Positions 1-38,657 of a DNA stretch of 38,657 bases are shown one piece after another. The stretch is from the NCBI GenBank assembly GCA_013114725.1, contig QCWD01000003.1, positions 1 through 38,657 on the forward strand. The letters are read 5' to 3'. Within the stretch, counting starts at the first letter, position 1. Every line of letters starts with the position of its first letter. The position numbers and the translations under genes are program-made. Source of the DNA: Nitrososphaeraceae archaeon (GTDB lineage Archaea > Thermoproteota > Nitrososphaeria > Nitrososphaerales > Nitrososphaeraceae). Under the pieces are notes generated by a model. It was given only the letters and a program-made list of their open reading frames with translations. It was not told the origin of the DNA and ran no database searches.

Positions 1-50
1 AATAAAATAAAAACTTAAATAATTTTTCATTAATAAATTAGTGAAAGGAA

Positions 51-281
51 ATGAATGAAGCGTATGTGTTGTTAAATGTAAATTATAAAGACCAGAAAAG
101 GATAATAGAAGAGGCTAAGAAGATCCCAGGTGTTAAAGAGGTAAAAACAGTCTATGGGATTTATGATATGATGATAATCTTCCAATCAGATAATCTTCAA
201 GAGGTAAAAAACTCTATTGATGTTAATCTTCATGAGATTGATGGTATTACAAATCTAACAACGTTAATCTCGGTGTCTTGA
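51..281 (+). CDS. Stand-alone Lrp/AsnC ligand-binding (RAM) domain protein
   Basis: This 76-residue protein matches only the C-terminal alpha/beta ligand-binding (RAM) domain of Lrp/AsnC regulators. The family pattern is seen in 'IPGVKEVKTVYGIYDMMIIF' and the closing 'ITNLTTLISVS'. No helix-turn-helix is present and there is no room for one before the start. Such stand-alone domains are common in archaea, where they bind amino acids or similar small molecules and may form hetero-oligomers with full Lrp proteins. The ATG follows a purine-rich 'gaaagga' ribosome-binding-like stretch. The stop lies 4 bp before the thioredoxin reductase start, so the two are probably co-transcribed. That suggests, but does not prove, a link between metabolite sensing and redox control. 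Confidence 0.85.
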   Translation: MNEAYVLLNVNYKDQKRIIEEAKKIPGVKEVKTVYGIYDMMIIFQSDNLQEVKNSIDVNLHEIDGITNLTTLISVS

Positions 282-285
282 TAAA

Positions 286-1260
286 ATGGTTCAAGAATAC
301 GAAACAATAGTTGTTGGTGCCGGACCTGCAGGATTATCAGCAGGAATGTTTATTGCACGACAAAAAACATCATGTTTGGTAATTTCCAAAGATCTGGGAG
401 GACAGTTAAATTTAATTCCAAAACTTGAAAACTATCCCGGAACGATAATGTCAAGTGGTCCTCTTTTAGCACGTACGCTTGAAAATCAATACCTCACTTT
501 TCATGGAGAAATGACATTTGATACGGTAGAAAGAATAGATGAAGATGAATCAGGTTTCAAAGTCAAAACATTTCGTACGGAATACAAGGCAAAGTCAATA
601 GTTCTTGCCCCAGGAAAGGTTCCAAATAACCTAGGACTTGAGAATGAAGGAAATTTTGCAAACAAAGGAGTGCATTATTGTACAAAGTGCGACGCACCTT
701 TTTACCAAGGACGCACTACTGCAACAGTGGGTGTAGGAGGATACCTGGTAGAATCAGGAATTTTGTTATCAAGAATGGCATCAAAAGTATATTTGATCTA
801 CAGGGGAGGTCAACTTGGTGGTGATAGAGATTTAATATCTTCAATCGAAAAAAAAGAAAATGTAGAACTGGTTCCAAATACATCTATCAAATCAATTTCA
901 GGAACAAATTCTTTACAACAAATAACATTGCTGGACAATACAGGTAATGAAAAAACTGTAAATGTTGATGGATTGTTTATAGAGATGGGATCAAAGATAA
1001 ATCTTGACTTTGTGAAACATCTGGTCAAAATAAATTCGAAAGGCGAAATAGAGGTAACAGATGGTGGAAAAACCTCCCATCCTGCAATTTTTGCTGCGGG
1101 CGATTCAACCAACATTCCTTACAAACAGATAGTTGCAGCATGTGGCGATGGAGCAGCAGCAGGATTATCTGCATTTAACTATCTAGAAAAATTGAAAGGA
1201 AGACCAGGAATCAGGTCTGACTGGAAAAAAACAATCGGAGATACAACATTCCATTACTAG
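286..1260 (+). CDS. trxB: Thioredoxin reductase-like FAD/NAD(P)H flavoprotein
   Basis: This 324-residue protein is a low-molecular-weight thioredoxin reductase, normally about 310-330 aa. It has an N-terminal FAD-binding motif 'VVGAGPAGLSAG' (residues 10-20), the redox-active disulfide 'CTKC' (C132/C135) followed by 'DAPFY', and the FAD-binding 'FAAGDSTN' near residue 270. The expected NADPH motif GGGdSA is replaced by 'VGVGGYLVESG', so nucleotide preference may differ; several archaeal homologues prefer NADH or do not use NADPH. It should pass electrons from a reduced pyridine nucleotide through FAD and the disulfide to thioredoxin or glutaredoxin-like partners in the cytoplasm. It is the second gene of a tight pair with the RAM-domain gene. 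Confidence 0.9.
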   Translation: MVQEYETIVVGAGPAGLSAGMFIARQKTSCLVISKDLGGQLNLIPKLENYPGTIMSSGPLLARTLENQYLTFHGEMTFDTVERIDEDESGFKVKTFRTEYKAKSIVLAPGKVPNNLGLENEGNFANKGVHYCTKCDAPFYQGRTTATVGVGGYLVESGILLSRMASKVYLIYRGGQLGGDRDLISSIEKKENVELVPNTSIKSISGTNSLQQITLLDNTGNEKTVNVDGLFIEMGSKINLDFVKHLVKINSKGEIEVTDGGKTSHPAIFAAGDSTNIPYKQIVAACGDGAAAGLSAFNYLEKLKGRPGIRSDWKKTIGDTTFHY

Positions 1261-1273
1261 TATCAACAAATTA

Positions 1274-1281
1274 TTTTTTTT
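1274..1281 (+). terminator. T8 tract after the thioredoxin reductase gene
   Basis: A run of eight T lies 14 bp after the trxB stop. Archaeal RNA polymerase commonly terminates on U-rich tracts without a hairpin, so this is a plausible terminator for the RAM-trxB transcript. No stem-loop is seen. Confidence 0.4.
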
Positions 1282-1423
1282 GAATGATTTCTCTTTTATG
1301 GTTCTTATTTTTTTGGTCACGCAATACTAAATAAAGATGGTTGATTTTAAAAATAAATAATATAAAATTAAGTTTTTCATGTAAACGATTAATAATATTT
1401 CATTAGCGTAATCATATTCTCCG

Positions 1424-1813
1424 ATGCAAAGAGAAAATATTTCAAACAATTCCTCGCGTGAGGACGTGATAGGATTTTCTAGAATGGTAAAAGTCGGTCC
1501 TCATGTATTCATATCGGGAACCTCAGCGATTGACAATACAGGAAATATAGTTGGAGTCAACGACCCATATGAACAAACAAGACAAATAATCTTGAACATC
1601 AAAAAGGGAATGGAGAGAATTAATGCTGGTCTGGAAAATATAGTCAGAACCAGAATATATCTTGTAAGTATGAATGATTGGAAAAAAGTTGCAAAGGCAC
1701 ATTCAGAATTTTTTGGAGATATACGACCTGCTACTACAATATTGGAGATTAAACATCTAATGAGGTCAGAAATGTTAGTAGAAATGGAAGCTGATGCAAT
1801 AGTTGAAACTTAA
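1424..1813 (+). CDS. RidA/YjgF/YER057c family protein (Rid subfamily without the catalytic Arg)
   Basis: This 129-residue protein has the Rid fold signature: 'FISGTSAIDNTGNIVG' near the N-terminus, 'YEQTRQIILNIKKGMERINAGLENIVRTRIYL' style central helix and strand, and the C-terminal 'RPATTILEI...VEMEADAIVE'. RidA proteins hydrolyse reactive 2-aminoacrylate-type enamines made by PLP enzymes. The Arg needed for that reaction (R105 in E. coli RidA, in the 'PARS' context) aligns here with Thr in 'PATT'. This is typical of Rid subfamilies whose activity is unknown or different, so enamine deaminase activity should not be assumed. It stands alone, with 163 bp of AT-rich DNA upstream. Confidence 0.85.
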   Translation: MQRENISNNSSREDVIGFSRMVKVGPHVFISGTSAIDNTGNIVGVNDPYEQTRQIILNIKKGMERINAGLENIVRTRIYLVSMNDWKKVAKAHSEFFGDIRPATTILEIKHLMRSEMLVEMEADAIVET

Positions 1814-1880
1814 TTTTTAATTTAAAATCAAATAAATTATTTCAAGCAAATTTATAATTATTGTCTAAAGAAAAGGAACC

Positions 1881-3176
1881 ATGATAAATATCAGTTTTAC
1901 AAGCAAGCCATTTATAGTTTTTTCAATATTTTTTGTTTTGTTAGGTTCGGTGATAGGTTCAATATGGATGATGAATATCTATGGTTTTAATTTATTTAAA
2001 AACGAATCGAAAATTTTTCCATTACACAAGATAACGCTTATCGATGGATTCTTGACCTTAATAATAATAGGAGTTGGGTTCATGATAATTCCAAGATTTA
2101 GAAACATACCCAACCCGACGTTAAAAACAGGATATGCTATATTGGTATTGATAATATCAACGATTATTTTATCAATAATTTCTCAACCATCAAAGGACTC
2201 CGAATCAAACATCATCTTATTCTCATTAGAATTACCTTATCTTACAATTTTACTTCCAAAATTTATAGGTGTTTCGATTTTTGTAGTAAAAATTATTTTA
2301 ATGTTAAGAATCAAACCAAAATTACTGGTATTATCAGATTACTTTATTTTTATTGCCATATTGATACTTTTTTTACAGAACATAATAGATTTATATTTAC
2401 AAGATAAAATATCATATTCTATAATATATTTTCAGTTCTGGTTCCTATTTCCAATAATAATGATTTTTGGAATTGAATATAAAACAATGCCTTCATTTCT
2501 TGGATATATTAGACCGAGAAAAAAAACGGCCGTTTTATCACTTTTGTCTTCAATTATTGGTGCAACCTCAGGTTTTTTATATCTTTTAGGAATGGAATTT
2601 GTTTATTTAGAGTATTTGTTCGAGACTACACTGGTATTCTCATCTACAACCTTTATAATTTCGAATTTTATTTTTGGGGGGTTTGATTTTGGTAAAATAA
2701 TCCAATTTACAAAGAATGAAAACAGATTGAGATATCTTTATATTCAATTGCATATCGTAATATCTTTTTTATTTCTATTATCTGGCATAGTAAGCAGTAT
2801 TTGTTACTATATTTTTCCAAATTCTGACTTAATTTTTCTCTTCTATGATATGAGTATACATTTTATTTCGATTGGTTTTATAGGAATAACAATACTACTT
2901 TATCTTCCTTTAATGCTTCCCCCAATACTGGGTAAGATGATACAAATTTCCTACTTTAGTTTCATACCTTTATGTTTTGTTATAACATCACTTGTGCTAC
3001 GAGTTGTTGGAGATCTTTTAATCTCAATAAAATATGTTTCTTTTAAAACAGAGATACAAAATGATGTGATGTTCTCATTATTTGGTTTTTCTGGATGGTT
3101 AATTGTTTTTGCGGTAATATCATTCCTATTGATAACTAGAAAGTCTATCATAAATTCAACGTCGAAAGATGGATAA
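1881..3176 (+). CDS. Polytopic membrane protein, possibly NnrS-like heme/copper protein
   Basis: This 431-residue protein is strongly hydrophobic, with about 12 predicted membrane segments from residue 12 to 420. Conserved-looking histidines lie at the start or middle of helices: 'LHKITLIDGFLTL' (about residue 49), 'IQLHIVISF' (about 290) and 'MSIHFISIGFIGITILLYLP' (about 325). The H-x(n)-G-F and 'H..s.GfiG......P' patterns resemble NnrS-family proteins, which are multi-spanning heme- and copper-containing membrane proteins linked to nitric oxide response in denitrifiers. If correct, a role in NO tolerance would make sense in an ammonia oxidiser, but the similarity is weak. A divergent heme-copper-oxidase-like or transporter protein remains possible. 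It starts 67 bp after the Rid gene and may be independently transcribed. Confidence 0.5.
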   Translation: MINISFTSKPFIVFSIFFVLLGSVIGSIWMMNIYGFNLFKNESKIFPLHKITLIDGFLTLIIIGVGFMIIPRFRNIPNPTLKTGYAILVLIISTIILSIISQPSKDSESNIILFSLELPYLTILLPKFIGVSIFVVKIILMLRIKPKLLVLSDYFIFIAILILFLQNIIDLYLQDKISYSIIYFQFWFLFPIIMIFGIEYKTMPSFLGYIRPRKKTAVLSLLSSIIGATSGFLYLLGMEFVYLEYLFETTLVFSSTTFIISNFIFGGFDFGKIIQFTKNENRLRYLYIQLHIVISFLFLLSGIVSSICYYIFPNSDLIFLFYDMSIHFISIGFIGITILLYLPLMLPPILGKMIQISYFSFIPLCFVITSLVLRVVGDLLISIKYVSFKTEIQNDVMFSLFGFSGWLIVFAVISFLLITRKSIINSTSKDG

Positions 3177-3536
3177 AAAAGATAAAATTTAAAAATAATG
3201 CCAAAATGAATCGGATGATTCATATTCAATTGAAATATTTTACTAGATTTGAGTTTTGAGTAACAGAAAAAAAGTATCATTTAGTTTAGACTTTAATGGA
3301 ATAGCCGTCTCTGTTAACTTAATCACGATTAATGAAGGAAATTAAAAATTCTCTTAAAATTGAACATAGAACATATCTGGGAAATCAAAATAGTCGTATT
3401 TTCCATAAGATAACAGATCCTATTTTTTATTTTTAAACGTCAATTCATTGAGATATTCTATATTTCCAAAGAGATGATTTATTATGCATATTTCTGAGCA
3501 TAGAAATATTTTATTATCAATCAAATCAAGTTAGTA
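3177..3536. other. Intergenic region between convergent genes
   Basis: This 360-bp AT-rich gap separates the converging membrane-protein and beta-helix genes. It holds no credible ORF. A short inverted repeat, GAATC-GGAT-GATTC (about 3208-3221), lies after the membrane-protein stop and could help end that transcript. Nothing else was recognised. Confidence 0.4.
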
Positions 3537-4714
3537 TTACGTTTCAAATATGTTACCCTCTTGGTCTGCAAATGTTTCAGATATTTTAGCTGATTCAACT
3601 ATATTAGAATGAAACAAATTATCATCTGAATCTTCAATTGCTACCAATCCATAATCTACATTCTTTATCTTGTTATTATATATCTCGTTGTTAAACGATT
3701 CTTTTATGTAAACTCCGTTTAAACAATCTGAAAGTGTGTTATCATAGATTTTGATGTCGTGAGACTCTCTTCCTATTGATATGCATTTATCCTCATTGTA
3801 TACAATATTGTTCCGTATGATGGAATCGTATGAATTTACACTGTTAAAAACAGTATTTCCTTCTATAATAATATTATAGCAATCTGCTGAACAGATTATC
3901 CCAGCATTACCGTTATCATACACCGTGTTGTTTCTAATTATCATATCGTTGGTTCCCGAGTGAGGGTCCAGTCCATATTTGACATTATTGTAGATACGGT
4001 TTCCTTCAATCAACATATTTTTCATACCTTTTGAGAAGCCTTTCCAGATGTCATGAATTTCATTGTTCTTCAGAATGCTTCCATCTCCACCATTAAATTT
4101 AAGTCCGCCGTACCCGCTGCCTTCGATACCACTGCCACTATGTCCTAGATATGCAAGTTCAGAATTCGTAATAATTGTCGGTCCGGTTGCATCAGAATTT
4201 ATCTTAATGTATGGCCTCAATTGAGATGGAGGTTCTTCGTCTTCATCTTCGTCTTCATTTCCTGCTACTTTAAACAATTTGATATAATCATTTGTCTGTT
4301 TATCCCATGAAGTTATTTTGACCGAATCGATTTTTAGACTTCCATCAACAGAAATTGCATTAGGATTGTCTTTTCCTGGAATGATTTTTATCCAATCCAC
4401 ATGCTCTGAATTAATATCTAGAGTTGCATCTTTTTCTACATTAATTCCTGCCTGAAGTACCCAGATTTGATTGTATCCTTCTTCAGGACGGAGAATGGAT
4501 GGATTTTGTATCTGATCTACAATGTCTGAAAAAGTGGCATGTTCACACGCAACTGAAATTATATTTTCTTGTTTATTATAGGTGATACATTTTTCCCCTG
4601 ATGTCTGTGCTGTAACAAATTGAGTAGAAAAGCGTACTTGTTCTGATGTTAAAAACATGATGAGTGGAAATAGTATCAAAAAAAAACTTTATTCTCTATA
4701 ATTTTTTTGTTCAT
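3537..4714 (-). CDS. Secreted right-handed parallel beta-helix (NosD/CASH-like) protein, start region frameshifted
   Basis: The intact frame (TTG at 4679 to the stop at 3537) codes for 380 residues. From about residue 150 to the end it consists of successive short turns of the type 'I.NN.iydn..yGl' ('NTVYDNGNAGIICSADCYN', 'NNIVYNEDKCISIG', 'NNKIKNVDYGLVAIE'), which is the pattern of a right-handed parallel beta-helix (NosD/CASH). Such domains bind or modify carbohydrates or act as extracellular scaffolds. The substrate here is unknown. An acidic stretch 'EDEDEDEE' lies at about residue 147. As read, the N-terminus is a hydrophobic segment without a charged n-region. An ATG at 4714 begins 'MNKKIIENKVFF', which is one base out of frame and would join across a nine-T homopolymer to give a classic signal peptide ending near 'FVTAQ'. 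The gene is therefore either a one-base homopolymer error or a slippage switch. Confidence 0.7.
4678..4686. repeat. A9/T9 homopolymer at the frameshift point of the beta-helix gene
   Basis: Nine A on the + strand (nine T in the sense strand of the beta-helix gene). From the ATG at 4714, nine T lead to an immediate TGA. Ten T would read through in frame into the hydrophobic core of the signal peptide. Confidence 0.85.
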
Positions 4715-5023
4715 ATCTCTACTTTAGTTACACTGAAAAATATTTAAAAAGTATTGTGGTTATTATGTACTAATAATTGTTTTCTAAATTTTCAACATAT
4801 GAATATTATAGTAACTTTATAAATTGATTTATAAAATAGATCTGTAGAAACCATAATATCTAACAACATTTTGCATTAAATTATTAAACTATCAAAAACA
4901 ATTTATGTATGTCAGATTTGCAGAACAGTTGTTACGAATTTTAAAGCACTGCATAGTACCATTGTATCTGCACAGAAAGAGCAACCGTATCTATACAGTA
5001 TAACAACACATTGTTCTTGTACC
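4715..5023. other. Intergenic region upstream of the beta-helix gene
   Basis: About 310 bp of AT-rich DNA between the beta-helix gene start and the recognisable transposase remnant. The right part (about 4860-5023) stays open in the same + frame as the remnant and includes a Cys-containing stretch ('YVCQICRTVVTNFKALHS'). I cannot assign it to a family, and it may be chance or a degraded N-terminus. Confidence 0.3.
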
Positions 5024-5308
5024 ATAAGAAAGTATGAATGGAAAAGTTATCGTATGTTTACAGAATGGCTTGTTGAGATAAACTACCTTAGACTGTTTTT
5101 GCAACTATCAAAAATACCACACTATACTACACTGCAAAAATTTGCAGGCCGGGTCAGCACGAACGTGTTAGATAGGATAATTTCATCATTCATCCTCTAT
5201 TCCAATACTAATACTAGACACATATTTGCTTGTACAGATTCATTCAGCAGGTTTCACAATAACACATGCTTCACAATACTATGCTACCAAGCCTAAATTG
5301 AAGAAGTA
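5024..5308 (+). pseudogene. Decayed IS5-like (DDE) transposase remnant
   Basis: The frame around 5024-5296 encodes 'RKYEWKSYRMFTEWL' and then 'LFLQLSKIPHYTTLQKFAGR'. The 'IPHYTTLQKF' block is characteristic of the N-terminal half of archaeal and bacterial IS5-like transposases. Near 5240 the reading frame shifts: a different + frame encodes 'IHSAGFTITHASQYYATKPK', matching the family's 'DSTGFxxTHASQYY' block around the first catalytic Asp, which here has become His. The frame then stops after 'KLKK'. The remaining catalytic region is absent, and no clear terminal inverted repeats were found. The element is inactive and has lost most of its length. Confidence 0.75.
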
Positions 5309-5587
5309 AATACTTTTAGTTTGGAGATTCTAATAAAAGGAGTTTAAAAAAGCATATAGGAATTCCTTAGTATTTACATCATAACAATTCTATAATTTTT
5401 TAGAAAAAAAAGACGGAGTTTATGATACAATAGTTTAGATAAAAAACCTTCTTTTTTTCTTTTAATAAAATTTCTAGGTAAAAAATAGGGAACCTTTACT
5501 ATTAATATAATTTGAGATATTTATCTGATGATACCGCTTGAAGAAAAAGAAAATTATGAATAGTGCCGTTAAAAGTTGGATTCTTAT

Positions 5588-6559
5588 CTAAATAACTTTA
5601 ATGGAACCTGTCATCCATGGGTGTAAAGTACAGTAGTAATCATATGAACCGATATCTAAAAATTTAAATTCAAAGGTCTTTCCTATAGCCAAAATTCCGG
5701 AGTCAAACAGGGACATGTCTTCAAAATCATCAGGCGTACCAGCAGTTACAGTATGGATAGATTCATCATTGTTTGTCCAGATGACGGTACTACCAGATGT
5801 AATGGTCAATGCACGTGGGTCATATGTCTTACCGGAGGAGGGATCGTATGATCCCTTCATTATAGATACAGGGATTTTAGCCATATTTACACCAGTATTG
5901 ATTTGATTTGTGTTAGTAGAAGTATCATTTGACATCATCATGTTCATCATGTTCATTGCGCCAGTATTATTCATTATCATCTTCATAGTATCGGTGTTGT
6001 TCATCATCATCTTCATCATGTTCATTGCGCCAGTATTATTCATTATCATCTTCATAGTATCGGTGTTGTTCATCATCATCTTCATCATGTTCATTGCGCC
6101 AGTATTATTCATTATCATCTTCATGGCATCGGTGTTGTGCATTATCATCTTCATCATGTTCATTGCGCCAGTATTATTCATCATCATCTTCATCATGTTC
6201 ATTGCACCTGGATGATTCATCATCATCTTCATCATGTTCATTGCACCTGGATGATTCATCATCATCTTCATCATGTTCATTGCACCTGGATGATTCATCA
6301 TCTTCATGGCATCGGTGTTGTTCATCATCATCTTCATCATGTTCATTGCACCTGGATGATTCATCATCTTCATGGCATCGGTGTTGTTCATCATGTTCAT
6401 TGCACCTGGATGATTCATAATATTTTGAGCAAAAATTTGATCACTAAAACTTATTGAAATTGCTGCAAAGACTAAAGAAGTTATTAAGAAGATTGTTGCG
6501 CTATTTTTCTTGGAATTTATTGGGAAATAAGTCATCTCAATAACTATAGAGAATATCAT
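5588..6559 (-). CDS. Secreted Met-rich tandem-repeat protein with C-terminal blue-copper (cupredoxin) domain
   Basis: This 323-residue protein has three parts. Residues 1-45 are a signal peptide ending 'DQIFAQ'; the likelier start is the second Met at 6535, giving 'MTYFPINSKKN'. Residues 48-208 are 14 tandem units of two alternating kinds, a 13-mer 'MNHPGAMNMMKMM' (or MNNTGAMNMMKMM) and a 9/10-mer 'MNNTDAMKM(I)'. Residues about 225-323 are a plastocyanin-like domain with the type 1 copper ligands His269 ('SIHTV'), Cys310, His313 and Met316 ('CTLHPWM'). Met-rich MxM/MxxM sequences are known Cu(I) ligands in Ctr1, CopA/PcoA-type oxidases and CusF-like proteins, so this region probably binds many copper ions outside the cell. 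Its role could be copper storage, buffering or loading of the adjacent cupredoxin. The gene is flanked by AT-rich DNA and has no operon partner. Confidence 0.88.
   Translation of the reverse strand: MIFSIVIEMTYFPINSKKNSATIFLITSLVFAAISISFSDQIFAQNIMNHPGAMNMMNNTDAMKMMNHPGAMNMMKMMMNNTDAMKMMNHPGAMNMMKMMMNHPGAMNMMKMMMNHPGAMNMMKMMMNNTGAMNMMKMIMHNTDAMKMIMNNTGAMNMMKMMMNNTDTMKMIMNNTGAMNMMKMMMNNTDTMKMIMNNTGAMNMMNMMMSNDTSTNTNQINTGVNMAKIPVSIMKGSYDPSSGKTYDPRALTITSGSTVIWTNNDESIHTVTAGTPDDFEDMSLFDSGILAIGKTFEFKFLDIGSYDYYCTLHPWMTGSIKVI
5936..6418 (-). repeat. Coding tandem repeat, 39-bp and 27/30-bp units (14 units)
   Basis: The DNA encoding the Met-rich domain is a tandem array of two unit types, 39 bp and 27 or 30 bp, 14 units in total. 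Units at the sense 5' end carry HPG, and those at the 3' end carry NTG or NTD. Near-identical neighbouring copies (three successive 39-bp HPG units, and two successive 13-mer plus 10-mer pairs) show recent duplication. Copy number is likely variable between strains and hard to assemble with short reads. Confidence 0.9.
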
Positions 6560-6766
6560 TTATTTATGTTTAATACGATGATTCTTAACTTTTGTACTAG
6601 AAAATATATTAATTACATCATAGGAGCCATGGATTAAATTCGACGATTGATAAAATAATTCAAAATAAATGAGTTGTAGGTGTTAGAAATTTTTTTAACT
6701 GGTAATCGTTTCAACAATTAAATTAAAACTTTTAACGTATAAAATAATCAATATTGTCTGTTTACA

Positions 6767-7564
6767 TTGGAATTTGTACAAATCGAAAAAATATCAGATA
6801 TAATTATTTTAAAAATTAATCGACCAGAAGTATTAAATGCTCTCAATTACGAATTGGTTGCAGAATTTTTAGATATTTTTGATAAGATCTCTGTTGACAA
6901 TAGTTGCAGAGCTGTAATATTAACAGGTGAGGGAGAAAAAGCATTTTGTTCTGGAGGAGATTTAAAGTATGTTATCAAACTGAATCCCATACAGGCAGAA
7001 AGGTACGCAACCAAAGTACATCAGCTGTTAAACAAAATAGAGAATCTGGAAAAACCAGTCATCGCTGCCATCAATGGGTTTGCTCTTGGAGGTGGATGTC
7101 AATTGGCCCTCGCCTGTGATATTAGAATTGCTTCAGAAAATGCAAGAATTGGTCAAACCGAGGTCAAAGTTGGCATTCCACCAGGATGGGGAGGGACGCA
7201 GAGATTGTCAAGAATTGTAGGAATTGGATTTGCCAAAGAGATGATTTTTACAGGAAAAATTATTTCTGCAGAGGAAGCTAAAAAAATAAAGTTGGTCAAC
7301 ATGATAGTATATGAAGATAAAATTTCACGTAACAATTACAATGGGAAAAGTAATGAGATATCATTAAATAAAAAACTCATCAATGAATCAATCAGATTTG
7401 CAAAGTCTGTTTCAAAAAATAGAGATCTAGCAATTAAGATAAGTAAGGATTTGATAAATCATGCAAGAGATGTCAATATAGATGGAGGATTATTCATGGA
7501 AAGATATGGTTGTGCCGTATGTTTTACAGATTTAGAAATTGATAATAAAAAAAAATATCATTAG
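6767..7564 (+). CDS. Enoyl-CoA hydratase/isomerase (crotonase) family protein
   Basis: This 265-residue crotonase starts at TTG. The oxyanion-hole blocks are present: 'AFCSGGDLKYV' (60-69) and 'NGFALGGGCQLALACDI' (103-119). Of the two glutamates used by classical hydratases, the first (Glu144 in rat mitochondrial enzyme, in 'GGGCEL') is Gln112 here. The second (Glu164) is kept as Glu132 in 'IGQTEVKVGIPPGWGGTQRL'. It may hydrate or isomerise an acyl-CoA, or catalyse another crotonase reaction. A role in the thaumarchaeal 3-hydroxypropionate/4-hydroxybutyrate cycle is possible, but the Gln substitution and lack of pathway neighbours make that uncertain. It converges with the HAD gene and ends 30 bp from it. 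Confidence 0.88.
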   Translation: MEFVQIEKISDIIILKINRPEVLNALNYELVAEFLDIFDKISVDNSCRAVILTGEGEKAFCSGGDLKYVIKLNPIQAERYATKVHQLLNKIENLEKPVIAAINGFALGGGCQLALACDIRIASENARIGQTEVKVGIPPGWGGTQRLSRIVGIGFAKEMIFTGKIISAEEAKKIKLVNMIVYEDKISRNNYNGKSNEISLNKKLINESIRFAKSVSKNRDLAIKISKDLINHARDVNIDGGLFMERYGCAVCFTDLEIDNKKKYH

Positions 7565-7594
7565 AATTCATATATAAAACATCTAGGTCTAAAA

Positions 7595-8479
7595 TTAGAT
7601 TACTATGTCATTCATCCTAGAAAAATAAAAATCCTTATTTTCTAGATCATTTAAAAATGGCCTTAATTCATTGAATTCAAGTGTATAATGAGAGGCAAGT
7701 TTTATGTTTAATTTTTCTGAAGAGTGTATACTTATTCCCAAGTCAGTATTTCTAAATGCAGTATTGTCGTTTTCAGAATCGCCAAGATATAGAACTTTAT
7801 CACCACTATCAAGATTTAACATTTCTTTTATTTTAAATAGAGCCTGTCCTTTATTGTGATCACTTGTATAAATATCTACAAATGGATGATGATCATATGT
7901 CTGGACAAATATTTTAGATTTGTATGGTGATGATGACAATTCTGTATGTTTTTGAACAATTCTCAGAATTTTTGGTTCAATATTTTCTTTATATATATCC
8001 CATTTTAATTGATTTCTATAATCAACAGTAATACCAAGAATTTCCCCTTTTGCATAACAATGTTTTTCTTCAACCAAAAGATCTCGAAATGTGTTTTTTA
8101 TTTCCTTAACGATATTATTAAAAACGAGTGAATTTTCCGTTATTTGCTTCTTATCCAACACACAGTTATAATTAAAGTTGTTTAAAGTTTGTGTAGAACG
8201 ACCTTCTTCCATTTCAGTTGATAAAGGATTATTGTTTTCCTTTATACGAATAAAGTTTTCAATTCCATTCACACATGAAATTATACTTGCAAAATCCACT
8301 TTATCTTTTAAAAAGAAATAATCTTTACTTGATAAAATGCATACAGGAATCTTATTAGATATGCTTAGAAGCGTCTGGTAAAGGTCAGCAGGTATTTTAT
8401 TCTCACTAGTCCTTACGGAGTGCATAGGACAGAGAGTGCCATCATAATCGGAGATTATTGCGGAAATATTCAATATCAA
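7595..8479 (-). CDS. HAD-superfamily (Cof/IIB-type) sugar-phosphatase-like hydrolase
   Basis: This 294-residue protein has all four HAD motifs. Motif I is 'ISDYDGTLCP' (nucleophile Asp near residue 9 and DxD general acid), motif II is 'CILSSKD' (about 49), and the motif III Lys lies in 'HNKGQALF'. Motif IV is 'YLGDSENDNTAF'. The cap between motifs II and III is of the alpha/beta type used by Cof, trehalose-6-phosphate and mannosylglycerate phosphatases. It is probably a soluble phosphatase of a phosphosugar; the exact substrate cannot be read from sequence. It has no operon partner. Confidence 0.85.
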   Translation of the reverse strand: MILNISAIISDYDGTLCPMHSVRTSENKIPADLYQTLLSISNKIPVCILSSKDYFFLKDKVDFASIISCVNGIENFIRIKENNNPLSTEMEEGRSTQTLNNFNYNCVLDKKQITENSLVFNNIVKEIKNTFRDLLVEEKHCYAKGEILGITVDYRNQLKWDIYKENIEPKILRIVQKHTELSSSPYKSKIFVQTYDHHPFVDIYTSDHNKGQALFKIKEMLNLDSGDKVLYLGDSENDNTAFRNTDLGISIHSSEKLNIKLASHYTLEFNELRPFLNDLENKDFYFSRMNDIVI

Positions 8480-8664
8480 AAATAAATAAGATATACCTGA
8501 ATTTTAACATTAAGTTTTAGTATTCAAATATCGATTTACTATAATATTAAAATTAAAAAAATTAACAATCATTTGAGATAAGACCTTTACAACAATTTAT
8601 TCCATTTATCCATCATCTTTATATAAAGTGGAAACAAAAATTAAAATAAATACTAGAGAAAATA

Positions 8665-9009
8665 TTAATCATATTCGTCATAGCAGTCTAGTATTTCATA
8701 ATCGGAGAGATTGTTTCCAAGTTCAGCTGCATCTTCTATGCAATCTTGAGTTTCATCGTCTGCTTCTTTGTAGATAGTTGTGCTCTTAAAATCCTTCCAG
8801 TTTATGTCATCATCATCAAATTTATTGTCATCAATCGCTTCTGCCAATTCTTCAATATCATCGTATTTATTCAAGTCCTTTTCATTATCTTCAGAAAAAA
8901 CATTTACAAAACCAAGAGTTAGAGGATTAATTGAAAATATAAAAAAAGATAGTCCAACGAATATTAGATTGTTAGTAATTTTATTTTTATTCAGCAGTTT
9001 ATTTATCAT
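8665..9009 (-). CDS. Small acidic secreted or membrane-anchored protein of unknown function
   Basis: This 114-residue protein has a Lys/Asn-rich N-terminus, a hydrophobic segment (about residues 14-35) resembling a signal peptide or anchor, and then a very acidic domain ('DDNKFDDDDINW', 'DDETQDCIEDAAELG', 'LDCYDEYD'). Two cysteines about 20 residues apart could form one disulfide. The acidic region may bind cations. No family is recognised. The biased composition, clean start and hydrophobic leader support it as a real gene. Confidence 0.65.
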   Translation of the reverse strand: MINKLLNKNKITNNLIFVGLSFFIFSINPLTLGFVNVFSEDNEKDLNKYDDIEELAEAIDDNKFDDDDINWKDFKSTTIYKEADDETQDCIEDAAELGNNLSDYEILDCYDEYD

Positions 9010-9388
9010 TTTGTACTAAATTGCCTGGTTATTTATATTATTCTATAAAATTTATTTTTAACAATTTAATCGATTGAGATATAATTAATAATATATGTAA
9101 TAGGAAAGTATAAAAAACTAAAAAGCGTGTTAATTATTTTTAGAGCCCGGTATAATTAATTGTTCTTTTATGACCAAATAAAAGAAATTAGAATCGACTA
9201 CAAAAAAATATGCGGTAACAGATAATTGAACAAAATGTACGTTAAATTTCATTTTTATTATTTAATTATTTATAATAGACTGCAATTTACAAGATCGCAA
9301 GATATAGTTTAGAATATTTAAGGACATAGAATGAATTATTTATCAAATTTGAAAGAAAATTACATTTATGAAAAAAACAGAACATGAT
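9010..9388. other. Intergenic region with no recognised feature
   Basis: About 380 bp of AT-rich DNA lies between the start of the acidic protein gene and the end of the S2P protease gene, both on the minus strand. It should include the acidic-protein promoter. No ORF with family similarity, tRNA-like fold or repeat was recognised. Confidence 0.4.
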
Positions 9389-10525
9389 CTATTGAAAATA
9401 TTGTAGCTTTGTAGTAATATTGATAATATCCGATTTTGATATAATTCCTAGGATTGTATCTTCTTTACTTAAAATAAAAACAATGTTCATATTTTTATTC
9501 ATCATTTCCTTTAAAGCATCAAAAACGTTAGCGTTCTTGTCCATCATGATTAATTTATTCTTTGGAATCATAATATCTGCAGCAGTAAAGTGAATTCTTT
9601 TTTCTTCAGGTATATCTAATACCGATTTTATTGTAACGATTCCCATCAAAACATTATCATCATCTACAACAGGAAATGAACTTTTAAAGTAAACCTTAAA
9701 ATAATCGTTTAATAGTTGTTCTAGTTTAAAATTTTTTTTTACCGTTATTACTTTACTATTCATTATATTTTCAAGATTAGCTTTTGATAATAAATTACTT
9801 AATTCTTGGTTATGTAAATATGATTGCGATTGATTATTTAGAAACAAACCAATCAATAAAATCCACAAACCTTCAATGAATGAGCCTCTCACTATATTCA
9901 TAAAACCTATACCGATAAAAAAATAAGAAATAATCGTGCCTGTTTTTGTGGCGATTTTTGTAGCGTGTTCATAGTTTTTTTTCCAACGAAATAAACAAGC
10001 TCGAAGTATTCTACCACCATCTAACGGAAATGCAGGTATGAGATTAAATAGTCCCAGAATAACGTTAACTGTTGTCAGGTAAGTCAGTACTGCCGTCACT
10101 ATTTGGGTTGACAAAAATAGAATGTCACCAATACTTTTTACTAATAGCAATGCCGATCCAAACAGTCCTGCCAAAATAAAACTAGTCAAAGGACCTGCAA
10201 TGGCAATTTTAAATTCCTTGTGAAAATCTCTTGGTTCCTCCTGGATATCAGAAACTCCACCAAAAATGAATAAAATAATCTGTCTTACTTTTATTCCGTA
10301 TTTTATAGCAGTAATAGAATGGGCTAGCTCATGAAGTATTACAGAAACAAAGAGAAGTAAAGATCCCGAGATTCCGATAATCCAGTATTCGGTTGAGGAC
10401 AAATCAGGATATAATGATGGCATAAGCCGCGTGGCTATAGTCCATGAAATTAGAATGAAGACTATCAAAAAGGTAAAATGTACCTTTATTTGTATCCCTT
10501 TTATCTTTACAATATTTAATGACAT
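9389..10525 (-). CDS. Site-2-protease-like M50 zinc metalloprotease with C-terminal CBS pair
   Basis: This 378-residue membrane protein belongs to the M50B (SpoIVFB/S2P) intramembrane proteases. The zinc motif is 'HELAH' (65-69) inside a transmembrane helix, and the third ligand lies in 'NLIPAFPLDGGRI' (Asp169). About six hydrophobic segments cover residues 15-235. Two CBS domains follow (about 250-378), including 'IMNSKVITV' and 'DIMIPKNKLIM'. The CBS pair probably senses adenine nucleotides and gates access to the active site. The substrate is probably a membrane-anchored regulator or leftover signal peptide. The gene is monocistronic. Confidence 0.92.
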   Translation of the reverse strand: MSLNIVKIKGIQIKVHFTFLIVFILISWTIATRLMPSLYPDLSSTEYWIIGISGSLLLFVSVILHELAHSITAIKYGIKVRQIILFIFGGVSDIQEEPRDFHKEFKIAIAGPLTSFILAGLFGSALLLVKSIGDILFLSTQIVTAVLTYLTTVNVILGLFNLIPAFPLDGGRILRACLFRWKKNYEHATKIATKTGTIISYFFIGIGFMNIVRGSFIEGLWILLIGLFLNNQSQSYLHNQELSNLLSKANLENIMNSKVITVKKNFKLEQLLNDYFKVYFKSSFPVVDDDNVLMGIVTIKSVLDIPEEKRIHFTAADIMIPKNKLIMMDKNANVFDALKEMMNKNMNIVFILSKEDTILGIISKSDIINITTKLQYFQ

Positions 10526-10934
10526 TGTACAAATTAATGTAAATCGACTAATAAAATTGATTATTGCTATGCATTACAATAAAATTTTTGAAATAAGAAA
10601 AACCTGAAAATCTTATGCTTGTAAAAGACTGCGGATGATATTTTCCAATTCAATTAAATAGATTGCAGAAATATGTATGGATCATTTTTTCAGAAAAGTT
10701 TATGACTTTTACACATATTATATAAACCAGAATATCCAAAAAGGAATAAATGAATTATAAATACGATGGTGTTCCTGATTGTACTAGCGATGCAATTTAA
10801 AATTTAATAGATATCAGCATCAAGAACGTACTGTTTTGGTTAAATCAAATTCAATTATTTTATAACGATCTATAAAGGTATGAAATATAGTAGAAACAAA
10901 GGAAATAAGGAAATTGAAAGTTTTTGTAAATTAT
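10526..10934. other. Intergenic region upstream of the YHS microgene
   Basis: About 410 bp of AT-rich DNA. A TATA-like 'TTATATAAACC' (about 10717-10727) stands about 25 bp before a tiny ORF, ATG at 10750 to TAA at 10800 (16 codons, 'MNYKYDGVPDCTSDAI'). I cannot tell whether it is expressed. Nothing else was recognised. Confidence 0.35.
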
Positions 10935-10948
10935 TTTACATATGTAAA
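10935..10948. promoter_or_regulatory. Palindromic operator upstream of the YHS microgene
   Basis: TTTACATATGTAAA is a perfect 14-bp palindrome. It ends 38 bp before the YHS start and 9 bp before a TATA-like 'TTAAATAT' at 10958-10965. The same arms, spacing and TATA-like box occur before copA. A second overlapping inverted repeat, TGTAAA-ttat-TTTACA, covers 10925-10940. This is probably the binding site of the neighbouring HTH-TRASH regulator. Confidence 0.7.
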
Positions 10949-10985
10949 CAAATATTGTTAAATATGTATTTATCTATAAATTTAC

Positions 10986-11129
10986 ATGGCAAAAGACCCG
11001 GTATGCAACATGAATGTAGATGAAAAGACGGCAAAATATACTTCAGAAATTGATGGAAACAAAATATATCTGTGTTCTGCTGCATGTAAACAACAATTAG
11101 AACAAAATCCCTCAAAATATGGATATTGA
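10986..11129 (+). CDS. 47-aa YHS-domain metal-binding microprotein (CopM-like chaperone candidate)
   Basis: This short gene encodes 47 residues beginning 'MAKDPVCNMNVDEKTAKY' and containing 'IYLCSAACKQQLEQNPSKYG'. It is a complete YHS/TRASH-type treble-clef metal-binding domain with Cys in 'DPVC' and in 'CSAAC'. It closely resembles the N-terminal domain of the CopA encoded 640 bp downstream ('[13 protein letters not shown]', '[17 protein letters not shown]'). In Sulfolobus a small TRASH protein (CopM) is encoded with the copper ATPase and its regulator, so a copper chaperone or buffer role is likely. It has its own TATA-like box and shares an operator with copA. Confidence 0.85.
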   Translation: MAKDPVCNMNVDEKTAKYTSEIDGNKIYLCSAACKQQLEQNPSKYGY

Positions 11130-11169
11130 GATTTATCATACAGAATCAAAATAACCTAAATTTTTTATT

Positions 11170-11675
11170 TCAGATTTCAGATTTGCCTTCATATTTTCTT
11201 TTTATAGAGTCTATTCTTCCCTTGTATTTTTCAGTGTAACCACCTTTACAAGAAGTGCAACAAAAAAAGCGTTCAAGGTCTGCAAATTTTAAAACTCGGG
11301 TATGCCAAGTATTGGTCCGTGGCAATAATCGCATACAAGGCTTATTGCAAGTCCATTTGTAAGTTGTTCTTCTATTTTGAAATCCTTGTTAAATGTGTTA
11401 ATATCATAATTGTTATCAAAACTTTGGTTTTTTTCTATATCATTTTTTTTGATATTTTGTATTTGAATAAGGTCTTGTGATTTGTGTACCTTGCCAAAAT
11501 CAAATACTGGAAAAATACCTTTGATAAAACCTATGTTAATCAATCTTTCATATCTTGCTTTAACTGTCGGAGTAGTTATTCCTGTTTCTCTAGATATCTG
11601 TCTAAATGATTTTCTTCCATCTTGCAAAAGAGACCGTATAATTGATATGTCGTTATTATCTAAACGAAAAGGCAT
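11170..11675 (-). CDS. Lrp-type HTH + TRASH copper-responsive regulator (CopR-like), frameshifted in the TRASH domain
   Basis: Residues 1-60 form an Lrp/AsnC-type winged HTH ('LDNNDISIIRSLLQDGRKSF', 'GITTPTVKARYERL'). The first half of the C-terminal TRASH metal-sensing domain follows ('LVCDYCHGPILG'). The annotated frame then stops at 11289 after 128 residues. In another minus-strand frame the domain continues without a gap as 'TRVLKFADLERFFCCTSCKG' followed by 'GYTEKYKGRIDSIKRKYEG', ending at 11170. Adding one base near 11295-11303 rejoins the two halves. HTH-TRASH proteins control copA in Sulfolobus. The divergent copA, the YHS gene and the shared operator support the same role here. The frameshift may be real (truncated regulator with half a metal site), programmed, or a base-calling error. 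Confidence 0.8.
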
Positions 11676-11701
11676 GATATAGCATAATAGTTAGTTCAAT
11701 A

Positions 11702-11743
11702 ATCATATATTTTTTACATTTGTAAAGTCTCCATATTAAATAT
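11702..11743. promoter_or_regulatory. Divergent copA/regulator promoter with central inverted-repeat operator
   Basis: TTTACA-TT-TGTAAA occupies 11713-11726 and lies 38 bp from both the copA ATG and the regulator ATG. On the copA side, a TATA-like 'TTAAATAT' (11736-11743) follows after 9 bp, exactly as at the YHS promoter. On the regulator side an 'AAATATATG' box is placed symmetrically (11702-11710). One operator could control both directions, including autoregulation. Confidence 0.72.
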
Positions 11744-11764
11744 CCATATCAACATTACCTGTAT

Positions 11765-14002
11765 ATGGCAAAAGACCCAATATGTGGAATGTTTGTAGAA
11801 GAAAATGAAAATTCCATACAGCATAATAAAGACGGAATTCAATACTATTTTTGTGCATCACAATGTTTAAATGAATTTCTAGAACCCGAAAAGGCGTTAA
11901 AAGAATTAAAGATACATGTTGTCATAAGTGCTGCACTTACGATACCAATAATAATACTCAGCTTGCCTCATATGATTCCCGGATTAGAACACGTCTTTCC
12001 AACGGAGATGATGAAATATACAAATTACATTCTTTTAGTATTAGCAACTCCAATACAATTCTGGATTGGGTGGCGTTTTTATAGAGGATTTTGGGATGGA
12101 ATTAAAGCTAAAACATCTAACATGGATACATTGATTGCGATAGGAACGACAGCAGCTTATTTATACAGTGCTATTGTGACTATTGTACCAGAATATTTTC
12201 CTGTGACGGGGGTATATTTTGAGACTGCTGCAATCATAATTACACTCATTCTAGTAGGAAGGTTATTAGAAACAAAAACAAAGGAAAAGGCTTCAGATGC
12301 TGTAAGAAAATTGCTTGATTTGAAACCTAGAACTGCCAGAGTAATAAGACAGATAATAAAAGAAGAAACCAAGAAAGAAAAAAGTACAACTAAAAAAAAC
12401 GAAAATTATGATCAAATCAATGTAAATGGAGATATCAATAAATTAAAATCAGTAATAGAAACAGAATTTAAGGAAATAGAAATTCCTGTAGAGAAAATAG
12501 AGGAAGGAGATTTAATGGTAATTAGACCGGGTGAACGAATTCCCACTGATGGTTTGATAATTGAAGGAAATTCATCTGTAGATGAATCATCTCTGACCGG
12601 TGAAAGTATTCCTGTAGATAAGAAAAAAGGAGATGAAGTGATAGGTGCTACAATTAACAAAACTAGTCTTATTAAAGTCAAGGCAACAAAGGTGGGAAAA
12701 GATACAGTAATATCTCAAATAATTACACTAGTAGAAGAAGCAAAAACTGGAAGGGCAAAATTAGAAAGAATGGTGGACCAAGTAGCGAAATACTTTGTTC
12801 CTTCTATCGTAATTATAGCAATAGGGGTGTTCTTAGGATGGTATTTTATAGGCAATGCAGGAATAACATATTCAATCCTCGCCTTTGTCTCAGTGATGAT
12901 AATTGCATGTCCTTGCGCATTAGGTATAGCTACTCCCGCTGCTCTTATGATAGGAGCGGGAAAAGGTGCCCAAAATGGTATATTATACAAAGGAGGTGAA
13001 TATATCGAGATAGCGGATAAAGTTAACACAATTGTTTTTGATAAAACAGGAACCTTAACTATAGGAAAACCATCTGTAACTGATTTGGTATTATTAACAG
13101 ATATTGGAGAACGAGAATTATTAAGACTTGCAGCAACAGCTGAGGCTGGTTCAGAACATCCTCTCTCACAGGCAATAATCAAAAAAGCAAAAGAAAAAGA
13201 TATTCCTATTACCAATCCAGATTCGTTTAATGCAATAACTGGACATGGTCTTAAGGCAGTGTATTCGAATCATGAAATCATGATTGGAAACAGGAAGATG
13301 ATGGAAAATAATCAAGTATTAATTAATCAAGAGGTGGAAACGAAACTTTCCGTATTTGAAAATGAAGGCAAAACGGCTATTTTAGTTGCAATAGATGGTA
13401 TTCTTTCTGGTATAATAGCTATATCTGACACTATAAAAGAAAATGCCAAAGACACGATCAAATCTTTAAAGTCTAAAGGAATAGAGGTCATAATGCTTAC
13501 TGGAGATAACAAAAGAACTGCACATGCGGTAGCTTCTAACCTTGTCATCGATAGAGTAATGGCAGAAGTACTTCCCCAGCAAAAGGAAGATGTAATATCT
13601 AAATTGAAAATGCAAGAAAACAAGATAGTCGCCATGGTTGGTGATGGAATTAACGACGCACCAGCATTGGCAAGAGCGGATTTGGGAATTGCAATAGGTT
13701 CTGGTACTGATGTTGCGAAAGAAACAGGAGGAATAATATTAATTAAAGATGACATAAGAGATGTAATAACTGCACTAGAGTTAGGCAAAAAAACTGTTTC
13801 AAAAATAAAACAGAATTTATTTTGGGCATTCGCATATAATACTGGCCTGATACCGATTGCAGCTGGAGTACTTGTTCCAATATTAGGATTGTCTGTATTT
13901 AGTTGGCTACCTATACTGGCAGGATTGGCCATGGCAATGAGTTCTGTTACTGTAGTAACAAATTCATTATTGCTAGGAAGGTATAAACCAAAATATAGAT
14001 AA
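11765..14002 (+). CDS. copA: Cu+-exporting P1B-type ATPase with N-terminal YHS domain
   Basis: This 745-residue ATPase has an N-terminal YHS metal-binding domain (1-40, 'DPICGMF', 'CASQC') in place of the usual HMA domains, and eight predicted membrane helices. The actuator motif TGES is at 278-281, the metal-site motif 'CPC' is at 382-384, and the phosphorylation motif 'DKTGT' has Asp426. The nucleotide-domain His is in 'SEHPLSQAI', the hinge is '[15 protein letters not shown]', and the late-helix motifs 'FAYNTG' and '[14 protein letters not shown]' are specific for Cu+ (P1B-1). It should pump Cu+ from the cytoplasm. An unusual Lys/Asn-rich insertion of about 45 residues (193-240, '[17 protein letters not shown]') lies in the actuator-domain region. 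It is divergent from the HTH-TRASH regulator and shares its operator with the YHS microgene. Confidence 0.95.
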
Positions 14003-14222
14003 TCTCTAGTTACAGATTAAAATTAATTTTTTTCATTATGACCGCACAATAGAGAAAAATCCGGCAACTATAAATACAAAGAGGATAAATTCGTAAATGT
14101 TTCGTTTTACAAGCATACATTGTAACTCTAATAGACAGGTGCGTAACTTCTTTTTCGTTAAAAACATTATGCTTATCTTACGGGTATGTTATTACATCGA
14201 TAACAAAATAAAGATGTATAGA

Positions 14223-14319
14223 GTAATTTACAATAACAGTAGATCTCATATCTTTATGAGATGTAATTCCCGTACTGTAGAAATATCTTGTCTTTATTTA
14301 TTCAATCGTCGTAAATTAC
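14223..14319. ncRNA. Candidate structured RNA / nested stem-loop element
   Basis: Three nested perfect pairings are visible. GTAATTTAC (14223-14231) pairs with GTAAATTAC (14311-14319). ACAGTA (14236-14241) pairs with TACTGT (14273-14278). ATCTCATA (14243-14250) pairs with TATGAGAT (14255-14262) around a TCTT loop. Together they form an extended hairpin of about 97 nt just upstream of the hydrogenase promoter. It could be a small RNA, a leader structure or a protein-binding site. AT-richness makes chance pairing possible. Confidence 0.35.
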
Positions 14320-14335
14320 GTCCTAAAATCATTAA

Positions 14336-14344
14336 TTTTATATG
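14336..14344 (+). promoter_or_regulatory. TATA-like box of the hydrogenase operon
   Basis: TTTTATATG lies 25-33 bp before the small-subunit ATG. That spacing would give a leaderless or nearly leaderless transcript, as is common in archaea. Confidence 0.5.
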
Positions 14345-14368
14345 CTTTAATGGATAAAAAAAATACAG

Positions 14369-14848
14369 ATGAAGATTGGAGTTGGCTGGTTTTCTTTTAC
14401 ATGTTGTGAAGATAGTACTATAGTATTAATAGAACTGATGAACGATTATTTTTTTAAATGGAATGAATTCTTAGAGTTTAAATATTTTAGAACATTAAAG
14501 GGTAAAAATGATTTTACGAATCTGGACATAGCCTTTGTAGAAGGGGCAATCGCAAATTCAAAAGAGAAGGATTTTCTCTTAAAAATAAGAGAAAACTCAA
14601 AAAAGTTGGTGGCTATTGGTAGTTGTGCATGTACCGGAAGTCCAGCAAATCAGCGTAATTTTTTTGATAAAGCAACAAAAGAGGAGATAGGTCATATCTT
14701 AATTAGATTTGAGCATTATGACAAAGTTTCACCAATTTCAGATTTCGTTCATGTAGATGATTTTATTCCAGGATGTCCCATGGATGAGAAATTATTTTTA
14801 AAAAAATTGAGTGTTTATTTAAATGAGTTTGGGATATTAAATGCATAA
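14369..14848 (+). CDS. [NiFe] hydrogenase small subunit, short single-cluster type with tandem-Cys motif
   Basis: This 159-residue protein consists of only the flavodoxin-like proximal-cluster domain shared by small [NiFe] hydrogenase subunits and NuoB of complex I. Cys ligand candidates are C12/C13 in 'WFSFTCCEDST', C86 in 'GSCACTG' and C136 in 'PGCPMD'. Canonical hydrogenases have CxxC at the first site. Here the second position is Ser16, and two adjacent cysteines occur instead, as in NuoB, which binds cluster N2 with tandem cysteines. There is no ferredoxin-like extension for medial or distal clusters, so electrons would pass directly to an unknown partner. The stop overlaps the large-subunit start by 8 bp, indicating translational coupling. 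It is clearly hydrogenase-related because of the paired large subunit with intact nickel ligands. Confidence 0.85.
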   Translation: MKIGVGWFSFTCCEDSTIVLIELMNDYFFKWNEFLEFKYFRTLKGKNDFTNLDIAFVEGAIANSKEKDFLLKIRENSKKLVAIGSCACTGSPANQRNFFDKATKEEIGHILIRFEHYDKVSPISDFVHVDDFIPGCPMDEKLFLKKLSVYLNEFGILNA

Positions 14849-16118
14849 TACTTTTGATATAAATATAGAACAGATAAGCAAGACAGAAGGTCATGCAGAC
14901 CTAGAAGTGAAAATACGTGATGGAAAGGTTGAAAATGTAAAGTTAAAGATAAATGAAAATAAGAGATTTTATACCCAGGCAGTAAGAAATAGACCTTTCT
15001 CTAGTGTTCCACAATTTGTGTCCCGGATATGTGGTACTTGTAGTATTGCTCATTTGACATGTAGTATTGAATCACTGGAAAAATGTTTAGAAATTAATCC
15101 CACAGAACAGACTGAACTGTTAAGAAAGCTCTCAGTTTATGGAATGATAATACGAGACCATGCATTACATCTTTATTTTTTTTGTTTACCTGATATTTTT
15201 AAAGTTGATTCTGTATTTGATTTTGACGAGTCAAAAAACTATTTAATAAAACAGGCGTTTGCAATAAAAAGTGTCGGAAATAATCTATCAAAGATTATCG
15301 CAGGACGTTCAGTTCATCCAACATTTGAAAAAGTCGGACATTTTATGCACGTTCCCTCAAAAGAAGAAGTAGATGGTCTTTTAACTCAGTTGATAGATTC
15401 AAGAAATATAGTCATAGATCTAATTAAAATTTTTTATGAATGTGATTTTGAATTTAAAAGGGATTGTAATTTTGTCGCACTAGTCACAAAAGACTTTAGT
15501 TTTCTAGAAGGAGAGATAAGGTCGACTGACGGAACAACAATACAAGAAAAGGATTATTGGACTTATTTGAAAAGAGTGATTATTCCTTACTCACAATCAG
15601 CTGGATTTCTATTCAATAAAAAAGAGTATATGGTAGGGGCGTTATCTAGAATGAATTTAAATAAGAATTCCATTAACAAAAAATCACGTGATGACCTATC
15701 AGAATTTTTAAAAGTATTCCCATCAAATAACATATATCATAACAATCTTGCACAGGCTATTGAAATATTACATTGTATAGACCATTCAATACAAATTCTT
15801 CAAGAAAATGAATTCAAAAAAGAGTCACCGCCGACCGTCAAAATTAAGGAGGGAAGAGGAGTTGGTGTGATAGAAGCACCCAGAGGAACGTTATATCACA
15901 TGATAGAGCTGGACAAGGAAGGAAAAGTAAAGTTTGCAAACTTTGTGATACCAACCAGTCAGAATCAAATAAAAATGGAAAATGATATAAAATTACTTCT
16001 GCCAACGATATTAGAAAAAGATAGGCATTTTATTCACCATGAGCTTGAGAAGGTAATAAGGGCTTACGACCCATGCATGAGTTGTGCTAGTCATTTTCTA
16101 AAATTGAAATGGACTTGA
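14841..16118 (+). CDS. [NiFe] hydrogenase large (catalytic) subunit
   Basis: This 425-residue subunit carries both nickel-ligand motifs: L1 'RICGTC' (R62, C64, C67) followed by 'SIAH', and L2 'DPCMSC' (C412, C415) followed by 'ASH'. Family blocks 'AGRSVHPTFEKVGHFMHVP' and 'GRGVGVIEAPRGTLYHMIEL' are present. The length and short form fit the cytoplasmic group 3-like enzymes more than membrane uptake hydrogenases. After His418 a 7-residue tail ('FLKLKWT') remains, the expected site of cleavage by the maturation endopeptidase. The 3' end overlaps the convergent endopeptidase gene by 32 bp. No diaphorase, F420-binding or ferredoxin subunit is encoded nearby, so the physiological electron carrier and direction of H2 turnover are unknown. 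Confidence 0.93.
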   Translation: MHNTFDINIEQISKTEGHADLEVKIRDGKVENVKLKINENKRFYTQAVRNRPFSSVPQFVSRICGTCSIAHLTCSIESLEKCLEINPTEQTELLRKLSVYGMIIRDHALHLYFFCLPDIFKVDSVFDFDESKNYLIKQAFAIKSVGNNLSKIIAGRSVHPTFEKVGHFMHVPSKEEVDGLLTQLIDSRNIVIDLIKIFYECDFEFKRDCNFVALVTKDFSFLEGEIRSTDGTTIQEKDYWTYLKRVIIPYSQSAGFLFNKKEYMVGALSRMNLNKNSINKKSRDDLSEFLKVFPSNNIYHNNLAQAIEILHCIDHSIQILQENEFKKESPPTVKIKEGRGVGVIEAPRGTLYHMIELDKEGKVKFANFVIPTSQNQIKMENDIKLLLPTILEKDRHFIHHELEKVIRAYDPCMSCASHFLKLKWT

Positions 16119-16488
16119 TTTTATTAACAAGTTCTATTAACGCTTTTTTTTTATCCATAAACATAGGGACCCCGAAAATGATAACATCGTCGATCATATC
16201 CAGTTTTTTAAAAATTTTTAAGGAATTTGCTAAATCAAAATCATGAACAGAATAAATCCTATTTATAAATAAATCATCTATGTTTCTAATTATTGTTACG
16301 TTTTTAATATTCTCTACCGAATCTAAAATATATAATATTCGTCCCTCATTTTGTATCTCTTCAATTGTGTCAAATTCCTTAAATTCTATATTTGGAAATT
16401 CTTTTCGTAGTGATTTTATCAATTTTAATGGGAGGCGGTCCTTTTCAACAAGTGGATTTCCAAAAACCAGGATTTTATTTATAGCCAT
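16087..16488 (-). CDS. Hydrogenase maturation endopeptidase (HycI/HybD-like)
   Basis: This 133-residue protein matches nickel-dependent hydrogenase maturation proteases (about 150 aa). It has 'VFGNPLVEKDRLP' near the N-terminus (Asp17 at the first metal-ligand position), 'ILDSVENI' (Asp56) and 'VHDFDLANSL' (His82). These correspond to the Asp/Glu, Asp and His that sense bound nickel in HybD and HycI. It should remove the short C-terminal tail of the large subunit after Ni insertion. It is the last gene of the minus-strand maturation operon, 18 bp after the aldolase-like gene. Its final codons are antisense to the codons of the large-subunit L2 motif that it processes. Overall similarity is modest and the call leans on motifs and context. 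Confidence 0.8.
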   Translation of the reverse strand: MAINKILVFGNPLVEKDRLPLKLIKSLRKEFPNIEFKEFDTIEEIQNEGRILYILDSVENIKNVTIIRNIDDLFINRIYSVHDFDLANSLKIFKKLDMIDDVIIFGVPMFMDKKKALIELVNKIKSISILEND

Positions 16489-16506
16489 GTTGAAAAGAAT
16501 TTAATT

Positions 16507-17280
16507 TTAGGTTACGTCGCTTGTATTTTTATTACTTATTTGTTCCTGTCTACCTCCAAATTTAATAGATCTCGCATACCGCGAACCTAGACTACGTAAT
16601 TGATCAAGTTTTAGAACATGTAGCGGTCCGTTAAAGATTTTTGCAAAAATATAAAATTTTGCACATTCTTCCAATATTTCCACGAATGCTCGTGATTCAT
16701 GTACACATGCTCCTAATCCCAAAACACTATTTTTTTTTATAACTATTGTTCTTATTGGTCGAAGTGGTTCTCCCAAACTTGAATCGGTTATTTTATTTAT
16801 CAATAACTCATCTTCAATATTTAATTTATAATTTTCCCTATTTATTACTGGAATATCACCCAAAATCAATGTGGCCTCTCCATGAACTTTTTTGATAGTA
16901 TCATCTTCGAAAGAAATAATTGAATAATGATTTCTTGTATGACATATCGCGTTGACGTCCGGTCTCAGTTCATATATTGTTTTATGGAGTTGAAGTTCAA
17001 ATTTATAAATTGATTTTATTTTTGAGAGATAATTATTTTTGTTCAAATCATTATTTGTATCTATTTTATGAAACTTTACATTCTCGTCCCAAGAAGAATT
17101 TTCAAAATAGGCGATACTGAATTTGTCAGATGATGGAAGGCGGGCACTATTAAATCCTTTTTTTACAGGAAGTAAACCTTTTTCTCGTAATCCAAAAGTA
17201 CAATAGACTAATTCTTTTTCAAGTTGTTCCTCATTAGTTTGACAGAGATTACAAAAACTATTTCCAATAAAAAAAGACAT
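16507..17280 (-). CDS. Class II aldolase/adducin-like protein within the hyp operon
   Basis: This 257-residue protein has the class II aldolase/adducin fold pattern: 'AICHTRNHYSII' (about 112-122), 'KVHGEATLILGDIPVI', and 'SVLGLGACVHESRAFVEILE', a remnant of the usual 'HGvvavG.....a......lE'. Classical members bind catalytic zinc with HxH and a third His in 'NHG'. Here the first site is HTRNH (H114, H118) and the third His is replaced ('KKNS'). Normal aldolase activity is therefore doubtful, though His194 might act. A Cys pair 'CNLC' (10-13) and Cys27 near the N-terminus could form a separate metal site. It lies 17 bp after hypD and 18 bp before the endopeptidase gene, so it should be co-expressed with hydrogenase maturation. 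Its function there is unknown. A metal-handling or accessory role is only a guess. Confidence 0.75.
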   Translation of the reverse strand: MSFFIGNSFCNLCQTNEEQLEKELVYCTFGLREKGLLPVKKGFNSARLPSSDKFSIAYFENSSWDENVKFHKIDTNNDLNKNNYLSKIKSIYKFELQLHKTIYELRPDVNAICHTRNHYSIISFEDDTIKKVHGEATLILGDIPVINRENYKLNIEDELLINKITDSSLGEPLRPIRTIVIKKNSVLGLGACVHESRAFVEILEECAKFYIFAKIFNGPLHVLKLDQLRSLGSRYARSIKFGGRQEQISNKNTSDVT

Positions 17281-17297
17281 AAAACATCCCTGCCGTA

Positions 17298-18410
17298 TTA
17301 TTTTTTAATCTTTTTAATTGATGATATTATAGAGTGTTCTGCCCATATTCTACAAGTTCCTTCTAGGGAAACCATTGTTGGGCCTTTGGGTTTTTGACTT
17401 GTACATTCTTTCATATATAGAGGACATTCTACCGGTTCGCATAAACCTAAAATAACTTCTCCACAACGCGCGCCAACAACAAAATTCTCATTAGCATTAT
17501 TTTTTGATAGGCCGTATCTTACATAGGAGTCATAATCTTTGTATTTTTCTTTTAAGGTAAAACCACTTTTGGGAATGGTCGCAACACCTCTAACGTGTCC
17601 GTTATCAAGGTCAAAAACTTTTTCCAATTTTTCTTGTGCAATTTTATTTCCCTCCCAAGTTACAGATCTTTGATATTCATTTTCCAATCTAGGAGAGTTA
17701 TCCTTGATCTGTCTTAATAACATTAAAATTCCAAGTAACAAATCTACTGGTTCAAATCCACAAAAAACTTGAGGTTTACGAGTTTCCAAAAAATATTGAT
17801 AATATGGCATCATTCCTGTTATTGTGGACGAATGTCCTGGATTAATTACACCGTCTATCCCAAGGACCGATGATTTGAGAACGGACCCAACAATTGGAGG
17901 CATATACCTGTATGAGATAATCAATGAAAGATTTTTGGGCAATCCATTTAATACTTCAAAAGCAGTAGGTGGAGATGTTGTATCAAATCCAACACCAAAG
18001 AAAATAAATTCTTTAGTTGGATCTCTTTTTGCATTTAGTATTGCATCTTGAATGCTATATACTATTTTTATATTGCATCCCAACGCCCTAACATCCAAAA
18101 GACTTTGACCTTTAGACCCTTTTGACCTTGACATGTCCCCATATACCAGTATGGTTTTTCCTTCCTGTGCAAGTTTAATAGCATTGTCTATATCATCAAC
18201 GGGAGTAATACAAACAGGGCAGCCAGGACCAGGTCTTATATCGACATTTGAGGGCAAAAGTGATCGAACACCATTATGAGATATAGTCCATTCATGAGAT
18301 CCGCATACATGCATAAAAATAAGATCTTCCTCGATAAAATCTGCGTACTCATGAATTTTTTGTGTGATTTTTTTTGCAATCTCGCGATTATTATATGACT
18401 CGAGAACCAT
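17298..18410 (-). CDS. hypD: Hydrogenase maturation protein HypD (Fe-CN2-CO scaffold)
   Basis: This 370-residue protein contains the HypD signatures 'CGSHEWTI' (about 41), 'IRPGPGCPVCITP', 'FFGVGFDTTSPPTA', 'VFCGFEPVDLL' and the C-terminal [4Fe-4S] and thiol-cascade region 'GARCGEVILGLCEPVECPLY' ... 'LEGTCRIW'. HypD works with HypC to hold iron while CO and two cyanides are added, using carbamoyl groups from HypF and HypE. The start codon is one base after the hypC stop, indicating tight coupling. Length and motifs are normal. Confidence 0.97.
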   Translation of the reverse strand: MVLESYNNREIAKKITQKIHEYADFIEEDLIFMHVCGSHEWTISHNGVRSLLPSNVDIRPGPGCPVCITPVDDIDNAIKLAQEGKTILVYGDMSRSKGSKGQSLLDVRALGCNIKIVYSIQDAILNAKRDPTKEFIFFGVGFDTTSPPTAFEVLNGLPKNLSLIISYRYMPPIVGSVLKSSVLGIDGVINPGHSSTITGMMPYYQYFLETRKPQVFCGFEPVDLLLGILMLLRQIKDNSPRLENEYQRSVTWEGNKIAQEKLEKVFDLDNGHVRGVATIPKSGFTLKEKYKDYDSYVRYGLSKNNANENFVVGARCGEVILGLCEPVECPLYMKECTSQKPKGPTMVSLEGTCRIWAEHSIISSIKKIKK

Positions 18411-18411
18411 T

Positions 18412-18723
18412 TTACATCTTTTTTATGTTTTTATTTCTTATGTAACCTAAATCACTGACCAAATTTCCTGTAGAACATTCGTCTACTATTTCACATTGAT
18501 TGCACTTCCATATAGTATTTTGAATCCAATATTTTAGCATATTTTCTGCTTCTTCAATGTCCAAAGTTTGAATTGCATATCCTGCATGAATAAGAACATA
18601 ATCACCTATTTTACCTTCTATATAAGATATGTTGATATTTTCTCGTATGGTCCCTCCTCCAAAATCAATTTTTGCAAAATTGTCGTTAATCTCAACAATC
18701 TTGCCAGGAAAAGCCAAACACAT
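18412..18723 (-). CDS. hypC: Hydrogenase maturation chaperone HypC with Cys-containing C-terminal extension
   Basis: This protein starts 'MCLAFPGKIVEI', with the essential N-terminal Cys2, and keeps 'VGDYVLIHAGYAIQ'-type OB-fold residues ('KIGDYVLIHAGYAIQTLD'). HypC delivers the Fe(CN)2CO unit from HypD to the large subunit. It is 103 residues long, whereas HypC is usually 70-90 aa. The extra C-terminus contains 'WKCNQCEIVDEC', a possible metal-binding knuckle. It sits between hypF (54 bp upstream) and hypD (1 bp downstream). Confidence 0.95.
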   Translation of the reverse strand: MCLAFPGKIVEINDNFAKIDFGGGTIRENINISYIEGKIGDYVLIHAGYAIQTLDIEEAENMLKYWIQNTIWKCNQCEIVDECSTGNLVSDLGYIRNKNIKKM

Positions 18724-18777
18724 TACAATTAAAATAATGCAAAACCAACCTATAAAGATTTTAATATTAACGAAAAA

Positions 18778-21048
18778 TTACATTTTAGTAATTTTATTCA
18801 TTGTTAAATAAGCTTGTCCTGCGGATAATCCTCCATCGCCTGATGGGATTTTCTTGTGAGTTAAAAATTTTATTCCGTTAGTTTCAATTTTTTTTTTCAA
18901 TGTTTTTGCGATAGTATTATTATAAGCAACACCTCCTGAAAATCCTATTTTTTTTATGCCGTATTTTGTTGCACTTTCGATAGCTATCTCTGCCAGTCCA
19001 TTTGCAATGCAACATTGGGATGAATATGCCAAATCCTTGATAGAATATTTGTTTCGATTTTCATACAAATATTTAAGTAACTCTGTAGTATCAAATACGT
19101 TTTTTTCAATTTGAGGAGATATAGAAATATCGTCACCATTTATTGAAGCTGAGTCTAAAGAAATTGCTGGCTCGCCCTCATAGGTTCTTTGATAACATAT
19201 TCCTAACAGTGAGGATATTGCATCAAGAATTCTACCAGTGCTTGTGGACTTTATATATTTTTTTGATTTAATTTGGTGGATAATAAATTCAATTTCTTTA
19301 TCTCCTTGTGGAAAATGAAAATTATGTGCATAAATAAATTTTTCAAAATTATTGACATTATTGTATAATATACCTGCCAACATCCTTAATGGGTTATTTG
19401 TAGCAAGATCGCCTCCAATCAAAGGTTGTTCTTTTAAATGTCCAATTCTATCAATCTCATGACTATTTTCGCATTTAAAGATCTCACCACCCCAAGCATT
19501 TCCATCAAGGCCATACCCCATGCCATCACAAACTATTCCTATCAAATCATCTACACCGTATTCCATCATCAAAGAAGCAATATGAGAGTGATGATGCTGA
19601 ATTTGAAAAATATTTGATTCATCAGTGGTCAATTCATAAACTAATTTTGTTGTATCATATGACGTATTCAAATCAGAAGCAAAATATTTTGGTGTTAAAT
19701 TTAATAGATCAAGGTTCTTTTTGATAGTATCTTTAAAAAAAATAAACGTTTCTGGAATTTCAATATTACCTATATGCTGTGAAATAAAGCATTTGTTTTC
19801 ATAGAGTATAGAAAAAGTCACATTTTCCTGACCTCCTAAAGCGAGAATGCAATCATTAAAACGTTTTTTAGTATAGATTAAAGATGGTACATAACCTCTA
19901 GAACGCCTTAACAATAAAGGATTGTCGTTTATAACTTTTAAAATAGAATCATCACACTTTGAAAAAATTTCTCTGTCATGAACTAAAAAATAATTTACAT
20001 AAGAACCAAGTGATGTTAGTGCATCTGTGTTATCCGTAATTATTGGAGAATTCCTGTTATTTGCACTCGTCATCAATAATGCAGGCTCATCGACAAATTG
20101 AAATAAAATAACGTGAAGTCCAGTATATGGTAACATTACACCAATATTATGAAGTTTGGGCGAGACCAGTGGAGAAAGACAATAGTCATCGTTTTTGTTA
20201 AGAAGCACAATTGGTTTCATGTGAGATGATAGAACCTTTTTCTCAACGTTACTTACAATAGCAAAATTTTTTATGGAGGTGAAATCCTTGCTCATTACTG
20301 CAAAGGGCTTATTTTGACGATTTTTTCTTATTCGTAATCTTTCTATAGGATCTGAATTAATTGCTGAAGTTGCAATATGAAACCCACCCAAGCCTTTTAT
20401 TGCTACTATATTTCCTTCCTCGATTAATTTTGCGAATAATAAAATTGGATCTTCAGATTTAATAGTATTACCTTTATTATCGAGAATGTAATAGTATGGA
20501 CCACATGAGGAACATGAAATTAATTCGTAGTGAAATCTTTTATTGTTGGGATCTTTATATTCCTGTTCACAATTGTTACACATTGCAAACTTATTCATTG
20601 TTGTATTAATACGGTCATATGGCAATCTTTTTAATAATGTAAATTTGGGCCCACAATCAGTACATGAAATAAATGGATAATTGTTATACCTATTTTTTCC
20701 AATCTTCATTTCAATGATACAATTTTTACATATAGAAATATCAGGAGAAATTAATGAGCCAGTAATTTTATTTAGGTTACGACTAGAAATTATTTTAAAA
20801 TCATCGTATTTTTTTTCATCTCCTGTGTCTTTTATTACAATATTTTGATAATAGGCTAAAGATGGTTTTTCTTTTTTCATTTTTTTAAAAAATAAATAGA
20901 TTGCTTCCTTACTACCTTGGATGCATATTTCAACGGTGCCATCATCTTTGTTTTGGATAAAACCGTACAGATTGCATTCTTTTGCAATTCTGTGTACAAA
21001 TGGTCTAAACCCTACACCTTGTACTATTCCTGCAACAGATATTTTCAG
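18778..21048 (-). CDS. hypF: Carbamoyltransferase HypF, complete when a non-ATG start is used
   Basis: HypF makes the carbamoyl group that becomes the cyanide ligands of the hydrogenase iron. The first ATG (20880) gives 700 residues that begin just before the zinc fingers, and would lack the acylphosphatase domain. The same frame stays open for 56 codons upstream and encodes 'LKISVAGIVQGVGFRPFVHR', the diagnostic acylphosphatase-like motif. The true start is probably the CTG at 21048, giving 756 residues, which is the normal length. The only start-like codons between the upstream TAA and this domain are CTG. Next come two CxxC-x18-CxxC zinc fingers ('CKNC', 'CTDCG', 'CNNC', 'CSSCG'), a YrdC-like domain and the Kae1-like domain ('HHHSHIASLMMEYG', 'CDGMGYGLDGNAWGGE'). 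It is the first gene of the operon to hypC-hypD-aldolase-endopeptidase. Confidence 0.93.
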   Translation of the reverse strand: MKISVAGIVQGVGFRPFVHRIAKECNLYGFIQNKDDGTVEICIQGSKEAIYLFFKKMKKEKPSLAYYQNIVIKDTGDEKKYDDFKIISSRNLNKITGSLISPDISICKNCIIEMKIGKNRYNNYPFISCTDCGPKFTLLKRLPYDRINTTMNKFAMCNNCEQEYKDPNNKRFHYELISCSSCGPYYYILDNKGNTIKSEDPILLFAKLIEEGNIVAIKGLGGFHIATSAINSDPIERLRIRKNRQNKPFAVMSKDFTSIKNFAIVSNVEKKVLSSHMKPIVLLNKNDDYCLSPLVSPKLHNIGVMLPYTGLHVILFQFVDEPALLMTSANNRNSPIITDNTDALTSLGSYVNYFLVHDREIFSKCDDSILKVINDNPLLLRRSRGYVPSLIYTKKRFNDCILALGGQENVTFSILYENKCFISQHIGNIEIPETFIFFKDTIKKNLDLLNLTPKYFASDLNTSYDTTKLVYELTTDESNIFQIQHHHSHIASLMMEYGVDDLIGIVCDGMGYGLDGNAWGGEIFKCENSHEIDRIGHLKEQPLIGGDLATNNPLRMLAGILYNNVNNFEKFIYAHNFHFPQGDKEIEFIIHQIKSKKYIKSTSTGRILDAISSLLGICYQRTYEGEPAISLDSASINGDDISISPQIEKNVFDTTELLKYLYENRNKYSIKDLAYSSQCCIANGLAEIAIESATKYGIKKIGFSGGVAYNNTIAKTLKKKIETNGIKFLTHKKIPSGDGGLSAGQAYLTMNKITKM

Positions 21049-21439
21049 AAATGTAAATTTAAAAGACAGATATTAAAATTTTCAGTATTATTTAATTTTT
21101 AAACATTAAGTAAATTGCAATATCATAATTAAGCATCAGTATGATACTGCAGGATGGAAATGAGAGGTGAGAAAATTAGTAACAGGTCATTTTCCAAATA
21201 ATATAGACTATAAATCATGTAGTATTATTACACTGTAATGCATTGTGTCCTTGATGTTATAATAATTAATAAAAAATTTGAATAGGACAGATATTTTTTT
21301 GTTAAAAATCAAAAAAGTAATAAAAAAGAATAATTTTTCATTTTTAAAAATCATATAGAAATCAGATCACTTATGACAAATTCCAAAGATATGTGTTAAG
21401 ATATATACTAAACAACCATTAAATCAAAGGTATAGAAAT
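21049..21439. other. Intergenic region between divergent hypF and hydrolase genes
   Basis: About 390 bp of AT-rich DNA that must hold both divergent promoters. A perfect palindrome CAGTAT-G-ATACTG lies at about 21137-21149 and could be an operator. No ORF or RNA gene was recognised. Confidence 0.4.
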
Positions 21440-22084
21440 ATGCTTATTCCATTAGGTTCAGTAAGACTTGAAGGAGACCTTGTAATTCCTGAAAATGCAA
21501 AAGGATTTGTTCTGTTTGTTCATGGAAGTGGAAGTAGTCGTTTTAGTCCGAGAAACAGATTTGTAGCAAAAATATTACAGGAAGAAGGATTGGCCACTCT
21601 TTTATTTGACTTATTAACAAAAGATGAGGAAAAGGAAGATATGTATGATGGCCACCTGAGATTTGATATCAGATTCTTAAGCTCGAGGTTAATAGATGTT
21701 ACCAAAGCAGTAATTGAAAATAATACGGACATTAAAAATCTAAGGATGGGGTATTTTGGTGCTAGTACTGGCGCGGCAGCAGCATTAGTTGCTGCCGCTA
21801 TTCAAAATGAAAATATAAAAGCAGTGGTTTCAAGAGGAGGTCGTCCGGATTTGGCAGATAGTTACCTTCAGAAAGTCATGTCACCAACGCTACTCATCGT
21901 TGGAGGAAATGATAAAGAAGTTATAAAATTGAATAAAGAAGCGTTAGAAAATATAAAAGTTGAAAAAAAACTAGTGATCGTTCCCAATGCAACGCATTTG
22001 TTTGAAGAGCCGGGAACTCTTGAAAAAGTAGCTGAATTGGCATCAAAATGGTTTTTAAAGTATTTGCATTCAAGTAATTTGTAA
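21440..22084 (+). CDS. Alpha/beta hydrolase (dienelactone-hydrolase-like)
   Basis: This 214-residue alpha/beta hydrolase has the oxyanion region 'FVHGSGSSRFSPRN', the nucleophile elbow 'GASTG' (Ser near residue 112), an acid in 'VGGNDKEV' and a catalytic His in 'NATHLFEEPG'. The full Ser-Asp-His set is present, so an esterase, lipase or dienelactone-hydrolase-like activity on a small substrate is expected; the substrate is unknown. The next gene, a phosphoribosyltransferase, starts 17 bp later. The same two domains are often adjacent or fused in other prokaryotes, so they probably act together. Confidence 0.88.
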   Translation: MLIPLGSVRLEGDLVIPENAKGFVLFVHGSGSSRFSPRNRFVAKILQEEGLATLLFDLLTKDEEKEDMYDGHLRFDIRFLSSRLIDVTKAVIENNTDIKNLRMGYFGASTGAAAALVAAAIQNENIKAVVSRGGRPDLADSYLQKVMSPTLLIVGGNDKEVIKLNKEALENIKVEKKLVIVPNATHLFEEPGTLEKVAELASKWFLKYLHSSNL

Positions 22085-22101
22085 TTAAAGGTAGAGAGAA
22101 A

Positions 22102-22755
22102 TTGAATGGGAATGGAATTTTCGAAAATAGAACAGATGCTGCAATTTTACTTTGCAAAGAATTGGAAAATTATCTTGAAGAAAAAGATTCATCTGTAGTG
22201 GTTATAGCAATTCCACGTGGCGGAGTAGTACTTGGTGATGTAATTGCTTCGTATTTTAAACTAAAGTTAGACATTGTGATATCAAAAAAAATTGGTGCAC
22301 CGCAAAATCCAGAATTAGCCATAGGTGCAGTAATGCATGACGGAACGTTCTATCCCAATGCAGAAATCATAAAAATATTTAATATTTCGCAGGAGCATAT
22401 AACAAAACAGATCGGTATAAAGATAAAAGAAATAAACGAGAGGTTACTGAAATTTCGAGGAAACAAAAATTACAATTTAAAGGACAAGACGATAGTTTTA
22501 GTTGATGATGGTATAGCAACAGGAGCCACAATGATCAATGCAATTAACTGGATAAAAAAACATGATCCAAGAAATATCATAGTTGCCATCCCCGTCGCAC
22601 CAAAAGATACAACAGAAATAATCTCTAAATTAGTTAAGGATACAATAATAATTAGTACACCTTATAGTTTTTCTGCTGTTGGAGAATTTTATCGTGATTT
22701 TTCCGAGGTAGACGATGATCAGGTAATAAAAATTATGTCAAAATACAAATCTTAG
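22102..22755 (+). CDS. Phosphoribosyltransferase-domain protein
   Basis: This 217-residue protein starts at TTG after a purine-rich 'ggtagagag'. It contains the PRPP-binding signature 'VLVDDGIATGATM' (about 133-145) and an N-terminal 'VVVIAIPRGGVVLGDVIA' loop typical of type I PRTases. It follows the alpha/beta hydrolase gene, a frequent pairing in which the PRTase is of unknown substrate specificity. It may use PRPP with a base or act in stress-related nucleotide salvage; this cannot be decided from sequence. It ends 43 bp before the convergent CBS gene. Confidence 0.9.
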   Translation: MNGNGIFENRTDAAILLCKELENYLEEKDSSVVVIAIPRGGVVLGDVIASYFKLKLDIVISKKIGAPQNPELAIGAVMHDGTFYPNAEIIKIFNISQEHITKQIGIKIKEINERLLKFRGNKNYNLKDKTIVLVDDGIATGATMINAINWIKKHDPRNIIVAIPVAPKDTTEIISKLVKDTIIISTPYSFSAVGEFYRDFSEVDDDQVIKIMSKYKS

Positions 22756-22797
22756 TATAGACAAATTAGATACAGAAATATCTAAGATTAAAAAAAG

Positions 22798-23967
22798 TTA
22801 TTGTCGATATCTTTCTGATTCTCTTTGTCTTTTTTGTTTTCTATTCAAATCGCTAGTCAATCTTTTTTGCAAACTATTTTTTATGTTATCAAAAATTATA
22901 GGTAACTCCCATCCATTAATTGAAAAGGCGTAATTTTCTTTTGTAGTAAGAATGTTTACACTTAATTCATATCTCATTTTCTTTCCTTTTATATCCTTTA
23001 TCTTTATTTTACATCTTGATTCCTGTATGTCTGGTCTCATTTTCTTTAAAAATTGGACAAGTTTAATGAATTTCGATTTTACTAGCTGGGCCTCATGAGG
23101 GTCATCAGGAAGTCCCATAATATAGATAGGACTATCATCAGATATACGTTCACCTAACAAACCAAGAATATCACTATAAGTGATTATTCCCATCACGCCA
23201 TTTTGTTTGTCTGAAATTAAAGAGTAACTTGAATTAGTATTTCGCATAAGTTTTATAATTGAATTAACATTTTCGTCAACATTAGAAATAATAACATCAT
23301 GGTCTGCTATTCCTATTACTTGTTGATCCAACCGATTTATTTTTTCTACTCTATATGATTCTCTACCGATTCTTTCAGAATGCCCTAACGAGGTTAAAAG
23401 ATGAAACGATGTTACCATTCCTTTCAATGAATTATCGATTATGGGAACATGATCTATTCGATTTTTTTGCATTAATGTTCTCACAAAGGATATCTTTTCA
23501 TCTGGTTTTGCTGATAACAGATTTGAAGACATAATATCAGAGCTAGAAATGTTCAAAGTTTTGCTGTTATCAATAACATTGCAGATACTTTTTGAAGAAA
23601 TCTGGCCAATTACATCCCCATCTTCCATGATTGGAATCGACCTTAATCGGTATTTGCTCATTGCCTGTGCAACATAACCCAAATTTTGATCAGAAGATAC
23701 GGATGGAATATATTTTAAATTCGAAGCGAGTTTTGCATTATCTATATCTCGTATAGACAAAATATCCAAAATACTTATGCTAAAAATTTTATTTTTTAGC
23801 AGGCCGAAAACGTCATACGTATTACTTTCTAACAAATTATTGATAATTTTTGTTATCGGATCTTGTGTGTCGATCAACAAAAGAGGTTCGATGAGCTGTT
23901 TAATTGGTTTTTGTCGTATTTTTTCAAGAGAACGGTAAATCTCTGGTGTAATGGTGTTAATAGTCAT
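22798..23967 (-). CDS. Four-CBS-domain protein with possible S30AE (ribosome hibernation factor)-like tail
   Basis: Residues about 15-275 of this 389-residue protein hold four CBS motifs arranged as two Bateman modules ('YIPSVSSDQNLGYVAQAM', 'RSIPIMEDGDVIGQISS', 'LLSAKPDEKISFVRTLM', 'GVMGIITYSDILGLL'). CBS pairs bind AMP, ATP or related nucleotides. Residues about 295-375 ('SRCKIKIKDIKGKKMRYELS', 'YAFSINGWELPIIFDNIKNSL') have the strand-helix-strand-helix spacing and 'GW.l...fd.I...l' ending reminiscent of the S30AE/HPF fold that binds the ribosomal A and P sites. The C-terminus is very basic ('NRKQKRQRESERYRQ'), compatible with RNA binding. An energy-sensing ribosome hibernation factor is a reasonable hypothesis but needs structural proof. 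It lies next to Hsp20 and UspA stress genes. Confidence 0.8.
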   Translation of the reverse strand: MTINTITPEIYRSLEKIRQKPIKQLIEPLLLIDTQDPITKIINNLLESNTYDVFGLLKNKIFSISILDILSIRDIDNAKLASNLKYIPSVSSDQNLGYVAQAMSKYRLRSIPIMEDGDVIGQISSKSICNVIDNSKTLNISSSDIMSSNLLSAKPDEKISFVRTLMQKNRIDHVPIIDNSLKGMVTSFHLLTSLGHSERIGRESYRVEKINRLDQQVIGIADHDVIISNVDENVNSIIKLMRNTNSSYSLISDKQNGVMGIITYSDILGLLGERISDDSPIYIMGLPDDPHEAQLVKSKFIKLVQFLKKMRPDIQESRCKIKIKDIKGKKMRYELSVNILTTKENYAFSINGWELPIIFDNIKNSLQKRLTSDLNRKQKRQRESERYRQ

Positions 23968-24238
23968 AATATATGAAATAAAAAGCAGTAGGATAATAAG
24001 ATTTTGTATTTTCTACCACACATGTCCTTATTGAAAGTATAACTTTGATTGAATTCTTGCAATTAAAAATGTTCAAAAGACATTCCTAATTCCAATACCT
24101 CTGATTTTTTCATTTTTTTAATGAATGCAGTTACCATATCGTTAAAAAAGGCCAAGAATATACGAATTCAAGAATTGCAATACAATGCAATATTTTGTAT
24201 TCAAACCAAATAAATAACCATTAAAGAATGATATACTC

Positions 24239-24727
24239 ATGATTAAAAAGGAAAATCGTACATCGGATATTGTACCTAGGAAGATAGAAGATGTATTTGA
24301 AAATTTTAGAAAAGATATCGAATCGATTTACAGTAGATGGTGGAAATTCCCGTTTGGTGAAATAAGTTTTCCAACATTGTCAGAGAAAGATACACTGGTA
24401 CCGCTTTGTGACATGGAAGATAAAGGAGACAGGTATGAAGTACAAGTAGACGTACCTGGCATAGAGAAGGACCGATTAAACATAAAGGCTACAAAGAATT
24501 CGGTAGAGATAGAAGGGGAACAGAAAGAAAAGACAGAAGAAAAAGGCAAAGACTATGTATACAATGAACGAAGCTATCATTCTATTTACCGCAAGATTCC
24601 AATCCCAGAAGAGATTATTCCATCACAAATTGAAGCAAAAATGAATAACGGTATACTTTCCATCACAATGCCCAAAAAAACACCAACTAAGATTGAAGAA
24701 GAATCTACTAAAGTAGAAATAAATTAA
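24239..24727 (+). CDS. Hsp20 family small heat shock protein
   Basis: This 162-residue protein has an alpha-crystallin domain from about residue 55 to 145, with 'CDMEDKGDRYEVQVDVPGIE', 'VEIEGEQKEKTEE' and the signature 'NGILSITMPKK' (G-x-L-x-x-x-x-P). The N-terminal arm contains 'YSRWWKFPFGE', and the C-terminal tail ends with an I/V-x-I-like 'VEIN'. It is an ATP-independent holdase that forms oligomers and prevents aggregation of heat-damaged proteins. A UspA gene follows 26 bp after it, separated by a T9 tract. Confidence 0.95.
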   Translation: MIKKENRTSDIVPRKIEDVFENFRKDIESIYSRWWKFPFGEISFPTLSEKDTLVPLCDMEDKGDRYEVQVDVPGIEKDRLNIKATKNSVEIEGEQKEKTEEKGKDYVYNERSYHSIYRKIPIPEEIIPSQIEAKMNNGILSITMPKKTPTKIEEESTKVEIN

Positions 24728-24733
24728 GATTTA

Positions 24734-24742
24734 TTTTTTTTT
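24734..24742 (+). terminator. T9 tract after hsp20
   Basis: A run of nine T lies 7 bp after the hsp20 stop and immediately before the UspA gene. It is a likely archaeal terminator and suggests the two genes may be separate transcripts, or that the usp gene depends on read-through. Confidence 0.4.
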
Positions 24743-24753
24743 GTTTATCAACA

Positions 24754-25203
24754 TTGCAAGAGATATTTAAAAAAATACTAGTTTTATTTGATGGTTCTGA
24801 ACAGTCAAAAAAAGCACTAGAATATGCCTTAAATTTAAAAAAATCGTACAAATCTAAAATTATTGTTTTACAAATTATTCCGTCTGATATAAGGTATGAA
24901 TTGAATGAAAATCAGAAAATCAAACATCCTCTGCAATTTGAAAATACACTTAGTTTAGAACAAATAGAAACATATCAAAATTTAAAAAAAATAATGATGG
25001 ATCTTAAAACAAAATTTGATATTAAAATCATCGTTGCAATTAAATCAATTACTGCAGAAATATTCGAATTTGCAGAAAATAATAATGTAGACTTAATTGT
25101 CATGGGAAGTCGCGGAAGAAGTGGGTTTAAAAAATTACTACTGGGTAGCGTAGCATCAAGCGTAGTGGTTTATTCACATTGTCCCGTGTTTGTTATTAAA
25201 TAA
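24754..25203 (+). CDS. Universal stress protein (UspA family, ATP-binding type)
   Basis: This 149-residue protein has the UspA fold: 'KKILVLFDGSEQSKKALEYAL' type N-terminus and the ATP-binding motif G-2x-G-9x-G-S seen in 'GSRGRSGFKKLLLGSVAS'. The start is TTG. It is probably a soluble dimer that binds ATP and responds to stress. It lies downstream of Hsp20, consistent with a stress cluster. Confidence 0.92.
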   Translation: MQEIFKKILVLFDGSEQSKKALEYALNLKKSYKSKIIVLQIIPSDIRYELNENQKIKHPLQFENTLSLEQIETYQNLKKIMMDLKTKFDIKIIVAIKSITAEIFEFAENNNVDLIVMGSRGRSGFKKLLLGSVASSVVVYSHCPVFVIK

Positions 25204-26219
25204 ATATCAATATTAAATTATAACTCGAACAGGGAATAATTTTATCGGATATAAAACTTTATTTATAATTTACTTATATTATGTTATCACATACCATCTA
25301 GGTAACATATTTTTATTTGTATATAGTACAGGAAATAAGGTTTGTTACACTTGGTACGTTTTAAAAAAATTCAATAAAAATCATAAATCTGATGAACTAT
25401 ATGTAGATTTAAGGTAACTGAGAGTCCCAAAACTAGTTTCTACAGATTTTTGCATAGATGCGTAAAAGATGGTTTGGAAAGATCGAAAACAAATCGAGTC
25501 ATGTACATTTCATAGAAAAGGCAAGAAACAGAAGAGAATAATAAGATTAGAATACTGTACATTATTATTATTTTTTGCAAAGAGGAATTTTGCAATACCA
25601 ATGTAACAGTGGCGTAGACAAGACAGTTTACAAAATACTGCAGGAAACAGAAAAAGAAAGGAATAAACTGTTTCAAAAAAAATGTGATATAGTAAGTTTA
25701 GGTAGTAAAATCTGAATTATTGTGACCAATTGAACGATAATTGTTAAAGATAGGTAGATATTATCTAAATATAAACATTGCAGTCAATATATTGTAGGTC
25801 TGTTATATGTGAAAATAAAATATCTTAGCATTATGTAGTTATTGAAGATCACATTCAGAATGTATAGAAAATCGATGTGGATTCTGATAGACAATTGACG
25901 ATTTATTTTTTAATGAATACTCAGATTCTAATTTTAACGCATCTGTACACAAAATAATATCGACAATAATACTCCAAAACAAATTGGTAGACTAATGCAT
26001 CCCATCTTATTCTCAAATACAAGTCTGAGATGGTACCAGATTAAGGATTTAGAAACAAGTAATTAAAAGCTGTGGCGATTCTTTAAATACTTAATCGATT
26101 ATAGTGATCTTGTCATTGAATACCAGACTTTGAGACAAGCAAATATGGATTTAATAGTATGATAGAATATCCGGATTACAAATACGTTTATTTTTTTATT
26201 TTTGTGCGATACATTGCAG
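25204..26219. other. 1-kb gene-poor region
   Basis: About 1 kb without a convincing intact gene. A 78-codon minus-strand frame (25440-25676) is hydrophobic but low in complexity and is not supported. Many short frames are interrupted by stops, as in decayed DNA. A possible coding fragment at 25938-26162 is listed separately. No tRNA-like fold, CRISPR-like repeat or long inverted repeat was recognised. Confidence 0.4.
25938..26162 (+). pseudogene. Possible decayed coding fragment with one internal stop
   Basis: One + frame reads through about 75 codons with a single TAA (26064-26066). It reads 'KQIGRLMHPILFSNTSLRWY' plus 'QIKDLETSN' before the stop and 'KLWRFFKYLIDYSDLVIEYQ' plus 'TLRQANMDLIV' after it. 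The amino-acid mix looks protein-like and continues across the stop in the same frame, suggesting a relic gene. I do not recognise the family. A mobile-element origin is possible but not shown. Confidence 0.25.
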
Positions 26220-26257
26220 TGTACACAAATTAACTATATATAAACCGGTTGTGTACA
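26220..26257. promoter_or_regulatory. TATA box flanked by an inverted repeat, upstream of the cupredoxin gene
   Basis: TGTACACAA (26220-26228) and TTGTGTACA (26249-26257) are perfect inverted copies. They enclose a TATA-like 'CTATATATAAAC' (26233-26244) placed about 25-35 bp before the ATG at 26268. A regulator bound to both arms would cover the core promoter, so repression is the simplest reading. Confidence 0.6.
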
Positions 26258-26267
26258 ATTTTACAAG

Positions 26268-27119
26268 ATGAAATATATCTTAAGCATTATTGGATTTTTC
26301 GTAGCTGCATCGATAGCATCATTGGCGGTCTCATTTGAAAATGTGTTTGGACAATTTGGTATGTCTCCTCTACCAACACCTAGCTCAGTATTGCCAACGT
26401 ATATTGTAGATATTCCAGCTGGAGCCTGGAAAAAAGATGGCATACACTATTATCCACAACATATAGCAATACCTGCTGGTACTACTGTTGCATGGTTTAA
26501 TGATGATCCGGGCCAACCACATACAGTGACAAGTGGTAAACCTGGCGAGCAAGGCTCTGGACAAGGATTCAATGCACAAATACAGTCAACTTCGTTTGCC
26601 CAACATACTTTTGATAGACAAGGTTTGATTACGTATTATTGTGAATATCATCCATGGATGATTGGTACCGTATATGTAAGCGAATCTTATGAGAACGGTC
26701 ATAATTTCAAACTAAGTGCGGGAACTGATCTGCTATTGGAAGATGGAAAATATTTGTGGAATTTTAACAAGACACAACATGATCGTGTGCTGCTAAGCTT
26801 TACACCCACTACAATAACACCAGACGAAAGTACTCCGGTGACTTATAAGATGTCAATTGTAGATGTTAATTCAACTGCCGTCTTTTCGAAGAATTTCTTC
26901 GGAGGAGATAACTTGCAGGTCGAATTGATCCAGTTTGACAGCAGAAACGGTACATCAGTGTATGGCCCTGATTTTACTGATCCGGTAATTGGAGCATATC
27001 ATGTTGAGGGCAATTTTGCCGATGGTCTTTACGGAATGATAATTGAAGTAACTGCCATAGGAAACGATATATTAAAAGAACCACTTATTGACGAATTCCA
27101 AGGAAGAATTATTTCCTAA
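26268..27119 (+). CDS. Secreted cupredoxin-domain (plastocyanin-like) protein
   Basis: This 283-residue protein has a signal peptide (1-29, hydrophobic 'IIGFFVAASIASLAVSF', cleavage near 'VFGQ'). A blue-copper domain occupies about 45-137, with His85 ('QPHTVTS') and Cys125, His128, Met131 ('YYCEYHPWM'). A second, C-terminal beta-rich domain (about 150-280) without obvious metal ligands follows. The type 1 copper site is complete, so it probably carries electrons outside the membrane, as the many plastocyanin-like proteins of ammonia-oxidising archaea are proposed to do. The promoter carries an inverted repeat, so expression is probably controlled. Confidence 0.92.
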   Translation: MKYILSIIGFFVAASIASLAVSFENVFGQFGMSPLPTPSSVLPTYIVDIPAGAWKKDGIHYYPQHIAIPAGTTVAWFNDDPGQPHTVTSGKPGEQGSGQGFNAQIQSTSFAQHTFDRQGLITYYCEYHPWMIGTVYVSESYENGHNFKLSAGTDLLLEDGKYLWNFNKTQHDRVLLSFTPTTITPDESTPVTYKMSIVDVNSTAVFSKNFFGGDNLQVELIQFDSRNGTSVYGPDFTDPVIGAYHVEGNFADGLYGMIIEVTAIGNDILKEPLIDEFQGRIIS

Positions 27120-27127
27120 TTTTTTTT
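27120..27127 (+). terminator. T8 tract after the cupredoxin gene
   Basis: Eight T follow immediately after the stop codon, with further T-rich DNA to 27151. This is a plausible U-tract terminator. Confidence 0.4.
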
Positions 27128-27172
27128 CCAGTTATTTAGTTTTTATTTTTACATCAATTAAAAATAACAAAA

Positions 27173-27616
27173 ATGATCGAATGGGATACTTTAATAGTAG
27201 AGATGTCTTTACTAGCAGCAATAATTTATTTTTCTGTTTATTTAGAACATTTGGTATATAAAAGAGTTGAAAAACATAAAGAAAAAAAAGAAAAGAAAAA
27301 TATCACGACATTTATAAGAGATGATTTAGAGCAGAGATTAAGATTTATTGAAGAATCAAAAAAATATAAAGATTATAAACCATTTTTTACGGATATGTGG
27401 GATTCTATAATTCTTGCAGGAAAACAGTCGTTATTACCATTTGAATTATTTCAAACTCTACAACGTACTTATTCTTGGATGAAATACTACAATACAGAAT
27501 TGGAGAATAGCAACAAAAAATCAAATTTAGACGAGAAAATATTAAATGATTTATTGGGGGATGTAAAAAAATTTATCGATAAATCGTATGAAATGTTAGA
27601 CAAGACCAAGGTATAA
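27173..27616 (+). CDS. Membrane-anchored protein of unknown function
   Basis: This 147-residue protein has one N-terminal membrane segment (about 6-24, 'TLIVEMSLLAAIIYFSVYL'). A highly charged, probably coiled-coil stretch follows ('RVEKHKEKKEKKN'), then a helical cytoplasmic domain with several aromatic residues ('FFTDMWDSIILAGKQSLLPF', 'YSWMKYYNTELEN'). No family is recognised. It lies 53 bp after the cupredoxin gene but beyond a T-tract. The regular pattern of hydrophobic and charged residues supports a real gene. Confidence 0.65.
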   Translation: MIEWDTLIVEMSLLAAIIYFSVYLEHLVYKRVEKHKEKKEKKNITTFIRDDLEQRLRFIEESKKYKDYKPFFTDMWDSIILAGKQSLLPFELFQTLQRTYSWMKYYNTELENSNKKSNLDEKILNDLLGDVKKFIDKSYEMLDKTKV

Positions 27617-27678
27617 CGATATTGAAATCAAACATTGATTATAAAAAATAAAAAACCGTTCAATTAGTAACAAAAATA

Positions 27679-29220
27679 TCATCTCTCAAATATAAACGTC
27701 TTTTTTGTTTGAGGGATATCTAAAATTGTGTGAATGATGATTTCTTGAGATGTTCCTATGAAAAAAGGTTTTACTTCATTTAATATTTTTTCCACATTAT
27801 GACCTTGTGTGGTTTTTTCCGAAACAATAGTCAGTATTGTCTCATTTTTCTTAACTTTTTCGCCTAATTTTTTATGAACTAAAATTCCTGATCCTTTATA
27901 ACGTGGTGCGCCTGCAGCTCGAGATATTTCAACGAGAATTTGATTGTTAAGCCACATAATATGTCCATCAGTTTCTGATTTTAATTCAAGAAAATGAGTT
28001 CCCACTTTTATATCATCAATTTTGATTTCGGAATTACCTCCCTGATGATAGATTATTTCTCTCATCTTTTTCTCAGCTTTTCCCCTTTTAAGAATATCCA
28101 ATGCAAGACCCGCTACTCCGATGCCTGCCATACCAAATATTAAAGAACAGATATGGATGGATTTATCAACTAGATCGAAAATTTTGAGATCTCCTTGTAA
28201 AACACTCCATGCTTCTTTTGCTTCAAGCGCAGGCCCAATCGCATGTCCTATTGGCTGTTCTCCAAATGTAATTACTGAATGAGTCTTTATTCCCAATTTT
28301 CTGCCCAATTCCATAAAATCTTTTGCAAGAAGTTCGGCATCACCAATTGTTTTTACTTTAGCCCCCCTTCCAGTAGGAATATCAAGTGCCAAATAATTGG
28401 CCCCGACTGCCTTTTTCTTTGCCATAATAGACGGTAATAGAAGAGGATCAATTGAGAGGGGATATTCGATTTGTATGAACCGATCATCTGCTGGTGCCAG
28501 TTCTAGTGCCCCTCCCCATACTATGCAACCGTTAGTTTTTTCAACAACATATTTCATCTCATTTATTTCCAAGTCAACAGGCATGAGAACTTCAGCTCTG
28601 TCAGCAGTGCCACTTGCAGAAGTAATGGCTCTAGAGGATGTCTTTGGAATTGTCAGACCAGCTGAAGCGATGATCGGAACGATAAGTAATGTACTTTTAT
28701 CTCCAGGAACCCCGCCAATTGAATGTTTATCACAGATTGGTGTTTTTCCTATATTTAGTGTCTTTCCGGTTTCCACCATAGCCATTGTGAGACTGGTTGT
28801 TTCTTCAACATCCAATCCATTTATTTCCAATGCCGTAATAAATGCAGATATTTCTGTGTCACTTAAGTTTCCTCTTACAACATCTTTTACGATTTCTAAT
28901 ATTTCAATACTGTTTAATTTGCGTTTCTTTAATTTATTCTGTAGAAAATGAAGTGATTCAGGAAATTCAGCAACTTCTACATCTATATATTCTCCTTCAT
29001 TGATTTTTTCAATTTTCATCATTTCGTCATAAATTCCCAAAATTCCTTTTTGTACTGATTTTGTAACAACATTAACTATTGCATAAACTTCTTTTTTATT
29101 AAAATGTAGTTTAACTCTTTCACCACCCCTTACACCAAGTTCGTATGCATCGTCCTTACTTAAAGTAACAATATGAGGTCCTCCCGATTCGATTCCCAAA
29201 AGCTCGGCTTTGAATCTCAT
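27679..29220 (-). CDS. deoA: AMP phosphorylase (archaeal thymidine phosphorylase family)
   Basis: This 513-residue protein has the archaeal AMP phosphorylase layout: an N-terminal extension of about 80 residues ('MRFKAELLGIESGGPHIVTL'), then the nucleoside-phosphorylase core with 'KHSIGGVPGDKSTLLIVPI', 'TSSRAITSASGTADRAEVLM' and 'YLALDIPTGRGAKV', and the C-terminal 'GAPRYKGSGILVHKKLGEKV' domain. It converts AMP and phosphate to adenine and ribose 1,5-bisphosphate. In many archaea this feeds R15P isomerase and type III RubisCO; neither is in this window. The length is typical (about 500 aa). No operon partners are visible. Confidence 0.93.
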   Translation of the reverse strand: MRFKAELLGIESGGPHIVTLSKDDAYELGVRGGERVKLHFNKKEVYAIVNVVTKSVQKGILGIYDEMMKIEKINEGEYIDVEVAEFPESLHFLQNKLKKRKLNSIEILEIVKDVVRGNLSDTEISAFITALEINGLDVEETTSLTMAMVETGKTLNIGKTPICDKHSIGGVPGDKSTLLIVPIIASAGLTIPKTSSRAITSASGTADRAEVLMPVDLEINEMKYVVEKTNGCIVWGGALELAPADDRFIQIEYPLSIDPLLLPSIMAKKKAVGANYLALDIPTGRGAKVKTIGDAELLAKDFMELGRKLGIKTHSVITFGEQPIGHAIGPALEAKEAWSVLQGDLKIFDLVDKSIHICSLIFGMAGIGVAGLALDILKRGKAEKKMREIIYHQGGNSEIKIDDIKVGTHFLELKSETDGHIMWLNNQILVEISRAAGAPRYKGSGILVHKKLGEKVKKNETILTIVSEKTTQGHNVEKILNEVKPFFIGTSQEIIIHTILDIPQTKKTFIFER

Positions 29221-29953
29221 TCTTATGAATTTTCATTATTAATCTGATCCCTGACTTATTTTTTTCGTAACTTGCTCAGAAATTCGTTTATTTTAGAAAT
29301 GTTTAGTTAGAGGCAAATTAATATAGTATTTTATTACCGTACAACGTTCTGTGTTTTATCATATCAAAAATTTTAATTTAATAAGAAAATTTTGTTTAAA
29401 TGAAATCAGTTTAATCCATATTTTTTTGCTTAATAATTACTTACTATTGATCATCAGTCTAGTATTTTTTATTATCATTTCTTTTATATCATATCGGGAT
29501 GTTGATAATATTTATAAATTAAGCTTTGTTATTACCAACAAAAATCACCGTATTTTATGGTGTGTGCGATCTACAGTATTACATACATGAATTATTATTT
29601 TTATTTGTTTCATGTTATTTTCTTACTTAGTATTACTAATTATTGGGAACAATTTCTTATATAATAATTTGTGAAATTTAGTGTTTTCAAATCTAAATTA
29701 AATGATTTTAAAACATGATAAAGTCAACCTAAAAATTGAATTGACAATACTATCAATAACACATTTAATTGGAATAAAAGGAATTTTCATTAAGTGAATA
29801 TAAAGTTTGAATGAATTTAGAATATTTAGAAATTTATAAAAATTTCTTAATATCGAATTACCTGAGATTGTGATGATTTTATAAAATAAAGGTTTTTTAT
29901 CCAACCATCATATTATTTATAATTAACAATAAACATATAATAATATAAAAGAA
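29221..29953. other. AT-rich intergenic region with no supported gene
   Basis: About 730 bp between divergent deoA and MscS-like genes. A 79-codon + frame starting GTG (29351-29590) contains one hydrophobic segment ('LLLIISLVFFIIISFISY') but has no family similarity and could arise by chance in this AT-rich DNA. A minus-strand frame at 29698-29904 looks random. No RNA gene was recognised. The region must hold the promoters of both flanking genes. Confidence 0.35.
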
Positions 29954-30529
29954 GTGAATGTAAAAAATAATGCAAACATAACAAAAATAATTAAAAAAAT
30001 AACGATATTAATTTTTATTTTAACAATTTCACTTGGTTTAAGTAGTTACATGAAAGAATGGATTCAAAATGAATATTATTTGTTTTTACAAATAGCACAG
30101 GTTATTGTTATAGGATATATAATAATTGAAATATTAGGCAACGGTATTTATAATATTGTTGCTCATAATTCCAAAGAAACAGCAGATATTATAAAAATAT
30201 TGATAAAAATTGTGGGAGCTTTAATTATTATAAGTGTGATAATTTCATATTTAACCCAAAATCCTATAATAGCTACTTCGATTGGAACTATATCAGCGAT
30301 AGTGGTAGGTTTTGCTTCTCAGAACATTATTGGAAATGTTATTGCAGGATTGTATATTGCTATAACTCGTCCGTTTAAGATAGGAGACAAAATAACAATA
30401 TTTGATAAAACTGGAATAATATATGATATCGGATTGTTAAATAGTAAATTATCAAATAAAGATGAAAGTATCGTAATTATTCCCAACTTGTCAATAGTTA
30501 CTGCTACAATAATTTTACATCGAGATTAA
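29954..30529 (+). CDS. Short MscS-like mechanosensitive channel protein
   Basis: This 191-residue protein, starting at GTG, has three or four membrane segments. The last two ('NPIIATSIGTISAIVVGFAS', 'QNIIGNVIAGLYIAITRPF') match the MscS pore-lining TM3 and its kink ('GFASQ..i.N..aGl.i....Pf'). The start of the beta-domain follows ('KIGDKITIFDKTGIIYDIGL', 'ESIVIIPN'). The protein ends after this beta-domain, so the usual C-terminal alpha/beta vestibule (about 80-100 residues) is absent. It may be a minimal channel for osmotic downshock, or a shortened form. Confidence 0.85.
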   Translation: MNVKNNANITKIIKKITILIFILTISLGLSSYMKEWIQNEYYLFLQIAQVIVIGYIIIEILGNGIYNIVAHNSKETADIIKILIKIVGALIIISVIISYLTQNPIIATSIGTISAIVVGFASQNIIGNVIAGLYIAITRPFKIGDKITIFDKTGIIYDIGLLNSKLSNKDESIVIIPNLSIVTATIILHRD

Positions 30530-30668
30530 ATCGTCATAGCTTATGAAAGATCTAATTTAATTAAAAATTGAGATAAAACAATACAAGTGTGTTTAATAAA
30601 TTGGTAAAAAATGAATTATTAACATAAAAACAAAAAAATACAAATATAAAAAATTTAAGTTTGATATT

Positions 30669-33404
30669 TTATTTTGATGGATTATAAAGTACTGTTCGTC
30701 CGTTATTTTCTTTTGTAGAGTCATAATTCACCACAATTGAATTATAATCTTTAAATTCGTCTATTTCCTCATGAGAGATGAAAAAGATCTGTTTAAAACT
30801 TTTATCCTGTGTCAAAATCTTAATAATGATATTCCTTCTTATGCTGTCAATACTTGCGAGAGGTTCATCCATTATTATAAAATTTAATATAGGAGTTTTT
30901 TTATCAATATTTTTAAATGGTCGTATATTTCCCATTAATTTAGAAACGGCAATTCTTAATGCCAATCCTAGCGCTGTTTCATCCCCTCCACTTATCTGGT
31001 CTTTAGTTTTTTCCATCATATCAAAATTATCAAGAAGGGATATAACTAAACCGTGTGATACTCTATCTTTCATTTTTTTCATCGTTGAATAGATATTATT
31101 TATTTGATATCTCCCATTAGTAAACTGAGTGAGATAAAAGTTTGTACTCTTTTTGAGGGCATTTGCAAGTCTTTCTTCGATAACATATGATGAAATAAAG
31201 CCGTCAACTTCTCCTTTTAAAAATTGGATGTGTCTGAGTTTATTTTCTTTATCTTTTAGCATTGATTCAGATAGAATAAGTTCACCGATTCTCTGTTTTC
31301 TTTTTAATATATCATTCTGGATATAATCAATATCATCATCGATATTTTTAATAATTTTTTGTCTTTCTTGAATTGTCAGTTCGATATTTTTCATATTTGA
31401 AAGTAAATCCTGTAAACTGGTCACATTAAAACTCTTAAGCAATGATTCGACATCATTAAAGCCTAATTCTAAACAATCCTGATTGATTTTTTTTTCAATG
31501 TCTTTTATTTCTACTTCAATTTCTTCTAATTCCTGTATTAATTCCCTAAACCGTAATTCAATCTCGTTTTGTTTCTCCAATAAAGATTCTAACTCCTCAC
31601 TTAAATTTTCAACTAGTTGTTGAAAAGAAGATAGAGATCCCTCATCTACGATCCTTTTTTGTATTATTTGATCTAAAAATACAGGATTTAGGTTAAATTG
31701 TAGTCTGTCATCTGTATTTTCATTGTTTATTTTTTTAAGTACTGCCTCAATTTTTAAAAATTTTTCAAAAATGTTTTTTAGATTGGGCTCCAGAAATTCC
31801 AGTAATTGAAGCCCCATTTTTCCCAAATCAAGATCCAGTAATTTAGTTTCATATGATTCGGATAACTTTTTTATAGTTTCAGTAATTTTTTTTTCATCAA
31901 AGAAGATCCTTATTTTTTCTTTTTTTATTTCGGAAATTAATTGTTCCTTGTTTTTTATGATGCTAGTACATATTGGACACAGATTACTATCATTGATATA
32001 GGATATACTATTTTGCTTTATCTCTCCCAAAATTTGTTTTGAAGATAATATTTTTTTATGAATCTCAAGTTCATTAAGTAAACTTTTTACCTCATTCTCC
32101 AGAGATTGAATTTTTCCGATATAATTTCTTCTGGTAGTTACAGTGGTTTCTTTAAAAGAATTTATGAGTTCGCAAAAATTGTATGCAAGAACATAGTCAA
32201 TAAAAAATTTATCAATAAACGAATTAACATTATCAAGTAATAACCACAAATCGTTTGAAATATCAGTTATTTTTTTATTTTTATTATCGGTTTGGCGGAT
32301 GTTGATTGACCTACGTATATTTTTAACATCATTTTCAATAGAAAATATCTCATCTCTCAGTGATTTTATCATGCCAATATTAGTTGTATCTCTCTGTAAC
32401 AAATTATACAGATATACTATTTTATAGTTTATTTCACCTATTTTCTTTTTTAATTCATTCACCCTTTTTTCTTGGGCATCAAAATGTTCTCTTTCTTTTT
32501 CACATAGTTGATTCTTTATTTTATGGTCTATTTGAAAATTCTCGAGTTTTTTGATATGGTTTGTTATTTTTTTGACTTGTTCATGCGATGGATATCTTAA
32601 AAGATTTGTTCGGAGTTGATCTATTTCATTCTGCCGTACTTTTAAAAGGTGTTTTTTATCCTTCAAAAAATCTTGGTTTTGTACCAGTTCGTTACGTTCG
32701 GTGACAAGGTTTCCCAATTTTACTTTAAGTTCTTTAATTTTTTCATTAAGATTGCCAATTTCATCATGTAGATGTTCCTTTATATTATCATCAAATTCAT
32801 TTAAATTAAAAAGATCTTTTAAAAGATCCCTTAATTCTCCTGGATCAGCTAAGGCAAGCATGTCCACCTCCTTCTGTCTAATATAAATTGTTTTTTCAAT
32901 AATGTTAAAGTTTATACCAACAAGTGACTCCATTTCTTTATTGACCAAACTAGTTCCTCGGCAAACCTGATGAAATTTCTCGTTCTCTTTTTTAAACAAT
33001 ATTGCGCCTGATTTAAATTCAAAGTGTAGAACACCATCCAAATGGTCATTGTCTTTCTGATGTCTTGATGGAATATTCTGTATACTTTCTTTTGCAAATC
33101 TTTCTTTTGTGAAGAACCTATCGATTTTGCGGATGATTCGATATGTTATTCCTTCAAGTTCAAAGGTTATCGTGACTTGACAATTATTTTCGCCCGATTT
33201 AACTATCAAATCCTTGTCCTTTTTTATCATCACATTTTCTCCAAAAATTCCCCAAAGTATAGCTTCAATTAGACTTGTCTTACCCATAGAATTTTGTCCC
33301 CTTATTATAAAAAGTCCCTCCGAGAGAAGTGTATCTCCGTTATTTGGAAGAGAGATATAATCGAAAGGTTTGAAATTTTTTATTTCAATGTTAAGTATTT
33401 TCAT
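30669..33404 (-). CDS. rad50: DNA double-strand break repair ATPase Rad50
   Basis: This 911-residue SMC-like ATPase has an N-terminal Walker A 'GQNSMGKTSLIEAI', a long coiled coil interrupted by the zinc hook 'CPIC' (476-479), and a C-terminal ABC signature 'SGGDETALGLALRIAVSKLM'. The Walker B is 'FIIMDEPLASID' with a later His switch 'ISHEE'. It pairs with Mre11 to tether and process DNA ends. The start overlaps the mre11 end by 14 bp, so translation is coupled. The size is normal for archaeal Rad50. Confidence 0.97.
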   Translation of the reverse strand: MKILNIEIKNFKPFDYISLPNNGDTLLSEGLFIIRGQNSMGKTSLIEAILWGIFGENVMIKKDKDLIVKSGENNCQVTITFELEGITYRIIRKIDRFFTKERFAKESIQNIPSRHQKDNDHLDGVLHFEFKSGAILFKKENEKFHQVCRGTSLVNKEMESLVGINFNIIEKTIYIRQKEVDMLALADPGELRDLLKDLFNLNEFDDNIKEHLHDEIGNLNEKIKELKVKLGNLVTERNELVQNQDFLKDKKHLLKVRQNEIDQLRTNLLRYPSHEQVKKITNHIKKLENFQIDHKIKNQLCEKEREHFDAQEKRVNELKKKIGEINYKIVYLYNLLQRDTTNIGMIKSLRDEIFSIENDVKNIRRSINIRQTDNKNKKITDISNDLWLLLDNVNSFIDKFFIDYVLAYNFCELINSFKETTVTTRRNYIGKIQSLENEVKSLLNELEIHKKILSSKQILGEIKQNSISYINDSNLCPICTSIIKNKEQLISEIKKEKIRIFFDEKKITETIKKLSESYETKLLDLDLGKMGLQLLEFLEPNLKNIFEKFLKIEAVLKKINNENTDDRLQFNLNPVFLDQIIQKRIVDEGSLSSFQQLVENLSEELESLLEKQNEIELRFRELIQELEEIEVEIKDIEKKINQDCLELGFNDVESLLKSFNVTSLQDLLSNMKNIELTIQERQKIIKNIDDDIDYIQNDILKRKQRIGELILSESMLKDKENKLRHIQFLKGEVDGFISSYVIEERLANALKKSTNFYLTQFTNGRYQINNIYSTMKKMKDRVSHGLVISLLDNFDMMEKTKDQISGGDETALGLALRIAVSKLMGNIRPFKNIDKKTPILNFIIMDEPLASIDSIRRNIIIKILTQDKSFKQIFFISHEEIDEFKDYNSIVVNYDSTKENNGRTVLYNPSK

Positions 33405-34818
33405 TTACAGTCATTTTCTTTTTTATTGAAGAATATTCAATCTTATTTGTATCTTCGTCATTACTTGTACTATTTTTATGGCCATAAATATTACTATTTG
33501 ATTGACTTTGTATTGCATTTAAAAATAGATTTGCAAGATAATCAGGGTTGATATTATTTTTTATTAGATCATTTTCTCTATTAGAGCAGATATATTCTTT
33601 GAATTCTTTCTCTGGATTTTCTATCAGGTATTCATTGAACTTTTCAGAAGAACAGTAATTGTCGTTTAAATCCGGGTGTAAACTACTGTCATTTTTCCCT
33701 ATTGGATCACCCAAAAAGTTTGAAAAATCCATAATAAATTCAGAAATATTGTATTCATCATCATCAAGTGATACTCTATTAAGATAGGTCATTATTTCAT
33801 GGATATTAAATAAAGGCCCAATCAGCTTTTCTCCTTCAAAAACCAGTCTCACTCTCGCAGAACTTTGATAGTCGTATTTGCGACAGAGACCATTTTTATT
33901 AAAAATTTCAATAGCTCTGGTTATTATTTGACTGTTTGTATCTTCATAAAAAAGTTTTATTTTTTCAGAAATGATCTTTCTACGTAATGGTATAATTTTA
34001 GGTGTAATATTGACGTATTTATCGTTTGATGTATCTATCTCTACAACAAGGAAACCTTTTTTATCATCATATTCTGAAAAACTCCATAGCTGTGGAGATC
34101 CGGCATACCATGCGTTGTACGATACTTCTTGCATTTTATGGTTATCACCCATTGCGATATAATCGTATTTGCCGCCATAGATAGCATCTTTGTGCAGGGT
34201 TTTATTTTCAACCATTCCATGAACAACATTAACGTTTATCATTTCTGGATCGATATTTTTATTTTGTGTGTATATCCACTCCTCATATTTTGCAAAAAGT
34301 TGTGGGATATCATTTGTTTCTATAGATGGGTGAGCATGAACTCTAAGATTGAATTCGGCAAAATCTTTGTAAAGTGGTTTATTATTTCTTATCGCCTCTT
34401 TAATATCAAAATGTGTAAAAAGATGTACATTATCAAAAATAATAGAATATTCGCTTAGTGGCGAGACCTGATATTGCATATACCTTCCATGATTTCCATC
34501 CACAATTACTATAGGAATTTGGGTTTGGTTTAATTTAAGAAGGGTCTCCGCAGTTACCTTTCTGGAGAACTCCGGTGGTGAAAAAGGGTCTGTTCCAGAT
34601 GGAGTATCAAAAAAATCACCGCTGTGAATCACGAGATCAGGACGTCTAGAATCTGGAAGTTCTACAATATAGTCTACAAAATCTATCCAAGAATTATAAA
34701 AATCATCTTCAATCGGACGGAATTTGCTGTTTACCAAGGATGTTCTTGTTCTCCTCGGGCGCTTTCCAAGATGTGTATCAGAGATGTGAAATAACCTTAA
34801 CGTAGAAAAAACCTCCAA
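33391..34818 (-). CDS. mre11: DNA double-strand break repair nuclease Mre11
   Basis: This 475-residue protein carries the calcineurin-like nuclease motifs in order: 'FHISDTHLGKRPRR' (Asp14, His16), 'HSGDFFDT', 'VDGNHGRY', 'NVVHGMVENK' and 'MGDNHKMQ'. A cap region and a Rad50-binding C-terminal tail follow. It has 3'-5' exonuclease and endonuclease activity that starts end processing with Rad50, HerA and NurA. The start is TTG, 3 bp after the herA stop. The linker after about residue 330 is long and acidic-Asn rich, as in many archaeal orthologues. Confidence 0.96.
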   Translation of the reverse strand: MEVFSTLRLFHISDTHLGKRPRRTRTSLVNSKFRPIEDDFYNSWIDFVDYIVELPDSRRPDLVIHSGDFFDTPSGTDPFSPPEFSRKVTAETLLKLNQTQIPIVIVDGNHGRYMQYQVSPLSEYSIIFDNVHLFTHFDIKEAIRNNKPLYKDFAEFNLRVHAHPSIETNDIPQLFAKYEEWIYTQNKNIDPEMINVNVVHGMVENKTLHKDAIYGGKYDYIAMGDNHKMQEVSYNAWYAGSPQLWSFSEYDDKKGFLVVEIDTSNDKYVNITPKIIPLRRKIISEKIKLFYEDTNSQIITRAIEIFNKNGLCRKYDYQSSARVRLVFEGEKLIGPLFNIHEIMTYLNRVSLDDDEYNISEFIMDFSNFLGDPIGKNDSSLHPDLNDNYCSSEKFNEYLIENPEKEFKEYICSNRENDLIKNNINPDYLANLFLNAIQSQSNSNIYGHKNSTSNDEDTNKIEYSSIKKKMTVNENT

Positions 34819-34821
34819 TAA

Positions 34822-36900
34822 CTAGAAATCATATTCGCTTTCTTTTATGATAGAAATTTTGGTATATTCTAATTGTTTGTCATTATTTCCATCATCTTGT
34901 GGAATGTTATGTGTTAATAGCTGTTTTGATAACTTACGGTTTTCTAACAGATGATTATGTAAAATAAAAGTATCTGCAGAATTAAACACATTTAGGAAAA
35001 GCGGCGTTCCCGAAAAAGATATTGGAGAGACAGGTCCCTTACTCATAAAAGAAAACTTTTTTGATTGATTATCAAACGAATTGGCAGGATCGGTAAACGA
35101 CTGATAGAGTTTTAACGCATTGTTATCAGAGATCAATTCTCTTAATGTGATTAGGTCATTACCCAGAGATAACCCGAATCCGAAAAACACTATACGCAAC
35201 TGTTGAAGTATATCTTTATGGATGCTTGATAACGACGTACTTAAAAACATCCATCCTAGTCCGTATTTTCTTGTAGTCTTTACTGAATCCAGCAGAGTAA
35301 ATCTAACATTTTCTAAATCAGAGTTTTCATATCTCTCCCGTCTTGCAAATCTATGGGCCTCATCCAGTACAACTAAGGTGTTTAGAGATCTATCTTTTTG
35401 CCATGCATTTTCCCCCATTTCCACCAGACCTTGAAGGAGTCTTTTAATAATAAGAGCCTGGATTGTTTCGTTCCAGTAATCCAGTTTCATACTATGTGCT
35501 GTTTGAAGTGAGAGATCAATTATTATCAGTGGTTTTATTTCGCCCGCGAATCTTTTTAAAAGTGACTTTACCGTCGTCGCATTCGGTCTTTCCTGAAATA
35601 ATTCTGAAATTGGTTTCCATACCCTGTTAAAAATTAGATCTCTGTCGGTGTCAGATAGTTGTTCTAAAATTCCATTCAGCCTAGACCTTGGTTCTGGGGT
35701 CGCGTAAATCAGGGGCTGGATATTGTCTTTATCTTTTAATCCGTCGATTACATTATCAAAAGTCTCTCTTAGAGAAAGATCTGTAAGGTTTTTCCTTAAT
35801 TTATTTTGTAAATAATTTGCAATTACCGTTGCAGCTTCTTTTTTCTTTTCCCCTTTTATAGACAGACGTGGAAAGAAATATGACTCTGAAAGTATTTCTT
35901 CAAACAAATCCCATCTATCCAAAATGAGGTTCCTCACATTGATGACGGTAAATTCTTTTCCAAGGTTGTACAGGATTTTCCTGATGTCAAGGTCAAATCC
36001 ATTAAAAAATTTTCCATCCAAGTTACCGTCTTCAAAAGAATTGTTATTTCCTATCACATTAGTAATTTTATCTGACCTAAATGCAGACGATTTGATATTC
36101 TTTGAAAACTCGCCTACTGGGTCTATAACAAATAATCCCATTTGAGAATATTTTGAATATGCCATCAGTATCATTTTGGCAAGTGTTGATTTTCCAGATC
36201 CGGTAGAACCAAATATACCTAAATGATATGCCTCACCTGCACCGTCAACTCCATTTCCAAAATGTTTAAACCACATTGGCAATTTAGTTTTGGATCCGTA
36301 AACATTTCCCAGATAAAACAGCATCCTCTGCTGTCGTTCCAGAATTGTATTTAGAATTTGATCATTTGTTACATACAGATATGTTCCGGTTGGCGGAACA
36401 GTTCCCAGAAAACTGGGTTCAAAAAAACCATGCTCATTAGTACCAAATATGGCACTGCAAATCATTTTTCCAACATGAGTATCTTGAATACCACTTATTG
36501 TATTTACTAGACCTTTCTGTCTAGCGACAGATTTTATCGTTGGGTCTTCGAGCAAAAAATTTTTTAGTTCGATCTCAGTTATCTGTCCAAGAGAATAATG
36601 AGTTTTAAAATCCTGATAATATTTAAAAACTCCCAACTCACCTACGAGTTTTTTTGCAACCGCATTATGAAGGATATTTATGCTTATTTCGTTTGTAGAT
36701 GAAGGAGAGCCAATTGTTCCGATGGGGTCGGTAATATCTAATAGTTCACTCAGTTTAGTGTTCAAATCTCTGCCCGTACTTGATTCAATTCCTTCATATT
36801 CAATTTTGTTGTCATCTAATTGAAACACATCATTGGATTTTTTGACAGGATCTTTTGATGGCTTTTCATCTTCTATTTTTGTGGAATCAGTCATTGTCAA
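34822..36900 (-). CDS. herA: HerA-like bipolar DNA helicase/translocase
   Basis: This 692-residue FtsK/HerA-class ATPase has Walker A 'GSTGSGKST' (231-239) and Walker B 'TLVVLDEAHRFARR'. The sensor/arginine region lies in 'SVKTTRKYGLGWMFLSTSLS'. An N-terminal HAS-barrel-type region with 'GTVPPTGTYLYV' precedes the core. HerA forms a hexamer that drives NurA to resect DNA ends. At 692 aa it is longer than crenarchaeal HerA (about 500-600); the extra length is mostly an Asp/Asn/Ser-rich N-terminal stretch and the C-terminal tail. It overlaps nurA by 4 bp. Confidence 0.95.
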   Translation of the reverse strand: MTMTDSTKIEDEKPSKDPVKKSNDVFQLDDNKIEYEGIESSTGRDLNTKLSELLDITDPIGTIGSPSSTNEISINILHNAVAKKLVGELGVFKYYQDFKTHYSLGQITEIELKNFLLEDPTIKSVARQKGLVNTISGIQDTHVGKMICSAIFGTNEHGFFEPSFLGTVPPTGTYLYVTNDQILNTILERQQRMLFYLGNVYGSKTKLPMWFKHFGNGVDGAGEAYHLGIFGSTGSGKSTLAKMILMAYSKYSQMGLFVIDPVGEFSKNIKSSAFRSDKITNVIGNNNSFEDGNLDGKFFNGFDLDIRKILYNLGKEFTVINVRNLILDRWDLFEEILSESYFFPRLSIKGEKKKEAATVIANYLQNKLRKNLTDLSLRETFDNVIDGLKDKDNIQPLIYATPEPRSRLNGILEQLSDTDRDLIFNRVWKPISELFQERPNATTVKSLLKRFAGEIKPLIIIDLSLQTAHSMKLDYWNETIQALIIKRLLQGLVEMGENAWQKDRSLNTLVVLDEAHRFARRERYENSDLENVRFTLLDSVKTTRKYGLGWMFLSTSLSSIHKDILQQLRIVFFGFGLSLGNDLITLRELISDNNALKLYQSFTDPANSFDNQSKKFSFMSKGPVSPISFSGTPLFLNVFNSADTFILHNHLLENRKLSKQLLTHNIPQDDGNNDKQLEYTKISIIKESEYDF

Positions 36901-38090
36901 ATACCACTTTCCGTTCTATAGGAACGCATCATAAAGAGAATATCGCTAACATCATTTGATTGTATTTGATTTTCAGTGATATTTCTTGTGATAATCTGTT
37001 TGTATGCTGGAATTGCAGATGCAATATTTTTTACCATCTTATCAGCCAAAAAGAGTGGATATGGTTCCATTATTCCAGGTATAGAACACTGGTATTTTAT
37101 TGTCTGGATGAGTCCTGAAAGTAATATCTCGTTGGTTGCAATAAATTTTGGGATCTCAATTCTCAAGGCAGGAGACCAATAATGGGGTTTATAGTAAAGA
37201 AAATACAAGTTTTTTATTCCCTGCAGGAGTGAGGTCATCAAAATATCCAATTCTTCATTATCCTTTGGTAATTTTTTATGCCAGTTTTCTTTATTTGTAA
37301 ATGGTTGCGGTTTTGTATATTCACCTTCGTTTAGAATTAATGTAAGGACTGCCCGGTCATCGTAATCATCGGGCCAGTGAAAATGATTTCCAATGTCATT
37401 TCTAGAAGTATACTTTGGTATTCCAACCCACATTTGCGGAACACCACTTGGAAAAAACTTTTCATTACTATATTCAGAATACAAAATTTTATTGTATGAA
37501 ATTAAAAACTCCCTAAAGTTTTCCAGTATCTTTTCAGAAGTCTGATTTTTAATGTCTTGGAGTATATTTATTGCTTTGTACATGTGAATCAACGCTGTAG
37601 TTAAAGAACCATCTAAAAATACTAGGTCATGTGGTGCGTTTGCAGCAAGTTTAATTTCCAATTCAATCATCAATCCCCGTGCCAAAATCATATTGTCAGA
37701 ATTATGTTTTTCACTGCTGATAAATACGGAATGGTTTCTGCTTTCCCATTCTGGAAAATGTTTATAATGATTTACAAGCCCATCCACACCAATCGTTCCT
37801 ATCGCCAAAAGATCTGTTCCAAGGAGTCTTTCAATTGCATAGGCCCCATCAATACCACATGTTGTCAGTAATTTTGGAAACTTAAATTTATTATCATGTC
37901 CAAGTAGATAGGCATTTACTAATTGATCCCTGAAATTTTTTTTCTCTTTTTTTATCTGATAGATATTTTGAAAAATGGTATCACCTATCTGAGTGCTTTT
38001 TGCAAGTATCTCTTCAAGCATGGTAGCTGGAATATTAATAAAAGGAAATGGAATTCCTTGATCATCTTTATTATCAGAAGAAAGGTGCAT
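36897..38090 (-). CDS. nurA: NurA 5'-3' nuclease
   Basis: This 397-residue protein contains the NurA metal-site motifs 'CGIDGAYAIERL' (Asp81) and 'DLVFLDGSLTTALIHMYKA' (Asp160), and a late 'YPLFLADKMVKNI' block. It acts as a dimer beneath the HerA hexamer and degrades the 5' strand at double-strand breaks. The reading frame overlaps herA by ATGA, so the pair is translationally coupled. It is the first of the four-gene set nurA-herA-mre11-rad50. Confidence 0.9.
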   Translation of the reverse strand: MHLSSDNKDDQGIPFPFINIPATMLEEILAKSTQIGDTIFQNIYQIKKEKKNFRDQLVNAYLLGHDNKFKFPKLLTTCGIDGAYAIERLLGTDLLAIGTIGVDGLVNHYKHFPEWESRNHSVFISSEKHNSDNMILARGLMIELEIKLAANAPHDLVFLDGSLTTALIHMYKAINILQDIKNQTSEKILENFREFLISYNKILYSEYSNEKFFPSGVPQMWVGIPKYTSRNDIGNHFHWPDDYDDRAVLTLILNEGEYTKPQPFTNKENWHKKLPKDNEELDILMTSLLQGIKNLYFLYYKPHYWSPALRIEIPKFIATNEILLSGLIQTIKYQCSIPGIMEPYPLFLADKMVKNIASAIPAYKQIITRNITENQIQSNDVSDILFMMRSYRTESGI

Positions 38091-38163
38091 TAAAATAAAT
38101 TATCGATATTATAGTATATATATTTTCGATAGAAAAAAATAAGAAAATTGATTATACAATATG

Positions 38164-38657
38164 TTACCCTCCGGTTAATTTTGTAAATTTATTTATCCGT
38201 TTTACATGATTGATATAATCTAGATTCGCGATGGCCACGTCGGCAGATTTCCTAACCTCTTCGTGTGGATCTTCCAGTGCTTGATTTAAAATACTTCTGG
38301 CCATTTCAGAACCTATTACACCCAGAGCAATTGCTGCTTCATGTCTTACAAAAAAACTCGGATCATTTTTAACGGCAAGAGATAGTGCATCTATTGCGCT
38401 GTTATATCCCAGCTGTCCCAGAGAAAATGCTGCTTCATGTCTTACCAGTTCATCGTCATCTTCTTTAAGAACTGAACTTATTGGAGTAACCGCGTCTTCG
38501 ATCGCAATCTCTGCCAAAATACATACTGCCCTAGTTCTGATTATATGGTCGTTATGAGAAAGTAATTTTTCAAAATATTTAATATTCTTACTGTCAAATT
38601 CTTTTTCCATTTCTTCCAACAATAATATCCTTTCATTTCTTGTTGAAATATTACCTG
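38164..38657 (-). CDS. HEAT-repeat (PBS lyase-like) protein, 5' end beyond the window
   Basis: Four HEAT-like repeats are visible, for example 'RTRAVCILAEIAIEDAVTPI', 'VRHEAAFSLGQLGYNSAIDA', 'VRHEAAIALGVIGSEMARSI' and 'VRKSADVAIANLD'. They form an alpha-solenoid used for protein binding, as in PBS-lyase HEAT proteins and deoxyhypusine hydroxylase-like folds; no hydroxylase metal motif ('HE' pairs in order) is certain here. An internal TTG at 38622 would give 152 residues, but the frame stays open to the window edge ('ISTRNERILLLEEMEKEF'), so the real start is probably outside. It lies 73 bp upstream of nurA on the same strand and may be part of, or lead into, that operon. Confidence 0.75.
   Translation of the reverse strand, partial: GNISTRNERILLLEEMEKEFDSKNIKYFEKLLSHNDHIIRTRAVCILAEIAIEDAVTPISSVLKEDDDELVRHEAAFSLGQLGYNSAIDALSLAVKNDPSFFVRHEAAIALGVIGSEMARSILNQALEDPHEEVRKSADVAIANLDYINHVKRINKFTKLTGG

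Follow-up and report, generated by a model that had tools for sequence, protein, structure and literature searches.

A gene pair of a Nitrososphaeraceae archaeon encodes what is best read as a divergent, compact, two-subunit [NiFe] hydrogenase of the group 3 type with its own maturation genes. Judging from the sequences, we give even weight to the proposal that the proximal cluster of this heterodimer is held by C12, C86, C136 and, probably, Asp15 of the small subunit. The proposed set of proximal ligands would be new within a known type of hydrogenase; the proteins may already be catalogued in other databases or papers. The whole stretch of DNA analyzed (38,657 nucleotides, hereafter the window) contains the following features:

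14369..14848, + strand: [NiFe]-hydrogenase small subunit, 159 aa, single-domain, proximal cluster only (Oxidored_q6, 61.8 bits)
14396..14419, + strand: loop F10–T17 of the small subunit, FTCCEDST, with C12, C13, E14, D15, and S16 (register from gapless alignment; loop states in 57 relatives)
14841..16118, + strand: [NiFe]-hydrogenase large subunit, 425 aa (NiFeSe_Hases, 95.1 bits; ShyA model, 249 bits, cut-off 700)
16087..16488, − strand: divergent hydrogenase maturation protease (HybD/HycI-like), 133 aa (L027 orthologue and structure matches)
16507..17280, − strand: class II aldolase/adducin-domain protein (PF00596, 37.8 bits)
17298..18410, − strand: HypD (TIGR00075, 364.7 bits)
18412..18723, − strand: HypC (TIGR00074, 62.5 bits)
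18778..20880, − strand: HypF, matching from model position 52 (TIGR00143, 708.5 bits)

The translation of the small-subunit ORF begins MKIGVGWFSFTCCEDSTIVL. It bears out the sequence-only reading, namely a hydrogenase small subunit whose proximal loop is altered: FTCCEDST stands where TxCxGC is canonical, C12 and C13 are adjacent, and both C86 (in GSCACTG) and C136 (in PGCPMD) are present. The large-subunit ORF overlaps the end of the small-subunit ORF, and its nickel ligands are intact, as had also been claimed (C64 and C67 in RICGTC, C412 and C415 in DPCMSC). After H418, the large subunit carries a C-terminal extension of 7 residues. The protease gene is convergent with the large-subunit gene and overlaps its end.

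According to the phmmer analysis, the best PDB match of the small subunit is the delta subunit of P. furiosus SHI (E-value 2e-15), and the large subunit matches the SHI alpha subunit (E-value 1e-54). The scores against the NCBIfam equivalog models were all below cut-off, namely, HydD (58 bits, cut-off 500), HydA (210 bits), ShyD (53 bits), and ShyA (249 bits). The small subunit aligned only to residues 5–154 of the 261-position group 3b model and stops shortly after the GCP motif, without a C-terminal cluster domain. In the Foldseek search with its AlphaFold (AF2) model (pLDDT 94.1), SHI delta was ranked first by E-value (TMq 0.80–0.81), followed by the short HydABCSL small subunit and HoxY (0.82–0.83), and then by Mvh/Frh and group 1 proteins; the TMq of complex I subunits was 0.55–0.60. 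Neither the window nor the G010 and G045 islands have a diaphorase gene (HydB/HydG) next to the hydrogenase genes, and one protein with a PF10418 domain (DHODB Fe-S domain) is encoded on another contig of the genome. The enzyme thus departs from group 3b, with a small subunit lacking CxxC and the C-terminal cluster domain, no four-subunit operon, and scores below cut-off; the N- and C-terminal CxxC nickel ligands of its large subunit are those of the [NiFe]-hydrogenase superfamily.

Gapless alignment of the small subunit to SHI delta and to group-3-like Thermoproteota proteins of 250 aa (KLKVGVFKLTSCSGCQ against KIGVGWFSFTCCEDST) gave the register of the loop. C13 falls on P0, the position of the first canonical Cys, and Ser16 on P+3, that of the second, the latter in agreement with the sequence-only reading; in the alignment with group-3 small subunits, C12 takes position P-1, and Asp15 takes position P+2, which is normally Gly. 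Among the 250-aa relatives, CxGC was found in 39 of 46 sequences, CxGD in six, and another P+2 residue in one. The CxGD proteins (L040, L041, L045, L055, L056, and L062) are a second case of a naturally occurring Asp in the proximal loop.

The tandem cysteines had been likened to those of NuoB, the binding site of cluster N2. When NuoB of the same genome (TACCSVEF) was aligned by BLAST with the genome's own group-4-like paralogue (GSCNGCEIEI), its second tandem Cys corresponded to the second Cys of CxxC, which places the NuoB tandem at P+2/P+3; a joint alignment was used as well. The likeness holds for the adjacency but not for the position, and the tandem cysteines at P-1/P0 and those of NuoB are not the same site. 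The idea of an intermediate between hydrogenases and complex I was rejected on this register, on the variability of C13 (Ser in 11 of 57 relatives), and on the fold, which resembles group 3b more than complex I by the above TMq values; the grading of the loop to GCEGC also stands against it. The host genome encodes a group-4-like small subunit (L031:3694–4512) that has ferredoxin-like cysteines at its N-terminus and an intact CxxC; no large subunit was seen on its 4.6-kb contig.

Relatives of the short form were searched for in the phyla Thermoproteota and Micrarchaeota using a profile built from eight sequences; a contig scan with the single protein as query gave only 3 loci. The short form was identified in six of 70 Nitrososphaeraceae genomes, where a seventh match was no more than a weak fragment. 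Of 295 Micrarchaeota-phylum genomes, 53 gave strong matches, the only ones counted. Of 398 genomes sampled from the host phylum, the short form was carried only by the two Nitrososphaeraceae with strong matches. The distinct short relatives number 57, six from Nitrososphaeraceae and 51 from the Micrarchaeota phylum. No relatives were detected in the viral contigs scanned, and the plasmid scan revealed only distant oxidoreductases (~26–32% identity). The six Nitrososphaeraceae sequences formed one clade in the large-subunit tree (support 98), which fits a single acquisition. Other Nitrososphaeraceae genomes carry the gene island too, two of them on contigs of 299–579 kb, and a sequencing error or MAG artefact was rejected on this ground; the neighbouring MAGs are draft genomes. 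Moreover, this loop or a close variant of it is present in 47 of the 57 relatives, from two archaeal phyla, which excludes a chance or error-derived motif.

Positions 12–16 of the 57 relatives read CCEDS (33 sequences), CSEDS (9), CCEDN (3), CSEDN (2), CCEGC (4), GCEGC (3), and GDEGC (3). The family thus contains the graded forms GCEGC, CCEGC, CCED[SN], and CSED[SN]. Since the motif grades via CCEGC to the canonical GCEGC, the loop probably arose inside the group-3-type hydrogenases. All stages of the ligand trade are found among relatives in another archaeal phylum, which argues against a step towards complex I. None of the 47 “ED” forms lacks C12, C86, or C136. Asp15 is found in every sequence that has lost the canonical Cys16 and in no other (47 of 47 versus 0 of 10). 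On the large-subunit tree, D15/G15 changed approximately three times, with at least one change forced; with so few switches, shared ancestry could explain the association, and too few pairs were available for the independent-pairs test. Of the 47 ED forms, 36 have Cys and the other 11 have Ser at position 13. Ser13 reflects at least eight separate C/S changes on well-supported branches of the large-subunit tree, indicating that C13 is dispensable in the family. No other Cys was gained in the 11 relatives where C13 is lost. Residue 88 is Cys in seven of the 11 Ser13 forms and in 25 of the 36 with CCED; C88 was rejected as a substitute ligand because it is not conserved. Whatever the loop type, RICGTC...DPCxSC is retained in every large subunit whose sequence includes these sites, a few loci in this count being truncated or without a match to the search pattern. 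In three short small subunits with GDEGC (L112, L117, and L118), Asp replaces the first canonical Cys.

In the proposed site, residues 13 (P0) and 16 (P+3), the loop ligands of the canonical form, would be replaced by their neighbours, Cys12 at P-1 and, most likely, Asp15 at P+2 in place of the conserved Gly. C12, C86, C136, and Asp15 would together hold a 3-Cys/1-Asp [4Fe-4S] cluster, and C13 and S16 would no longer be required as ligands, though C13 could be a ligand where it is present. The first tandem Cys of NuoB is also located at P+2, so a side chain at this position can reach the cluster. Cys19 of the O2-tolerant MBH lies at P+2 as well and binds the cluster there. Since E14 stays fixed, the backbone register itself is unmoved, and the C12xxD15 spacing, which keeps CxxX, assumes a rearrangement of the loop. 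Ligation of the cluster by Asp is plausible: natural Asp substitutions were recorded at proximal positions 1 and 2, and in a mutational survey Asp was almost always the best-tolerated replacement at proximal ligand positions (PMC4070099), while in group 1h a specific Asp coordinates the proximal [4Fe-4S] cluster (PMC7174314). The change of ligands would probably tune the cluster potential and, by analogy only, may suit H2 oxidation in an aerobe. The sequence, its conservation, the co-variation, the Ser13 relatives, and the intact nickel site are observed, whereas we infer the Asp15 ligation, the cluster type, its potential, and the direction of catalysis.

The strongest rival, which we consider rather unlikely, is a three-Cys site, where C12, C86, and C136 hold a [3Fe-4S] cluster or a [4Fe-4S] cluster with an open iron, Asp15 and Ser16 being non-ligands. 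Only these three cysteines are constant across the ED forms, and Huc, the hydrogenase of atmospheric H2, provides a precedent. It has three [3Fe-4S] clusters, assigned from the density and the fourth coordinating residue, and their potential, ~250 mV higher, helps to make the oxidation of trace H2 feasible (PMC10017518). Such a site, if true, would make the proximal cluster one of high potential, as in Huc. However, the invariance of Asp15 in the 47 ED forms, and its presence only there, suggest a direct role for this residue. By analogy, either an Asp-ligated cluster or a three-Cys [3Fe-4S] cluster could suit an aerobic H2 oxidiser.

A site with four cysteines, in which the tandem C12 and C13 act with C86 and C136 as in the sequence-only reading but without descent from complex I, appears unlikely. 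In the six Nitrososphaeraceae sequences and the first two from Micrarchaeota, exactly these four cysteines do not vary, and tandem-Cys ligation is known for NuoB. Against this, C13 gave way to Ser repeatedly and independently in relatives with intact large subunits, and the register is unlike that of NuoB. In addition, the O2-tolerant [4Fe-3S] site was considered and rejected, as there are too few cysteines.

Returning to the 3-Cys/1-Asp cluster, a fuller history can be offered tentatively. A group-3-type lineage would have moved its loop ligands from P0/P+3 (CxxC) to P-1/P+2 (C-x-x-D) via CCEGC intermediates that are still living, giving a previously undescribed register, and aerobic ammonia-oxidising archaea would have acquired the enzyme as an H2 oxidiser.

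The maturation genes were analyzed in the window and in the rest of the genome. The 133-aa protein encoded at 16087–16488 has no direct Pfam match, but its L027 orthologue matches PF01750 (HycI) with an E-value of 5e-4, below the cut-off. With the AF2 model of the protein, Foldseek ranked HybD (5ija) first and HycI third, both of Thermococcus, and residues G10, N11, D17, D56, and H82 are invariant in this HybD/HycI-like protease. HypE is encoded elsewhere in the same genome (364.6 bits). In this 91%-complete genome, HypB was not found, and the HypA match was weak (20.8 bits, below the cut-off); other proteins may serve for nickel insertion, or the assembly may lack the HypA and HypB genes. The 7-residue extension, the HybD-like protease, HypC, HypD, and HypF in the window, and HypE elsewhere correspond to the maturation system of the [NiFe]-hydrogenase superfamily. 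A degenerate small subunit without a proximal cluster and with another role, e.g., as a scaffold or sensor, is very improbable: the lack of a diaphorase subunit nearby and the HypA and HypB results would fit it, but C86, C136, and the nickel ligands are conserved in the family, and the protease and HypC, D, E, and F are present.

Several other features of these loci were observed. The start of the N-terminal region of HypF (18778–20880) appears to be missing or mis-started, the L027 homologue being longer. A class II aldolase/adducin-domain protein adjoins hypD in several Nitrososphaeraceae islands (L027:6623–7312, L028:3035–3841, and L029:3732–4475), where a second paralogue is located near hypE; a role of this protein in hydrogenase maturation is possible. 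Downstream of hypE in the islands, there are a small two-CxxC protein and a helical protein (L027:10651–10920 and 10926–11252), neither of which matches Pfam. In Micrarchaeota, the hydrogenase genes repeatedly adjoin those of an EamA permease and of DUF6390 or HypC-like proteins (L130:3169–4851, L134:1917–2468); DUF6390 is weakly similar to HypC.

The host genome (1.9 Mb) contains archaeal amoA (390.8 bits), indicating that the host is an ammonia oxidiser; its close relatives include “Nitrososphaerales archaeon TH1177”. The window also encodes a cupredoxin-domain protein (5588–6559) with a long Met/His/Asn repeat (MNHPGAMNMMKMM...), which is encoded by 39/69-bp tandem repeats and is perhaps a copper-binding array. 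In a review of ammonia-oxidising archaea, Nitrosocaldus is credited with group 3b enzymes of four subunits and the other members with Ehr complexes, and no such heterodimer is listed (PMC10432482). A two-subunit hydrogenase is added to some Nitrososphaeraceae. Across the family, the ligand sets of the proximal cluster form a natural series (GCEGC, GDEGC, CCEGC, CCEDS, and CSEDS) beside unchanged nickel ligands, which makes the relation of ligand identity to potential, catalytic bias, and O2 tolerance directly testable.

Among known systems, P. furiosus SHI (group 3b, HydDA) is the best match in sequence and fold for both subunits and has the same strand-loop-helix register, whereas its small subunit has 261 aa rather than 159 aa, CxxC stands in place of CCEDS, and no HydB/HydG genes adjoin the genes studied here. 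HoxY of group 3d and HydS of HydABCSL (5xf9, 7t2r) are likewise short (~180 aa), single-domain small subunits, but no HoxFU or HydABC partner genes are found in the window, and the loop differs. NuoB shares a homologous fold, tandem cysteines, and the conserved GxCA and GCP motifs with the small subunit; it differs in the position of the tandem (P+2/P+3), while here C13 is not constant and the partner large subunit keeps the nickel ligands. The O2-tolerant MBH of group 1d, with its [4Fe-3S] cluster, also has an extra Cys near the proximal loop, but it needs six cysteines, whereas here there are C12, C13, C86, and C136, one of them dispensable in the family, and the variable C88. In group 1h (actinobacterial-type), Asp takes the place of the second Cys, at P+3; in the present family, P+2 is Asp, P-1 is Cys, and P+3 is Ser or Asn in the ED forms, and the group and architecture differ. 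Nevertheless, group 1h, which is found in aerobes and has Asp as an unusual proximal ligand (PMC7174314), bears a likeness to the proposed Asp15 site.
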